This document shows, piece by piece, positions 1 to 50,292 of a DNA stretch of 50,292 nt. The translations under genes and the position numbers were made by a program. How positions within the stretch are numbered: position 1 is the stretch's first letter; each line of letters opens with the position of its first letter. The notes under the pieces were generated by a model. That model did no database searches. It was not told the DNA's origin and was given only the letters and a program-made list of their open reading frames with translations. The stretch is from Candidatus Kuenenia stuttgartensis (GTDB lineage: Bacteria; Gemmatimonadota; Gemmatimonadetes; Gemmatimonadales; Gemmatimonadaceae), in NCBI GenBank assembly GCA_943330235.2, contig CALQGY020000013.1, positions 1 through 50,292 on the forward strand, in the 5' to 3' direction.

Positions 1-278
1 GCCTGTACACCTTCACGCACCCCCTGCGCCCGACCAGCTTCATCGCCGAGTACTACCAAGAGCCCGCCGCGGTGCGCCCGCCCGACCCGGCCGCCCCGCC
101 CCAACAGCCGGGGAGCAGCGGCGTCGTGATTATTCCGCCGCCGTCGGTAGCCGTACCGGCAAAGCGTTACTGCGTCGCCAGCGTCCCGTTTATTGACGGC
201 GCCATGACGGTCGATGCGGATCCCGCCTCCGCCGTACCGGACGTCCTCCGATCGAACAACCTGATCATCGTGCGCTAG
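1..278 (+). CDS. C-terminal end of an unrecognised protein (cut by window edge)
   Basis: The reading frame is open from the left edge (first full codon at base 3) and stops at TAG 276-278, giving the last 91 residues of a longer protein. The visible part has a proline-rich linker (PPDPAAPPQQPGSSG) and then a short domain beginning VVIIPPPSVAVPAKRYC and ending NNLIIVR. I do not recognise a family and propose no function. A GTG at base 72 could start a 68-residue ORF, but coding continues upstream of it, so a truncated longer gene is more likely. A long hairpin follows the stop, consistent with the end of a transcript. Confidence 0.55.
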   Translation, partial: LYTFTHPLRPTSFIAEYYQEPAAVRPPDPAAPPQQPGSSGVVIIPPPSVAVPAKRYCVASVPFIDGAMTVDADPASAVPDVLRSNNLIIVR

Positions 279-287
279 TGCAACCGA

Positions 288-333
288 GGACGGATGGCGA
301 CCGGCACGGTCCACGGGTGGTCGCCATCCGTCC
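288..333 (+). terminator. Long perfect hairpin after the first gene
   Basis: Perfect 15-base arms at 288-302 and 319-333 with a 16-base loop lie 10 bases after the TAG at 276-278. No T-tract follows, so this is a strong stem-loop terminator or 3'-end stabiliser rather than a textbook intrinsic terminator. Confidence 0.5.
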
Positions 334-477
334 CTCGCGAAATGCTGTGAATGAATAGATTGAATGCGTCGCGCCGTTCGCCGACGGACGCGATCGATTG
401 AGAACGGCACCCCGCGTTGTCCGCGCCGAACGCGGCGCCTCATCGCGGACTCTCTCTCCACGATGCCGAGGTCTGTC

Positions 478-1587
478 ATGCGATTTACCGTCCGCACCGC
501 GCTCCTGCTCACAGCAGTCCCGCTTTCGGCGTTGTCGCTTCCCACGGTGTTGCACGCGCAAGCGGTAACCGTGCAAAGCGTCGCCGATGTCCGCCTCATG
601 GGCGCCCTCGGGGCCGTCGCCAACATGGCCGCCAAACTCGGCGGCGGGAGCATGCACGATATCCCCACCACCATGTCGGTGTCGGGCCATCGCATGCGCT
701 CCGACTCGCCGACTTCGAGCTCCATTATCGATGCCGACGCCGGACGGATCACGTCCATCGACCACAAGAACAAGACGTACTCCTCGATGACGCTCGCCGA
801 AATGGCGGCGGCCGCGAGGCAAGCCATTGATTCCGGAAAGGCGCAGGCCGCCAAGGATAAAGCCAAGGATCCCAACGCGGCCAACGACTCGATGTCGGTG
901 AAGTACAAAGTCGCCGTCGACCGCACCGGACAGCGCGAGAAGGTCGCCGGCTATGATGCCGAGCGCGTCTTCGTCACGATCACCCTGGAAGGTGACGTCA
1001 CACCGGAAGGCAAGAAGACCGAAGCGGTCGGCAGCATGGTGTTTCTCATCGACGAATGGATCTCCAGCAGCGCGCCGCAGATCGCCGCCATGCGTGAATT
1101 CCAGCGCGCATACGCCGCCAAGGTGGGCCGCGAGTTCCGCGCGCAGGTGCAGGGGCTGCAGGGGGCCATGGCCGCCGATCCGCGCATGAAAGACGGATTT
1201 GAAGCGGCCGCCAAAGAACTCGCCAAAGTGCCGGGCATCGCGCTGCGCTCCAACACCTACGTGGCGTTGGTCCCGGCGGGACTCGCGTTCGATCGCAGCG
1301 CCACGCTGGGCGATGGGGCAACGGCCGCTGCCGACGCCGCGAAGGAAAAGGCCGAGCCGAAGAAAGAAGAGAAGTCCGGCGGCGGCCTGCGCGGCATGAT
1401 GGGCTCGCTCAAGAGCGCGGCCGAAGCTGCCAGCAAACAGGCCGATCGACAGGGCGACAAGCGGTCCTCGACGCCCAAACAGACGACGCTCCTGACCGTC
1501 GTCGACGAGGTAAAGAGCATCACGCGGGGTGATGTCGCCGCGGACATGTTCCTGCCGCCCGCCGGCTACAAAGAGGTGAAACGCTAG
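478..1587 (+). CDS. Secreted DUF4412-like protein
   Basis: 369 residues from ATG 478. The frame is open further upstream to 364, but 478 gives a clean signal peptide (MRFTVRTALLLTAVPLSALS, cleavage near VLHAQA), so it is preferred. The mature N-terminal half has the pattern of DUF4412-type periplasmic proteins: a short segment about state or mask (SVSGHRMRSDSP), then residues reporting a test of stored values (IIDADAGRITSIDHKNKTY). A second domain follows the central Lys/Ala-rich stretch (AQAAKDKAKDPNAAND), and a charged low-complexity linker (KEKAEPKKEEKSGGG) precedes the C-terminus. The function of the family is not established. It stands alone between a hairpin at 288-333 and the convergent DUF2239 gene. 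The secreted call is firm; the family call is moderate. Confidence 0.7.
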   Translation: MRFTVRTALLLTAVPLSALSLPTVLHAQAVTVQSVADVRLMGALGAVANMAAKLGGGSMHDIPTTMSVSGHRMRSDSPTSSSIIDADAGRITSIDHKNKTYSSMTLAEMAAAARQAIDSGKAQAAKDKAKDPNAANDSMSVKYKVAVDRTGQREKVAGYDAERVFVTITLEGDVTPEGKKTEAVGSMVFLIDEWISSSAPQIAAMREFQRAYAAKVGREFRAQVQGLQGAMAADPRMKDGFEAAAKELAKVPGIALRSNTYVALVPAGLAFDRSATLGDGATAAADAAKEKAEPKKEEKSGGGLRGMMGSLKSAAEAASKQADRQGDKRSSTPKQTTLLTVVDEVKSITRGDVAADMFLPPAGYKEVKR

Positions 1588-1624
1588 CCCGTCACGACCA
1601 CACACCGCATGCGGCGCCCGCGAC

Positions 1625-2305
1625 TCATTCGCTCGGCGCCAAGGCCGACAACGGAAAGGCCAACCGCGCCGCATGCGCGCCGACATCCGCCGGCCACGCC
1701 GCCATGAGTTCGTGGTACCGGGCCGCATCGTCGCGATACAGCGCGCGAATCACTTCCTCGAACTGCGGCAGATCACCCGCCATCGCGTTCAGGAATTTGT
1801 AGGCCGCATCACGCGACGCCTGAGCGCGATCCGCGTCGGCATTGGTGCGGCGTGCCGCTTCCACCAGTCGGCGCAGCGCCACCGAGGCACCCCCCGGCTG
1901 CGTGGCCAGCCACTCCCAGTGTCGTGGGAGCAACGTGATCTCGCGCGCGACGACACCCAGCTTCGGACGTCCGCGCCCACGCGGAGACACGTCCGCCGAA
2001 CGTGCGTCGCCCCCATCGCCGTCACCACCATCGTCGTCGGTCGGCGACGCCATGTGCGTCGGCCACGTGGCCCCAAGGTGCGCCAGCATGTCGGCCTCGC
2101 CGCCACGCATTTCCAGATCGATCACGCGACCGGTCGCATCATCGAACAGCAGCACCGCCTCCGGCGAGAGCGCGTCGGACATCGGCGCCTCGTCCTTGAT
2201 GGCCCGCCAGACACGCCGCGCCACATCCCGCAGCGGCCCCGACGCCAGTCGCGTATGGCCGCGAAACGCGGTCACGCGATGCGCGCTCACGCGATGCGCG
2301 GTCAT
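1625..2305 (-). CDS. DUF2239 family protein
   Basis: 226 residues from ATG 2305. That start overlaps the TGA of the upstream GIY-YIG gene by four bases (ATGA), which implies translational coupling and decides against the longer frame from 2347. The family signature is clear: RGRPKLGVVAREITLLPRHW followed by EWLATQPGGASVALRRLVEAARR, and a helical C-terminal part (AYKFLNAMAGDLPQFEEVIRAL). A variable Asp/Gly-rich insert (DDDGGDGDGGD) sits before the signature. The RGRP stretch resembles a minor-groove contact motif, which is compatible with but does not prove nucleic-acid binding. The N-terminus is built from a 15-base repeat (TAHRV, SAHRV, TAFRG). The function of DUF2239 is unknown; pairing with a nuclease-fold gene suggests a shared task. 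Confidence 0.8.
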   Translation of the reverse strand: MTAHRVSAHRVTAFRGHTRLASGPLRDVARRVWRAIKDEAPMSDALSPEAVLLFDDATGRVIDLEMRGGEADMLAHLGATWPTHMASPTDDDGGDGDGGDARSADVSPRGRGRPKLGVVAREITLLPRHWEWLATQPGGASVALRRLVEAARRTNADADRAQASRDAAYKFLNAMAGDLPQFEEVIRALYRDDAARYHELMAAWPADVGAHAARLAFPLSALAPSE

Positions 2306-2310
2306 GCGCC
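2266..2310. repeat. Three 15-base imperfect tandem repeats at the DUF2239 start
   Basis: Units at 2266-2280, 2281-2295 and 2296-2310 share the core gcg(g/c)tca(c/t)gcg. They encode the first residues of DUF2239 and span its start codon and the overlap with the upstream gene. Confidence 0.55.
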
Positions 2311-2673
2311 GTCCCCCGCCGGGCGCGGCAGCAGCCGCTCGCGCCACATCGCTTCCAGCTGGAGCAGATCCGCCGTCGGATCGAACGCCGGATCATCCTC
2401 AGGCCACTCGAGCGTATCCAGCACCTCAAAGCGGAACGCGTCCGCGCCGAGCGTGGTCCACTCCTGCTGCAACCGTCGATTCGGGTGGCCGCCAAAGCGC
2501 AGCGACGTCCGCTCGCGATTGAGGACCGACTGCACATCCACCGAGCGGCCGATGATCAGCTCGCCCGTCTGGAGATTGCGCACGCAGTACACGCCCATTG
2601 GGCGGCGAGCGTCCTTGTAGGCGCGGGTCAGGGCTTTACGATCCATCGGGCGGGCAGGAAAATGGACAGACAT
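2302..2673 (-). CDS. GIY-YIG nuclease-fold protein
   Basis: 123 residues from ATG 2673; an internal ATG at 2646 is the alternative start. The fold is recognised from MGVYCVRNLQTG (GIY strand) and, ten residues on, ELIIGRS (YIG strand), then a helix with Arg (VLNRERTSL), the family-typical HPNRRLQQEW segment, and a late Glu (LLQLEAMWRERL) in the position of the metal-binding Glu. The second motif tyrosine is Ile here (IIG instead of YIG). Small proteins of this kind are common and mostly uncharacterised; DNA cleavage is expected from the fold but not shown. It is the first gene of a two-gene unit with DUF2239 (four-base overlap). A 12-base perfect palindrome lies just upstream of its start. 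Confidence 0.78.
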   Translation of the reverse strand: MSVHFPARPMDRKALTRAYKDARRPMGVYCVRNLQTGELIIGRSVDVQSVLNRERTSLRFGGHPNRRLQQEWTTLGADAFRFEVLDTLEWPEDDPAFDPTADLLQLEAMWRERLLPRPAGDGA

Positions 2674-2680
2674 CCGATAT

Positions 2681-2692
2681 TTATCCGGATAA
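2681..2692. promoter_or_regulatory. Perfect palindrome TTATCCGGATAA upstream of the GIY-YIG gene
   Basis: The 12-base palindrome starts 8 bases before the ATG at 2673 and sits in a short AT-rich stretch (2677-2699) unlike its surroundings. On the minus strand the same stretch offers -10-like hexamers (TAATAT, TATTAT). An operator overlapping the promoter is plausible; no Shine-Dalgarno sequence is visible. Confidence 0.4.
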
Positions 2693-2742
2693 TATTACCA
2701 TCCCACCGCGCTACTCGCTAGCCGTCCCCGACATTCAGCCCC

Positions 2743-3093
2743 CTACCGCAACCCCCGCGGCATCGGCTCGCCGTTCATCTCGCGCGTTTTGGGCAGCTCC
2801 GACTCGGTGCCCTGATTGCGCAGGGCACCGCAGCGCGTGAGCGCCCCCTCCGACCGCGGGTCAATCGTATCCGCCAGCGGAATGCGATCCACCATCAACG
2901 TCTCCGGCCGCGACCGCGCCGCGTTCCACGAGATCGCGCACGTCGCGCGCGCTTTGTCGATCGCGGCCAGGCGATCAATGCCGCGCTGCGTAGCGGACGT
3001 CAGCCCGATCCAGCCGGCCACCGCCAACCCCAACGCGATCACCAAGCCGATCAACGCCTTCGTGCGGAACGCGTCCCCTTCGTTCGCCCCCAT
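2743..3093 (-). CDS. Small single-pass membrane protein, function unknown
   Basis: 116 residues from ATG 3093; an in-frame GTG two codons upstream (3099) overlaps the amidase stop and is the alternative. One membrane segment (ALIGLVIALGLAVAGWIGL, about residues 12-30) follows a short charged N-terminus. The rest is a soluble domain with two cysteines (RATCAISW and LTRCGALRN) that could form a disulfide, and it ends in an Arg/Pro-rich tail. It starts two bases after the amidase TGA (3096-3098), so it is probably co-transcribed with it. I do not recognise the family. Confidence 0.5.
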   Translation of the reverse strand: MGANEGDAFRTKALIGLVIALGLAVAGWIGLTSATQRGIDRLAAIDKARATCAISWNAARSRPETLMVDRIPLADTIDPRSEGALTRCGALRNQGTESELPKTREMNGEPMPRGLR

Positions 3094-3095
3094 GC

Positions 3096-4763
3096 TCACT
3101 TACCCGCCTCGGCGTCACGCGTGTATGAGGCCGTCGGCAGAAACGTCGGGGCACGCCGCGCCTTCGTGGCCTGCTCAAACGCATACGCCAGCGCAATCAG
3201 ACGCCCTTCGCTCCACGCCCCACCAATGAACGACAGCCCCAGCGGCACGGGACCCGCAAAGCCCATCGGCACCGTGACACTCGGATAACCCGCCACCGCC
3301 GCCACGCTGGTGTTGCCGCCCATGATGTGATCGCCGTTCAACAGATCGGTGGGCCACGACGGGCCGTTGGACGGCGCGATGATGGCTTCGACGTTGTGCG
3401 TCGACAGCACCGCATCCACACCATCCTCCCGCGACAGCCGACGGCAGAGCGCCAACGCTTCGCGATAGCGCGCGTCGGTCAGGCTCCCCTTCGCCTGCGC
3501 CTTCTCAAACTGCTCCTGCCCGAACCACGGCATCTCGGTGGACGCGTTCGCGCGATTGAACGCGATCAGATCCTCCAGCGTCTTCATACGCGTGGTCGCC
3601 CCGCGCGACGCGAGATACGCATTGATCCCGTCCTTGAACTCGTACAACAGCACCTCGGTCTCGGCCTCATCGGTCTTGCCCACGGTCGGCACATTGGCCG
3701 CGTCGACAATCACCGCACCGGCCGCGCGCAACGCCGCGATGGCCACTTCGAACGCCGCGTCCACCGTGGGATGAAAGCCCGCCATGTTACGCGCCACACC
3801 AATGCGCGCCCCCGACAGCGCCTTCGCATCCAGGAACGTGGTGTAATCCACGGCGTGCGTCTTCGCGTCGGCCGTGGCCGCGTCGCGCGTATCCACGCCG
3901 GCGATGGCCGTCAGCACCGCCGCCGCATCCGCCACGGTGCGCGTCATCGGGCCCGCGGTGTCTTGGGTAGCCGAGATGGGGATGATGCCGCTCCGGCTCA
4001 CTAAGCCCACGGTGGGCTTGATCCCCACCAGGCCGCAAATGGACGACGGGCAGATGATGGAGCCGTCGGTCTCCGTGCCAATGCCGATGGTGGCGAGGTT
4101 GGCCGAGATGGCCGATCCGGTGCCCGAGCTCGAGCCGCAGGGGTTGCGATCGAGCACGTACGGATTGCGCGTCTGTCCGCCACGACCGCTCCATCCGCTG
4201 CTCGAACGCGTCGAACGGAAGTTCGCCCATTCGCTCAGGTTGGTTTTCCCGATGATCACCGCCCCGGCCGCGCGCAGGCGCTCCGCCACGAACGCATCGC
4301 GCGGTGCCGGTGCACCCACCAACGCCATGGAGCCGGCGGTGGTTTGCATTTTGTCACCGGTGTCGATGTTGTCCTTGAGCAGCACCGGAATACCGTGCAA
4401 CGGACCGCGCACCTTCCCCGCCGCGCGTTCGGCATCCAGCGCCGCCGCCATGGTGAGCGCATCCGGATTCGTCTCAATCACCGCATGCAGCGACGGCCCC
4501 GTCGTGTTCACGGCGGCAATGCGATCGAGATACGCCGACGTCAACGCGCGCGATGTCAGCGTCCCCGCTTTCATACGCGCCTGCAGCGCCACCACCGTCG
4601 CTTCGTCAAACTCGAAGGGCGGCAGCGTGCCGTCTTTCGACGAGGCCGCCCCAGACGCCATGCCGTCCGCCGGCTTCGCGCACGCGGCCAACGGCAACGT
4701 CAGCGCGGCCGCGGTAAAGAGCGACGCCGACAAGAAATCGCGACGATCGAGCGAATCAGACAT
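3096..4763 (-). CDS. Tat-exported lipoprotein amidase (amidase signature family)
   Basis: 555 residues. The N-terminus has a twin-arginine motif (DRRDFLSAS) and a lipobox (LAAC, Cys28), so the enzyme is expected to fold in the cytoplasm and be anchored outside it. The amidase-signature catalytic elements are visible: Lys130 in LLKDNID, the Ser-rich turn NPCGSSSGTGSA (about 208-218) with the cis-Ser, and the nucleophile Ser235 in TETDGSIICPSS. These enzymes hydrolyse amides by a Ser-cisSer-Lys triad; the substrate cannot be read from sequence. Export argues against a GatA role in tRNA amidation. An AGAGG element 8 bases before the ATG is a plausible ribosome site. The small membrane protein follows directly. 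Confidence 0.9.
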   Translation of the reverse strand: MSDSLDRRDFLSASLFTAAALTLPLAACAKPADGMASGAASSKDGTLPPFEFDEATVVALQARMKAGTLTSRALTSAYLDRIAAVNTTGPSLHAVIETNPDALTMAAALDAERAAGKVRGPLHGIPVLLKDNIDTGDKMQTTAGSMALVGAPAPRDAFVAERLRAAGAVIIGKTNLSEWANFRSTRSSSGWSGRGGQTRNPYVLDRNPCGSSSGTGSAISANLATIGIGTETDGSIICPSSICGLVGIKPTVGLVSRSGIIPISATQDTAGPMTRTVADAAAVLTAIAGVDTRDAATADAKTHAVDYTTFLDAKALSGARIGVARNMAGFHPTVDAAFEVAIAALRAAGAVIVDAANVPTVGKTDEAETEVLLYEFKDGINAYLASRGATTRMKTLEDLIAFNRANASTEMPWFGQEQFEKAQAKGSLTDARYREALALCRRLSREDGVDAVLSTHNVEAIIAPSNGPSWPTDLLNGDHIMGGNTSVAAVAGYPSVTVPMGFAGPVPLGLSFIGGAWSEGRLIALAYAFEQATKARRAPTFLPTASYTRDAEAGK

Positions 4764-4864
4764 GCATGCCTCTGGAGAGAAATGACCCGGACCACACCGG
4801 CAACCACAACGGCAACCACGACAGCACCAACGCCATCATCCGCAACAGCCACCGCAGCGTCGAC

Positions 4865-6010
4865 CTACACCGCGGCTAACGCGACCGCGAAGTCCGCCAA
4901 CACATCGCGCACATCTTCCACGCCGATGGACAGGCGAATGAAGCCCTCCCCTACCGCGTCCGCGCCCCACCGCGCCCGACGCTCCGCGCTGGTGTGAATA
5001 CCACCAAAGCTCGTCGCTTCCGACACGATGCGCGTCGCCGCGAAAAATCGCTCGGCCGCTGCGCGATCGGCCAGTTCAAAGCCAATCACCGGTCCGTACA
5101 GCGTCATCTGGCGCGAAGCCGTCGCGTACGACGCATCGCCGGGTAGCCCGGGGTAGCGCACCCGCTGCACCTTCGCGTGCGACGCCAGATAGGTCGCCAC
5201 CTCCAGCGCCGACGCGCACTGCCGCGTCAGTCGCACCGACAGCGTCCCCAGCGACCGGTGCGCGAGCCACACTTCCATGGGCCCCGGAATGCAGCCCATG
5301 CGCGTGCGATATGTGCGCACCGCATCCGCCCACACCGGATCCTTGCACGCCACGTGCCCCAGTACGACATCGGCATGTCCCGTCATCGCCTTCGTGTCAG
5401 ACACGACCGCGAAGTCGGCGCCCAGGGCCAGCGGCCGCTGCCCCAACACCGTGGCCGTGGTGTTATCCACCGCCACCAGCGCGCCAACAGCATGCGCCGC
5501 ATCCGACAACGCACGAATGTCGCACACGTCCAATTCTGGATTGGTGGGCGACTCCAGCCACAGCAACCGCGCCCCATCCAGCAAGGCGCGCTGTGCCTCG
5601 TTGGCCGTCGGCGCCGACACCACCTCCACACCGTGCGCCGCGAAATAGTCCGTCGCAATCAGACGCGTCGTGTAGTAGCTGTCCGAGGGCATCACCACTT
5701 TCTGGCCGGGGCGCATGACGGTTCCCAACAGGGCGGCACTCGCCGACATCCCGGACGGAAACAGCACCGCCGGCCCACCCTCGAGCGCCTCGAGCGCCTG
5801 CTCGTACGCGTGCCACGTGGGATTGTGAAACCGTCCGTACGTAAACGGAGAATCCGCCGGATCGCCCGGTGTGTGGTACGGCGCCGCAAATGTGGGTCCC
5901 GGCAGATACGCGGACCCGTGCGTGCGCGCCGGGAGTCCCGCATGCACCACGACGGTGCCGTCATGCCACGAGGCGGGCAGCGGCGCGTGGGCGTTCGTCG
6001 AGTCACTCAT
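4865..6010 (-). CDS. Trans-sulfuration family PLP enzyme (cystathionine lyase/synthase type)
   Basis: 381 residues. It belongs to the Cys/Met metabolism PLP family: FTYGRFHNPT supplies the Tyr-Arg pair that binds the cofactor phosphate of the neighbouring subunit, PSGMSA gives the glycine turn, DNTTAT holds the Asp that pairs with the pyridine nitrogen, and Lys207 in SDTKAMTGHADVV is the Schiff-base lysine. Likely reactions are cystathionine beta- or gamma-cleavage or gamma-replacement; sequence alone does not separate them. Lys-Ala-Met-Thr-Gly-His after the Schiff base is typical of beta-lyase-like members. Its start overlaps the stop of the DinB-like gene by four bases (ATGA at 6007-6010), so the two are translationally linked. 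Confidence 0.88.
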   Translation of the reverse strand: MSDSTNAHAPLPASWHDGTVVVHAGLPARTHGSAYLPGPTFAAPYHTPGDPADSPFTYGRFHNPTWHAYEQALEALEGGPAVLFPSGMSASAALLGTVMRPGQKVVMPSDSYYTTRLIATDYFAAHGVEVVSAPTANEAQRALLDGARLLWLESPTNPELDVCDIRALSDAAHAVGALVAVDNTTATVLGQRPLALGADFAVVSDTKAMTGHADVVLGHVACKDPVWADAVRTYRTRMGCIPGPMEVWLAHRSLGTLSVRLTRQCASALEVATYLASHAKVQRVRYPGLPGDASYATASRQMTLYGPVIGFELADRAAAERFFAATRIVSEATSFGGIHTSAERRARWGADAVGEGFIRLSIGVEDVRDVLADFAVALAAV

Positions 6011-6612
6011 GAAACGGCAGGCTCCGGAAACGGCCGAACCAGCGCCGGAATGTTGATGGACGCCACCGTCGTGCCCAGTCCGGTCGTGAGGCGACGATGA
6101 TAGTCCACCTGACCGAGATGATACGACAGATGCGTCGCGAGATGCAGCAGAAACATGCGCGTCGGCAGGCGCGTCTCGTGGATGAGCTGCGGGAACTCGT
6201 CGTCGAGGCGCGCCGGATCGAGCGCACGCAAGGTGCGCATGACCTGCGCCTGCGCGTCGGCCAGCTCACCCATGACGTACTCGCGCGTCAGCCCCGTCGC
6301 CGAAAACTCAAACGACCGATCGCGCACAAACCCCGTGCCGCCCAGCATCGCGCCGATGAAATGCCGCAGATTGCCGGCCACATGCAGCGCCAGCGTGCCG
6401 CCGCAGTTGGCGATGCCCGGCGGGATCACCCACATCGCGTCATCCGTCGGATACGCCGCAACTTCCTGCTGCATCGCCGTCAGATCACGATCGATCAAGC
6501 GCAACGCAAGATCGCGTACGGTGGTATCGCCCAACGCGCGCTCGCCCAACGCGCGCTCGCCCACTGCGCGCTCGCCCACTGCGCGCTCGCGGAACGCGTC
6601 ACGTCCGTTCAT
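6007..6612 (-). CDS. DinB-like (DUF1572-type) protein
   Basis: 201 residues from ATG 6612, which has GGAG eight bases upstream; ATG 6630 adds six residues. It is a four-helix DinB/YfiT-type protein. The likely metal histidines are in LALHVAGNLRHFIG and in LHLATHLSYHLGQVDYHR, with the usual spacing between the early His and the late His pair. Proteins of this superfamily often bind a metal and act as thiol-dependent transferases or have unknown roles. The N-terminus carries four copies of a pentapeptide, ERAVG/ERALG, encoded by perfect or near-perfect 15-base repeats. It lies between the Trm112-like gene and the trans-sulfuration enzyme and overlaps the latter by four bases. Confidence 0.8.
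   Translation of the reverse strand: MNGRDAFRERAVGERAVGERALGERALGDTTVRDLALRLIDRDLTAMQQEVAAYPTDDAMWVIPPGIANCGGTLALHVAGNLRHFIGAMLGGTGFVRDRSFEFSATGLTREYVMGELADAQAQVMRTLRALDPARLDDEFPQLIHETRLPTRMFLLHLATHLSYHLGQVDYHRRLTTGLGTTVASINIPALVRPFPEPAVS
6531..6590. repeat. Four 15-base tandem repeats in the DinB-like gene
   Basis: Units at 6531-6545 and 6546-6560 are identical (ccaacgcgcgctcgc), and units at 6561-6575 and 6576-6590 are identical to each other (ccactgcgcgctcgc), differing from the first pair by two bases. They are in frame and encode ERALG twice and ERAVG twice. Confidence 0.9.
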
Positions 6613-6647
6613 CGGTCCCGCTCCGGTCATGGGGTGAACCGACGCCG

Positions 6648-6845
6648 TCAGGTGGCCATCGGAAATTCACGCGCGTCCAGCGCACGCGCTTCATCAATCA
6701 GCATCACCGGAATCCCGTCCTGCACCGCGTACACCAGCGCGCAGGCGCGACAGAGTAGCACCTCCGCCGGATGCTCGTGATGCGCCAACGGGCCCTTGCA
6801 CTTCGGACACACGAGAATCTTCAGGAGGTCGGGCGACAACGACAT
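6648..6845 (-). CDS. Trm112-like zinc-ribbon protein
   Basis: 65 residues from ATG 6845, one base after the Mog stop (TGA 6847-6849); the longer frame from 6941 would lie inside mog and is rejected. The family pattern is clear: LLKILVCPKCKGPL, then LLCRACALVYAV and GIPVML, with four Cys expected to hold one zinc. In eukaryotes and archaea Trm112 is an activating partner of several methyltransferases; bacterial relatives (YcaR type) are small and usually of unknown partner. No methyltransferase gene is adjacent. It is most likely co-transcribed with mog and the DinB-like gene. Confidence 0.85.
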   Translation of the reverse strand: MSLSPDLLKILVCPKCKGPLAHHEHPAEVLLCRACALVYAVQDGIPVMLIDEARALDAREFPMAT

Positions 6846-6846
6846 A

Positions 6847-7410
6847 TCAGGCTCCGGTTGGACGAAAGGCAGCGGGCGCGTCAGCGGTGGCGTCAAAGCG
6901 CGGTCCGCCGATGAGATCGATGCAATACGGCACCGCAGCAAACACCGCCCCGAGACATTCCTCGATGGCCGCAGGCTTGCCCGGCAGATTGAGAATGAGC
7001 GACGTCCCGCGCGTGCCCGCCAGTTGCCGCGAAAGAATCGCCGTGGGCACGGTCTTCACCGACACGGCGCGCATCTGCTCGCCGAAACCCGGCAGCAGCC
7101 GGTCGCACACCGCCACCGTCGCCTCCGGAGTCACATCGCGCGGCGCCGGCCCGGTCCCGCCCGTCGTCACAATGAACGGGCACCCCACCTCGTCGGCCAG
7201 CTCGCGCAACGTCGCCTCAATGAGCGGCTGCTCGTCGGCAATCACGCGCACCACCGGCTGCCACGGCGACGCAATCCAGCGCGTCAACACCGAGACAATC
7301 GCCGGCCCCGAGCGATCCTCATAGATTCCCGCGCTCGCGCGATCGGAAATGGTCACGATCCCGATGGGATACGCGGTATGGGCAGCCGCAACGTCTGGCG
7401 AATTCGACAT
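6847..7410 (-). CDS. mog: Molybdenum cofactor protein MogA/MoaB family
   Basis: 187 residues from ATG 7410; GTG 7416 is two codons upstream in the same frame. The MoCF-binding core is visible: IGIVTISDRASAGIYEDRSGP (start of the Rossmann-like strand), the FIVTTGGTGPAPRDVTPEA loop that holds molybdopterin, and LNLPGKPAAIEECL near the end. The family adenylylates molybdopterin before metal insertion (MogA) or is its MoaB relative. The TTGGTG..RDVTPE form is typical of both. The MoeZ-like E1 gene at 36-37 kb is the only other candidate cofactor gene in the window. The Trm112-like gene follows after one base. Confidence 0.88.
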   Translation of the reverse strand: MSNSPDVAAAHTAYPIGIVTISDRASAGIYEDRSGPAIVSVLTRWIASPWQPVVRVIADEQPLIEATLRELADEVGCPFIVTTGGTGPAPRDVTPEATVAVCDRLLPGFGEQMRAVSVKTVPTAILSRQLAGTRGTSLILNLPGKPAAIEECLGAVFAAVPYCIDLIGGPRFDATADAPAAFRPTGA

Positions 7411-7468
7411 CAGCACAAGCTACTGCCGCCGCGCAGCGCGACAACCCGACCGGCGGTGCCGGCGCCGC

Positions 7469-8125
7469 TCACGACGCCCGCACGTCCAGCCCCATCGCCA
7501 TCGCGAACACAATCGCCTGCTCGTAGGTGATGATCGCGCCGCGCATCGCCATCGACTCCGGCTCCATCCCGCCCAGATCGCTGCCGCGCAGATCGCACTC
7601 CGTCAGCACCGCGCCGCTCAGCCACGCCCCGGACAGATCGCAGTCGCGCAGCACCGCGCCCTGACAGCGCGCCCCCGTCAAATCCGCCTCACGCAATCGC
7701 ACGGCGTCGAATGACGCCTTGCGCAGATCCGCGCGCGCCAACCCCACATGTGACCAGTTGCCACCGCTCGCCCGCATCAGATCGAACGTGCTGCGATCGA
7801 AGGTACTGCCCATCAACTTGCAGTCGGTGAACGTCGTCTCGAAAAACGAGCAGTTGGCGAACGTGCAGTTCACAAAGGCCGTGTCGCGATGCGTCGAGCA
7901 GTTGAACTGCGCGCGACGGAATGTGCATTCGGTGAACACCACCCCCTGCAGCGTCGCCTCCGTCAGCTCCAGGTCAGTAAAGAGCACGCGGGTGAACGTG
8001 TCGCCCACCACCGTTTTTGCGTACCAGTCCTCGTTGGCCAACGTCGATGCCGTGGCCGGCGGCGCATGGCCGCGTGGCGCATGATCGCGCGGCGCATGGT
8101 CGCTCGGCGCGTTTGATCCCGCCAT
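7469..8125 (-). CDS. Pentapeptide-repeat protein
   Basis: 218 residues. Residues about 45-190 consist of A(D/N)LXX-type five-residue repeats, for example LTEATLQGVVFTECTF, FVNCTFANCSFFETTF and LTECDLRGSDLGG, which fold as a right-handed quadrilateral beta helix. The end, MRGAIITYEQAIVFAMAMG, is a helical cap often seen in McbG/Qnr-like members. Some of those protect DNA gyrase by mimicking DNA, but most pentapeptide proteins have no known role, and sequence alone does not place this one. The N-terminal 25 residues are a disordered His/Pro/Arg tail made of a 15-base repeat (DHAPR, GHAPP). Confidence 0.85.
   Translation of the reverse strand: MAGSNAPSDHAPRDHAPRGHAPPATASTLANEDWYAKTVVGDTFTRVLFTDLELTEATLQGVVFTECTFRRAQFNCSTHRDTAFVNCTFANCSFFETTFTDCKLMGSTFDRSTFDLMRASGGNWSHVGLARADLRKASFDAVRLREADLTGARCQGAVLRDCDLSGAWLSGAVLTECDLRGSDLGGMEPESMAMRGAIITYEQAIVFAMAMGLDVRAS
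8061..8105. repeat. Three 15-base tandem repeats in the pentapeptide-protein gene
   Basis: Units at 8061-8075, 8076-8090 and 8091-8105 all begin ggcgcatg; they are in frame and encode the (D/G)HAP(R/P) tail at the N-terminus, outside the beta-helix domain. Confidence 0.75.
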
Positions 8126-8166
8126 TCACGCAACTCCGGATAGGATGAACCCGCAGGAGGCCTCGG

Positions 8167-9411
8167 TCACGCGCGGTGCGCGGGCTGTTCGCGCGCACCC
8201 AGCACCACCGCCGCCGTCAGATCACCCGTCACATTGGCCGTCGTGCGGAACATGTCCGGAATGGTGTCCACACCCAGCATGATCCCCGCGCCCTCAATGG
8301 GGAGCCCGGCCGCCATCAGCACCGGCACCATCGCGATGATCGTGCCGCCCGGAATCCCCGGCACCGAGAACGACACGAGCACCGCCGTCATGGCCACCGT
8401 CGCCAACTGGGCGGGCCCCAGCGGAATGCCATACAAGTGCGCGATGAACACGATCGGCACGGTCTGGCCCACCCCCGCGCCAATCCGAAACGTCGCCGTC
8501 AGCAACGGCACCAGAAACCCGGCAATCTGCGGCGGCAGTCCCAGCGTATCACGCGTGGCCGTGATCATCGCCGGCAACGAGGCCAGCGACGAGCGGCCAC
8601 TGAACGCCATCGCCTGCGCCGGAAGCACCGCGCGCGCAAACGTCCCCATGCGCATGCGCCCGCCAATGGCCGCCACCGGATACAACAGCACAATGAGCAG
8701 CGTGGATAACCCCGACACCACCACGATGTACGTCGCCAGCGCCCCTGCCGCGCTCAGCCCCAACTTGGCCGCCAGCGGCACCGCTAACGCAAACACGCCA
8801 ATCGGGGCCAGCCGCAACACCCAATGCACCAGCATCAGCGACGCATCAAGCAGCCCTTCGAACACGCGCACCACCGCCGCCCGTTTCGCCACATCAATGT
8901 GCGACAGCGCAATGCCAAACGTGATGGAGAAAATGATCAGCGGCAGCATCGCACCATCCGCCGCCGACTTGATGGGATTCGACGGCACCAGATCCACCAG
9001 CCACTGCGCGAACGTCGGCATGCGCCCCGCGGTCGTCGCACTCGCACTCGCAGTCGCACTCGCCCGCAGCGCCGCCGACGCGGCCGGATCGATCGACAAC
9101 CACGAGAACGCCGGCCCGGCCGCCAGCACGCCCAGCGTGCACGCAATCACCAGGCTCACCAGCATGAACAGCAGCGCGCGCCCGCCCAATCGCCCAATGG
9201 TGCGCGTATCGGGCGCCGACGTCACCCCCACGATCAGGCTCGATACCACCAGCGGAATGATGGTCATACGAATCGCGTTGATGAACAGCGTCCCCAGCGG
9301 CTCAATACCATGCGCCAGCGTCGTGAGCAGCACGCTCTCGCTCATCGACACACCCACGCCCAGCGCCAGACCGGCCACCAGCGCCACCAACACCCGCATC
9401 GTGAGCGACAT
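8167..9411 (-). CDS. Dicarboxylate/amino acid:cation symporter (DAACS family)
   Basis: 414 residues from ATG 9411; the extra 14 residues upstream would overlap the histidine phosphatase gene. It is an inner-membrane sodium- or proton-coupled transporter of the GltP/DctA fold, with about eight membrane helices plus two hairpins. Family marks include the Ser-rich tip of the first hairpin (SGRSSLASLPAMITA), the helix-7 motif TFRIGAGVGQTV, the second hairpin FSVPGIPGGTI and helix 8 GVDTIPDMFRTTANVTGD with substrate-binding Asp and Asn. Substrate (glutamate, aspartate or C4-dicarboxylate) is not resolved. A periplasmic loop is an Ala/Ser/Thr-rich stretch (LRASATASASATTAG) encoded by a hexamer repeat near 9045-9064, probably tolerated length variation. 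Confidence 0.88.
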   Translation of the reverse strand: MSLTMRVLVALVAGLALGVGVSMSESVLLTTLAHGIEPLGTLFINAIRMTIIPLVVSSLIVGVTSAPDTRTIGRLGGRALLFMLVSLVIACTLGVLAAGPAFSWLSIDPAASAALRASATASASATTAGRMPTFAQWLVDLVPSNPIKSAADGAMLPLIIFSITFGIALSHIDVAKRAAVVRVFEGLLDASLMLVHWVLRLAPIGVFALAVPLAAKLGLSAAGALATYIVVVSGLSTLLIVLLYPVAAIGGRMRMGTFARAVLPAQAMAFSGRSSLASLPAMITATRDTLGLPPQIAGFLVPLLTATFRIGAGVGQTVPIVFIAHLYGIPLGPAQLATVAMTAVLVSFSVPGIPGGTIIAMVPVLMAAGLPIEGAGIMLGVDTIPDMFRTTANVTGDLTAAVVLGAREQPAHRA

Positions 9412-9428
9412 CAGCGCGTCTCTGCCAC

Positions 9429-10040
9429 TTACTTCGGTACCATCCCCGCGCATGTCGCCGGCGGCGACGCTTCCGCGGCACCGAACCGGGACATCACGAG
9501 CGACGCCGGGGCACCGTTCTTCGCGGGCGTCAGCACAAACAGATGGCTGTACGTCGCATCACAGATGTCAGGCAACGACGGGCCGCCCAGCGCCTTGATG
9601 ATCGCCGGTACGGTGTTGCTGTGACCCACCACCAGCACCACGCCGCGCGCCTGCTGCACCGCCGACACCACCGCCGCGATATGCGCGGCACCGCCACCAT
9701 CCAGCGAAATCACCTGAGGCGTTACCCCCGCCTGCTTCGCCACCGGCACCGCCGTCAACGCCGTACGTTGACGCGACGACACCACAATCGCCGTCGGCGG
9801 CGCCGCCACCAACGCAGCCGCCAGCGCCTCGGCACGCACCATCCCCACCTCGCTCAACGGCGGATCGTCACCCGGCACCGCCGCCTTCTCGGCGTGGCGC
9901 ACCAGCACCACCACCGAAGGACCCGCCTGCGCCCAGGCGGCGCGCGACAACACGCCGCTCACCAGCAACACACCCGCGGTGAGGCGCAACACCGCACGCC
10001 CAATACCGCGTCGTGACCACCGCCGATCGGAATGCTGCAT
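9429..10040 (-). CDS. Exported histidine phosphatase superfamily protein
   Basis: 203 residues from ATG 10040. A signal peptide (LRLTAGVLLVSGVLSRAAWAQA) precedes the catalytic domain. The phosphohistidine motif is VLVRHAEKA, the second Arg is in VVSSRQRTALTAVP, and the second His is in VVVGHSNTVPAII, the order expected for branch-1 (SixA/PGM-like) enzymes. It probably removes phosphate from a small molecule or protein in the periplasm; the target is unknown. It lies 17 bases upstream of the symporter gene and 13 bases downstream of the GNAT gene on the same strand, so all three may share a transcript. Confidence 0.82.
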   Translation of the reverse strand: MQHSDRRWSRRGIGRAVLRLTAGVLLVSGVLSRAAWAQAGPSVVVLVRHAEKAAVPGDDPPLSEVGMVRAEALAAALVAAPPTAIVVSSRQRTALTAVPVAKQAGVTPQVISLDGGGAAHIAAVVSAVQQARGVVLVVGHSNTVPAIIKALGGPSLPDICDATYSHLFVLTPAKNGAPASLVMSRFGAAEASPPATCAGMVPK

Positions 10041-10053
10041 CAGTCCGCCATGC

Positions 10054-10695
10054 TCAGGGGAAACCCGCGTGCGACAACAACCGCTGCTCCAGCAAACGCC
10101 GCACGCGCGGCCAGTCTTCATCGGTGATGCCGTAGTACACCGAATCGCGCACAAACCCGTCGCGCACCACCATGTGCCGACGCAACACCCCCTCGCGGAC
10201 GGCGCCGATCCCCTCCAGCGCGCGCTGCGATTGCGTGTTCCGCAGATCGGTCTTGTACTGCACGCGCAACGCGCCCAGCACGTCAAACAGGTGCGCCATC
10301 TGCAGCAACTTCGCTTCGGTGTTAATGGCCGACCGCTGATACGCCGGCGTCACCCACGTCCCGCCGATCTCCACCCGCCGGTGCGGACGCGCAATGTCCA
10401 TCCAACGCGTGGACCCCACCACCGCGCCGCTCGCCCGATGCACCAACGCGAACGGCACCTCCTGCCCACTCGCCAGCGACGCCGCACTGGTCGCGAGATA
10501 CGACGACACGGCCGCCGCCGACACCAGCGGCGGCTGCACCGTCACGCGCCACAAACTCTCATGATGGCCAGCCGCCAGCAGCCCATCGGCATGCTGCACC
10601 CCCAGCGGCTCCAGACGGACCACGTCCCCCTCCAGCACCACCGGCAGCGGCACGAACGCCGGCACGGTCTCCGGTGCTGACCGGGCGGCCGTCAC
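10054..10695 (-). CDS. GNAT family N-acetyltransferase
   Basis: 213 residues from GTG 10695, which overlaps the superoxide dismutase stop by four bases (GTGA at 10692-10695); this overlap was used to choose the start rather than the longer frame from 10797. The order of elements fits RimJ/RimL-type GNATs: VRLEPLGVQHADGL, then FALVHRASGAVVGSTRW, the acetyl-CoA region IGGTWVTPAYQRSAINTEAK, and VLGALRVQYKTDLRNTQSQR followed by LEGIGAVREG. The acceptor, a protein N-terminus, an amino acid or an antibiotic, cannot be read. Translational coupling to an exported SOD is unexpected. Confidence 0.82.
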   Translation of the reverse strand: MTAARSAPETVPAFVPLPVVLEGDVVRLEPLGVQHADGLLAAGHHESLWRVTVQPPLVSAAAVSSYLATSAASLASGQEVPFALVHRASGAVVGSTRWMDIARPHRRVEIGGTWVTPAYQRSAINTEAKLLQMAHLFDVLGALRVQYKTDLRNTQSQRALEGIGAVREGVLRRHMVVRDGFVRDSVYYGITDEDWPRVRRLLEQRLLSHAGFP

Positions 10696-11423
10696 GCGTA
10701 CGCCGCGCCGGCCGCGTCCCAATTGAGCGCGCCCAACACCGCATCCAGATAATCCGTGCGCCGATTCTGGTACTTGAGGTAATACGCATGTTCCCATACG
10801 TCGACACCCACCACGGGGCGCTGACCGTCCGTCAACGGCGTGTCCTGATTGGCACTGCCGCGCACGCTCAGCTTGCCGCCGCCGTCACGCACCAGCCACG
10901 ACCACCCGGACCCGAACTGCCCCAACCCGGCCGCCTTGAGCGCGGCCGTGCAAGCCGCCACCGAGCCGAAGTCGCGCATGATCGCCGCCGCCAGCGCGCC
11001 GCTCGGCGCCTTCGCGCCGTTCGGGGCCAGCAGCCCCCAGTACAACGCGTGATTGGCATGTCCGCCGCCGTTATTGCGCACCGCATTCCGCACGCCGTCC
11101 GGCAACGTCGCCAGGCCGCTCAGCAACTCGCGCAACGTCTTCCCCTGCAGCGCGCTCTGCGTCTCCAGCGCCTTGTTCAGGTTCGTCACGTACGTCGCAT
11201 GATGCTTGTCGTGATGGATCGACATGGTCTGCGCATCAACGGCCGGCTCCACCGCATTCTCCGCGTAGCCCAACGGCGGCAGCACAAACGGGTACTTCTG
11301 CGACAGCACATCATCCGCGACCGTCGTGGGCGACGCAAACGCCGTCCCCGCATCCAGCCCCGACAACACGGTCATGCCGACGGCGGCACCCGCCGACGTC
11401 CGGAGAAATCCACGACGATCCAT
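10692..11423 (-). CDS. Tat-exported Fe/Mn superoxide dismutase, Mn-type residues
   Basis: 243 residues from ATG 11423; a TTG two codons upstream is the alternative. The N-terminus is a twin-arginine signal (MDRRGFLRTSAGAAVG, cleavage near AFAS), so the enzyme should act outside the cytoplasm. Metal ligands are visible in order: His in SIHHDKHHATYV, His in GGGHANHALYW, Asp and His in DVWEHAYYLKY. Gly in GGGHANH together with Gln in SANQDTPL is the pattern usual for the Mn-preferring form. It would convert superoxide to oxygen and peroxide near the cell surface. It overlaps the GNAT gene by four bases and follows glnA by 48 bases. Confidence 0.92.
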   Translation of the reverse strand: MDRRGFLRTSAGAAVGMTVLSGLDAGTAFASPTTVADDVLSQKYPFVLPPLGYAENAVEPAVDAQTMSIHHDKHHATYVTNLNKALETQSALQGKTLRELLSGLATLPDGVRNAVRNNGGGHANHALYWGLLAPNGAKAPSGALAAAIMRDFGSVAACTAALKAAGLGQFGSGWSWLVRDGGGKLSVRGSANQDTPLTDGQRPVVGVDVWEHAYYLKYQNRRTDYLDAVLGALNWDAAGAAYA

Positions 11424-11471
11424 GCTCAACTCGCTCGAAGAATGTGGAACCCGCTCGGCCGGCCGCAGCCG

Positions 11472-12839
11472 CTAATAGCGCGCAAGATACCGCTCCAACT
11501 CCCACGTGGTCACCTGCTGGTTGTACTGCCCCCACTCCGCCCGCTTCGCCGCCAGAAAGTGCTGCGCGATGTGCTCGCCCAACGCGCCGATCATCACGTC
11601 GTCCCGCTCCAGCTCGTTGCACGCTTCGTTCAGATCCTGCGGCAAATCATCCACGCGCAGACGCCGCCGCTCACGATGCGACATCTCCCAGATATTCGTG
11701 TTGATCGGTTCGCGCCAGTCCGCCTCGGTCGCCAAGCCGTCCAGCCCCGCCGCCAACATCACCGTCAGCGCCAAGTACGGATTCGCGCTCGGGTCCGGCG
11801 TCCGCAGCTCCAGGCGCGTCCCCGCCCCACGACGCTCGGGCACACGAATCATCGGCGAACGGTTGCGCATGCTCCACGCCACATTCACCGGCGCCTCAAA
11901 CCCCGGCACCAGCCGCTTGTACGAGTTCACCAACGGATTCGTCACCGCGCACATCGCGCGCGCATGCTTGAGCAGTCCGCCGATGTAGTGCAGCGCCGTC
12001 TTCGAGAGCTCCCATTCACGCTGCGGATCCCAAAACGCATTCTGCCCCGCGCGGAACAGCGACTGATGCGTATGCATCCCGCTCCCGTTCTGCCCGAACA
12101 CCGGCTTCGGCATGAACGACGCAATCAGCCCGAACCGCCGCGCCACCTGCTTCACCACAAACCGGAACGTCGCGATGTTGTCCGCCGTGCGCAGCGCGTC
12201 GGCATACCGGAAGTCGATTTCGTGCTGGCCGTGCGCCACCTCGTGGTGCGCCGCCTCCACCTCGAATCCCATCTGCTCCAGCGCGTCCACAATCTCGCGG
12301 CGCGCATCCTCGCCCAGATCCATCGGCGCCAGATCGAAATAGCTCCCCACATCGTGCGTGTCCGTGGCCGGTCGACCATCGGCGGCCGGCTTGAACAGGA
12401 AGAACTCTGCTTCCATCCCGGCGTTCATCACGAACCCCAGATCCGCCGCCTTCGCCACCTGCCGTTTCAACACGCCGCGCGGATCGCCGGCAAACGGCGT
12501 CCCATCCGGCATGGTCACGTCGCAGATCACGCGCCCTACGCGCGCCGACGGTTCGCCCCACGGAAAGATCTGAAACGTGCTCAGATCAGGGACGAGGAGC
12601 ATGTCAGACTCCTCCACCCGTACGAAACCCTCAATGCTCGACCCGTCGAACATGATGTCGCCGTGCACCGCCTTCCGGAATTGCGACGACGGAATCTCGA
12701 CGTTCTTGATGACACCGAGGATGTCCGTGAACTGCAGGCGCAGAAAGCGGACCTGCTGCGCCTCGGCGAGTTCGAGGATGTCACTCGCCGTGGCACCACT
12801 CAGATCGGAGGGAACGAGGGATCGGCTGGGAGCAGGCAC
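11472..12839 (-). CDS. glnA: Glutamine synthetase type I
   Basis: 455 residues from GTG 12839. No ATG exists near the conserved N-terminus, and the frame open to 13148 has no homology-like content. It makes glutamine from glutamate, ammonia and ATP as a cytosolic dodecamer. Visible family elements are GDIMFDGSSIEGF, MEAEFFLF (metal Glu), HHEVAHGQHEIDFR, NGSGMHTHQSL, VNSYKRLVPGFEAP and RLELRTPDPSANPYLA. In the segment where adenylylated enzymes have a NLYDLP-type Tyr, this protein reads TNIWEMSHRE, so the modifiable Tyr is missing and the protein is closer to the non-adenylylated alpha type. A -10-like TACAAT (12871-12876, minus strand) lies about 30 bases upstream. Confidence 0.93.
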   Translation of the reverse strand: MPAPSRSLVPSDLSGATASDILELAEAQQVRFLRLQFTDILGVIKNVEIPSSQFRKAVHGDIMFDGSSIEGFVRVEESDMLLVPDLSTFQIFPWGEPSARVGRVICDVTMPDGTPFAGDPRGVLKRQVAKAADLGFVMNAGMEAEFFLFKPAADGRPATDTHDVGSYFDLAPMDLGEDARREIVDALEQMGFEVEAAHHEVAHGQHEIDFRYADALRTADNIATFRFVVKQVARRFGLIASFMPKPVFGQNGSGMHTHQSLFRAGQNAFWDPQREWELSKTALHYIGGLLKHARAMCAVTNPLVNSYKRLVPGFEAPVNVAWSMRNRSPMIRVPERRGAGTRLELRTPDPSANPYLALTVMLAAGLDGLATEADWREPINTNIWEMSHRERRRLRVDDLPQDLNEACNELERDDVMIGALGEHIAQHFLAAKRAEWGQYNQQVTTWELERYLARY

Positions 12840-12979
12840 GGAGACGAGGGCAAGGGAGACAGGCTGCCGAATTGTAGCGCACCGCCAAGACCCGTGCGTC
12901 GCCCGTCGCCATCGGGGTCCATCCCGCCCCACCACGCGGGATACCCGTCGGAGGGGCTGTGCCGGTAGCTTTGACCCAC

Positions 12980-13819
12980 ATGACTGCATCATCGAATAGC
13001 GGGGCCAACCCTCCGGCGAACACGCCGACGACGCCTGCGGCCTCTTGCCCCGCCTGCGCGGAGCCGCTCTCCGGCAGCGCGCGCTTTTGCCATCACTGCG
13101 GCGCCGCCGTCGGCGCCGCCGTCGGCCCCGCCGCCACGACGCGCGCACCGGCGCGCGCCAACGCCTCGGTCCTGCCCTGGGCCGTCACCTTCGTGGTGCT
13201 CCTGTCGGTGGTCGCCCTCTTGGCCGGCCGGAATTTCGGCGGAACCGTCAAAGGGAATGCCGCCCCGGCCGCGGACTCCCTCACCCCGCCCGCGAACGGC
13301 ATTGGCCCGACGGCAGACCCGACAGCGGACGCGTCAGCGGACGCGTCAGCGGACGCGTCAGCGGACGCGTCAGCAAGTGGTCGCGCACCGGACATCGCCA
13401 GTATGTCGCCCGAAGAACGCGCCAGCCGCCTCTACGTTCGTGTGATGGCCTACGCCGAGGACGGCAAAGTCGATTCCATCGCCCGCTTCGCCCCCATGGT
13501 GCTGGCCGCGCATGAGATGCTGACCAGCCCCACGCTGGACGAGCGCTACCACTTCGGTCGCGTCGCCGAAGTCGTTGGCTCCGGCACCATCACCAGCGCG
13601 CAGGCCGACACCATTCTCAAGCAGAGCCCGCGGTCACTGCTGGGTCTTCTCCTTGCCGCGCGAGGCGCGCGCCTTGAGGCGAACCAAGCCAAGGCCAAGG
13701 GGTTTGACCTACGATTGCTGGCCGCACTCGAAGCCGAATTGGCCACGCGCAACCAGGATTACGAGAACCACCGTGCCGAAATCGACCGCGCGGTTGCCGA
13801 TGCACGACGCCCGAACTGA
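12980..13819 (+). CDS. Zinc-ribbon membrane protein, function unknown
   Basis: 279 residues from ATG 12980. The N-terminal zinc ribbon has two CxxC pairs (SCPACAEPLSG and ARFCHHCGAA), then an Ala/Thr linker, one membrane helix (VLPWAVTFVVLLSVVALLAG), and a long low-complexity section that includes four copies of ADAS. The C-terminal domain (about 135-279) is helical: SPEERASRLYVRVMAYAEDG, ERYHFGRVAEVVG and LLAALEAELATRNQDYENHR; it is likely to lie outside the membrane. The layout resembles zinc-ribbon sensors of unknown ligand. It overlaps the kinase downstream by 20 bases and is divergent from glnA, so it probably opens the signalling operon. Confidence 0.65.
   Translation: MTASSNSGANPPANTPTTPAASCPACAEPLSGSARFCHHCGAAVGAAVGPAATTRAPARANASVLPWAVTFVVLLSVVALLAGRNFGGTVKGNAAPAADSLTPPANGIGPTADPTADASADASADASADASASGRAPDIASMSPEERASRLYVRVMAYAEDGKVDSIARFAPMVLAAHEMLTSPTLDERYHFGRVAEVVGSGTITSAQADTILKQSPRSLLGLLLAARGARLEANQAKAKGFDLRLLAALEAELATRNQDYENHRAEIDRAVADARRPN
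13325..13372. repeat. Four perfect 12-base tandem repeats (ADAS) in the zinc-ribbon gene
   Basis: Units gcggacgcgtca at 13325-13336, 13337-13348, 13349-13360 and 13361-13372 are identical, in frame, and encode ADAS four times in the linker after the membrane helix. Confidence 0.92.
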
Positions 13820-16454
13820 CGGCCAGCCGGCGACAGACACCAGTGCGGCCCCGCCGATGGCCAGGCATGACGCCATCCTCGCTCGTGCCGCGCGCGCCCT
13901 CGCCGACTCCACCTCGCGGCAAAGTATCGACGACGGGATTGCGCGCATTTTTCTGCAAGAGCTCCACGCCGCCGGGTTCGCCGTCTACGAGGTCAATCCA
14001 AAGCTGAAGACGGTGCGCCTCGACCTGCAGTCGGGCGCCGGCACCATCGACAGCGCTCGAGTCACGGCCGCGTTTTATCGCTCCATTTACGGTGACGTCG
14101 TGCGAGCCGCCGCGCCGCTGTTTATCAGCGACCTGCAAGGCCATGCGGATCTGGACGACACCGAAGGTGTTGCCGGGCTCATTGACGTCGGCATCAACGC
14201 GGTCGCGTTGCTCCCCTTGCTCCTCGATGGGCGCCTCCGCGGACTCCTGAGTATCCGCTATTTCGGCACGCACCCGTTCGATGAGCACGAGCAGCAACTG
14301 CTCCAGGATCTCGCCGCCCAAGTTGCCGTCGCGTATCGCAACCTGCTCCATCTCGCCGAACTCGAGCGACGCGCCAACCGGCTCAGCGCGATGGCCCACG
14401 CGCAAAGCCTGCTCGCGTACGTGACAACAATCGACGCGCTGCCCATGGCCATCGCCGAGGCCGTGCATGGTGTGATTCCCCATGCCGTCTGCGATGTCTT
14501 TTCCCTCGGCAGCGCCGGACTCACGCGCGTCCTGACCATGCGCGATGGACTCGTCGAGGCGCACCAACCGGCCACCGAGGTCGAGCTGGACCTGCCGCGC
14601 GAGACGCAGCGCACGCACGTGTCACGGCTCGCGATCCATCTCGATGACGGGCCCGCGTGGAAGCGGGGCACGGCGGAACTGTGTGCGGCCGTTGGGTACG
14701 GGACGCGCACCGTCGGGGTACTCCGGCTCCTCGCGCCGTCCCCGAACGCGTTCGACCTGCAGGATCTCGACCTGCTCACCATCCTCGCGCGCCAGGCCGG
14801 GGCCGCCGTGGAGACCGCCCGACTCTTCGCACTGCAGGAGTTCCAGCGTCAGCGCGCCGAAGGGGCGGCCGAACTCGCGCGCGTCGCGCTCCAAGCGGCC
14901 AATGTCACCGACGGCGCCATGGAGCTCCTCGGCGTGCTCGATCGGTCCGTCCCGTCCATCGGAAAAGCCATTGGCATCGCACGCGCGCGCGATGGGGTCA
15001 TTGAGTACATCGCCACCAGCGGCACGCTCGACATCTTCCGCGGTCGTAAGTCCGGCGACTTGCCCGTCGCGGTCCCCGAGGGTCGCCCGCGTGAACTGGC
15101 CAGTGTGCGGGAGATGGCCCCCGCAGACATCGCCGCCGACGTCCCCGATGACTGGGGCTTCGTCGTCCCCCTCGGCGCGCGGGACCGCGCGCTCGGCGTG
15201 CTCGTGATCGCCGCGCCGCGCACCGTGCCACTCCCACGGCGCGACCGGGTCACCCTCGAACGACTCTCCAACTCGCTGGCCCTCGCCCTCGACGCGCTCC
15301 TGCTCGACGAAGACGAACGGCTCGGTCGCGAACGGGAACACCTCCTCGCCACCGCCCTCACCACCATCGATCATCCCATCTTCATTCTCGATCGGGTCGG
15401 CGTACGCTACGCCAATCCCTCGGCCGCCCGCGAATACGGATGGTCGCAGGTTGAGTTGATGGACATGCAGTTCGACCAACTCGTCGTCGGCATCGATCCG
15501 CGCCACGCCAGCCGCGTCGCCGACGGCGTCATCGAGCCCGGAAGCAGCCTGATTCAACATGTGCATCGGCGACGCGACGGCGCTGAATTCCCCGCCGTCG
15601 TCAACACCAGCCCCCTGCTCGCACAAGACGACCAGGTGATCGGTCAGGTCATCAGCGTGCGCAATGTCAGCGATGACCGGCGCGTCGAAGACCAGTTGCG
15701 CCACACCGAAAAAATGGTCGCGCTCGGAGAACTCGTCGCCGGCGTGGCCCACGAAATCGCCAACCCGCTCACCGGCATTTCGGCCTTCGCCCAGATGTTG
15801 CTGGAGGAAACGCTCAGCGACGACCAGCGCGAGTCCATCCAGCTCATCAAGAAGGAAAGCGATCGCGCCAAGTCGGTGATCAAAGATCTCCTGATCTTCG
15901 CCCGGAAGTCCGAGCCCAAGATCGGCCCCGTCGATCTCAATAATCTCATCGATCAGTCGCTCCGCTTACGGGCCTATCCGCTCCGCAACGCCAAGGTCCG
16001 CATCGCGCTCGAATTCGATCCCGCCATCCCCGATGTGTCCGGAGACCCGCAAAAGCTGCAGCAGGTGCTCCTCAACCTGTTCGGCAACGCGGAGCATGCC
16101 ATGGCGGACGCGGTGGAGCGGCTCCTCACCATCCGGACCGAATCCGAAGAGGGGACGGTCACGGTGAGCGTCACCGACACGGGCAAGGGCATGACCCCCG
16201 ACGTGCGACAGCGCATCTTCGAGCCCTTCTTCAGCACGAAGGCCGGCGGCGTTGGGACGGGACTGGGGCTCAGCGTCAGCTACGGCATCATTCAGGCCCA
16301 TGGCGGCCGCATCGCCGTCCAGTCGGAACCGGGCGTTGGCACCACCGTGACGGTTACGCTGCCGGTGCATGCGTCGCACGGCGCGCCACTTGCGACCGGC
16401 GCGCCGGTCGGCGTGCTTGAACACACCGAAACCGTCCAGGCCTTCCGCGTATGA
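13800..16454 (+). CDS. Soluble GAF-PAS sensor histidine kinase
   Basis: 884 residues from ATG 13800, overlapping the upstream gene by 20 bases; ATG 13857 is an alternative. No membrane segment is seen, so it should sense a cytosolic signal. Residues about 30-490 look like two or three GAF-type modules. A PAS domain starts near 520 (DHPIFILDRVGVRYANPSAA) and continues to the PAC-like end (DQVIGQVISVRNVSDDRR). The HisKA box is GVAHEIANPLTGI with phospho-His651; the ATPase has an N box (LNLFGNAEHAM), G1 (DTGKGM), F (FEPFFSTK) and G2 (GTGLGLS). The next gene, a receiver with HD-GYP, starts within its stop codon (ATGA at 16451-16454), making it the probable partner. Confidence 0.88.
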   Translation: MHDARTDGQPATDTSAAPPMARHDAILARAARALADSTSRQSIDDGIARIFLQELHAAGFAVYEVNPKLKTVRLDLQSGAGTIDSARVTAAFYRSIYGDVVRAAAPLFISDLQGHADLDDTEGVAGLIDVGINAVALLPLLLDGRLRGLLSIRYFGTHPFDEHEQQLLQDLAAQVAVAYRNLLHLAELERRANRLSAMAHAQSLLAYVTTIDALPMAIAEAVHGVIPHAVCDVFSLGSAGLTRVLTMRDGLVEAHQPATEVELDLPRETQRTHVSRLAIHLDDGPAWKRGTAELCAAVGYGTRTVGVLRLLAPSPNAFDLQDLDLLTILARQAGAAVETARLFALQEFQRQRAEGAAELARVALQAANVTDGAMELLGVLDRSVPSIGKAIGIARARDGVIEYIATSGTLDIFRGRKSGDLPVAVPEGRPRELASVREMAPADIAADVPDDWGFVVPLGARDRALGVLVIAAPRTVPLPRRDRVTLERLSNSLALALDALLLDEDERLGREREHLLATALTTIDHPIFILDRVGVRYANPSAAREYGWSQVELMDMQFDQLVVGIDPRHASRVADGVIEPGSSLIQHVHRRRDGAEFPAVVNTSPLLAQDDQVIGQVISVRNVSDDRRVEDQLRHTEKMVALGELVAGVAHEIANPLTGISAFAQMLLEETLSDDQRESIQLIKKESDRAKSVIKDLLIFARKSEPKIGPVDLNNLIDQSLRLRAYPLRNAKVRIALEFDPAIPDVSGDPQKLQQVLLNLFGNAEHAMADAVERLLTIRTESEEGTVTVSVTDTGKGMTPDVRQRIFEPFFSTKAGGVGTGLGLSVSYGIIQAHGGRIAVQSEPGVGTTVTVTLPVHASHGAPLATGAPVGVLEHTETVQAFRV

Positions 16455-17563
16455 ACACACCGCTGTCTTCCGATCCCCTGCGCGACATCGATCGCGCCGC
16501 GGCGGCTCTCGCCGACGATTCGGTTCGACGCATCCTCGTCGTCGACGATGAATCGACGATCCGGCTGGCGCTCAGCCGGTATCTCCGGTCGCGTGGGTTC
16601 GAAGTGGATGTGGCGGAATCCGGCCAGCACGCCCTCGATTCCCTTGGGGCCAACCAGTACGCCCTGATGCTCTGCGATTTGCGGATGCCCGGGCTCACTG
16701 GCCTCGAAGTCGTGCCGCGCGCCCTGACCATCGACGGCGACCTCGGGATCATCATGCTGACCGCGGTCAACGACGCCGGATCAGCCACCGAGGCCCTCGC
16801 CTCCGGTGCCTTCGACTACCTCACCAAGCCGGTCGAACTCCAAGACCTCCAGTCCGCCGTCGAGCGCGCATTCTCCCGGCGCACCCATGGCAAGGAGCGG
16901 CGCGCCGTCGATCGCCTCATCCGGGACGAGGTAGCCGCACGCACCATCGCGCTCGAGAACGAGAAAGAGGCCCTCCGGGCCCTCACCGTCAGCGTCGCCG
17001 ACTCGCTGATCAACGCCATGGAAGCGAAGGACGTCTACCTGCGCGGACATTCGCACCGCGTCGCCGAACTCGGCGCCGCCATCGCGGAGGAGCTCGGGCT
17101 CAGCGCCGCGCGCGTGGACGTGGTGCGACTCGCCGGACGGCTGCACGATGTGGGCAAGATCGGCATCCGCGAGGAAGTGCTGAACAAGCCCGCGCGCCTC
17201 ACCGAGGAGGAGTTCGCCCACGTGAAAGACCACGTGCGCATCGGCGTCGATATTCTCGCCCCCCTCCAGCACCTCGGCGACGTGATCGGCTTCGTGCAGG
17301 ATCACCACGAGCACTGGGATGGCGGCGGATATCCGCGCGGCATGGCCGGTGACGCGATCACCATCGGCGGGCGCATCCTGACCGCCGCCGATGCGTTCGA
17401 TGCGCTCACCTCCAAGCGCGCCTACCGGGATCCACTCACCGCCGCCACCACGCTCGATTACCTGCACTCGCAGGTCGGTCGCTTGGTCGAGCCGCGCATT
17501 TTCGACGCGCTCGGCAACGTCATTCGCAGCGGTCGCGTCGACGGCATCCCGCGCATCGAGTGA
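16451..17563 (+). CDS. Response regulator with HD-GYP domain
   Basis: 370 residues. The receiver occupies about 28-145 (ILVVDDESTIRLALSR; phospho-acceptor Asp76 in LCDLRMPG; switch Thr in MLTAVN; Lys in YLTKPVE). A helical linker leads to an HD-GYP domain: H232-D233 in LHDVGKIGIREEVL, later DHHEHWDGGGYPRGM with the GYP triplet, then AADAFDALTSKRAYRD. HD-GYP proteins are usually c-di-GMP phosphodiesterases, so phosphorylation by the kinase encoded just upstream would change c-di-GMP level; this follows from the family and is not shown here. The gene ends the first part of the signalling block and is followed by a weak hairpin and a regulated promoter region. Confidence 0.9.
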   Translation: MNTPLSSDPLRDIDRAAAALADDSVRRILVVDDESTIRLALSRYLRSRGFEVDVAESGQHALDSLGANQYALMLCDLRMPGLTGLEVVPRALTIDGDLGIIMLTAVNDAGSATEALASGAFDYLTKPVELQDLQSAVERAFSRRTHGKERRAVDRLIRDEVAARTIALENEKEALRALTVSVADSLINAMEAKDVYLRGHSHRVAELGAAIAEELGLSAARVDVVRLAGRLHDVGKIGIREEVLNKPARLTEEEFAHVKDHVRIGVDILAPLQHLGDVIGFVQDHHEHWDGGGYPRGMAGDAITIGGRILTAADAFDALTSKRAYRDPLTAATTLDYLHSQVGRLVEPRIFDALGNVIRSGRVDGIPRIE

Positions 17564-17580
17564 GCGGGTGCCTCGCGTCC

Positions 17581-17612
17581 GGTCGCTCGTAGGCGACCAG
17601 ACGGTGATTTTT
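17581..17612 (+). terminator. Weak hairpin plus T-tract after the HD-GYP gene
   Basis: Six-base arms GGTCGC (17581-17586) and GCGACC (17593-17598) are followed ten bases later by five T (17608-17612). The stem is short and the T-tract is distant, so this is only a candidate. Confidence 0.3.
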
Positions 17613-17635
17613 CCAACACGTTTTCGCCCCGACGC

Positions 17636-17664
17636 TTGACGTAGCGGTCGGTTCCATGTACTAG
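17636..17664 (+). promoter_or_regulatory. Candidate promoter of the H1-like gene
   Basis: TTGACG (17636-17641) and TACTAG (17659-17664) are 17 bases apart. The -35 matches the sigma-70 consensus in five of six positions, the -10 in three, and the -10 lies inside a palindrome. Confidence 0.4.
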
Positions 17665-17676
17665 GTGTACCTAGTA
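17659..17676. promoter_or_regulatory. Operator-like palindrome over the candidate -10
   Basis: TACTAGGT and ACCTAGTA are perfect inverted 8-base arms separated by GT. The first arm covers the candidate -10 at 17659-17664, the position expected for repressor binding. No regulator is identified. Confidence 0.45.
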
Positions 17677-17692
17677 GTTAGGCGCCGCCGAA

Positions 17693-17707
17693 TTTTCGGT
17701 GCCCGAT
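17693..17707 (+). promoter_or_regulatory. Shared upstream element, copy 1
   Basis: TTTTCGGTGCCCGAT matches 14 of 15 bases of the element at 21701-21715 in the same orientation relative to the downstream gene. An ATCGG inverted partner follows at 17717-17721. Confidence 0.4.
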
Positions 17708-17813
17708 GTGCCCAATATCGGCCGAATGCGCAGCATCCTCTGGAGCTGTGCATCACAAGCCATCCGCCGCGCACCGCGTCGGATTCCAGGTCTATCCAGT
17801 GGAGGAGGCAGCG

Positions 17814-18707
17814 ATGCCGCGTGGCGACGAGATGTCTGAAGAGCTTCGGTTCATCGATCGTAACGACGATCTGGATGATCTTGGCGGGTACGGTGGATCC
17901 TCGTATGACGATGACGAGGAAGACGACGGCTACGGCCTGCCCTCGGACGACAGCGACAGTCTGTGGGACAGCGCCGATGACGAAGACGACGATGATGACG
18001 ACGACGACGACGAAGATGATGACGGCTTCGACGACGACGTCGTCGGCGGCGGCGGCGTAGACGACGAAGATGAGGACGAGATGTTCGGCGGCGGTATGGT
18101 ACGCCGCGGGCCGGGCCGTCCTCCGAAGAATCCGGGTGCGCCGAAGCCGGCGCCAAAGCCCAAGGCGCCCAAGGCCCCCAAGGTCGAAGCGCCCAAGGCG
18201 CCCACAGTCGAAGCGCCAGCGCCAGTCGTAGAAGCGCCGGTGGTCGTTGAAGCGCCCGCGCCCAAGGCGCCCGCCGTCAAGAAGGCGCCAGCGGCCAAGA
18301 AGGTCGCTGCCCCCGCGGCGGTGGCTCCTGCTCCCGCGGCACCTGCACCGAAAGCGGCAAAGAAGGTCGCGCCCGTAAAGGCGGCGCCCGTCAAGGCCGC
18401 GCCGGTCAAGGCGGCGCCGGTCAAAGCGGCGCCGAAGAAGGCGGCGGTGAAGAAAGCCGCGCCCCAAAAGGCGGCCGTCAAGAAAGCGGCCCCGAAGAAA
18501 GCCGCGGTAAAGAAGGCCGCACCTCAAAAGGCGGCGCCGAAGAAGGCCGCGGTGAAGAAGGCCGCACCCAAGAAGGTCGCACCGAAGAAGGCCGCGCCGA
18601 AAAAAGCGGCCCCGAAGAAGGCCGCCCCCAAGAAGGCGGCCCCGAAAAAGGCGGCTCCCAAGAAGGCCGCCCCGAAGAAGGCTGCCAAGAAGAGCGGTCG
18701 TCGGTAG
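17814..18707 (+). CDS. Acidic / AT-hook / histone H1-like protein
   Basis: 297 residues from ATG 17814, preceded by the strongest Shine-Dalgarno in the window (GGAGGAGG at 17801-17808). Residues about 1-90 are acidic, with uninterrupted Asp/Glu runs. An AT-hook-like core ([12 protein letters not shown], about 97-108) marks the switch. The rest is a Lys/Ala/Pro tail, first [11 protein letters not shown] repeats, then four PVKAA and many [10 protein letters not shown] units, ending KKSGRR. The basic part looks like histone H1 and the H1-like proteins of some bacteria (Hc1, AlgP-type), which bind DNA without specificity; the acidic half could compete with DNA or recruit proteins. A nucleoid-associated or DNA-shielding role is inferred. 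The basic repeats are made of a 15-base unit. Confidence 0.75.
18361..18690. repeat. 15-base degenerate repeats encoding the Lys/Ala/Pro tail
   Basis: The coding DNA of the H1-like tail is a series of 15-base units of the type ccgaagaaggccgcc, varying at synonymous positions and a few codons ([20 protein letters not shown]). The exact phase drifts little across about 330 bases. Confidence 0.75.
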
Positions 18708-18725
18708 ACTGCACCATCAGCGCGG

Positions 18726-18731
18726 TATAAT
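18726..18731 (+). promoter_or_regulatory. Perfect -10 hexamer TATAAT before the second kinase
   Basis: TATAAT at 18726-18731 lies 79 bases before the kinase ATG. No recognisable -35 is found 17 bases upstream. Transcription from here would begin inside the hairpin at 18733-18760, so it is offered only as a candidate. Confidence 0.3.
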
Positions 18732-18732
18732 G

Positions 18733-18760
18733 ACAGGGGCGCGGATCATCGCGCCCCTGT
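18733..18760 (+). terminator. Strong hairpin after the H1-like gene
   Basis: Perfect 11-base arms ACAGGGGCGCG and CGCGCCCCTGT with loop GATCAT start 26 bases after the TAG at 18705-18707. Only two Ts follow, so it is a terminator-like or attenuating stem. Confidence 0.5.
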
Positions 18761-18809
18761 TCGCGTCTGGTGGTCATCCTCCGGTGCCGCCACGAACGAT
18801 CCCGTCACC

Positions 18810-20336
18810 ATGCCGTCGATGAGTCTCGAGACAACGCCCTTTGCGCGGCGGGTGCTGGACGCGCTGCCGATGACCATCTGGTCGGTCGATCTGGATGGGC
18901 GGATCACGGCGGCCAATCAGTCGTGGTCCCGGTTCGCGCAGGACAACGGGGCGCCCGATATCGCGCCGGAAGTCGCCGTCATGGGATGCTCCATCTTCGA
19001 AAGCGTCGCCGACACAGGCTCGCGCGAGCAGATCGAGCGCGCGATGACGCTGCTGCGCACCAAGCGGGTGCCGGTGGTCCGCTGGGAATTCCCCTGCAGC
19101 TCACCAACCGAAGAGCGCGTGTTCCTGATGCAGGTCACAGCCCTCTCGCAGGGGGACGAGGTCACCGGCTTCGTCTTCGCGACCGTCGATATCACCCCCA
19201 GTCATCGGTCGCGCGAAGCGCTGATCAATACCGGCATCGCGCTCGCAGAGGCCATTGCTCTCGACAGGGTGTACGAGGAGGTGGCGCTGCAGCTGCGTCG
19301 GGCGGTGCCCTCGACGGGCTTCGTCATCGCACTCGCCGACGAGGGGACGGCGGAATTCCGCATTGCCCATCAGCAAGGCTACGACGAGACAACGCCAGAC
19401 GCGCTGGGCCTCGAACGTCGCCTGACCCGCACCTGGCTCGAGGCCCTCGCCACCGGCCATGTCGTCCGGGAGAACGGCAGCCGGGGCCTCGAAATCACGG
19501 CACCGCTCATCAGCGCCGAAGGCGTCCTCGGGGCCATCACGCTCTGCGCGGCACCGATCGAGTCCGAGCAGATGCTCGAAGAGGCGGAGCGCGTGCTCGC
19601 GGTCATCGCTGCGCAGACCGCCGTCGCCATCGAGCGCGCCTGGCTGGTCAGGCGCGTCGAGCAGAAGCGGCGCCTTGAGGCCATCGGCGAGGTCGCAGCC
19701 GGTGTCGCCCATGAACTCCGGAATCCCTTATTCGGCATCTCCTCCGCCGCGCAGATGCTCGAACTGCAGGCCCGGGAAAACCCCGTCGTCGTGCGCAACG
19801 TCGGACGTATCCTCCGTGAGGTTGAACGCCTGAATCGCATGGTCACCTCATTGCTGGAATTCGGGCGCCCCCATGCGGCGCACATGACCGGCGGTGATCC
19901 GGAGCTCGTCTGGGACGATATCCTCGAGGGCGAACGCACCCGTCTCGACGGGAAACAGCTGCATCTGCGGCGCACCCGCGCCGAGCAGCCGGTGCGATGC
20001 CTCATCGACAGCGAGCAGTTGGGACAGGTCTGCCGCAACATCCTCGTCAACGCGTTCGACGCCGCACCGGTCGGTTCGGAACTGGTCCTCCACTCGCAGC
20101 TCACGCCAGCGGGCGGGTGGCGCTGCCGCCTCACCAACGGCGGCCCAGCCATCCCGCCCGACGTCCTCCCGCATGTCTTCGAGTTCTTCTACTCGGCGAA
20201 AACCGGCGGGACCGGCATTGGCCTGGCGCTCTGCCAGCGCATCATGGACGAGCACGGCGGCACGATCGCCATCGACAGCGTGCCGGAGACCGGGACCACG
20301 CTGACCATCACGCTTCCACCGATGAGCGTGAAGTAG
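18810..20336 (+). CDS. Soluble PAS-GAF sensor histidine kinase
   Basis: 508 residues from ATG 18810; ATG 18819 is possible. No membrane helix. A PAS domain (about 8-135; LPMTIWSVDLDGRITAANQS) is followed by a GAF-like domain (about 140-280) and a kinase core: HisKA box GVAHELRNPLFGI with phospho-His301, N box NILVNAFDAA (about 410), then LTNGGPAIPPDV where the G1 box is expected (Asn in place of the usual Asp), FEFFYSAK and GTGIGLALCQ. The G1 change is also seen in some NtrB-like kinases, so activity is still expected. The NtrC-type gene starts seven bases after its stop, making these two a likely NtrB/NtrC-like pair. Confidence 0.88.
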   Translation: MPSMSLETTPFARRVLDALPMTIWSVDLDGRITAANQSWSRFAQDNGAPDIAPEVAVMGCSIFESVADTGSREQIERAMTLLRTKRVPVVRWEFPCSSPTEERVFLMQVTALSQGDEVTGFVFATVDITPSHRSREALINTGIALAEAIALDRVYEEVALQLRRAVPSTGFVIALADEGTAEFRIAHQQGYDETTPDALGLERRLTRTWLEALATGHVVRENGSRGLEITAPLISAEGVLGAITLCAAPIESEQMLEEAERVLAVIAAQTAVAIERAWLVRRVEQKRRLEAIGEVAAGVAHELRNPLFGISSAAQMLELQARENPVVVRNVGRILREVERLNRMVTSLLEFGRPHAAHMTGGDPELVWDDILEGERTRLDGKQLHLRRTRAEQPVRCLIDSEQLGQVCRNILVNAFDAAPVGSELVLHSQLTPAGGWRCRLTNGGPAIPPDVLPHVFEFFYSAKTGGTGIGLALCQRIMDEHGGTIAIDSVPETGTTLTITLPPMSVK

Positions 20337-20343
20337 AGTATGT

Positions 20344-21696
20344 ATGGCGACAGATAAACGTCAGAATTCGGACAGTATGGCGCTTTCGGTGCTCATCGTC
20401 GACGATGACGAATCCGTGCGGGAGACGCTGGTCGAGTTCTTCGAAACCTTTGGCCACACAGCGCGCGGTGCCGCCTCCGCGTCGGAAGGCCGGCGGCTCG
20501 CCCAGGAGCACGCGCCAGACGTCGTGCTGCTGGACCTGCGCCTTCCCGACGCCAACGGACTCCACGCGCTGGAAGCCCTGCGCGCCGACGACCCCGACGT
20601 CGCCGTCATCGTGCTCACTGGCTACGCGGACGTCGGCACCGCCGTCCGCGCCATGAAAATCGGCGCCGCCGACGTCATGGAAAAACCGGTGGACCTTGAG
20701 GCCCTGTCCGCCGCCGTGACGCGCGCCGCGGAACGCAGCAAGCTCCGCCAGGAAGTCGCGATCCTGCGGGCGCGGACGCGGACCGACGACGACACCGCTG
20801 TAGCCACCGCCTTCGATCCGACGCTCGAACAGCTCATCGACCTCGCGGCGCGCAACCCCGAAGCGCCAGTCCTGTTGCAAGGAGAAACCGGGACCGGCAA
20901 GGGCTACGTCGCGCGGCAGATCCACGAACGGTCCGCCCGACGCGCCGCCCCCTTCGTCGAGATCAACTGCGCTTCGCTCTCCACCACGTTCTTCGAAAGC
21001 GAACTGTTCGGCCATGAGCGCGGCGCGTTCACCGACGCCCGACAAGCCAAACGGGGACTGCTCGAAGTCGCCGGCGGCGGCTCGGTCTTCCTCGACGAAA
21101 TCGCCGAGATGTCGGCCGACGTGCAACCGCGGTTTCTCAAGGTGCTCGAGGAGCGCACCTTCCGCCGACTCGGCGGCACGACCGTGCTGCGCGCCAACGC
21201 ACGGGTCATCGTGGCCACCCATCAGCCCTTGGGCGACGCCGTCGCGCAGCGCCGCTTCCGCGCCGATCTGTTCTATCGCCTGCAAGTCCTGACGCTCACC
21301 ATCCCGCCGCTCCGCACCCGCCCCGACGACATCATGTCGCTGGCGCGCGCGTTTCTGCCCCGCGGCGCCTCGCTGCACCCGTCCGCCGAACCGGAACTCC
21401 GCGCCTACGCGTGGCCCGGGAACGTGCGCGAGCTCAAGAACACCATCTGGCGTGCCGCCATTCTCGCCGACGGCACCCCTATCCACGACGCGCACCTCGG
21501 GCTCGCCGCCCCCACCGCAACCCCGCGGGCGCCCGAGCCACCCCCCACGCCGATGGTCCAACCCCTCGCCACCGTCGAGCAGGACGCCATCCGCCGCGCC
21601 CTCCACGCGACCGGCGACAACCGGACACGCGCCGCCGACCTCTTGGGTATCGCACGCTCCACACTGCTCGAAAAGATCAAACGCTACGATATCTGA
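20344..21696 (+). CDS. NtrC-type sigma-54-dependent response regulator
   Basis: 450 residues. The receiver has the phospho-acceptor Asp64 in LLDLRLPD and Lys in VMEKPVD. The AAA+ domain has Walker A GETGTGKG (about 180), the sigma-54 contact loop as GAFTDA (about 227) rather than GAFTGA, Walker B GGSVFLDEI, and a Fis-type HTH at the end (about 410-450; NRTRAADLLGIARSTL). Such proteins use ATP to open sigma-54 promoters when phosphorylated. Changes in the GAFTGA loop are natural in part of the family. The cognate kinase is the gene just upstream. The gene directly after its stop has an inverted-repeat region, a plausible target. Confidence 0.9.
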   Translation: MATDKRQNSDSMALSVLIVDDDESVRETLVEFFETFGHTARGAASASEGRRLAQEHAPDVVLLDLRLPDANGLHALEALRADDPDVAVIVLTGYADVGTAVRAMKIGAADVMEKPVDLEALSAAVTRAAERSKLRQEVAILRARTRTDDDTAVATAFDPTLEQLIDLAARNPEAPVLLQGETGTGKGYVARQIHERSARRAAPFVEINCASLSTTFFESELFGHERGAFTDARQAKRGLLEVAGGGSVFLDEIAEMSADVQPRFLKVLEERTFRRLGGTTVLRANARVIVATHQPLGDAVAQRRFRADLFYRLQVLTLTIPPLRTRPDDIMSLARAFLPRGASLHPSAEPELRAYAWPGNVRELKNTIWRAAILADGTPIHDAHLGLAAPTATPRAPEPPPTPMVQPLATVEQDAIRRALHATGDNRTRAADLLGIARSTLLEKIKRYDI

Positions 21697-21700
21697 CCGA

Positions 21701-21715
21701 TTTTCAGTGCCCGAT
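21701..21715 (+). promoter_or_regulatory. Shared upstream element, copy 2
   Basis: TTTTCAGTGCCCGAT differs from the copy at 17693-17707 by one base. It starts five bases after the NtrC stop and overlaps the left arm of an inverted repeat. Confidence 0.4.
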
Positions 21716-21750
21716 AATCAATCAGAAGATGAGAAGTGATCGATTATCGG
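21711..21750. promoter_or_regulatory. Inverted repeat CCGATAATC / GATTATCGG upstream of the stand-alone receiver
   Basis: Perfect 9-base arms (21711-21719 and 21742-21750) with a 22-base AT-rich centre lie between the NtrC stop and the receiver gene. Spacing and AT content fit a dimeric regulator site more than a terminator (no T-tract). Confidence 0.4.
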
Positions 21751-21859
21751 TCGGCTCTTCGCGGAGATTTGTGATGCCTGTGTGGCCCTAAGCGATTACG
21801 GAGCAATGTCTTAGCGGCATAATCGCCGCCCCGGCCCGATTCTCGCCTTGGAAGGCGGC

Positions 21860-22288
21860 ATGGCCATCTCGTCGAGTCTCACCAAATCCGTCCTCATCGT
21901 GGAGGACGAACAGTCCATCCGCGATATCCTCGTCGAACTGTTTGAGGTCAACGACAACGTCGTCACCTCCGCGGAGTTCCTGCCGGACGCCCTCGAGCGG
22001 CTGCGCACGCAGCGGTTCGACCTCGTCGTCACCGACCTCCGCCTTGGTGGCAAGCGGGATGGGGGCCTCCAAGTCATGGCGCTGGCCGGCATGCTCTCCC
22101 CCGATGCCCAGGTGCTCGTGCTGACGGCCTATCCCGACGACTCCAATCGGCAGGCCTCGGTGCGCTTGGGCGCACTGCACTTCCTCGAGAAGCCGGTCGA
22201 CCTCGCCGTCATTGCGCAGTTCGCCGCCGGAGCGGGAGTCCGCACCGCGATTCCCGTCCCGCCGCATCTGATCGCCAGCGACGCATAG
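21860..22288 (+). CDS. Single-domain response regulator
   Basis: 142 residues from ATG 21860 (GGAAGG nine bases upstream; a TTG four codons earlier is the alternative). Only a receiver is present: VLIVEDEQSIRDIL, the phospho-acceptor Asp in VVTDLRLGG, Thr in LVLTAYPDD and Lys in FLEKPVDLA. There is no output domain, so it acts as a phosphate sink, a phosphorelay step, or through protein contacts, as CheY-like proteins do. It follows the kinase/NtrC pair and has its own 163-base upstream region with an inverted repeat and the element shared with the H1-like gene. Confidence 0.88.
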   Translation: MAISSSLTKSVLIVEDEQSIRDILVELFEVNDNVVTSAEFLPDALERLRTQRFDLVVTDLRLGGKRDGGLQVMALAGMLSPDAQVLVLTAYPDDSNRQASVRLGALHFLEKPVDLAVIAQFAAGAGVRTAIPVPPHLIASDA

Positions 22289-22308
22289 GCGACCCGCACC
22301 CAGCAACA

Positions 22309-22384
22309 CCGAGTATCGCCAGGTCGCTCCGTTTAGGTGGTGAGTGATACTGGGGAGTGTCGCGCGGACGACCTGGCGACTCGG
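22309..22384. promoter_or_regulatory. Large imperfect inverted repeat in the leader of the MerR-serine operon
   Basis: CCGAGT(AT)CGCCAGGTCG (22309-22326) pairs with CGACCTGGCGACTCGG (22369-22384), leaving a two-base bulge. The 42-base centre holds GATACT (22346-22351), which can alternatively pair with AGTATC (22313-22318). The exclusive pairings resemble an attenuator-like leader, but an operator is equally possible. Confidence 0.4.
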
Positions 22385-22432
22385 TGGGTCCATGTGGCGG
22401 GCGCGGTCTCGCACCGCCCGGCCGATGCGGTG

Positions 22433-22458
22433 AAAAAAATCGAGAGACCGGCCTCTCG
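22433..22458 (-). terminator. Minus-strand intrinsic terminator shape
   Basis: On the minus strand, arms at 22458-22453 and 22446-22441 (CGAGAG/CTCTCG, loop 6) are followed by one A and seven T (22439-22433). No minus-strand gene is nearby, so it would end an antisense or unannotated short transcript. Confidence 0.35.
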
Positions 22459-22500
22459 CGCTCGCCGCGCGACTCATCTTGCCCGTATATTCCGCGTCCC

Positions 22501-23046
22501 ATGGCCGAATCCCCCGTACCGCTCCTGCGCGCTCATGCGCGTCACGCCCCATGGAATGCTCGTGGGTTAGCGGCGCACGCCGCGGCACTCGTGGATTCCG
22601 CTGGCATGAAGCCGACCAATGCGTCGGCACGTGCCACCCCCAGCGCACGCGCCGTCCGCTTCTATGTCGCCAACGGCCTGCTCGATCGCCCGGAAGGCGC
22701 CGGCACCGCCGCGACCTATGGCTATCGGCATCTGTTGCAGCTGCTGTCCATCAAGATCCGTCAGCGTGAAGGGCAGACGCTCGATGCCATTCGCCAAGAG
22801 ATGCGCGAAGTCACTGGCGACGCCCTCGAGCGGCGCGTCGCGCAATCGCTGGCGCCGGCGCTCTCGCTGCAGATGAATCCGGTCGCGCCACGCGACGGGG
22901 CCATCGCAACCTGGCGCCGACTGCCAATCGCCGACGGCATCGAAATTCACGTCCGCGACGATTCACCGGCCGCGCGCGACGACATCCTCGTCACGCTGCG
23001 CGATGCCCTGCGCAACACCCTCGGCCGACACGGCCTCGGCACCTAG
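22501..23046 (+). CDS. MerR-family transcriptional regulator
   Basis: 181 residues from ATG 22501. The recognisable part is the MerR-type winged helix: SARAVRFYVANGLLDRP, a Tyr/Gly wing (TAATYGYRHL) and LLQLLSIKIRQREGQTLDAI, the helix that follows the wing. About 30 residues precede it. The rest has no clear effector-binding signature and no Cys cluster, so metal sensing is unlikely. It ends 13 bases before serA and is on the same strand, so it probably heads the serine operon and may control it; a large inverted repeat lies in its leader. Confidence 0.72.
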   Translation: MAESPVPLLRAHARHAPWNARGLAAHAAALVDSAGMKPTNASARATPSARAVRFYVANGLLDRPEGAGTAATYGYRHLLQLLSIKIRQREGQTLDAIRQEMREVTGDALERRVAQSLAPALSLQMNPVAPRDGAIATWRRLPIADGIEIHVRDDSPAARDDILVTLRDALRNTLGRHGLGT

Positions 23047-23059
23047 GCAACTAAACGGC

Positions 23060-24667
23060 ATGGCGTTTCGAGTATTGGTCACGGATGAAGTCGATCCGGA
23101 AGGCGTCGCGTTATTGACGGCCGAGCCTGAGTTGATCGTCGATGAAGTCCCCACGCTCCCGCGCGAAGAATTACTGCGCCGCATCCCCGACTACGACGCC
23201 ATCGTCGGGCGCAGCGCGACGCGCATCTCGGCGGAACTCCTGCAGCGGGCCACGCGCCTTAAAGTCGTCGGACGCGCCGGCGTCGGCGTCGACAACGTGG
23301 ATCTCGACACCGCCACCGCACTCGGCATCGCCGTCATCAACGCGCCGGCCGGTAACACCGTCGCTGTCGCAGAACTGTTCTTCGGCACCGTCATTGGCTT
23401 GTTGCGGCAGCTCCCGAAGGCCGCACGCACCATGCTGGACGGCAAGTGGGACCGCGCGCAGTTCATGGGCCGCGAACTGAAGGGCAAGACCCTTGGCATC
23501 GTCGGTCTCGGACGCATCGGCGGCGAAGTCGCGACCCGCGCCCACGCCTTCGGGATGCACGTCGTCGCCTTCGATCCGTACATCGCCGACGAACGGTTCA
23601 CGTCATTGCGCGTGCGTCGCGCCCTCACGCTTGATGCGCTGCTGGCCGAATCGAATATCCTCACCGTGCACGTGCCGCTCACCGACGACACGCGCGGGAT
23701 GATCGGCAAGCGCGAGTTGGGCCGCCTACCGGCACGCTCGGTCGTCGTCAATCTGGCACGCGGCGGCATCATCGACGAAACCGCCCTGCAACTCGCGCTC
23801 GAAAACGACGAGCTGCGCGGTGCCGTGCTCGACGTCTTCACCGCCGAGCCACTGGCCGCCGATTCGCCGCTGCGCGTCTCACCCAACCTCGTGCTCACGC
23901 CGCACCTCGGCGCCAACACGGTTGAAGCGCAACGCAACGTCTCGCGCGATGCCTGTCTCGCGGTACGGGATGCGCTGCTCAACAAGGATCTGTCGCGCTC
24001 CATCAACGTGGCCGGTGGTGCCGCGGGATGGGGGGATCTGCAGGCCGCGTTGTTGGTCGCGCGTCGTGCCGCGGCCGTTGCACGCGCCGTGCTCGCTGAT
24101 CAAGGGATGCGGGCGGTCCGTCGTCTCGCGCTGCGCGTCGGGCCCGACCTCGCGCACGGCGCGGGGCCGTTGCTCGCCGCGGCCGCCACCGGCATCCTCG
24201 AAGGCGTCATCGAAACCGATCGCCTCAACCTCATCAACGCGCGCAATCTCGCCGAAGCCCGGGGCATTGAACTCTCCGTCGGCGAGTCCAACGAGCTCGG
24301 ACATCCGCGGGCCGTTGAAGTCTCGCTCAGCGGTGGCATGCAGCAGTTGGCCGTCACCGGCGTCGCGCCCGAAGGCAGCACGCCGCGCCTGACGCGCATC
24401 GGCTCGTTCCATGTCGATGTGAACCCGCGCCAGACGCTGCTCATCCTCACCAATCAGGACGTCCCCGGTGTCATCGGGCGCGTCGGCACGCTGCTCGGCG
24501 AACGCAAAGTCAACATCGCCGAATATCATCAGGCGCGACTGGCACAGGGCGGCGACGCACTGGCCGCCATCTCCGTCGACGGCACCGTGGACGAGGCGAC
24601 ACGACAAGCCTTGCTCGAACTCCCCGACGTGGTCACGGCCAGTATCGTGCACTTCCGCACCGAGTGA
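23060..24667 (+). CDS. serA: D-3-phosphoglycerate dehydrogenase
   Basis: 535 residues from ATG 23060; longer starts would run into the MerR gene. It catalyses the first step of serine synthesis, oxidising 3-phosphoglycerate with NAD. The catalytic core has GRAGVGVDNVDL, the NAD loop GIVGLGRIGGEVA, an Arg in NLARGGIIDE, Glu in FTAEPL and His in TPHLGANTVEAQ. After it come the intermediate domain of long (type 1) enzymes and an ACT domain at the end (LLILTNQDVPGVIGRVGTLL), the usual site of serine feedback. Length fits the long form (about 525-530). Its last codons overlap the next gene (GTGA, 24664-24667). Confidence 0.95.
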   Translation: MAFRVLVTDEVDPEGVALLTAEPELIVDEVPTLPREELLRRIPDYDAIVGRSATRISAELLQRATRLKVVGRAGVGVDNVDLDTATALGIAVINAPAGNTVAVAELFFGTVIGLLRQLPKAARTMLDGKWDRAQFMGRELKGKTLGIVGLGRIGGEVATRAHAFGMHVVAFDPYIADERFTSLRVRRALTLDALLAESNILTVHVPLTDDTRGMIGKRELGRLPARSVVVNLARGGIIDETALQLALENDELRGAVLDVFTAEPLAADSPLRVSPNLVLTPHLGANTVEAQRNVSRDACLAVRDALLNKDLSRSINVAGGAAGWGDLQAALLVARRAAAVARAVLADQGMRAVRRLALRVGPDLAHGAGPLLAAAATGILEGVIETDRLNLINARNLAEARGIELSVGESNELGHPRAVEVSLSGGMQQLAVTGVAPEGSTPRLTRIGSFHVDVNPRQTLLILTNQDVPGVIGRVGTLLGERKVNIAEYHQARLAQGGDALAAISVDGTVDEATRQALLELPDVVTASIVHFRTE

Positions 24668-25329
24668 GCACGCCGCGCCCGCGATTCGCGACCGTAGTGT
24701 TTGATGTAGACTCGACGCTCGCCGATATCGAAGGCATCGACTGGTTGGCGCAACAGCGCGACGAGACCATCGCCCGTGAATGTGCAGACCTCACCGCGCG
24801 CGCGATGGCCGGCGAGATCCCCATCGATGCCGTCTATGTCCGTCGACTGCAGGCCATTGCGCCCACCGCCACGGAACTCGACGCGCTCGGCGACGCGTAT
24901 CGACGCGCCATCGTCCCCGGTGCGGCCGCCCTCATCGCATCTCTGCAGCAGGCGGGCGTGATCGTGCATCTGGTCAGCGGTGGCCTGCGCGCGGCCATCC
25001 TGCCGCTGGCGATCGAGTGCGGGATCCTGCCGGCGCACGTGCATGCGGTCGACGTACGGGTGGACGATCAGGCCACCTACACGCAGCTCGACGGCCCCCA
25101 GCCCTTGGCGACACAGGCGGGCAAAGCCATGGTGCTCGCCGCGCTTCAGGTGCCGCGGCCGTCGGTCATCATCGGCGACGGCGCCACCGATGCCGCGGCA
25201 CGCCCCTCCGTCGATGCGTTCATTGCCTACACCGGCGTGGCCCGCCGTGATGCAGTGGTCGCTGCCGCCGACGCCGAAGCGCCCGACTACACCGTCCTGC
25301 GTTCCCTGCTGTTCGAATCCGTTGACTGA
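24664..25329 (+). CDS. serB: Phosphoserine phosphatase-like HAD enzyme
   Basis: 221 residues from GTG 24664, overlapping the serA stop by four bases. HAD motifs are complete: I, FDVDSTLADIEG with the nucleophile and acid Asp; II, VHLVSGGLR; III, Lys in AGKAMVL; IV, IIGDGATDAAA. The VSGG after motif II is the mark of phosphoserine phosphatases, and position in the serine operon supports the last step, from phosphoserine to serine. The small helical cap (about 20-80, RECADLTARAMAGE) is of the phosphoserine phosphatase type. Another HAD gene at 47.9 kb is not of this type. Confidence 0.88.
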   Translation: MSTPRPRFATVVFDVDSTLADIEGIDWLAQQRDETIARECADLTARAMAGEIPIDAVYVRRLQAIAPTATELDALGDAYRRAIVPGAAALIASLQQAGVIVHLVSGGLRAAILPLAIECGILPAHVHAVDVRVDDQATYTQLDGPQPLATQAGKAMVLAALQVPRPSVIIGDGATDAAARPSVDAFIAYTGVARRDAVVAAADAEAPDYTVLRSLLFESVD

Positions 25330-25339
25330 GGACGCGCGC

Positions 25340-26455
25340 GTGAGTGATCTCGATGCATTCGGAACGTTCTTTCTGCCCGGGCCCACCGAAGTCCGTCGCC
25401 CCGTGCTGGAAGCGATGCTTGCCCCGATGCTCCCCCATCGCGGCGCCGCCTTTGAGGCGCTCTTCGCACGCCTGCAGCAGGGGCTACAACCCATCTTCCG
25501 GACGGCACGCCCCGTCTATGTCTCCAGCTCATCGGCCACGGGACTCATGGAGGCAGCCATTCGCTGCGCACCGCCCGGGCCTATTTTGTCGCTGGTCAAC
25601 GGCGCGTTCAGTGAGCGGTTCGCGCACATTGCGCGCGCCTGCGATCGCGAGACGCACGTGCTTGCCACGCCGTGGGGGCAGATCGCCGATCTGAACGCCG
25701 TCGAATCGGCGTTGGCATCGCGCGCGTTTGCCGCGGTAACCGTGGTGCACTCCGAGACATCAACGGGGGCACTCAGTGCGCTGCCACCGCTGGTGGAGCT
25801 GGCGCATCGCTATGGCGCCGCGCTGCTCGTGGATTCGGTCACCGGCCTCGCCGGCGTTCCCGTCGAGACGGATGCGTGGGACATCGACTTCGTCCTCACC
25901 GGCTCGCAGAAGGCCATGGCCTTGCCGCCCGGACTCGCCTTTGGTGTGGCCTCCGAGCAGTTCATCGCGCGCGCCACACAAGGGCCATCGCGCGGACTGT
26001 ACTTCGATCTGGTCGAATTCGAGCAGTACATCCACAAGAACCAGACGCCGAACACCCCCGCGCTCTCGCTGCTCTATGCGGCGGCCGCCCAGACCGATTT
26101 CATCGCGCAGGAGACCATCGAGGGGCGCTGGCACCGCCACGCCGCCATGGCGAGCCTGACGCACGCGTGGGTCGATCGCCTCACCGACGAAACCGGTCGG
26201 CCCTTCGCCGTCTTTGCGGCACCGGGGCAGCGCTCCGCGACCGTGACCGCCGTCGCGCTCCCCGACGGACTCACCGGCGATGCTATCGTGAAGGCCGTGG
26301 CACAACGCGGCTTTGTCATTGGTGGCGGGTACGGCCAACTCAAGCAGCGCACGTTCCGCATCGGCCACATGGGGGATCACACCGTCGATGGCGTCGCACG
26401 CTGTCTCGCGGCCTGCAACGATGCCATCCACCACCTACTCGCCACCACCGCATGA
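25340..26455 (+). CDS. Class V aminotransferase, likely phosphoserine aminotransferase
   Basis: 371 residues from GTG 25340, with GAGGA eight bases upstream; the frame is open further back but those codons lie in serB. The alanine-glyoxylate/SerC-like family shows FLPGPTEVRRPV at the start, SSSSATGLMEAA, HSETSTGALS, VDSVTGLAGVP with the pyridine Asp, and the PLP lysine K191 in LTGSQKAMALPPG. Between serA and serB genes of one operon it most likely makes phosphoserine from phosphohydroxypyruvate and glutamate, though alanine-glyoxylate activity cannot be excluded. It overlaps the SDR gene by four bases (ATGA, 26452-26455). Confidence 0.85.
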   Translation: MSDLDAFGTFFLPGPTEVRRPVLEAMLAPMLPHRGAAFEALFARLQQGLQPIFRTARPVYVSSSSATGLMEAAIRCAPPGPILSLVNGAFSERFAHIARACDRETHVLATPWGQIADLNAVESALASRAFAAVTVVHSETSTGALSALPPLVELAHRYGAALLVDSVTGLAGVPVETDAWDIDFVLTGSQKAMALPPGLAFGVASEQFIARATQGPSRGLYFDLVEFEQYIHKNQTPNTPALSLLYAAAAQTDFIAQETIEGRWHRHAAMASLTHAWVDRLTDETGRPFAVFAAPGQRSATVTAVALPDGLTGDAIVKAVAQRGFVIGGGYGQLKQRTFRIGHMGDHTVDGVARCLAACNDAIHHLLATTA

Positions 26456-27204
26456 ACGAGCTTGATTTCACCGGTCGCCTGATCGTTATCACGGGTGTCG
26501 GGCGCGCCGGCCAAGTCGGTGAGGCGGTCGCCGCAGGGTTTATCCGCCGCGGCGCCACCGTCGCGCTGCTCGGCCATCACGCCACAGACGTGAACGCGCG
26601 CGCCGCATCGCTCAGCGCGCACGCGACGTCACGCGGGGCCTCGACGCACGACGTCTCAGCGCACGCCGGCGATCTCGCCGACGAAGCCGATGCGCAGCGC
26701 CTCGCCGCGGACGTGCTGGCGCAGACACGCGATCGGTTCGAAGGCGCGGTGCACGCGGTCGTGTGCGTGGCCGGCGGCTTCGGATTCACCGGGCCGGTGG
26801 ACCGCGGCGAGGTCGCGCAGTGGCAGCAGCAGTTCGCCATCAACCTCGAGACCGCCTACCACACCACGCGCGCGTTCCTCCCCGCGGTGCGCGCGGCACG
26901 GGGGTCGTTCGTGTATTTCGGCAGCGCGTCGGTCGTGCCCGGCGGCCGAGCGGCGGGCATCACCGCGTATGCGGCCGCCAAGAGTGGCGTGCTCGCCCTC
27001 ATGCGCGCGGTCGCCGTCGATGAGCGTTCACAGGGGGTGCGCGCCAACGCGATTGCCCCCTCGCAGGTCCGTACGGGCACCAACCTCGCGGCCATGGGTG
27101 AAGACCACGCCTACGTGGAGCGCGACTCGATCGCGGACGTCGCGGCGTTTCTGGCCAGTCCGCTGGCCCGCGATATCTCGGGACAAGTCTTCACGCTCGC
27201 GTGA
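26452..27204 (+). CDS. Short-chain dehydrogenase/reductase
   Basis: 250 residues. The Rossmann loop is altered in length but recognisable (IVITGVGRAGQVGEAVAAG), with NAG-type VCVAGG, the catalytic Ser in FVYFGSASVV, and Tyr-Lys in ITAYAAAKSG. The end holds NAIAPSQVRTG and GQVFTLA. The substrate is unknown. Tight overlap with the aminotransferase gene puts it in the serine operon, so a role in serine or hydroxypyruvate metabolism is a guess from position. A cluster of His/Ala/Ser codons (SAHATSRGASTHDVSAHAG) in the N-terminal half looks like a local insertion. Confidence 0.83.
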   Translation: MNELDFTGRLIVITGVGRAGQVGEAVAAGFIRRGATVALLGHHATDVNARAASLSAHATSRGASTHDVSAHAGDLADEADAQRLAADVLAQTRDRFEGAVHAVVCVAGGFGFTGPVDRGEVAQWQQQFAINLETAYHTTRAFLPAVRAARGSFVYFGSASVVPGGRAAGITAYAAAKSGVLALMRAVAVDERSQGVRANAIAPSQVRTGTNLAAMGEDHAYVERDSIADVAAFLASPLARDISGQVFTLA

Positions 27205-27262
27205 GCGCGGCAGACACCACGCACTGGCGCCACGCGGCGCGCCGAGTCAGCTTCTACGCTTG

Positions 27263-28120
27263 ATGACTCTCGCCGCGCGTCGTCGACCCGCCGTCCGTGG
27301 AGTGATCCTCGATCGTTCGCTCGAGGAACTCCCCTTGTTCCGTCTCAGTGATTCCGCCGATGACACGCCCGTGTCATTCGTGGCGGACAACGGCGGCCGT
27401 TGGCGCGTGATCCCCACACCCGGCGATCGCCTCCCCGGCACGTTCGATCAGGACGTGTACGTCGAGATTTTGCACCGCTACAACGAGGCCGGTGCACCGG
27501 CGGACGGCGCCGTCTCATTCACGCTGCATGCCTTCCTCCGCGCCATGGGACGACGCGCGGACGGGCGCACCTACGAGCAACTCCGCGCCGCCCTCGCGCG
27601 ACTCGAGCGCACGACGCTCGAATCGATCGGGGCCTACTGGTCGGCCGTATCGGGACTCGGCGACGTCAGCTTCACCGTGCTCAGCGCCGTCTCCGTCCAG
27701 CGCCGTCGGGTCGCCGATCGCGAGCAGCTCCATCTGTTCGGCAATCTGGCCGCCGGCGAACCGGGTGATGCCCGCGTGGTGATCTCGCCCACCGTGCGGG
27801 CGAATCTCGCGCAGCGCCACACCATTACGCTGTCGGCCGCCCGCTACCACGCCCTGTCGTCACCCGTGGCGCGCCGCCTGTACCGGATTCTCGAGGTGGC
27901 CCGGGCTGACGGGCGTCTTTCCTGGCGGATACCGCTTGAGCGGCTGGCCGAACAGCTCCCGCTCACCCAGCGGTATCCTTCGCACCTACAGCGCGTCTTG
28001 CAGCCAGCGCACGAGATGCTGTTGAGCGCCGGACTCGTTCGGGACATCGGTGTCCGACAATACGACCGGATCTGGCATGTGGACTACGTGCTCGGAACGC
28101 GGCCTCGGGATGAAACCTGA
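27263..28120 (+). CDS. RepA-like replication initiator domain protein
   Basis: 285 residues from ATG 27263, 58 bases after the SDR stop; the frame is open upstream but only inside the SDR gene. The N-terminal LEELPLFRLSD and the later DQDVYVEILHRYNEAG, ISFTLHAFLRAMGR pattern, then ARYHALSSPVARRLYRILEVAR and a winged-helix end fit the plasmid replication initiator RPA family (single-copy type). Such proteins bind iterons at plasmid origins; chromosomal copies of unknown role also exist. No iteron array is seen nearby. Its location behind a serine operon is unusual. Function as an origin initiator is not supported here. Confidence 0.7.
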   Translation: MTLAARRRPAVRGVILDRSLEELPLFRLSDSADDTPVSFVADNGGRWRVIPTPGDRLPGTFDQDVYVEILHRYNEAGAPADGAVSFTLHAFLRAMGRRADGRTYEQLRAALARLERTTLESIGAYWSAVSGLGDVSFTVLSAVSVQRRRVADREQLHLFGNLAAGEPGDARVVISPTVRANLAQRHTITLSAARYHALSSPVARRLYRILEVARADGRLSWRIPLERLAEQLPLTQRYPSHLQRVLQPAHEMLLSAGLVRDIGVRQYDRIWHVDYVLGTRPRDET

Positions 28121-28179
28121 CGGGTCCGTCTGGTGTCTCTCCATTAGGTTTATCGTCCCACCTTCCTTCGAGCTGACGA

Positions 28180-29796
28180 ATGACTCGCACCCGTAAGGCC
28201 GCTGTCGCCAGCCTTCTGCTTCTCCCGCTTCTCGCCGGCGGCTTCGCCTTCCAGGCGCGGGCGACTCGTGGCGGCGCGCAGCTGCTCGATCAGGTTCTCA
28301 CCTTCGTCGCGCTCCGCTACGTCGACACGCTCGACGCGCAGATGCTGTACGAGAAGGCGGCACGAGGACTCGTGAAGGAGCTCGGCGACCCGTACACCGA
28401 GCTCTTCACGCCCAAGCAGATGGAAGAGTTCTCGCGCAACACCAATGGTCGCTACGCGGGCATCGGGATGCAGATCACCAGCGTCAGCGGGTACGTCACC
28501 GTCGACAAGGTGTTCCCCAACACGCCGGCGGAGTCGCGCGGTGTGCAGGAAGGCGATCGCATCGTCGCCATCGACACGTTCCAAGCGCGCGGGTGGACCA
28601 CCCAGCAGGCGCAGAACAAGCTCCTCGGTGAGATCGGCACCGGTGTCACGGTGACCTTCAATCGCCCCGGCGTGCCGCAGCCGCTCAAGCTCGACTTCAA
28701 GCGGGCAGAGATTCATGTCCCGGCCGTGTCCTACCGCATGATGGTGGACGATCGGGTGGGCTATGTCCCGCTGACGCGCTTCAGCGAGCAGACCACGCAG
28801 GACATCGCGGAGTCCGTGATCGAGCTGCAGAAGAAGGGCGCGAAGGGCATCATCATCGATCTGCGCGGCAACCCGGGCGGTATTCTCGACGAAGCCTTCG
28901 CGATGTCGAACCTGTTCCTCCCTAAGGGTAAGGAACTGCTCAGCGTGCGTGGACGCGGCGAGTTCCAGAAGTTCGTCTCCGAGCGTGACCCGCTCGCGTT
29001 GGACATTCCGCTGATCGTGCTGGTGGACGGTGGCTCCGCGTCTGCGTCGGAGATTGTCGCTGGCGCCCTGCAGGACTACGATCGCGCGCTGGTGCTCGGC
29101 ACCACGTCGTACGGCAAGGGGCTCGTCCAGAGCGTCTACAACCTCGACGGCGGCTACGCGCTCAAGATCACGACCGGCAAGTGGTACACGCCGTCGGGAC
29201 GCTCCATCCAGAAGGAGCGCAAGTTCAACGCGGATGGCCAGTTCGTCGAAGTGGTGTCCGATTCGCTTGAGAGCGATTCGGTGCGGAAGGCTCGCCCGGT
29301 GTTCAAGTCGGCCGCCGGTCGCGTGGTCTACGGCGGCGGTGCCATCACGCCCGACGTCATCGTGGCGGCGGACACGCTCTCCACGCCGGAACAGGTGCTG
29401 CGTCGCGCGCTGGCCCCGCACTTCGGCAAGTACTTCGGTGCCATCGACGCCATCGCGCTCGAGCAGAAGGGGAAGGTCAAGCAGGACTTCACGATGAACC
29501 CGGCATGGCGCGAAGACCTGTACCGTCGCTTGTCGGCCGATTCCGTGAAGATCGACAAGAACGTGTTCGAGAAGGGCGCAAGTGACATCGACCGGGCTAT
29601 CGAAAGCCGGATCGCCAAGGTGTCCTTCGGTGAGGCCGCGGCCAAGTTGCACGAGATCAAGGACGACAATCAGCTCCGTCGCGCCATCGACCTGCTGCAC
29701 AAGGGCAGCACGCAGAAGGAGGTCTTCGCGGCCGCCGCCAACGAGCCCTCGTCCAGCAAGCCGGGCGTCGTCAAGGGTTCGCGCGGCGGGCAGTAG
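28180..29796 (+). CDS. C-terminal processing protease, S41 family (CtpA-like)
   Basis: 538 residues with a signal peptide (RKAAVASLLLLPLLAGGFAFQ). After a helical part (LLDQVLTFVALRYVDTLD; GLVKELGDPYTELFT) comes a PDZ domain (about 85-165; GIGMQITSVSGYVTV, TPAESRGVQEGDRIV) and the peptidase core: GIIIDLRGNPGGIL, the nucleophile Ser in DGGSASASEIVAG and the Lys in TTSYGKGLVQ, which form a Ser-Lys dyad. It cleaves near the C-termini of exported proteins. A further 150 residues beyond the usual core (ADTLSTPEQVLRRALAPHF and after) are helical and of unknown use. An 11-base element upstream is shared with the following lipoprotein gene. Confidence 0.93.
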   Translation: MTRTRKAAVASLLLLPLLAGGFAFQARATRGGAQLLDQVLTFVALRYVDTLDAQMLYEKAARGLVKELGDPYTELFTPKQMEEFSRNTNGRYAGIGMQITSVSGYVTVDKVFPNTPAESRGVQEGDRIVAIDTFQARGWTTQQAQNKLLGEIGTGVTVTFNRPGVPQPLKLDFKRAEIHVPAVSYRMMVDDRVGYVPLTRFSEQTTQDIAESVIELQKKGAKGIIIDLRGNPGGILDEAFAMSNLFLPKGKELLSVRGRGEFQKFVSERDPLALDIPLIVLVDGGSASASEIVAGALQDYDRALVLGTTSYGKGLVQSVYNLDGGYALKITTGKWYTPSGRSIQKERKFNADGQFVEVVSDSLESDSVRKARPVFKSAAGRVVYGGGAITPDVIVAADTLSTPEQVLRRALAPHFGKYFGAIDAIALEQKGKVKQDFTMNPAWREDLYRRLSADSVKIDKNVFEKGASDIDRAIESRIAKVSFGEAAAKLHEIKDDNQLRRAIDLLHKGSTQKEVFAAAANEPSSSKPGVVKGSRGGQ

Positions 29797-29890
29797 GGCC
29801 GCCGCGGACTCGGCCGTCGGGACGAGAATCGGCTGATCTTCGTAATCGTCCCAATTGCCGCCCGCATGTCCGATGCGTACGGTTAGCCGC

Positions 29891-31003
29891 ATGCGTACTC
29901 TCGTCCAAATTCTCTCCGAGCGCCGCACCATTGCGGCGCTCGTGTCGTCCGCGGGCCTCGCGCTCTCGCTCTCGGCCTGCGCAGCATCGCCGGCGACGAC
30001 CCCAGTGGCCTCGGGCGCCCGCCCTGACGCCGCGGAACTGGTCGCGCCAGACAGCGGTGAGGTCCACCTCTCGAACATTCGGCAGATCACGAATGGCGGC
30101 GAGAACGCCGAGGCGTATTGGAGCGCCGATGGCCAGTGGATCACCTTCCAGTCCACGCGCAACGGTCGCACCTGCGATCAGCAGTACACCATGCGCTCGG
30201 ACGGTTCGCAGCTGACCAAGGTGTCGGTCGGCGGCAAGACCACCTGCGGCTGGTTCCTCCCCGGCGCCACGCGCCTGTTCTTTGGCAGCACGCACGCCGC
30301 CGATTCGACCTGCCCGGTCAAGCCGGACCCGTCCAAAGGCTATGTCTGGGGCATTGACCCGTTTGACATCTACACGGTCGGCCGCGACGGCAAGGACCTC
30401 AAGCGCCTGACCAACTACGGCGTCTACACGGCCGAAGGGGTGCTCTCACCAGACGGCAAGCGCATCGTGTTCACGTCGCTCAAGGACGGCGATCTGGACA
30501 TCTACACGATGAACATCGACGGCACGGACGTGAAGCAGCTCACGCACACGCCCGGCTACGACGGTGGCCCGTGGTGGTCCCCCGATGGCACCAAGATCGC
30601 GTATCGCGCCTGGCATCCGACCAATCCCGACTCGATCAAGGTGTACCAGGATCTGCTCAAGCAGCGAATGATCCGGCCCAACCGGATGGAGCTGTTTGTG
30701 ATGAACGCAGACGGCAGCGATCAGAAGCAGATCACCAACTTGGGTGGCGCCAACTTCGGTCCCTCGTGGACCCATGATGGCAAGCGGATCATTTTCTCGT
30801 CCAATCACCGCAATCCGAAAAGCCGCAACTTCGATTTGTTCATCGTGGGCGTTGATGGCTCTGGCCTAGAACGCATCACGACGCACGAGGATTTTGACGG
30901 CTTCCCGATGTTCAGCCCGGACGGCAAGAAGATCATTTGGGCCAGCAACCGCCACGACGCGAAGCCGGGCGAAACGAACCTGTTCATTGCGGACTGGAAG
31001 TAG
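29891..31003 (+). CDS. TolB-like beta-propeller lipoprotein
   Basis: 370 residues from ATG 29891; ATG 29873 lies in an 18-base direct duplication of the start region (atgcgtac repeated) and adds six residues. The signal has a lipobox, LSACA, so the protein is anchored by a lipid. The mature part has five PD40/WD-like blades with S(P/A)DG(K/Q) turns: SADGQWITFQS, SPDGKRIVFTS, SPDGTKIAYRA, THDGKRIIFSS and SPDGKKIIWAS. Such propellers occur in TolB and in many surface proteins of this phylum, often binding partners or glycans. No Pal or Tol genes are near, so a Tol-Pal role is not supported. Confidence 0.88.
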   Translation: MRTLVQILSERRTIAALVSSAGLALSLSACAASPATTPVASGARPDAAELVAPDSGEVHLSNIRQITNGGENAEAYWSADGQWITFQSTRNGRTCDQQYTMRSDGSQLTKVSVGGKTTCGWFLPGATRLFFGSTHAADSTCPVKPDPSKGYVWGIDPFDIYTVGRDGKDLKRLTNYGVYTAEGVLSPDGKRIVFTSLKDGDLDIYTMNIDGTDVKQLTHTPGYDGGPWWSPDGTKIAYRAWHPTNPDSIKVYQDLLKQRMIRPNRMELFVMNADGSDQKQITNLGGANFGPSWTHDGKRIIFSSNHRNPKSRNFDLFIVGVDGSGLERITTHEDFDGFPMFSPDGKKIIWASNRHDAKPGETNLFIADWK

Positions 31004-31048
31004 CAGGCAGTCGCACGAGCAGGTGCGAGAGCGGTAGGACGGGCAGCG

Positions 31049-31597
31049 CTACCTGTCCTCACCGCCCGCTGGGGCCAGATCGGCCGCGAAATGGCCCAAC
31101 GTGCGCAGGAGTCGCGTGGCATCGGCCATGTCGGACATGTCGAGCCCGCCAATCACGCGCGTCAGCGTCGCGGCGTGGGCGGGGAAGATATCGGCCACCA
31201 TCGCCTCGCCCATCGGCGTCAAAGCGGCGTAGCGCGCGCGGCGATCGGACTCGCAGTTCCGTCGCTCCACCAGACCTTTGGTCGTCAGCCGATCGACGAG
31301 GAAGGTGATCCCGCCGCTTGAGACGAGGATCCGCCGCTGCACTTCACCCAGCAGCATGGGCCCGCGGTGGTACAGCACCTCGAGAATGGCGAACTCCGCC
31401 ATCGTGAGTCCGTGACGCGCGACATCGGCGATGGCGTGATTGGCGACCGCGGCATGGGCGCGCGAGAGAATCACCCAGAGGCGAAGCGCAGCGGTTTCTT
31501 CGGGCGAGGTCTCGAGTGCATGGCCGCCTACGGGCGTGTCCGTGCGATCCTGCGAGGGTCGTGATGGCGCGCGAACGCGCGCGCGACTGTTCTTCAT
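31049..31597 (-). CDS. MarR-family transcriptional regulator
   Basis: 182 residues from ATG 31597; the frame open to 32167 is inside the HD gene on the other strand and is rejected. The winged helix is clear: LTMAEFAILEVLYHRG, the recognition region RILVSSGGITFLVDRLTTKG and the wing LVERRNCESDRRARYAALT, flanked by dimer helices. MarR proteins repress by binding palindromes and release on small ligands. It is convergent with the lipoprotein gene and divergent from the HD/OB gene, so its 109-base upstream region could hold operators for both. The stop overlaps nothing. Confidence 0.9.
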   Translation of the reverse strand: MKNSRARVRAPSRPSQDRTDTPVGGHALETSPEETAALRLWVILSRAHAAVANHAIADVARHGLTMAEFAILEVLYHRGPMLLGEVQRRILVSSGGITFLVDRLTTKGLVERRNCESDRRARYAALTPMGEAMVADIFPAHAATLTRVIGGLDMSDMADATRLLRTLGHFAADLAPAGGEDR

Positions 31598-31706
31598 GGA
31601 TTCAAGGCTCTCCGAAGGGTCTCGGACGCGCAAGGGTTGAATCGGCTGATCTTTTCCCCGCCAGCCCTTGCTCGAACCGCTCGGACGCGCCGAGCTTTCG
31701 GGTCTT

Positions 31707-32705
31707 ATGCCTCCCTTCGATCTTCGATCTGCATCCGTCGGCGACCGCGTCGAACACGAGTTTCTGGTTCGCGACCGTTCCGAACGTACCACCCGTGCCG
31801 GGCTGCCGTTCATCGTCCTGACACTGGCCAACCGCAGCGGGACCATCGACACCGCCCCCATTTGGTCCGAGCGCCTGGATTGGGCGGCCGGTGCGGAAAA
31901 GGGCAAGGTCGTCCAAGTGGTGGGCGACATTGGCGCCTTCGGTGATGAGGGCGCACGCAAGCGGCAGCTGCAGGTATCGGCGCCGCTTCGCGTGCTCCCG
32001 CCCAATGAATTCGACCCGTCGGAGTTTCTACCGCGGGTCGAGATGAGTTTCGAGCGCCTCTGGGACGGCATCGACAAGCTGCGCACCGGTATTGCGGCGC
32101 CCTCCGTACGCCGTGCCGTCGATCTGTTTTTCGGGGACGATGACTTTCGGGTACGGTTCGAACGCACCCCGGGGTCGGTGAACGGCCATCACGCGCAGAT
32201 TGGTGGGCTGCTGCTCCACGTATTGGAGGTGGCATCGATTGCTCGGCACATCGCCAGAACGGTGCGTCTGGCCAACGCGGATCTAGCCGTGGCGGGCGCG
32301 TTGTTGCACGACATCGGCAAGGTCGAGGCATATGCCGTCGCGCCGGAAGGCTTTGCGCACACGTCGACCGGCATGCTGCTGGGGCATGTGACGCTCGGCG
32401 CTCTCATGTTTGATCGTCGGGTGGTGTCGTCGGGCATTGTGCTCTCCGGTCCGCAGCGCGATGAACTCTTGCACTTCATCCTCTCGCACCACGGCGCACT
32501 CGAGTTCGGCAGCCCGGTGCAGCCGATGACGACGGAAGCGGAGATCGTCCACTGGGCCGACGAGGCATCGGCGAAAGCGACCGACATGGTGGACGAATTC
32601 GCCGATCCTGATCTCTTCCCGACGGGCGGTACCTCGGAGCTTTCCGCGAAGCGGTCGTGGCGCCTTGGCCGGCGCCTCTGGCGACGGCCGGCGGCCTGGG
32701 ACTAG
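31707..32705 (+). CDS. OB-fold/HD domain 3'-5' exoribonuclease, YhaM-like
   Basis: 332 residues from ATG 31707; a TTG 13 codons upstream is the other option. The first 115 residues are an OB-fold nucleic-acid-binding domain (EHEFLVRDRSERTTRAGLPF, LTLANRSGTIDTAPIW). The HD domain follows: NGHHAQIGGLLLHVLEVAS with the first His, HDIGK (metal His-Asp), FAHTSTGMLLGHVTLGAL and LHFILSHHGALEFGSP with the final His, then WADEASAK. This is the domain order of YhaM/Cbf1 enzymes, which degrade single-stranded nucleic acid from the 3' end. The last 25 residues are basic (AKRSWRLGRRLWRRPAAW). Confidence 0.88.
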   Translation: MPPFDLRSASVGDRVEHEFLVRDRSERTTRAGLPFIVLTLANRSGTIDTAPIWSERLDWAAGAEKGKVVQVVGDIGAFGDEGARKRQLQVSAPLRVLPPNEFDPSEFLPRVEMSFERLWDGIDKLRTGIAAPSVRRAVDLFFGDDDFRVRFERTPGSVNGHHAQIGGLLLHVLEVASIARHIARTVRLANADLAVAGALLHDIGKVEAYAVAPEGFAHTSTGMLLGHVTLGALMFDRRVVSSGIVLSGPQRDELLHFILSHHGALEFGSPVQPMTTEAEIVHWADEASAKATDMVDEFADPDLFPTGGTSELSAKRSWRLGRRLWRRPAAWD

Positions 32706-32876
32706 AGGGGAAATCCTCGAATTCCCTCAAGAGAACCGTCTATACGCGGTTCAATGGTTACTTCGTAATTGCGATATTTTGGTACGGTGCTGCAAATCCG
32801 AACCAAGGCGGTGTAGTTTTCGCGGAGATGACCGTGCGATCACAGGTCTTCGCCCTTTACGCGAGGAGTCCTTCGT

Positions 32877-33086
32877 ATGCGTAAGCCCCGCCCGAACACG
32901 TACAATCCGGCACAGGCGCTTCACCTGATTGCCGCTGACCGTACTGGCCTGCCGCTCAGCTGTCCGTCCTGTGACGGGCAGATTGATCGTGATCCTGTTT
33001 CCAGCCCGCCGCCCCCGCACTCGCATGTCACACTCAAGTGTGCTGGCTGCGGACGGTTGGCGCGCTACATCGCCGGTGTAAGCTGA
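32877..33086 (+). CDS. Small zinc-ribbon protein, function unknown
   Basis: 69 residues from ATG 32877 with a GAGGAG ribosome site at 32859-32865. It has two CxxC pairs (LSCPSCDGQ and LKCAGCGRL) separated by a Pro-rich loop, so it should bind one zinc. Its upstream 170 bases (32706-32876) are unusually AT-rich for the window and probably hold its own promoter; I see no confident hexamer pair. A strong bidirectional terminator follows. No family is recognised. Confidence 0.65.
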   Translation: MRKPRPNTYNPAQALHLIAADRTGLPLSCPSCDGQIDRDPVSSPPPPHSHVTLKCAGCGRLARYIAGVS

Positions 33087-33131
33087 CGATTGGGCGTCAT
33101 GCCATTGGGCGTCATGCCATTGGGCGTGACG
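33087..33131. repeat. Three 15-base tandem repeats between the small zinc gene and its terminator
   Basis: attgggcgtcatgcc occurs at 33087-33101 and 33102-33116, with a third copy changed in the last bases (33117-33131). The repeats start at the base after the TGA (33084-33086) and do not encode a supported protein. Confidence 0.85.
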
Positions 33132-33151
33132 TGCGATGTCTTCGTGCCATG

Positions 33152-33186
33152 AAAACGCCCCGATCGCGATGCGATCGGGGCGTTTT
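33152..33186. terminator. Bidirectional intrinsic terminator
   Basis: Sixteen-base perfect arms (33152-33167 and 33171-33186) with loop GAT carry AAAA on one flank and TTTTT on the other. It sits between the small zinc gene (plus) and yggX (minus) and should stop both transcripts. Confidence 0.9.
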
Positions 33187-33216
33187 TCGTGTACGGGACA
33201 GCATGTCGTCGACACG

Positions 33217-33495
33217 CTACCAGTTGATGCTGCCTTGCTTGGTGGTATCCACGTCTTCGGCTTGTCCCGCCTTGAAGAGGTAGGCGTCCATGTTTTTCGT
33301 CAGGAAGGTCCGCGCCTGGGGATCCATCACATTCAGCCCGTAGTGATTGATCAGCATGGTCTGCTGCTTGAGCCATTGCCCCCAGCAGTCCTTGCAGATC
33401 TCGGTCACGATGCGGGCGCCGATGGCCCCCGGAAACGGAGGGCGCTCAAATCCTTCGCGCGTGGTGCTGCATCGCGTACATGTCACGTCGGCCAT
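33217..33495 (-). CDS. YggX-like Fe(II)-trafficking / oxidative damage protection protein
   Basis: 92 residues, the normal family length. Typical residues include VTCTRCSTTREGFERPPFPG with the first Cys, CKDCWGQWLKQQTMLINHYGLN and ARTFLTKNMDAYLF. In enterobacteria YggX buffers cytosolic Fe(II) and protects iron-sulfur enzymes from oxidation. It begins two bases after the desaturase stop (33498-33500), so the two genes form an operon in which an iron-handling protein is made with a di-iron enzyme. A shared bidirectional terminator closes the unit. Confidence 0.92.
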   Translation of the reverse strand: MADVTCTRCSTTREGFERPPFPGAIGARIVTEICKDCWGQWLKQQTMLINHYGLNVMDPQARTFLTKNMDAYLFKAGQAEDVDTTKQGSINW

Positions 33496-33497
33496 GA

Positions 33498-34271
33498 TTA
33501 TTCCGCCACGCGCACATGCGCGCCTTCGCGGGCGTATTTCACGTCCGCGAGTCCGAAGAGTGAAAACAACTTGATGTACATCCAGCCGATATCGAATTCG
33601 AACCAGCGATGGGCAAACTTCGCGGAGTGCGGATCGGCGTGGTGATTGTTGTGAAGCTCTTCGCCGCCGATGATGATGCCGAACGGCGAGATGTTACGGC
33701 TCTCGTCCTTGACGTCATGGTTGCGATAGCCGAGCGCGTGCCCGATCCCGTTGATGACGCCTGCGGCCCAGAACGGAATCCAGATCATCTGAATGCCCCA
33801 CACGATGGGGCCGATGAAAAAGCCGAAGAGCCAGATGTCGATGGCCAGCATGAACACGATGCCGACGCTGCTGCGCTTGTCCAGCAGATGCCGCTCCATC
33901 CAGTCATCGGGCGTACCTTTGCCGTACTTCTCTAGCACGCCGGGCTGCCGCACCGCGTTGCGATAGAAAAATGCGCCCTTGAGCAGGATGTTGCGTAGCC
34001 CATCAACCACTGGGCTATGCGGATCGCCCTCGCGATCGGCAAACGCATGATGCTTGCGATGGCAGGCGACCCATTCCTTGGTGCGGATGGCCGTCGTCAG
34101 CCACAACCACACGCGCATCGGCATGGACACGAGCCAGTGGAAATCGACGCCACGATGCGTCTGCGCGCGATGCAGGAACAGCGTCACGCAAATGTTCGTG
34201 AGGTGTCCCGCAACCATCACGAATAGAACCGGCTTCCACCAGTCGGTTCCCCAGCTTCCAAACTCGGGCAT
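33498..34271 (-). CDS. Acyl-CoA (delta-9 type) fatty acid desaturase
   Basis: 257 residues from ATG 34271; a longer frame to 34325 is not needed. It is a membrane di-iron enzyme with three His boxes in order: HRAQTHR (HxxxxH), HRKHHAF (HxxHH) and HNNHHADPHS. Two membrane pairs flank them (ILFVMVAGHLTNICVTLF; VGIVFMLAIDIWLFGFF). It introduces a double bond in acyl chains, probably for cold adaptation of the membrane. It is the promoter-proximal gene of a pair with yggX. Its upstream 360 bases hold only the palindromic repeats described below; no promoter is confidently assigned. Confidence 0.9.
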   Translation of the reverse strand: MPEFGSWGTDWWKPVLFVMVAGHLTNICVTLFLHRAQTHRGVDFHWLVSMPMRVWLWLTTAIRTKEWVACHRKHHAFADREGDPHSPVVDGLRNILLKGAFFYRNAVRQPGVLEKYGKGTPDDWMERHLLDKRSSVGIVFMLAIDIWLFGFFIGPIVWGIQMIWIPFWAAGVINGIGHALGYRNHDVKDESRNISPFGIIIGGEELHNNHHADPHSAKFAHRWFEFDIGWMYIKLFSLFGLADVKYAREGAHVRVAE

Positions 34272-34388
34272 CGATACACTCCAGACGGGTACGTGCGGGT
34301 CGCCACCGCAGACAACACGCATCACCGAAAGCTAGCCGAGCGCGCGGCCTTCGCTACCCGCCAGCAGAGTGACGCGCTCCGTGCTAGG

Positions 34389-34518
34389 TCTGGCGAAACC
34401 GCCTTGCACGGAAACGCGCGGAAACAGCCGGAAACGACGGGATCACCACATGCATGGTGTTTTTTTCCGTGCTGTTTCCCGCGATATCCGCGCGTTTCCG
34501 TGCAAGGCCGTTCCGCGG
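34389..34518. repeat. Palindromic repeat, copy A
   Basis: About 130 bases. Perfect inverted 22-base arms lie at 34401-34422 and 34487-34508. Internal 9-base arms GGAAACAGC (34420-34428) and GCTGTTTCC (34471-34479) extend the pairing, and the centre holds CACCA/TGGTG. The arms are built from GGAAAC hexamers spaced nine bases apart. A folded single strand would be a long stem with a small loop. Confidence 0.9.
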
Positions 34519-34539
34519 ACCAACCAGTCCACGAACACG

Positions 34540-34667
34540 TCTGGCGAAACCGCCTTGCACGGAAACGCACGGAAACAGCCGGAAACCGCGGGATCACCAC
34601 ATCTATCGTTTTGATCCCGTGCTGTTTCCCGCGTTATCCGCGCGTTTCCGTGCAAGGCCGTTCCGCA
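34540..34667. repeat. Palindromic repeat, copy B, overlapping the GxxExxY 3' end
   Basis: About 150 bases after copy A, with 22-base arms at 34552-34573 and 34637-34658 (one mismatch). Its centre is different from copy A: GGGATCA and TGATCCC can pair around ccacatctatcgttt. The right arm contains the stop codon and the last residues of the GxxExxY gene. The 360-base stretch 34272-34633 holds nothing else that I can support. Confidence 0.9.
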
Positions 34668-35053
34668 GTCCAGATCATGCGCTTTACGCCGGGAGTATCA
34701 CCGACATTCAGAATGAGCCCGACCGACAGCCCCGAAGCACGAAGGTAGTTGCGCAACTGGCGCTCATGCGGCGGCTGGATTTTATCGCAGGTCTTGAGCT
34801 CCACGATCACCAACTGTTGCACCAGCAGATCCGCCCGGAAATCGCCCACGACGATCTCGCGGTACCGCACCCGAAGCGGTGCCTCGCGCTCTGCAGCGAT
34901 GCCGCGCGCCGCCAGAGCGATCTGCAACGCCCTCGTATACACGGACTCGACGAACCCCGCGCCAAGCTCGTTATAAACGTCGTAGAAGCCGCCAATCACC
35001 TGTTGCGTCAGGTGGCCGTGCGCCAAATGCAGCGCATCTCGAATTTCGCTCAT
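34634..35053 (-). CDS. GxxExxY family protein (PD-(D/E)XK-like)
   Basis: 139 residues from ATG 35053 (GTG 35056 precedes it). The defining motif is GAGFVESVYTRAL. The nuclease-like strands follow: YREIVVGDFRADLLVQQLVIVELKTCD, in which Asp and Glu-X-Lys (ELK) sit as in PD-(D/E)XK enzymes, and LRNYLRASGLSVGLILNVGD. Family members are about 125 residues and uncharacterised; cutting of DNA is inferred only from the fold-like pattern. The final residues (TAERPCTETRG) and the TAA are encoded by the right arm of palindromic copy B, so the gene has either captured, or been delivered with, the repeat. Confidence 0.8.
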   Translation of the reverse strand: MSEIRDALHLAHGHLTQQVIGGFYDVYNELGAGFVESVYTRALQIALAARGIAAEREAPLRVRYREIVVGDFRADLLVQQLVIVELKTCDKIQPPHERQLRNYLRASGLSVGLILNVGDTPGVKRMIWTAERPCTETRG

Positions 35054-35180
35054 CACACCCTCGGCGCCGGTTCATCGGGCACCGACCATCATGTCGATGC
35101 CGCAACCGAATACAACCGATGGGCGCGTGGGACAGCGGCATCAATTTCCCGCACCGCGAAGCCCGCGAGCGCCCAGCGCG

Positions 35181-36029
35181 CTATGCCACCGATCCGGCGC
35201 GTGCCCCGCACCAAGCGATCACCTCGCGCGCGACCTCCTCGCGCGAGTAGTCCGCTGAGATAATGTGCCCGCAACCAGTCAGCCAATGAAAGACCTTGTC
35301 GCGACTCGCAATCGCCGCGAAGTGTCGCTCGGCGGACTCCGGTGCAATCCGGTTGTCATCACGCGACTGCAGGTACAAGGTTGGCACGCTCAGCTGAGGC
35401 AGCGCGGCCTCCGCGGCACGCGCCACCGTACGCAGCTCCGTCATCGTGCGCGCGGTGATCACACCGGGGTTCAGCGATTGCGCCTTAGCCTCCGGGTCAT
35501 GCAATGACCGCTCGCCACCGCTGCCCACATGATACGGCGTCGCGAACTCCAGCAGCCACGCCGTCGCGATACGCCACTGCATCGCGCGCGGCATCCCTAA
35601 AAACGGGGCCAGGAGGACCAGCGCGGACATCTCGGGATGATCGGCCGCCAACAACGTCGCCAGCGCACCACCCATCGACTGACCGCACACCACCACGGTT
35701 GAATGCGTGGCGGTCAGCGAGGCGTAGCCCTCGGCCACCGCATCCCGCCACGATGGCGCCCGCGACGCCCGGGCCATTTCCGGCAACCGCACGCCGTGTC
35801 CCGGCAACCGCGGCGCGAGGACCGTCCAGCCGGCGGCGTGCATAGCGTGCGCCAGGTAGGCCATGGATTGCGGCGTGTCATTAAATCCGTGCAACAGCAG
35901 CGCCGCCCGCTGCCCCGACTGCTCAAGTCGAATGTGGTCGGCACCGACGACTACACCGTGTGCATCTACCGAGAATCGACGTGCATGTGCGTCCTCAAAG
36001 CGTTGGCGCACCGCACGACGCGACCACAT
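35181..36029 (-). CDS. Alpha/beta hydrolase, carboxylesterase type
   Basis: 282 residues. The nucleophile elbow is VCGQSMGGALAT, the oxyanion region is LLLHGFNDTPQSM, the acid Asp is in LYLQSRDDNRIAPE and the catalytic His in LTGCGHIISADYSRE, in the order of Est30-like esterases and monoacylglycerol lipases. A short cap lies between (PFLGMPRAMQWRIATAWL). It has no signal peptide. The start ATG shares one base with the MoeZ-like stop (TGATG at 36027-36031), so it is likely co-translated. Substrate is unknown; esters of moderate chain length are usual for the family. Confidence 0.88.
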   Translation of the reverse strand: MWSRRAVRQRFEDAHARRFSVDAHGVVVGADHIRLEQSGQRAALLLHGFNDTPQSMAYLAHAMHAAGWTVLAPRLPGHGVRLPEMARASRAPSWRDAVAEGYASLTATHSTVVVCGQSMGGALATLLAADHPEMSALVLLAPFLGMPRAMQWRIATAWLLEFATPYHVGSGGERSLHDPEAKAQSLNPGVITARTMTELRTVARAAEAALPQLSVPTLYLQSRDDNRIAPESAERHFAAIASRDKVFHWLTGCGHIISADYSREEVAREVIAWCGARAGSVA

Positions 36030-37165
36030 CAGTATTGCGGCACCGCGGGATCAACGTCGAGACTCCACGCATCAATGCCGCCCACCATGTTGAGGACGCG
36101 GGTGAAGCCCTGCCCACGCAACCAATTGGCCGCCATCGCGCTGCGCATACCGTGATGACAGAGCACCACGTATTCCGCGTCCTTGTCCAGCCGCGCCGAT
36201 GCCGTCGGCATCGTGGAGAGCGGAATCAGCGTGCTGTTGGCGATACTCGCCACATCGAATTCCCACGGCTCCCGCACATCGATCACCATGAAGGCATCGC
36301 CGGCGGCGAGTCGGGCGGCCACTTCGGTGGCCGTGATGTCGGCGGACGGTGCACTCATAGGCGCAGACTCTGGCTGGGGTAATGAGGCTGCAGAAGCGGA
36401 CGCTCCCGCAGCCGACTCGGCAGAACGTGAATGACACAGCGCACACGTCGCACGGCGCGCGACGCGAATAATCTGCGTCTGGTGCTCAAGCAGGTCGAGC
36501 ATCAACAATCGCCCAATGAGTGGCGTGCCGATACCGGTGAGCACCTTGATGGCTTCCGTGGCTTGATACAAGCCCAAGATACCGGGCACCACGCCCAGTA
36601 CCCCCTCTTCCGCACAAGTAGGCACGGTGCCCAGCGGCGGCGGCTCGGGAAACAGGCACCGATAACACGGCCCATCGGCGGTCGCGAAGACGCTCACCTG
36701 TCCTTCAAACCGCGCGACGCTGCCGTACACAAACGGGATGCCCGCCCGCACACAGGCATCGTTGATCGCGTAGCGCGCCGGGAAATTATCCGTCGCGTCA
36801 ATCACGAGGTCATGCGGCGCCACGAGGCCGGCGGCGTTCTCTGCCGTAATCTTCCCGTCGTGCGTCGCGACCGTGATGGTCGGATTGATGGCCTCCAGAC
36901 GCTCGCGCGCTACCGCGATTTTCGAGCGCCCGACATCCGGCGTCGAGTACAGCAATTGCCGATGCAGGTTCGTCACATCGACGACATCCTGATCGACCAG
37001 CGTCAGGTGCCCGACGCCTGCGGCCGCGAGATACATGCTGGCCGGCGAACCCAAGCCACCGACGCCCACGATCAGCACACGGGCCGCCCCGAGTCGCTCC
37101 TGCGACTCGGGGCCAAACCCCTTCAACACCAGCTGGCGGGAATACCGCGCATCGAAAACAGACAT
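36029..37165 (-). CDS. E1-like adenylyltransferase fused to a rhodanese domain (MoeZ type)
   Basis: 378 residues from ATG 37165. The E1 part (about 1-240) has VGVGGLGSPASMYLAAAG (ATP loop), DQDVVDVTNLHRQ, the catalytic CAEEG-type Cys in VPTCAEEGVLG and CxxC zinc pairs (GPCYRCLFPE and CALCH). A low-complexity Ala/Ser linker leads to a rhodanese domain (about 275-378) with VIDVREPWEFD and the active Cys in LCHHGMRSAM. Such fusions activate ubiquitin-like sulfur carriers (MoaD, ThiS, CysO) and can load sulfur on them. No carrier gene is next to it; mog at 7 kb is the only other cofactor candidate here. Confidence 0.9.
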   Translation of the reverse strand: MSVFDARYSRQLVLKGFGPESQERLGAARVLIVGVGGLGSPASMYLAAAGVGHLTLVDQDVVDVTNLHRQLLYSTPDVGRSKIAVARERLEAINPTITVATHDGKITAENAAGLVAPHDLVIDATDNFPARYAINDACVRAGIPFVYGSVARFEGQVSVFATADGPCYRCLFPEPPPLGTVPTCAEEGVLGVVPGILGLYQATEAIKVLTGIGTPLIGRLLMLDLLEHQTQIIRVARRATCALCHSRSAESAAGASASAASLPQPESAPMSAPSADITATEVAARLAAGDAFMVIDVREPWEFDVASIANSTLIPLSTMPTASARLDKDAEYVVLCHHGMRSAMAANWLRGQGFTRVLNMVGGIDAWSLDVDPAVPQY

Positions 37166-37182
37166 AGCAGGCAAACGACGCG

Positions 37183-39321
37183 TTACTTCGCCGTCAGCAG
37201 TCTCCGCGCGTCATCAACCGCGTTGGCCGCCACACCGAAGCGCTGCGTCAGGTCGGTCAGCTCCGTCATGGCCGTCCCACGATCGTTCGCCCGCAGCGCT
37301 TCGTTCACGCCGGGGAAATTCATGTTCGAGTATCCGTTGTCGACGTCCGCCACATAGATCAGCGAGCGATACCACGGACGCCCCTTCAGTCCGCTGGGCC
37401 GAGCAAAGGCACGCTCGACGGTCAGCAATGCCGTGTTGCTCGCCAACTGCGCGGGCCGCGCGATGCCCGCGGCGAGAACACTGTCGCGTGTGGTGGCGAA
37501 CGCCTGCGCCGATCGCTCCAGCCGCGCAATAGCGGTGGCCAAGGCGCTCACACCGGTGGTATCCCAACCCTTCGCGCTAAATCCTTTCGTGATCGCCGGC
37601 ACATAGCGGCGCATGGTGCGCGCGAACTCGACATAGTCGTACGGCAGGATCTCGGCGTTGGCGACGCGAAGCGCCATTGCCGCCGCGATACGTGCCGCCG
37701 TCGCGTGATACAAGAATCCGGGATCACCGAACTTGTCCATCCACGCGAACGTGTCGTACGCCGAGTGGTACGTGCCAGCCGGTCCGCCAAAGCCCCACTC
37801 GGCAATCGGAATACCGAGGTGATTGTAGAAGCCCGCGAAGTCGCTGCCGCCGCCCGGATCACCCATGGCCGGTTCCGTGGTATCGGACTTGAGGCCGCTC
37901 GCTGTGCGCCACGCGTCATACACCGTGCCCTTCCCCTTGGGCTCGGGCACGCTCTTCACGATGTCACGCAGCACCGCGCGCAACGACGGCGTGCCGCCAC
38001 CACCAAACGATGAGCCCTGCGCCGCCACGTCCTGATTGAAGTACGCGACCGCGCCCTTCTGGAGCCGCAGCGAGTCCTCCTCGACAAATTCGGAGCTGCC
38101 CACCAGTCCCCATTCTTCGGCATCCCACGTCGCGAACACGATCGTGCGCTTGGGGCGCAGCCCCTTCTTGGCCATATCCGTCAACGCATGCGCCGCTTCG
38201 AGAATGCTGACGGTGCCGCTGATGTTGTCGGCGGCGCCAGGTCCCCAGCCGTCACGATGGCCGCCCATGTACACGTACTCATCGGGGTAATCGGTGCCGC
38301 GGAGGTAGCCGAGCGTGTTGTAGATGGCCTTGGTGCCCTTGGTCGCGGCATCGGTGGTCACTTCCACGCGCACCTTCGTCGGGCCCGGACCCACGTGATA
38401 GCGGAACGACATCGCGCCCTGCCACCGCGCGGGAATGTCCGTGCCGCGAACCGACTGCAGGAGCAGCTGCGCGTTGGCGGCGCTGATCGGCACCACGGGA
38501 TGCTGCGGCAACACGGCCTGCGCCAGCGGAATCCGCGGCGCGCCCGGCGTGCTCGCATAGCCCGGGGTCAGCGGATCGCCGGCGCCGTTGTACACGCTGC
38601 CGCGCTGCACCCCTCGCATGGGACGCATGGGGCCTTCGGGATACACATCGCCACGCATGAAGCCATCATCGGCCGGATCGGTATAGATCAGCGTCGCCAC
38701 CGCGCCACGCTTTTCCGCTTCGCGCGCCTTGATGCCGCGGAAGCTGCCGCCGTAGCGCGCCAGCACAACCTTGCCCTTCACCGACACGCCGAGTGAATCG
38801 AGCACGGCATAGTCTTCGATCAGCCCGTAGTTCACGAACACCAGCTCCCCTTCGCCGACACCCGCGCCGCTGGAGCCGTTCACCGTGGGGTACTGCGGCA
38901 GCGCCGTGGCCGGATCACCGGGAATCGCGGGCTCGCGCAGGTCGAGCACCAACGGGGTGGCGCCAAGCCGGGTGATCTTCACACTCGTGGCGTGCGGCAG
39001 CCAGACGTCGTATTGCCGCAGCTCGGTCTCGAGGCCCATCGCCTTCATCTGCGCGATGACGTAGTCGGCCGTGCGCTTCTGCGCCGGCGTTCCGGCCACA
39101 TGGGGCTCTTTGGAGAGCGCGGCCGAATGGGTCCGAGCACGCGACGCCACAGGCCCCCCAATCGCGTCCTGCTCGAGCTTACGCTCGGCGGCGGCCGACG
39201 TCGGCGAGTAGCCCGGCGTCACGCCGTTGGAGCGACTGGCTTGGGCAGAGACACGGCCGGCGACCACCGGCAACAGCAGCGCGGCGATGACCGCGGATGA
39301 GCAACGCACTGAAGAGCGCAC
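37183..39321 (-). CDS. Exported M28 metallopeptidase, glutamate carboxypeptidase II-like
   Basis: 712 residues from GTG 39321; GTG 39309 and TTG 39411 are alternatives and no ATG is available. A signal peptide (VIAALLLPVVAGRVSAQA) is followed by a PA domain (about 125-300; LVFVNYGLIEDY, VLARYGGSFRGIKAREA), the peptidase core (MGGHRDGWGPGAADNISG with metal His and Asp; ATWDAEEWGLVGS with catalytic and metal Glu; PSHD-type later residues) and a helical dimer domain at the end. The order matches NAALADase/PSMA enzymes, which cut C-terminal Glu or Asp. It probably degrades peptides outside the cell. It lies 17 bases upstream of the MoeZ-like gene. Confidence 0.88.
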   Translation of the reverse strand: MRSSVRCSSAVIAALLLPVVAGRVSAQASRSNGVTPGYSPTSAAAERKLEQDAIGGPVASRARTHSAALSKEPHVAGTPAQKRTADYVIAQMKAMGLETELRQYDVWLPHATSVKITRLGATPLVLDLREPAIPGDPATALPQYPTVNGSSGAGVGEGELVFVNYGLIEDYAVLDSLGVSVKGKVVLARYGGSFRGIKAREAEKRGAVATLIYTDPADDGFMRGDVYPEGPMRPMRGVQRGSVYNGAGDPLTPGYASTPGAPRIPLAQAVLPQHPVVPISAANAQLLLQSVRGTDIPARWQGAMSFRYHVGPGPTKVRVEVTTDAATKGTKAIYNTLGYLRGTDYPDEYVYMGGHRDGWGPGAADNISGTVSILEAAHALTDMAKKGLRPKRTIVFATWDAEEWGLVGSSEFVEEDSLRLQKGAVAYFNQDVAAQGSSFGGGGTPSLRAVLRDIVKSVPEPKGKGTVYDAWRTASGLKSDTTEPAMGDPGGGSDFAGFYNHLGIPIAEWGFGGPAGTYHSAYDTFAWMDKFGDPGFLYHATAARIAAAMALRVANAEILPYDYVEFARTMRRYVPAITKGFSAKGWDTTGVSALATAIARLERSAQAFATTRDSVLAAGIARPAQLASNTALLTVERAFARPSGLKGRPWYRSLIYVADVDNGYSNMNFPGVNEALRANDRGTAMTELTDLTQRFGVAANAVDDARRLLTAK

Positions 39322-39440
39322 GAGAGAAAGTCCCGGGTCCGAGGCGAACAGCGCGCGGAGAGGTCCGACGCTGGCATCTCGGATGCTGCGCCAAGAGCGT
39401 CGGCAGGGCAAGGGATCGCGCGTTTTCGGTACGGCTCAGG

Positions 39441-39480
39441 GACCGCTAGCGCGATCCCGTTAGCGAGCGCGCTAGCGGTC
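39441..39480. terminator. Perfect 12-base stem across the Smr stop codon
   Basis: GACCGCTAGCGC (39441-39452) and GCGCTAGCGGTC (39469-39480) pair perfectly with a 16-base loop. The right arm includes the last coding bases of the Smr gene (stop at 39472-39474). No T-tract follows on the minus strand, so mRNA protection is as likely as termination. Confidence 0.45.
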
Positions 39481-40092
39481 GCTCTCGTACTCCTCGGCCG
39501 CTCGCATCATCGCCTGCTGCAGCATGGCTTCACGGTCGCCGTTGTCCGCCAGCGAGGCCGAGAGCGCCGCGAACTGCCGATGCATCTCGTCCTCCACCTG
39601 ACTCGGCGTGGGCGATTGAATGCCCAGGACCGCCAGTGCCATCATCGCCAGATCCCGCAGCTGACGCTTCGTCTCGTCGTCGAGCGCTGCCAACGCCGCT
39701 GGCGCCACTGCCGGGGTGCGTGGGCCGCGCTCACGGCGGCGCGATGGCGCCTCAAACAAGGCGCGGACTGCCGCGAGCGTCACGACGAAGGAGCCCGGGG
39801 TGTATTCCTCGAAGGTGCTGATCACGTTTCGCCGCCGCAGCGACGGGAGCAGCTTGACGATCGCCTCGCGCACCGGCGAGTAGCCGTCATAGCTGCGCAG
39901 ACCGCGTCCCGTGATCACCAGCACCTCGGCCACGCCCTGCACCTGCTGCGTCCGCAGCCACGCCTCCGTCTGCGTGGCCGCCTGCGTCGCCGTCGGCTGC
40001 TGGGCGCGCAGATTCAGCGTGCGCGTCGCCCCGAACCGGAGTTCGTCGAACGCACGCTTGATCGGCGCGACATACGGATCGTCGGGACGCAT
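39472..40092 (-). CDS. Smr (MutS2 C-terminal-like) domain protein
   Basis: 206 residues. The first 100 residues follow the Smr pattern: RTLNLRAQQPT in place of the usual LDLHG, a helix (ATQAATQTEAWLRTQ), VLVITGRGLRSYDGYSPVREAI with the HGRG-like loop as TGRG, and a final strand (GSFVVTLA). The catalytic-type Asp and His of the first motif are changed to Asn and Arg, so nicking activity is doubtful. The C-terminal half is helical and unlike known Smr partners (ETKRQLRDLAMMALAVLG; DEMHRQFAALSASLADN). It lies between the phosphatase and the M28 peptidase, all minus strand. Confidence 0.7.
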   Translation of the reverse strand: MRPDDPYVAPIKRAFDELRFGATRTLNLRAQQPTATQAATQTEAWLRTQQVQGVAEVLVITGRGLRSYDGYSPVREAIVKLLPSLRRRNVISTFEEYTPGSFVVTLAAVRALFEAPSRRRERGPRTPAVAPAALAALDDETKRQLRDLAMMALAVLGIQSPTPSQVEDEMHRQFAALSASLADNGDREAMLQQAMMRAAEEYESDR

Positions 40093-40118
40093 GGAGTCGG
40101 CCGGGCGTCGGTCGCGCG

Positions 40119-41777
40119 TTACCGACGCGGCGACGAGGGGCGTTTGGACAACGGGCCTTTCGACGACGCGGGCTTGGCGCCCACCATGGCTTCGGTGAGC
40201 ACTCGTCCATCAATCGCCTCGATGGGCACCACACCGGTCGCCATCGCGAGGGTGGGCGCGATATCGACGGAGAACACCGGCTGATCGTAGCGCCCCGGCT
40301 TGAACATCGGCCCCATGAACAGGATGGGAATATTGGCGTCGTAGTCGTGCGGCGTACCGTGGGTCGCGTACCGTGTCCCGAACCAGTAGAAGTACGGCTG
40401 GAACGTCACCGTCAGTTCGGCCCGCAGATCGGCCGGCACCGAATGCAGCCAGCGCCGAGCGATCTTGTCGCCACGTGCGGCGGCCGCCGCGAGGGTGCTC
40501 ACGCGATCCACCCGCATCATGCCGGGCAGCGCCAGCAGGCCGGCGCGGACGGCGGTCACCACCGAATCACTGTTGATCCCCTTGGCCGCGAGGCGCGCGC
40601 GATCGAGCGACACGATGCCGGACTGCAGCAACAGCGCGTCCCCTTCCACGCCGCGTGCGGCCAGGCCGCTGCGCGCCTTGTCGATGATCGGCTGCGGATC
40701 GATGCGACCACGGGCCGGATCGCCGGTGGTGAAGTGCGACTCGGGGAACGGTGCGACGCCATGATCGGCGCCGAGGGCAAAGACGATGCGCGTCGAATCA
40801 CGCATCTTGTACAACGAATCGATGAGGCGGCCGATCGCGCGATCGACGCGCAGGACCTGATCATGCAACTCCCGCGAGTCCGGGCCATACCGATGGCCGA
40901 CGGCATCCGTGGTCGAGAGCGAGACCGCCAACACGTCCATCGTGGGCCCCTTGCCCAGCTCCATCGCCTCAACGCCGGCCAGCGCAAAGTCCACCGTGAC
41001 GTCGTCCATCCACGGGAACTCGATGAAGTCATTCGTGCCGATGCGCTGATCGGCGGACAGCATGTGCGGGAAGACAAAGTCTTTCCCCTGATTCTCGACG
41101 GGCATCGAGTCCTTCTCGGGATACGCGGACGCATCGAGCAAGGTCGTCCACGCAGTGCCCAGATACTTGGCCGTGAATTTCGTGGCGTTGAAGCGCTGCA
41201 CCCACGCCGGCACCGTGTCGCCGTAGTAGCGGCTCGTGGTGAACCGCCCCTCCAGCGAGTACCAGAACACGCTCTGCTTCGCGCGTCCTAGCGGGAGAAT
41301 GGCCGCGCGATCCTTGCGCGACACGGAGAGGGCGCGGCTGAACTGATCGCGCGAACGCACCCAGTCGAAGAAGGAGGTGCCGCGGAACCGATAGGGCGAG
41401 GCGCCGCCGCCGCGACCGAACAGCAGCGGATTTTGCGGATCTGCCACGCCGATCTCGTTGAGCACGACACCGGTGTGCGACGGATAGCGACCGGACCACA
41501 GCGTCGCGTGACCGGGAGCGGTTTCCGTCGTGGCATGATCATGCGAGGCGTTGGTGAAGAACGCGCCCTGGGTGCGCAGCCGCGCGAGGCCGCCGGTGAG
41601 CTGGCCCGCGAACTTGTCGAGATAGTCCGGGCGGAGTTGATCGACCGTGATCTGGACGACCAGCGTCGGCGGCAGCGGAGAGGCGGGGGCCGACTGAGCG
41701 GCGAGCGAGTGAATCGACGTCGACGCAAGCGCGCAGAACACAGCGCGGGCGGAGCGGAGCAGGGAGCGCGTGGGCAT
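40119..41777 (-). CDS. Exported alkaline phosphatase / phosphodiesterase, PafA-like
   Basis: 552 residues from ATG 41777; the longer frame to 41855 has no signal-like start. Signal peptide: LLRSARAVFCALASTSIHSLAAQ. Metal ligands and catalytic parts appear as in PafA-type phosphatases: Asp in VQITVDQLRPDYLDK, the nucleophile region ETAPGHATLWSGRYPSHTG, DAVGHRYGPDS, ALGADHGVAPFPE with Asp-His and the late His in RYATHGTPHDYDANIP. The enzyme should hydrolyse phosphate monoesters outside the cell, with two zinc ions. It is 26 bases from the Smr gene and followed by it. Confidence 0.88.
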   Translation of the reverse strand: MPTRSLLRSARAVFCALASTSIHSLAAQSAPASPLPPTLVVQITVDQLRPDYLDKFAGQLTGGLARLRTQGAFFTNASHDHATTETAPGHATLWSGRYPSHTGVVLNEIGVADPQNPLLFGRGGGASPYRFRGTSFFDWVRSRDQFSRALSVSRKDRAAILPLGRAKQSVFWYSLEGRFTTSRYYGDTVPAWVQRFNATKFTAKYLGTAWTTLLDASAYPEKDSMPVENQGKDFVFPHMLSADQRIGTNDFIEFPWMDDVTVDFALAGVEAMELGKGPTMDVLAVSLSTTDAVGHRYGPDSRELHDQVLRVDRAIGRLIDSLYKMRDSTRIVFALGADHGVAPFPESHFTTGDPARGRIDPQPIIDKARSGLAARGVEGDALLLQSGIVSLDRARLAAKGINSDSVVTAVRAGLLALPGMMRVDRVSTLAAAAARGDKIARRWLHSVPADLRAELTVTFQPYFYWFGTRYATHGTPHDYDANIPILFMGPMFKPGRYDQPVFSVDIAPTLAMATGVVPIEAIDGRVLTEAMVGAKPASSKGPLSKRPSSPRR

Positions 41778-41984
41778 GCGAGCAAAGCTAACGCGCCGCG
41801 GGTCGTGGGAGCACCACCGTGGCGACACCAACGGCACCCGTCCGGCCTCGTGCACGTCGCCGGATCGACGCGCCAGGACAGGTGCCAGACCGCCGGTGTA
41901 CTCGCTACACGGCGCCGACTTTCCGCACGGCCGTGGCGCGTGGATTCACCGCGTCACGAACTCGTACCATTCACGGAGGCACAT

Positions 41985-42015
41985 GAAGGTGAGCGAAATA
42001 TTGCGACTCACCTTC
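41985..42015 (-). terminator. Hairpin after the paiB-like gene
   Basis: GAAGGTGAG (41985-41993) and CTCACCTTC (42007-42015) are perfect arms with a 13-base AT-rich loop. It starts eight bases beyond the paiB-like stop (42023-42025) on the minus strand. No T-tract follows. The rest of 41778-42022 shows no gene. Confidence 0.5.
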
Positions 42016-42022
42016 CGGCGCA

Positions 42023-42709
42023 CTAGGGCGATTTCTTTTTCGTGACGTCGGGCGCATGCCCGTCAGTACGCGGCGCGCGATGCGCACCAACCAGTGTCGC
42101 GACGACCTGATCCATCGCCGACGACGAGGCGTGCAATCCGGTGATCACGCCATCGATGTCCGCGTCCGAGCGATTCTGACTCAACTTCCACTTCCCTTCG
42201 AGCGCACCAATCTCGATCTCCACGCCGACAATCGCGCGTGCGAGCTGCTCGACAAAATCGGCCGGCGCGTCCGACATCGCCCATGGATGCGCCTGCGCCG
42301 CCTCGTGCGTGGTGGTGAGCTCGTCGAGATGCGGCATCAGAAAATCGCGATCATCGATGAAGCGCACGGTGCCCGTGACATGCACCGCGACGTAGTTCCA
42401 CGTCGGCACCACCTTGCCGTGCACCGCTTTGGATGGATACCAGCCGGGCGTGATGTACGCGTCCGGCCCGCTGAAGATCACCAGCGCCTCCGCCGTAGCC
42501 CCGACCTTGTGATGATGCGGGTTGGCGCGCGCGATGTGCCCCTGCAGCATGCCGTGTGCGCCCCGATCGCGATGCAGCACGAGCGGGAGATGCGTGGCGT
42601 ATAGCCCGTGCGCCGGCGATCCGGTGATCAACACGCCGAGCGGATGCGCGGTAATAAAGTCCAACAAGACGGCGCGGTCCGCCTCGGCGAACGGCGCCGG
42701 GATATACAT
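42023..42709 (-). CDS. PaiB-like FMN-binding regulator
   Basis: 228 residues. The FMN-binding split-barrel pattern is clear: MYIPAPFAEADRAVLLDFI, HPLGVLITGS, ATHLPLVLHRD, GHIARANPHH, LVIFSGPDAYITPGWYPSK and VPTWNYVAVHVTGTVRF. In Bacillus PaiB acts with PaiA, an acetyltransferase, in control of sporulation genes and polyamine handling; in most bacteria its role is unknown. It starts four bases after the argD stop, so it should be in the argC-argB-argD transcript, which suggests a link with arginine or polyamine metabolism. The C-terminus is basic (DVTKKKSP). A hairpin follows. Confidence 0.9.
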   Translation of the reverse strand: MYIPAPFAEADRAVLLDFITAHPLGVLITGSPAHGLYATHLPLVLHRDRGAHGMLQGHIARANPHHHKVGATAEALVIFSGPDAYITPGWYPSKAVHGKVVPTWNYVAVHVTGTVRFIDDRDFLMPHLDELTTTHEAAQAHPWAMSDAPADFVEQLARAIVGVEIEIGALEGKWKLSQNRSDADIDGVITGLHASSSAMDQVVATLVGAHRAPRTDGHAPDVTKKKSP

Positions 42710-42713
42710 CGCG

Positions 42714-43955
42714 CTACGCTACCAACGCGGCTTCGAGCACCGCCAGACCCGCGGCCAGTTCGTCGCGCGAGATCACCAGCGGCGGCAGGAAGCGCAGCGT
42801 GTGCTCGCCCGCGCTCACCATCAGCAGCCCACGATCGAACGCGCGCCCGATGATCGCCGCGGCCGGCTCGTGCACATCCACACCCCACATGAGCCCCGTC
42901 CCACGGATCGCGCGAATGCGACCGGTGCGCTCAGACATGGCCTGCAGCTGCTCGCCAAACCACACGCCCGTTTCCCGCACATGCGCGAGCAACGCCGGAT
43001 CAGCCAGACGCTGCACCACATGATGCGCGACGTGCGCCAGCAGCGGGCCGCCGCCGAACGTGGTGCCATGATCGCCGGGCTGGATGGTGCGCGCGACGTC
43101 GTCGGTGACAAGAATCGCCCCCATCGGCAATCCGCCCGCAAGCGGCTTGGCCAGCGTCAGCATGTCGGGCGCAATGCCCAGCTGCTCGTACGCGAAGAAC
43201 GATCCGGTGCGACCCAGTCCGCACTGAATTTCGTCGAGAATCAGCAGGACGTTCCGCTCACGCGTGAGCGCGCGCAATCCGCGCAGAAACTCGGGATCCA
43301 CGATACGCACGCCGCCCTCGCCCTGAATGGGCTCGACGATTACGGCCGCCGTGGACTCGGCATCAAGCACGGTCTTCATCTCGTCGAGATCGCGCTCGAC
43401 GATGGTCACGCCGCCCATCAGCGGACGGAACGGCAGGCGATACGCCGGGCGATCCGTCGCCGCGAGCGTCCCGGGCATGCGGCCGTGGAATGACCCGCGC
43501 ACCGCGATAATCTCGTGCTTCCCCTGATCCACCTGCGCGCGTGCCCAGCGGCGCGCGAACTTGAACGCGCCCTCGTTGGCTTCAGCGCCGGAATTGCAGA
43601 AGAACACCTTCGACGCAAACGAGTGCCCCACCAGCCACTCGGCCAGCGCTTCACCCGGTGCCGTGCGATACAAATTCGACGTGTGCAACAGCCCGGTCGC
43701 CATCGCCTCCTGCATGGCCTGCATCACGCCCGCATCGCCATGCCCGAGCGCGGTGACCGCAATGCCGGCCACGAAATCCAGATACTTCGTGCCCTGCGCG
43801 TCGAACATGTAGACGCCTTCACCGCGCACAAAGAGCGGCGCCTGCCGCTTGTACGTGCCCAAGATCGCGTCGGTCGTACCGGTAGCGGTCGAAGCATCCG
43901 GCGTCGGCGTGAGCGAAACGGGCGCGACAGGCGAGGTCATGGTCGTGGGCGTCAT
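42714..43955 (-). CDS. argD: Acetylornithine aminotransferase
   Basis: 413 residues from ATG 43955, eight bases after the argB stop. It moves the amino group from glutamate to N-acetylglutamate semialdehyde in arginine synthesis. Class III aminotransferase marks include FVRGEGVYMFDAQGTKYLDF, FCNSGAEANEGAFKFAR, RGSFHGRM, EPIQGEGG, LDEIQCGLGRTG and the PLP lysine in LAKPLAGGLPMG, with GGGPLLAHVA near the second subunit. An N-terminal extension of about 25 residues (Thr/Pro/Ala-rich) is variable and may be partly misread. Sites for succinyl-diaminopimelate are similar, so some dual use in lysine synthesis is possible. Confidence 0.93.
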   Translation of the reverse strand: MTPTTMTSPVAPVSLTPTPDASTATGTTDAILGTYKRQAPLFVRGEGVYMFDAQGTKYLDFVAGIAVTALGHGDAGVMQAMQEAMATGLLHTSNLYRTAPGEALAEWLVGHSFASKVFFCNSGAEANEGAFKFARRWARAQVDQGKHEIIAVRGSFHGRMPGTLAATDRPAYRLPFRPLMGGVTIVERDLDEMKTVLDAESTAAVIVEPIQGEGGVRIVDPEFLRGLRALTRERNVLLILDEIQCGLGRTGSFFAYEQLGIAPDMLTLAKPLAGGLPMGAILVTDDVARTIQPGDHGTTFGGGPLLAHVAHHVVQRLADPALLAHVRETGVWFGEQLQAMSERTGRIRAIRGTGLMWGVDVHEPAAAIIGRAFDRGLLMVSAGEHTLRFLPPLVISRDELAAGLAVLEAALVA

Positions 43956-43963
43956 GGGCGGAC

Positions 43964-44755
43964 TCAGTGGGAGGCGACAGCGGGGTCGGACGGGACAATC
44001 ACCGTACCGGCATCCGGTACGGACAACGCGGCGAGATCGCCGATGCGCACGTGCGCGACGCCACCCGCGAGGGCGACAGCGGACGCGTCCAACTTGGCGG
44101 CCATACCGCCGCCGGCCACGCCGGAAGCGACCAGCCCGCGAGCCTCGTCCAGCGACAACGTGGCAATGCGCTGCTTGTCGGCATCCAGCACCGCAGCAAC
44201 ATCGATCATCAAAAACAGTTCGGCGGCGCCGAGCGCTGCGGCAATGGCCGCGGCGGCATCATCGCCATTGACGTTGAGCGCCCCGCCAACGGTCGGATCA
44301 TCATTGGCCGCGACCGGCGAGATCACCGGGAGAAACCCGGCATCCAACAGCGTGGTGATCACGCGCACGTCGACGTCCGCCGGCGTCCCCATAAAGCCGA
44401 ACGCCTCGAGATCCACCAACGTGGCGCGCAACAGCGACGCATCCTCACCCGAAAGGCCCACCGCCGGCGCGCCGGCCGCCGTCAGGGCCGACACCAGCTG
44501 CTTGTTCGCCAGCCCGGAGAGCACCATGCGCACGAGTTCCAACGCAAGCGGCGTGGTAACGCGGCGACCGCCCACGAATACCGGCTCTTCGCCGCGCAGT
44601 CGTTGCAACGCGCTGATCTGGTCGCCGCCCCCGTGCACAATGACCAAACGTCCGCCGGTCGCCGTCCAGAGCGCGGCCAGCGTGGACGGCAGCGCCGGAT
44701 CCCCCTGCGTGCGTCCTCCGAGTTTGACCACCACGGGGGCGACCGGTGCGTTCAC
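43964..44755 (-). CDS. argB: Acetylglutamate kinase
   Basis: 263 residues from GTG 44755, which overlaps the argC stop by four bases (GTGA). It phosphorylates N-acetylglutamate. The kinase fold shows VVVKLGGRTQG, IVHGGGDQISALQRL, PVFVGGRRVTTP, LVRMVLSGLANKQLV, SPVAANDDPTVGGALNVNGDDAA and GGGMAAKLDASAVALAGG, the last two holding substrate and phosphate groups. The N-terminal arginine-binding extension of inhibited hexameric enzymes is short, so feedback control is uncertain. It is the second gene of argC-argB-argD-paiB. Confidence 0.94.
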   Translation of the reverse strand: MNAPVAPVVVKLGGRTQGDPALPSTLAALWTATGGRLVIVHGGGDQISALQRLRGEEPVFVGGRRVTTPLALELVRMVLSGLANKQLVSALTAAGAPAVGLSGEDASLLRATLVDLEAFGFMGTPADVDVRVITTLLDAGFLPVISPVAANDDPTVGGALNVNGDDAAAAIAAALGAAELFLMIDVAAVLDADKQRIATLSLDEARGLVASGVAGGGMAAKLDASAVALAGGVAHVRIGDLAALSVPDAGTVIVPSDPAVASH

Positions 44756-45762
44756 CGGTGCAGCCCCGCCGTCTCGTCGAGGCCGAACATGAGGTTGGCG
44801 TTCTGCACCGCTTGTCCGGCGGCACCCTTCACCAGATTGTCGATGGCCGAGAACACCAGCAGCGTGGGCGTGCGCAGTCCCGTGGGGATCCGCGCGCCAA
44901 TGCGGACCACGTTCCGGTGCTGCACGTCCGCGAGGGCGGGCAGGTCGCGGGTGAGCTCCACGAACGGCTCGTCGGCGTAGGCGGCCTGATACGGCGCCAA
45001 CGCGTCATCGAGCGGCTGCGTGAGCGGCACGGTGATCGTGGACAGAATCCCGCGATCGACCGGCAGCAGGTGCGGCGTGAAGAGCAGATCGCAGTCGGCC
45101 CCAAGGGCCTGCATAGTCGCGCGCATCTCGAAGAGATGCCGATGCGAGTTGGCGACGCCATACGCCCGGAAATCTTCGGCGATTTCGGCGAAGAGCAGCT
45201 CCAGCTTGGGCGACGCGCCGGCCCCGCTCACGCCGCTGGCCGCCGAGATGCCGATCGTCGCGCCGGGGGCAATCAGCCCCGCCCGCGCGAGTGGCGCGAG
45301 CGCGACGAGCACGCTGGTCGCGTAGCAGCCCGGGTTGGCCACCACGCGGGCCTCGCGGATGCGCTCGCGAAAGAGCTCGGGGAGGCCATACGGCGCATCA
45401 GCCGGTACGCCCTCGGGGAGCGCATGATCGATGCCGCCGTGTCCGGGGCGCAGATCGCTGGACAGGTCCACGACGCGGGCCCCGGCGGCAATCGCGCGCC
45501 CCACCCATTCCGCCGAGGCCCCATGCGGCAGCGCCGCGAAGACGAGGTCGGCCGATCCCAGATCGGCTTCTTCGGCGGCGATCAGGGGGATATCATGCAC
45601 CCGACCCGCGGCGCGGACGCGCAGCGTGGTCCCGCGCTGCGCGTTGGCGGTGGCGAAGGCGAGCGAGAAGCGGGGGTGGCCGGCGATCAGTGCGCAGAGC
45701 TCCCGCCCCGAGTACCCGCTGGCGCCGAGAACCCCGACGCGGATAGAATGCAGATTATGCAC
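44752..45762 (-). CDS. argC: N-acetyl-gamma-glutamyl-phosphate reductase
   Basis: 336 residues from GTG 45762; ATG 45783 adds seven residues. The GTG is favoured because a consensus promoter (TTGACA, 17 bases, TATGCA) would start RNA at about 45762 and the ATG lies inside it. It reduces acetylglutamyl phosphate to the semialdehyde. Family marks: RVGVLGASGYSGRELC (NADP loop), the catalytic Cys in VVANPGCYATSV, and ISAASGVSGAGASP. ARG boxes in front indicate repression by ArgR. argJ, argE, argF and argG are not in this window. Confidence 0.93.
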   Translation of the reverse strand: MHNLHSIRVGVLGASGYSGRELCALIAGHPRFSLAFATANAQRGTTLRVRAAGRVHDIPLIAAEEADLGSADLVFAALPHGASAEWVGRAIAAGARVVDLSSDLRPGHGGIDHALPEGVPADAPYGLPELFRERIREARVVANPGCYATSVLVALAPLARAGLIAPGATIGISAASGVSGAGASPKLELLFAEIAEDFRAYGVANSHRHLFEMRATMQALGADCDLLFTPHLLPVDRGILSTITVPLTQPLDDALAPYQAAYADEPFVELTRDLPALADVQHRNVVRIGARIPTGLRTPTLLVFSAIDNLVKGAAGQAVQNANLMFGLDETAGLHR

Positions 45763-45784
45763 GACGAATGCATAATTTTGCATC
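45746..45784. promoter_or_regulatory. Tandem ARG boxes between argC and argR
   Basis: TGCAGATTATGCA (45749-45761) and TGCATAATTTTGCA (45769-45782) are two symmetric AT-rich sites with centres about 20 bases apart, two helical turns. This is the usual size and spacing of ArgR operators. They lie between argR and argC and cover the argC -10, so ArgR could control both genes. Confidence 0.8.
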
Positions 45785-45797
45785 CGCCGCCTGTCAA
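45769..45797 (-). promoter_or_regulatory. Candidate argC promoter
   Basis: On the minus strand, TTGACA (45797-45792) and TATGCA (45774-45769) are separated by 17 bases; the -10 lies within an ARG box. RNA would begin about seven bases on, at 45762. Confidence 0.55.
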
Positions 45798-45817
45798 TCC
45801 GTTTGCCCGGAGCCTGA

Positions 45818-46288
45818 GTGGCCGACAAGAACGATCGTCACCACGTCATTCGCGAGATCGTGACCGCCCGCCCGGTCGCGAGCCAGGAAGAGCTGCGCAA
45901 GCAGCTGCTCCGCCGCGGCCTGGATGTCACGCAATCCACCTTGTCCCGCGACCTGCGCGAGCTGCGACTGGCCCGCATTCCGGACGATCACGGACACGTG
46001 CGGTACGCTTTCTCCATGGAGCACGGCGCGAGCGGAGGGGATGAGGGCCTACGCCAGCTGGAGTCCATGCTGCCGCAGCTGCTGACCAAAGTCGAAGGCG
46101 TGCAGGCCCTCGTCGTCGCGCGCACCATCAAGTCGGGCGCGCAGCCGGTGGCCGAGGCCCTCGATCAGCTGGACTGGCCCGATATCGCCGGCACCATCGC
46201 CGGCGATGACACGGTGCTGATCATCTGCCGGTCCACGCCGGGTCGCGAACGCGTGCTCCGGCGCCTCAAAGCCTACCTCCGCACCTAG
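45818..46288 (+). CDS. argR: Arginine repressor
   Basis: 156 residues from GTG 45818. The N-terminal winged helix is HVIREIVTARPVASQEELRKQL, RRGLDVTQSTLSRDLRELRLARIP, where Ser-Arg-Asp contact DNA; the C-terminal half has the arginine-binding, trimer-forming part, with VVARTIKSGAQPVAEALD and IAGTIAGDDTVLIIC. With arginine it binds ARG boxes as a hexamer. The gene is divergent from argC, with the boxes in between, so it probably also controls itself. A -10-like CATAAT (45771-45776) overlaps the same boxes. Confidence 0.93.
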   Translation: MADKNDRHHVIREIVTARPVASQEELRKQLLRRGLDVTQSTLSRDLRELRLARIPDDHGHVRYAFSMEHGASGGDEGLRQLESMLPQLLTKVEGVQALVVARTIKSGAQPVAEALDQLDWPDIAGTIAGDDTVLIICRSTPGRERVLRRLKAYLRT

Positions 46289-46342
46289 CGGATTAGCTTT
46301 GCCACGCGGGTCGTCCGTGTGGCCCCCGCTTCGCCGCAGGAC

Positions 46343-46378
46343 TGCACGCGATATGCGATCGCGGTGCATAGTTTCTCA
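46343..46378. promoter_or_regulatory. Possible degenerate ARG boxes upstream of argH
   Basis: TGCACGCGATATGC (46343-46356) and TGCATAGTTTCTCA (46365-46378) each keep about 10 of 14 positions of the argC boxes and have similar spacing, about 22 bases between centres. The match is weak. Confidence 0.3.
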
Positions 46379-46437
46379 ACACCCCACGGATCCGTGCCAC
46401 GCCGGCACGACCGCGAGAGCTTCTGGGAGCGCTTCAG

Positions 46438-47862
46438 GTGACCACGAAAGACGGCAGCACACACAAGCTGTGGGGGGGACGCTTTGCCGGCGGCCCGTCT
46501 CCGCTCCTCGACGCGATCAATCGCTCCATCGGTACGGACTTCCGGCTCTGGCCGCACGACATCCGGCTCTCCACCGCCTGGGCGGGCGCGCTCGGGCATG
46601 CGGGCGTGCTGACCATGGACGAAAGTCAGGCCCTGCAGCAGGGGCTTGAGCGCGTCGCAGAGCGGCTGGCCGGCGGCGCACAGCCGGTCGCCACCGACGA
46701 AGACATTCACACGATGATCGACCGCCTGCTGCACGAAGAGGCGGGCTCGGTCGCGTCCAAGCTGCACACCGGTCGCTCACGCAACGATCAGGTGGCCACC
46801 GCGTCGCGGCTCTGGACCATGGACGCCTGCCAGCGCATCGATGCCGCCATTCGCGACCTGCAGGAATCGCTGCTCGCGCAGGCTGAGACGCTCACGGACG
46901 CCATGCTCCCGGCGTATACGCACCTGCAGCGCGCGCAGCCCGTCAGCGGGGCGCATTGGCTGTTGGCGCACTTCTGGCCCCTCGACCGCGATCGCACGCG
47001 ACTGGCCAACGCCGCACGCGGCACCGCCGTCCTGCCGCTCGGCTCGGGCGCCATCGCCGGCAGCGCGTTCCCGGTGTCCCGCACCGAACTCCAGCAGGCG
47101 CTCGGCTTCGCCTCCATCTCGCCCAACAGCATCGACGCGACCGGCGACCGCGACTTCGTCGCCGAAACGCTGTTCGTCTGCACCATGACCGCCGTGCACT
47201 GCTCGCGCATCGCCGAAGATCTCATCATCTACGGCACCAGCGAATTCGGGTTCGTGAAATTCGGGGATGGCTTCTCCACCGGCTCCAGCATGATGCCGCA
47301 GAAGCGGAATCCCGATGTCTTCGAACTCGCGCGCGGCTCGGGCGCTCGCGTGTTGGGCGATCTCGTCTCCATGCTGGGCACCATCAAGGGATTGCCCAGC
47401 GGCTACAGCAAGGATTTGCAGGACGACAAGCGCGCACTCTTCAACGCCGTCGACTTGCTGTTGTTGGTGCTCCCCGCCATGGCCGGCGCCATCGCCGAGC
47501 TGCGCTTCGAACGCGGACGCATGCGCGCGGCGGTCTCCAGCGGGATGATGGCGACCGATCTGGCCGATTATCTGGTGAAGAAGGGCGCCACCTTCCGTGA
47601 GGCACACGGGGCGGTCGGGTCGTTGGTGCGTCAGGCGGAAGAAGCTGGCATCGAGCTGGACGCGTTGCCCGCGGAACGGTTTACGGCGGCGCATGTGCTG
47701 TTTGGTGATGATGCGCGCGAGGCGCTGAGCGCCGAAGCGTCGCTCGCCGCACGCGACATTGCCGGTGGCACCGGCCCCAATGCGGTCGCCACCCAATTGG
47801 CTGCCGCGCGCGCCAGTCTGGCATCCGCCGAAACGCGGGGCGCGACCGAACTCGCGCGGTAG
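46438..47862 (+). CDS. argH: Argininosuccinate lyase
   Basis: 474 residues from GTG 46438, a normal length. It splits argininosuccinate into arginine and fumarate. The family signature GSSMMPQKRNPD is complete, with the flexible-loop Ser; other parts include LWGGRFAGGPSP, LHTGRSRNDQVATASRLW, AYTHLQRAQPVSGAHWLLAH and the IDATGDRDFV segment. It follows argR after 149 bases with a possible pair of ARG-like sites. The usual neighbour argG is absent from the window, so the citrulline step must be encoded elsewhere. Confidence 0.95.
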   Translation: MTTKDGSTHKLWGGRFAGGPSPLLDAINRSIGTDFRLWPHDIRLSTAWAGALGHAGVLTMDESQALQQGLERVAERLAGGAQPVATDEDIHTMIDRLLHEEAGSVASKLHTGRSRNDQVATASRLWTMDACQRIDAAIRDLQESLLAQAETLTDAMLPAYTHLQRAQPVSGAHWLLAHFWPLDRDRTRLANAARGTAVLPLGSGAIAGSAFPVSRTELQQALGFASISPNSIDATGDRDFVAETLFVCTMTAVHCSRIAEDLIIYGTSEFGFVKFGDGFSTGSSMMPQKRNPDVFELARGSGARVLGDLVSMLGTIKGLPSGYSKDLQDDKRALFNAVDLLLLVLPAMAGAIAELRFERGRMRAAVSSGMMATDLADYLVKKGATFREAHGAVGSLVRQAEEAGIELDALPAERFTAAHVLFGDDAREALSAEASLAARDIAGGTGPNAVATQLAAARASLASAETRGATELAR

Positions 47863-47872
47863 TCGTCGCACG

Positions 47873-48565
47873 ATGACCTCTGCAACATCGGCGCGCGCCT
47901 TCGACCTCGTCATCTTTGACTGTGACGGGGTCCTCGTGGACAGCGAGCGTATTTCCAGCCGCGAATTTGCGGCGCTGCTGTGCGAGATCGGTCTCGATTT
48001 CACACCGCAACGGTCATGCGAAACGTTCATGGGCCACTCCATGCCCCGGTGCATGGAGATCGTCACCGAGTTGCTCGGGCACGCACCGCCCGACGACCTG
48101 CTCGCACGCTATCACGCGAACATGACGGTAGCCATGACGCGCGAGCTGCAACCGGTCCCGGGAATTGTTGCCGTGCTCGACGCACTGGACCGCGCGCAGC
48201 TTCCCTACGCCGTCGCGTCAAACGGTGAGCACACCAAGATGCAGACAACGCTTGGCGTGACCGGATTGCGCGCGCGCTTTGAAGGCAAGCGGTTCTCCTC
48301 ACTGGATGTCCCGCGTCCCAAGCCCGCGCCGGATCTCTTTCTGCATGCTGCAGAACGCATGGGTGTGTCACCATCGCGATGCGTGGTGATTGAGGACAGT
48401 CCGCTTGGCGTGGCGGGTGCGTACGCCGCTGGAATGTCGGTCATCGGGTACGCAGATCTCATGTCCGCCGAACGATTGCTCGCGGCGGGTGCGCGCGAGG
48501 TGATCACCGACCTCACGGCACTGCACGCCCTCTTGGAGCTCGACGATGTGCGCCAGATCACATGA
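47873..48565 (+). CDS. HAD-superfamily phosphatase, beta-phosphoglucomutase-like
   Basis: 230 residues from ATG 47873, ten bases after argH. Motif I is VIFDCDGVLVDSERI with nucleophile and acid Asp, motif II VASNGEHTK, motif III the Lys in RPKPAPDLFL, and motif IV VIEDSPLGVAGAYAAG. A helical cap sits between motif I and II (FAALLCEIGLDFTPQRSC). This is the pattern of YniC/beta-PGM/phosphoglycolate enzymes. The substrate, probably a sugar phosphate or 2-phosphoglycolate, cannot be decided. It may be co-transcribed with argH, though no functional link is apparent. Confidence 0.86.
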   Translation: MTSATSARAFDLVIFDCDGVLVDSERISSREFAALLCEIGLDFTPQRSCETFMGHSMPRCMEIVTELLGHAPPDDLLARYHANMTVAMTRELQPVPGIVAVLDALDRAQLPYAVASNGEHTKMQTTLGVTGLRARFEGKRFSSLDVPRPKPAPDLFLHAAERMGVSPSRCVVIEDSPLGVAGAYAAGMSVIGYADLMSAERLLAAGAREVITDLTALHALLELDDVRQIT

Positions 48566-48670
48566 TGCTTGAGTCCGCATCCGGCACGCATTGCTCGTGA
48601 CGGGGAACCCCGGCATCTTGTGATCACGCTGGTACGTACGTGCTCACTCGCAGGTGGAGGATGATTGACC

Positions 48671-49183
48671 ATGTGGAATAAATCCGTTCGCATCATCGCG
48701 ATCGCCGCGCTCATCGCAGCGCCCGTCCAGCAGGCCCGAGCGCAGATGGGCGCCGGCTATACCGACGTGGGTGTAACCCTCGGCTTCGGCACGTTCACCG
48801 GATCGGGGCTACCCATCGGCGGTCGCTTCGAGAAAATCCTGCAGACGCTTCCGAGCCTCGGTAACGGCTTGCTGGGCGTCGGCGTGGGCGTCGATCACTA
48901 CGGGTTCAATCACGACGGTGGCGACGTGGGGTACACCAATCTGGGTGCGACGGCCAATTACCACTTCAAGCTCGACGACACGCGGTTCGATCTGTTCGCG
49001 GGCGCGGGCCTCGGGTTGCACATGGTCAATTGCGGCAAGGATAACTGCGGCTACTCCAGCGGCCTCTTCCCCATCACTCGGTTGGGAGGACGGTATTTCA
49101 TGCAGTCCAACATCGCCCTGTACGGTGATGCGGGGTACGGTGCGGCCGCGCTCAATCTCGGCGTGACGTTCAAGCTTAAGTAG
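48671..49183 (+). CDS. Small outer-membrane beta-barrel protein
   Basis: 170 residues from ATG 48671 with GGTGGAGG about 11 bases upstream. Signal peptide: MWNKSVRIIAIAALIAAP, cleavage near ARAQM. The mature chain alternates polar and apolar residues with Gly and aromatic caps (GVGVGVDHYGFNHDGG, NLGATANYHFKLDD, LFAGAGLGLHMV) and ends in LGVTFKLK, as in eight-strand barrels of the OmpW/porin-like group. CGKDNCGY may form a small loop disulfide. Function is unknown. A perfect 19-base hairpin follows and separates it from a second barrel gene on the other strand. Confidence 0.75.
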   Translation: MWNKSVRIIAIAALIAAPVQQARAQMGAGYTDVGVTLGFGTFTGSGLPIGGRFEKILQTLPSLGNGLLGVGVGVDHYGFNHDGGDVGYTNLGATANYHFKLDDTRFDLFAGAGLGLHMVNCGKDNCGYSSGLFPITRLGGRYFMQSNIALYGDAGYGAAALNLGVTFKLK

Positions 49184-49200
49184 CGGACGGGTGGCAACGA

Positions 49201-49241
49201 ACGACAACGGGGACGACGCCATGCGTCGTCCCCGTTGTCGT
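49201..49241. terminator. Perfect 19-base hairpin between convergent barrel genes
   Basis: Arms at 49201-49219 and 49223-49241 are perfect with loop CAT. It lies between the stops of two convergent genes (49183 and 49271) and has no T-tract on either side; it would still form a very stable stem in both transcripts. Confidence 0.7.
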
Positions 49242-49270
49242 TGATCGTGCCGCTGGCAGGAATGGACGAG

Positions 49271-49924
49271 TTAGAAAGCGTACCCGACCGATAGCCGCAG
49301 CGTCGGCAGAACACGAGCGATATCGGAATATTTCGAGTCGCTCCCCAGATACCGCTTGGCGCCGATGCCGACGGCGACGGCTGTGACATGGCGCCGACCA
49401 ACGAATGTTTGGTAGCCCGCCTCGATGGCAAACGTCCCCGTCGTGAACGATGTTGGTGCACCGCAGCGGAAATCGATTGTCCCACCGCCGCCCACGGGAA
49501 CGGGTGGAGGCACACACAACACCATGCTGCCTTCATTGTTGAGAAACGCGACGCCCAGTGCGGCGGCAACGTGCACACCACGGAGTCCGTGTTCGCTCGG
49601 ATATAAGCGTGCTTTCACATCCAGATTCGTATAGCGCGTGTCGCCCGGCTTCGTGCGCGAGCCCGATACGGCCGCAGCAAGCGCCGGCGTCAATCGCTGT
49701 TCGAATTCGCCGGAAAAGAACCCGAGTAGTGGCAGAAACGGATTGACCGACAGCACGTGCGATGGGCCGGTACGGACGGCCTCACCCGTCGTTTGCTGCG
49801 CGAGCGTTTGCGCGGCGGCACGGGTCGTAGGCCACACGGTCATGGCGAGCGTGAGCGCCGCGCGCCGCAGCAGCCTCGGCGCGGCGCATCGCCGCGTCAG
49901 GCGCAGAGGTAGACGCGTCATCAT
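49271..49924 (-). CDS. Outer-membrane beta-barrel-like secreted protein
   Basis: 217 residues from ATG 49924 (a second ATG follows at once). The start overlaps the stop of the FAD-dependent gene by four bases. A signal peptide (RRAALTLAMTVWPTTRAAAQ) is followed by strands with alternating pattern and aromatic caps (FLPLLGFFSGEFEQRLTP, TRYTNLDVKARLYPSEHGL, FAIEAGYQTFVGRRHV) and a C-terminal Tyr-Ala-Phe that fits insertion by the barrel machinery. Family not recognised. Cysteines in VLCVPPP and RCGAPT may form a disulfide in a loop. Confidence 0.72.
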   Translation of the reverse strand: MMTRLPLRLTRRCAAPRLLRRAALTLAMTVWPTTRAAAQTLAQQTTGEAVRTGPSHVLSVNPFLPLLGFFSGEFEQRLTPALAAAVSGSRTKPGDTRYTNLDVKARLYPSEHGLRGVHVAAALGVAFLNNEGSMVLCVPPPVPVGGGGTIDFRCGAPTSFTTGTFAIEAGYQTFVGRRHVTAVAVGIGAKRYLGSDSKYSDIARVLPTLRLSVGYAF

Positions 49925-50292
49925 GTGGGTGAAGTAGGAGTGATATTGGGCGGTGCACGGTGCAGCGTCGCATGAAGCGTCGCATGAAGCGTCGCATGCA
50001 ACAACGCCTGCGCGGCGGCCTGTCCGCCGCGTGCGGCACCTTCCAGCGAGCTGGAATGCAGAAATTCGCTGGCACGCCAGAGCCCAGGCAGCCCACACGC
50101 GACCGAAGGTCGTTGCTCACGCCAGCGTGGCGGCTGCGCAAATTGCGCGTAGGGCACGCGCCAGATCGCGACCTGTTCCAGCGCCTCTGATCCGCGATGC
50201 CCTGCCGCGGTCGCCATGGCGGCAATTTCCCGCCGCGCGGCTGCATCGAGTGATGCGTCGTCCATCGTCGCCGCATCACCAACGGCGGTCGC
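49921..50292 (-). CDS. C-terminal part of an FAD-dependent oxidoreductase
   Basis: The frame is open to the right edge; 123 residues are visible. The pattern VPYAQFAQPPRW followed by LPGLWRASEFLHSSSLEGAARGGQAAAQALL is the usual end of amine-oxidase/HpnE-type FAD proteins, in which the last Gly-rich segment closes the FAD site. The final 17 residues are a repeat tail (LHAT three times, then HRAPPN) outside the domain. The stop overlaps the barrel gene start. The reaction cannot be named because the FAD-binding start is beyond the window. Confidence 0.68.
   Translation of the reverse strand, partial: ATAVGDAATMDDASLDAAARREIAAMATAAGHRGSEALEQVAIWRVPYAQFAQPPRWREQRPSVACGLPGLWRASEFLHSSSLEGAARGGQAAAQALLHATLHATLHATLHRAPPNITPTSPT
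49964..49999. repeat. Three 12-base tandem repeats at the end of the FAD gene
   Basis: agcgtcgcatga at 49964-49975 and 49976-49987, with a third copy at 49988-49999 changed in its last base. In frame they encode LHAT, extending the C-terminus beyond the conserved domain. Confidence 0.88.

Follow-up and report, generated by a model that had tools for sequence, protein, structure and literature searches.

RAYT transposases are defined by their HUH/Y1 transposase domain. As described in passages of PMC8049555, RAYTs are single genes that are inherited vertically, and genomes with the gene tend to carry more of the repeats. The repeats may overlap the ends of the gene, and the REP/REPIN hairpin is defined by a GTAG at its foot, according to the passages of PMC3733652 devoted to these elements. 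The corresponding part of the same source describes the TIRtrons, in which RAYT-like genes lie between long terminal inverted repeats, some of them forming a dispersed family. A further arrangement is that of the intervening sequences of 23S rRNA, where a small ORF of the S23/four-helix-bundle type occupies the loop of a palindrome, and for which a mobile-element origin is discussed (passages of PMC4990558).

The GxxExxY family has no known function, and its name is rare in the open-access literature; it occurs in PMC8934634, in passages that concern reverse transcriptases. In the literature searched, mainly open-access with few subscription journals, no description of a coupling between GxxExxY genes and palindromes was found, and this coupling may be an undescribed enzyme-repeat partnership working like REP/RAYT. 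We propose, with evenly balanced confidence, that the GxxExxY gene and its palindromes form a REPIN/RAYT-like partnership in which a predicted PD-(D/E)XK nuclease takes the place of the transposase.

The window, that is, the whole stretch of 50,292 nucleotides analysed here, contains a GxxExxY gene at 34634-35053 on the minus strand (ATG at 35051-35053, stop codon at 34634-34636, and a GTG at 35056 as alternative start), which encodes a protein of 139 amino acids belonging to the YN subtype (YNELGAGFVESVY). Two imperfect palindromes of 123-124 bp, neither of them assigned to a strand, are located 3' of this gene. Copy A (34393-34516) is formed by 43-nt arms (34393-34435 and 34474-34516), 86% complementary and separated by a 38-nt loop, with the words CGGAAAC/CGGAT and a purine-rich 5' arm. 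In copy B (34544-34666), the arms are 46 nt long (34544-34589 and 34621-34666), 83% complementary, and enclose a 31-nt loop. The units containing both copies show 90-91% identity, with a spacing of 150-151 bp. The first-pass annotation had placed the end of the gene within copy B, in its right arm, and a second copy of the repeat beyond it, and both observations stand: the stop codon and residues 130-139 (AERPCTETRG; 34634-34666, minus strand) are encoded within that arm (34621-34666), and copies A and B are complete palindromes, both on the 3' side. The repeat contributes just a tail to the protein, because the conserved domain (Pfam residues 15-125) stops earlier.

On the 5' side of the gene no arm was detectable (arm score 9). 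Across the window four hairpins score at least 16, a threshold chosen by us, as were those of 18 and 20 used below; copies A and B are among these four and have the longest arms. A terminator-like hairpin of 20 bp, with a 3-nt loop and zero mismatches (score 20), is located at 49200-49242. Rfam gave no matches in the window at the gathering threshold, no tRNA is present in it, and neither GTAG nor CTAC occurs between 34371 and 34700. The gene is flanked on its 3' side by a desaturase-like protein (33498-34325, minus strand), whose histidine boxes were recognised by eye and for which Pfam gives nothing at E<=0.001, and on its 5' side by an alpha/beta hydrolase (35181-36029, minus strand), and these two neighbours were used as anchors for the orthologous sites.

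The protein matches the NCBIfam profile TIGR04256 with 119.6 bits, against a cut-off of 35, over residues 15-119, and PF13366 (PDDEXK_3) with 124.1 bits, against a cut-off of 22, over residues 15-125. It keeps the PD-(D/E)XK residues D75, E85-x-K87, Q99, and Y103, and the same catalytic residues were counted over 136 proteins among the matches listed (D in 136, E in 132, K in 135, Q in 132, and Y in 133). The top Foldseek matches of the predicted structure (pLDDT 90.8) were SSO0001 (E 5e-4), which we take to be a Cas4, LHK-Exo, and the Holliday-junction resolvase Hjc; the fold match of the model to known structures is weak, its best E value being 5e-4, and the PDB holds no sequence relatives of the protein at E<=1. 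The predicted fold, together with the D...E-x-K residues, places the protein in the PD-(D/E)XK superfamily, and the likeness to such enzymes suggested in the first reading is borne out by motif residues, profile matches, and the predicted fold. No HUH/Y1 transposase domain was found, Pfam returning PDDEXK_3 plus a sub-threshold Cas4, and NCBIfam returning GxxExxY alone.

The source assembly (4.02 Mb, 223 contigs) contains two GxxExxY genes. The repeat family of the window gives 44 matches in this genome with both strands counted, and match counts exceed copy counts because most copies, being palindromic, are hit on both strands. With matches at E<=1e-3, the family occupies 16 places over 15 contigs, often as tandem units, although about 14 places may be the right figure, since contigs C38 and C15, and likewise C72 and C161, share contig-end sequence, each pair resembling one broken place. 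An exact number cannot be given, since the assembly is interrupted at the repeats: contigs C132, C15, C45, C119, C38, C72, and C161 start or end in or next to the repeat family. A GxxExxY gene is present at one of these places alone, and no GxxExxY remnant was found at 11 of the 15 others, searched with flanks of up to 1.5 kb, so the repeat copies are mostly gene-less. The second GxxExxY gene, on contig 137, lies between arms built of another word (score 26).

Within the taxonomic family, 179 genomes were searched for GxxExxY, which was detected in 128 of them, and the distribution of the gene is patchy. From the best-scoring matches listed, 136 loci were compiled, 131 with both flanks; they were not drawn at random and include some orthologues of one another. 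When flanks of up to 6 kb were considered, hairpins scoring at least 20 were present within 500 bp downstream of the stop codon at 13 of 40 loci, in the 500 bp upstream of the gene at 4 of 40, and in each of the bins farther out at 0-2 of 39-40 loci. The downstream palindromes frequently start close to the stop codon, and 12 of 37 downstream hairpins, among the matches listed, begin before its end; overlap of the repeat with the gene end, as occurs in the window, is therefore not rare. Among the matches listed, a hairpin scoring at least 18 within 500 bp is present at 49 of 131 loci, inverted arms scoring at least 18 on both sides of the gene at 45, one or the other at 84, both at 10, and neither, at the thresholds used, at 47. 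Within the YN subtype, that of the window, 23 of 46 loci lack hairpin and arms at these thresholds. The flanking arms sit near the start and stop codons. A purine-rich 5' arm characterises 49 of 55 hairpins and 42 of 45 flanking arms. As controls, PIN genes showed a hairpin or arms in 3/30 cases (arms 0/30) and random positions in the same loci in 9/148 (arms 0/148), while arms were obtained in 8/1000 combinations of the upstream region of one locus with the downstream region of another, and in 0/52 flanks taken 1 kb out (threshold 16).

The scan was extended to named genomes, with the best 80 of a larger number of GxxExxY matches retained, 76 of them having usable flanks. Among these best matches, flanking arms were found at 34 loci, a hairpin at 7, either at 36, and neither, at the thresholds used, at 40. 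Random positions in the cross-phylum loci gave arms in 0/81 and hairpins in 3/81; the cross-locus control reached 18/1000, being raised because words are shared between loci. Hairpins alone are hardly enriched in this set (7/76 after the stop codon vs 5/66 and 4/65 in two distant bins). Arms occur in eight other phyla, assigned by us from the titles of the genome records, namely Pseudomonadota (alpha, beta, gamma, and zeta), Chloroflexota, Planctomycetota, Acidobacteriota, Verrucomicrobiota, Armatimonadota, Desulfobacterota, and a few Bacteroidota, most loci of this last phylum having none. In a second sample, which comprises 50 of those genomes and hence overlaps the first, arms or a hairpin were present at 40 of 65 loci. 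The coupling of gene and palindrome, originally suspected at one locus, is thus supported well past it, by the family loci and by these eight phyla.

The words that form the arms differ between protein types. The HX subtype carries a histidine at the motif (EIHRxLGPG), YN being the type found in the window. In the taxonomic family, CAGAG/CGGAG/CCGAG words and CGGAT/CAGAT/CCGAT/GGAAA words were assigned to 48 and 4 HX loci, vs 1 and 20 YN loci, respectively (Fisher 5e-13), in a table that omits 8 loci with ties or neither word and 5 of other subtypes, that includes some orthologous loci, and whose subtype and word classes were picked post hoc, once the data had been seen. Seven genomes possess both subtypes, and their 17 loci are all concordant (17/17; restricted permutation p 0.002). 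Several differently worded gene-palindrome pairs may occur in one genome. A subtype-word prediction set beforehand, made with Chloroflexota in view and tried on 50 multi-phylum genomes, went in the right direction and was not significant (p 0.076), with YN loci giving 0 GAG to 2 GAT/GAA and HX loci 17 to 5, and with 15 of 39 loci (1 YN, 14 HX) carrying words outside both classes.

A Mantel test, which is free of such classes, indicates that, in comparisons between genomes, the more alike the proteins, the more alike their arms, both in 63 cross-phylum loci (rho 0.43) and in 81 family loci (rho 0.31), with p 0.0005 in the two cases, the minimum reachable with 2000 permutations. Sharing a genome does not make arms more similar than arms from separate genomes (0.098 vs 0.136; 0.146 vs 0.171), and within single genomes word similarity was not significantly related to protein identity (rho 0.07 and 0.18). 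The arm words, then, track the type of GxxExxY protein and not the host genome.

The site of the window, beside the desaturase-like gene, was compared in 17 congeners. G059 possesses there a GxxExxY gene 53% identical to that of the window, with a CGGAT-word palindrome at the gene end. Eight of the 17 (G043, G048, G050, G051, G052, G058, G062, and G068, the hydrolase not being seen beyond the palindrome in the last four) have a palindrome scoring at least 16 and no GxxExxY gene, several of these gene-less palindromes belonging to other word families, and another 8 have no palindrome, G060 among them keeping a 24-residue match to a GxxExxY remnant. At this site, G058, G062, and G068 (loci L251, L254, and L253) share a palindrome around CTAGCCCTCAGGG...CCTGAGGGCTAG, which is followed by a different neighbour gene and may be another palindrome family. 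Neither an insertion boundary nor a target duplication was found, the intergenic regions of the 17 congeners being, by eye, too diverged to define one.

A second site, next to glyS, has an orthologous HX gene in 11 of 25 congeners (matched over 82 aa in G069). A CAGAG-type palindrome stands beside the gene in all 11 gene-bearing genomes and in 0 of the 14 gene-less ones, two of which are readable over just 212 and 120 nt; two gene-less genomes contain an unrelated long palindrome and one a short hairpin (score 14). At the glyS site of G062 and G058 (L359 and L360), very long palindromes are found, with arms of 68-73 nt made of the words GGGGAACTACGGGAGG and no GxxExxY gene.

Taking these sites into account, it could be argued that another enzyme moves the palindromes, and that the GxxExxY proteins are homing-like nucleases, settling in or beside palindromes that are their targets. 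The position of the gene between two matching arms, i.e., in a loop, at 45 of the 131 loci among the matches listed agrees with this idea, and so do the same-word palindromes that exist elsewhere without the gene and the gene-less palindromes at the window's site in 8 of 17 congeners. However, the words follow the GxxExxY protein rather than the genome, and we consider this explanation unlikely.

Regarding dispersal, the repeat of the window was searched in 29 congeners, with one near-full-length match (114 of 134 bases, 73% identity), located in G043 (C1:3889121-3889227), where a further GxxExxY gene (3889278-3889616, minus strand) has it at its 3' end. The sole match of this kind thus lies where the first reading would have the same repeat, at the 3' end of such a gene. 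In G048, one 26-nt match was obtained.

The glyS-site palindrome of G048, used as query, yielded at least 78 matches in G048, at least 89 in G050, and between 2 and 12 in each of nine further genomes. The matching genomes are 10 of the 11 gene-bearing ones (all except G054, which has a differing word) and G066, whose site is unreadable, vs 0 of the 12 readable gene-less ones; the gene's own copy is counted among these matches, there being nothing else in G069, and the positions in G044, G064, and G065 are not listed. Copies away from the gene are present in 6 of 11 gene-bearing genomes (G046, G048, G050, G051, G067, and G070) vs 0 of 12 (Fisher 0.005). Four changes of the gene label are required on the glyS tree, and supported branches force two of these; the independent contrasts on supported branches are two only, which mostly agree (with a label that counts the gene's own copy) and from which significance is unreachable. 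Moreover, similarity to the query declines with distance from G048. The link between dispersed copies and the presence of the gene is, in consequence, suggestive only. The proteins themselves form 58 within-genome pairs in the 136 loci among the matches listed, with an identity of at most 68%. Gene-less copies of the palindrome are dispersed, and the GxxExxY gene is not multiplied.

In 10 of the glyS-site orthologues, compensatory changes, in which both sides of the stem have changed and still pair, amount to 152 vs 53 in shuffles, single changes to 801 vs 1031, and broken doubles to 100 vs 84, all counted over ordered, non-independent pairs. In the pooled stems, mismatches of G.T type and of A.C type are about equally frequent (66 vs 68 in hairpins; 84 vs 89 in flanking arms), so there is no sign that the RNA strand is maintained. 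The pairing of the palindrome is maintained by compensatory change, with no RNA-strand signature.

These counts bear on the proposal that the palindrome acts in RNA-level control, through a fold at the 3' end of the transcript or through closure of the arms, the protein binding its own hairpin and limiting translation or stability, with the dispersed copies as by-products. The arms do lie near the start and stop codons, the words CGGAGG/CAGAGG resemble Shine-Dalgarno sequences by eye, and the match between protein and word could also be explained by an RNA-binding protein. Against this, the sense strand shows no excess of G.U over A.C, and gene-less copies are scattered in G048, G050, and the source genome (G000). 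The symmetry of the mismatches weakens the RNA-structure reading, which is in our opinion distinctly improbable.

A role in host functions or defence has also been considered, in which the nuclease would patrol palindromic DNA (cruciforms, or hairpins of phages and plasmids), the dispersed palindromes being regulated targets or decoys. In its favour are a weak resemblance in sequence to Cas4, a predicted fold close to those of Hjc and the lambda-type exonucleases, and the character of the gene, small, accessory, and patchily distributed. Nevertheless, the anti-phage defence library (PADLOC) gave weak Cas4/PDC-S02 matches alone (E 0.002-0.04), phage families gave no match to the GxxExxY protein, and a defence role does not predict gene-specific words, all of which makes it very unlikely. 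Finally, a coincidence in which genes and palindromes both gather in intergenic hot spots, an idea favoured by the gene-less palindromes of the window's site, several of them of other word families, and by the two gene-less genomes with another palindrome at the glyS site, is rejected as scarcely credible in view of the PIN genes, the random positions in both sets of loci, the distant flanks, the cross-locus pairs, and the link between protein and word.

It had been further suggested that the gene and the repeat travel together as one mobile unit. This part of the first-pass annotation is not supported, given the 58 within-genome pairs at no more than 68% identity, the single repeat place with a gene, the 11 other places without a remnant, and the 23 of 46 YN loci without the repeat at the thresholds used. 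An IS-like mobile unit was also rejected, because the paralogues examined are never near-identical and no remnant exists at the 11 repeat loci examined in the source genome; an IS-MITE pair would show recent, near-identical copies of the gene-bearing element in one genome, and the pairs compiled show none. In contrast, the comparison with REP sequences and their RAYTs made in the same annotation proves apt, in that the protein sets the words, the copies without the gene are scattered, and the gene is unmultiplied.

Returning to the partnership of nuclease and palindrome, a scheme can be outlined in which binding, cleavage, and copying by repair are steps that we infer. The GxxExxY nuclease would recognise its cognate palindrome, probably folded into a hairpin or a cruciform, by the short words it contains. 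Cutting at the palindrome, followed by repair, would keep the arms matched, and the same process could occasionally deposit a copy of the palindrome elsewhere, unaccompanied by the gene. The gene, for its part, would stay put, with mostly vertical inheritance and frequent loss.

The arrangement may extend to a second gene family. Loci of the four-helix-bundle family TIGR02436 (L103-L132), of the S23/IVS type, taken from genomes of the taxonomic family, show flanking arms in 20 of 25 cases at a score of at least 16 and in 19 of 25 at 18 or more; these arms consist mostly of 7- or 8-nt tandem words, unlike those of GxxExxY, and the upstream arm is purine-rich in 19 of 21 loci. The arm-gene-arm layout of TIGR02436, together with the 23S rRNA inserts with inverted ends, suggests a broader class. 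We tentatively put forward, as a possibility that we would not yet call probable, a widespread bacterial class of "word palindromes", in which unrelated small proteins (GxxExxY, S23/IVS-type) would each have their own tandem-word palindrome, with the gene in its loop or at its foot, arms rewritten at the DNA level while staying matched, and gene-less copies dispersed, the S23 inserts of 23S rRNA being one landing site.

If the coupling holds, a large orphan family, GxxExxY, gains a testable substrate, its own palindrome; one class of dispersed repeats is explained; and partnerships of the REPIN/RAYT kind would have arisen also with an unrelated enzyme.

Comparison with known systems places the GxxExxY pairs close to several of them. 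The predicted fold and the D...ExK motif resemble those of Cas4, lambda exonuclease, and Hjc, the structural similarity being modest, and we know of no partner palindrome of the GxxExxY kind for these enzymes. The 23S rRNA intervening sequences likewise enclose a small ORF, in the loop that a long palindrome forms; unlike the GxxExxY loci, they lie in rRNA helices, are cut by RNase III, and encode a different protein fold. With the TIRtrons, the GxxExxY loci have in common a gene between inverted repeats, but the enzyme belongs to a different superfamily, and the arms are arrays of words matched to the protein. As for REPIN/RAYT, the GxxExxY protein is a predicted PD-(D/E)XK enzyme and not a HUH/Y1 transposase, its palindromes have, in place of a GTAG foot, short words and a purine-rich 5' arm, and several differently worded gene-palindrome pairs are possible per genome; having neither the Y1 domain nor the GTAG foot, they lie outside REP/RAYT proper. 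The likeness resides in a gene that does not copy itself, in dispersed non-autonomous palindromes, in repeats that stand beside the gene end or overlap it, and perhaps, the GxxExxY evidence being suggestive only, in a higher number of repeats wherever the gene occurs, as described in the cited passages on RAYTs (PMC8049555, PMC3733652).
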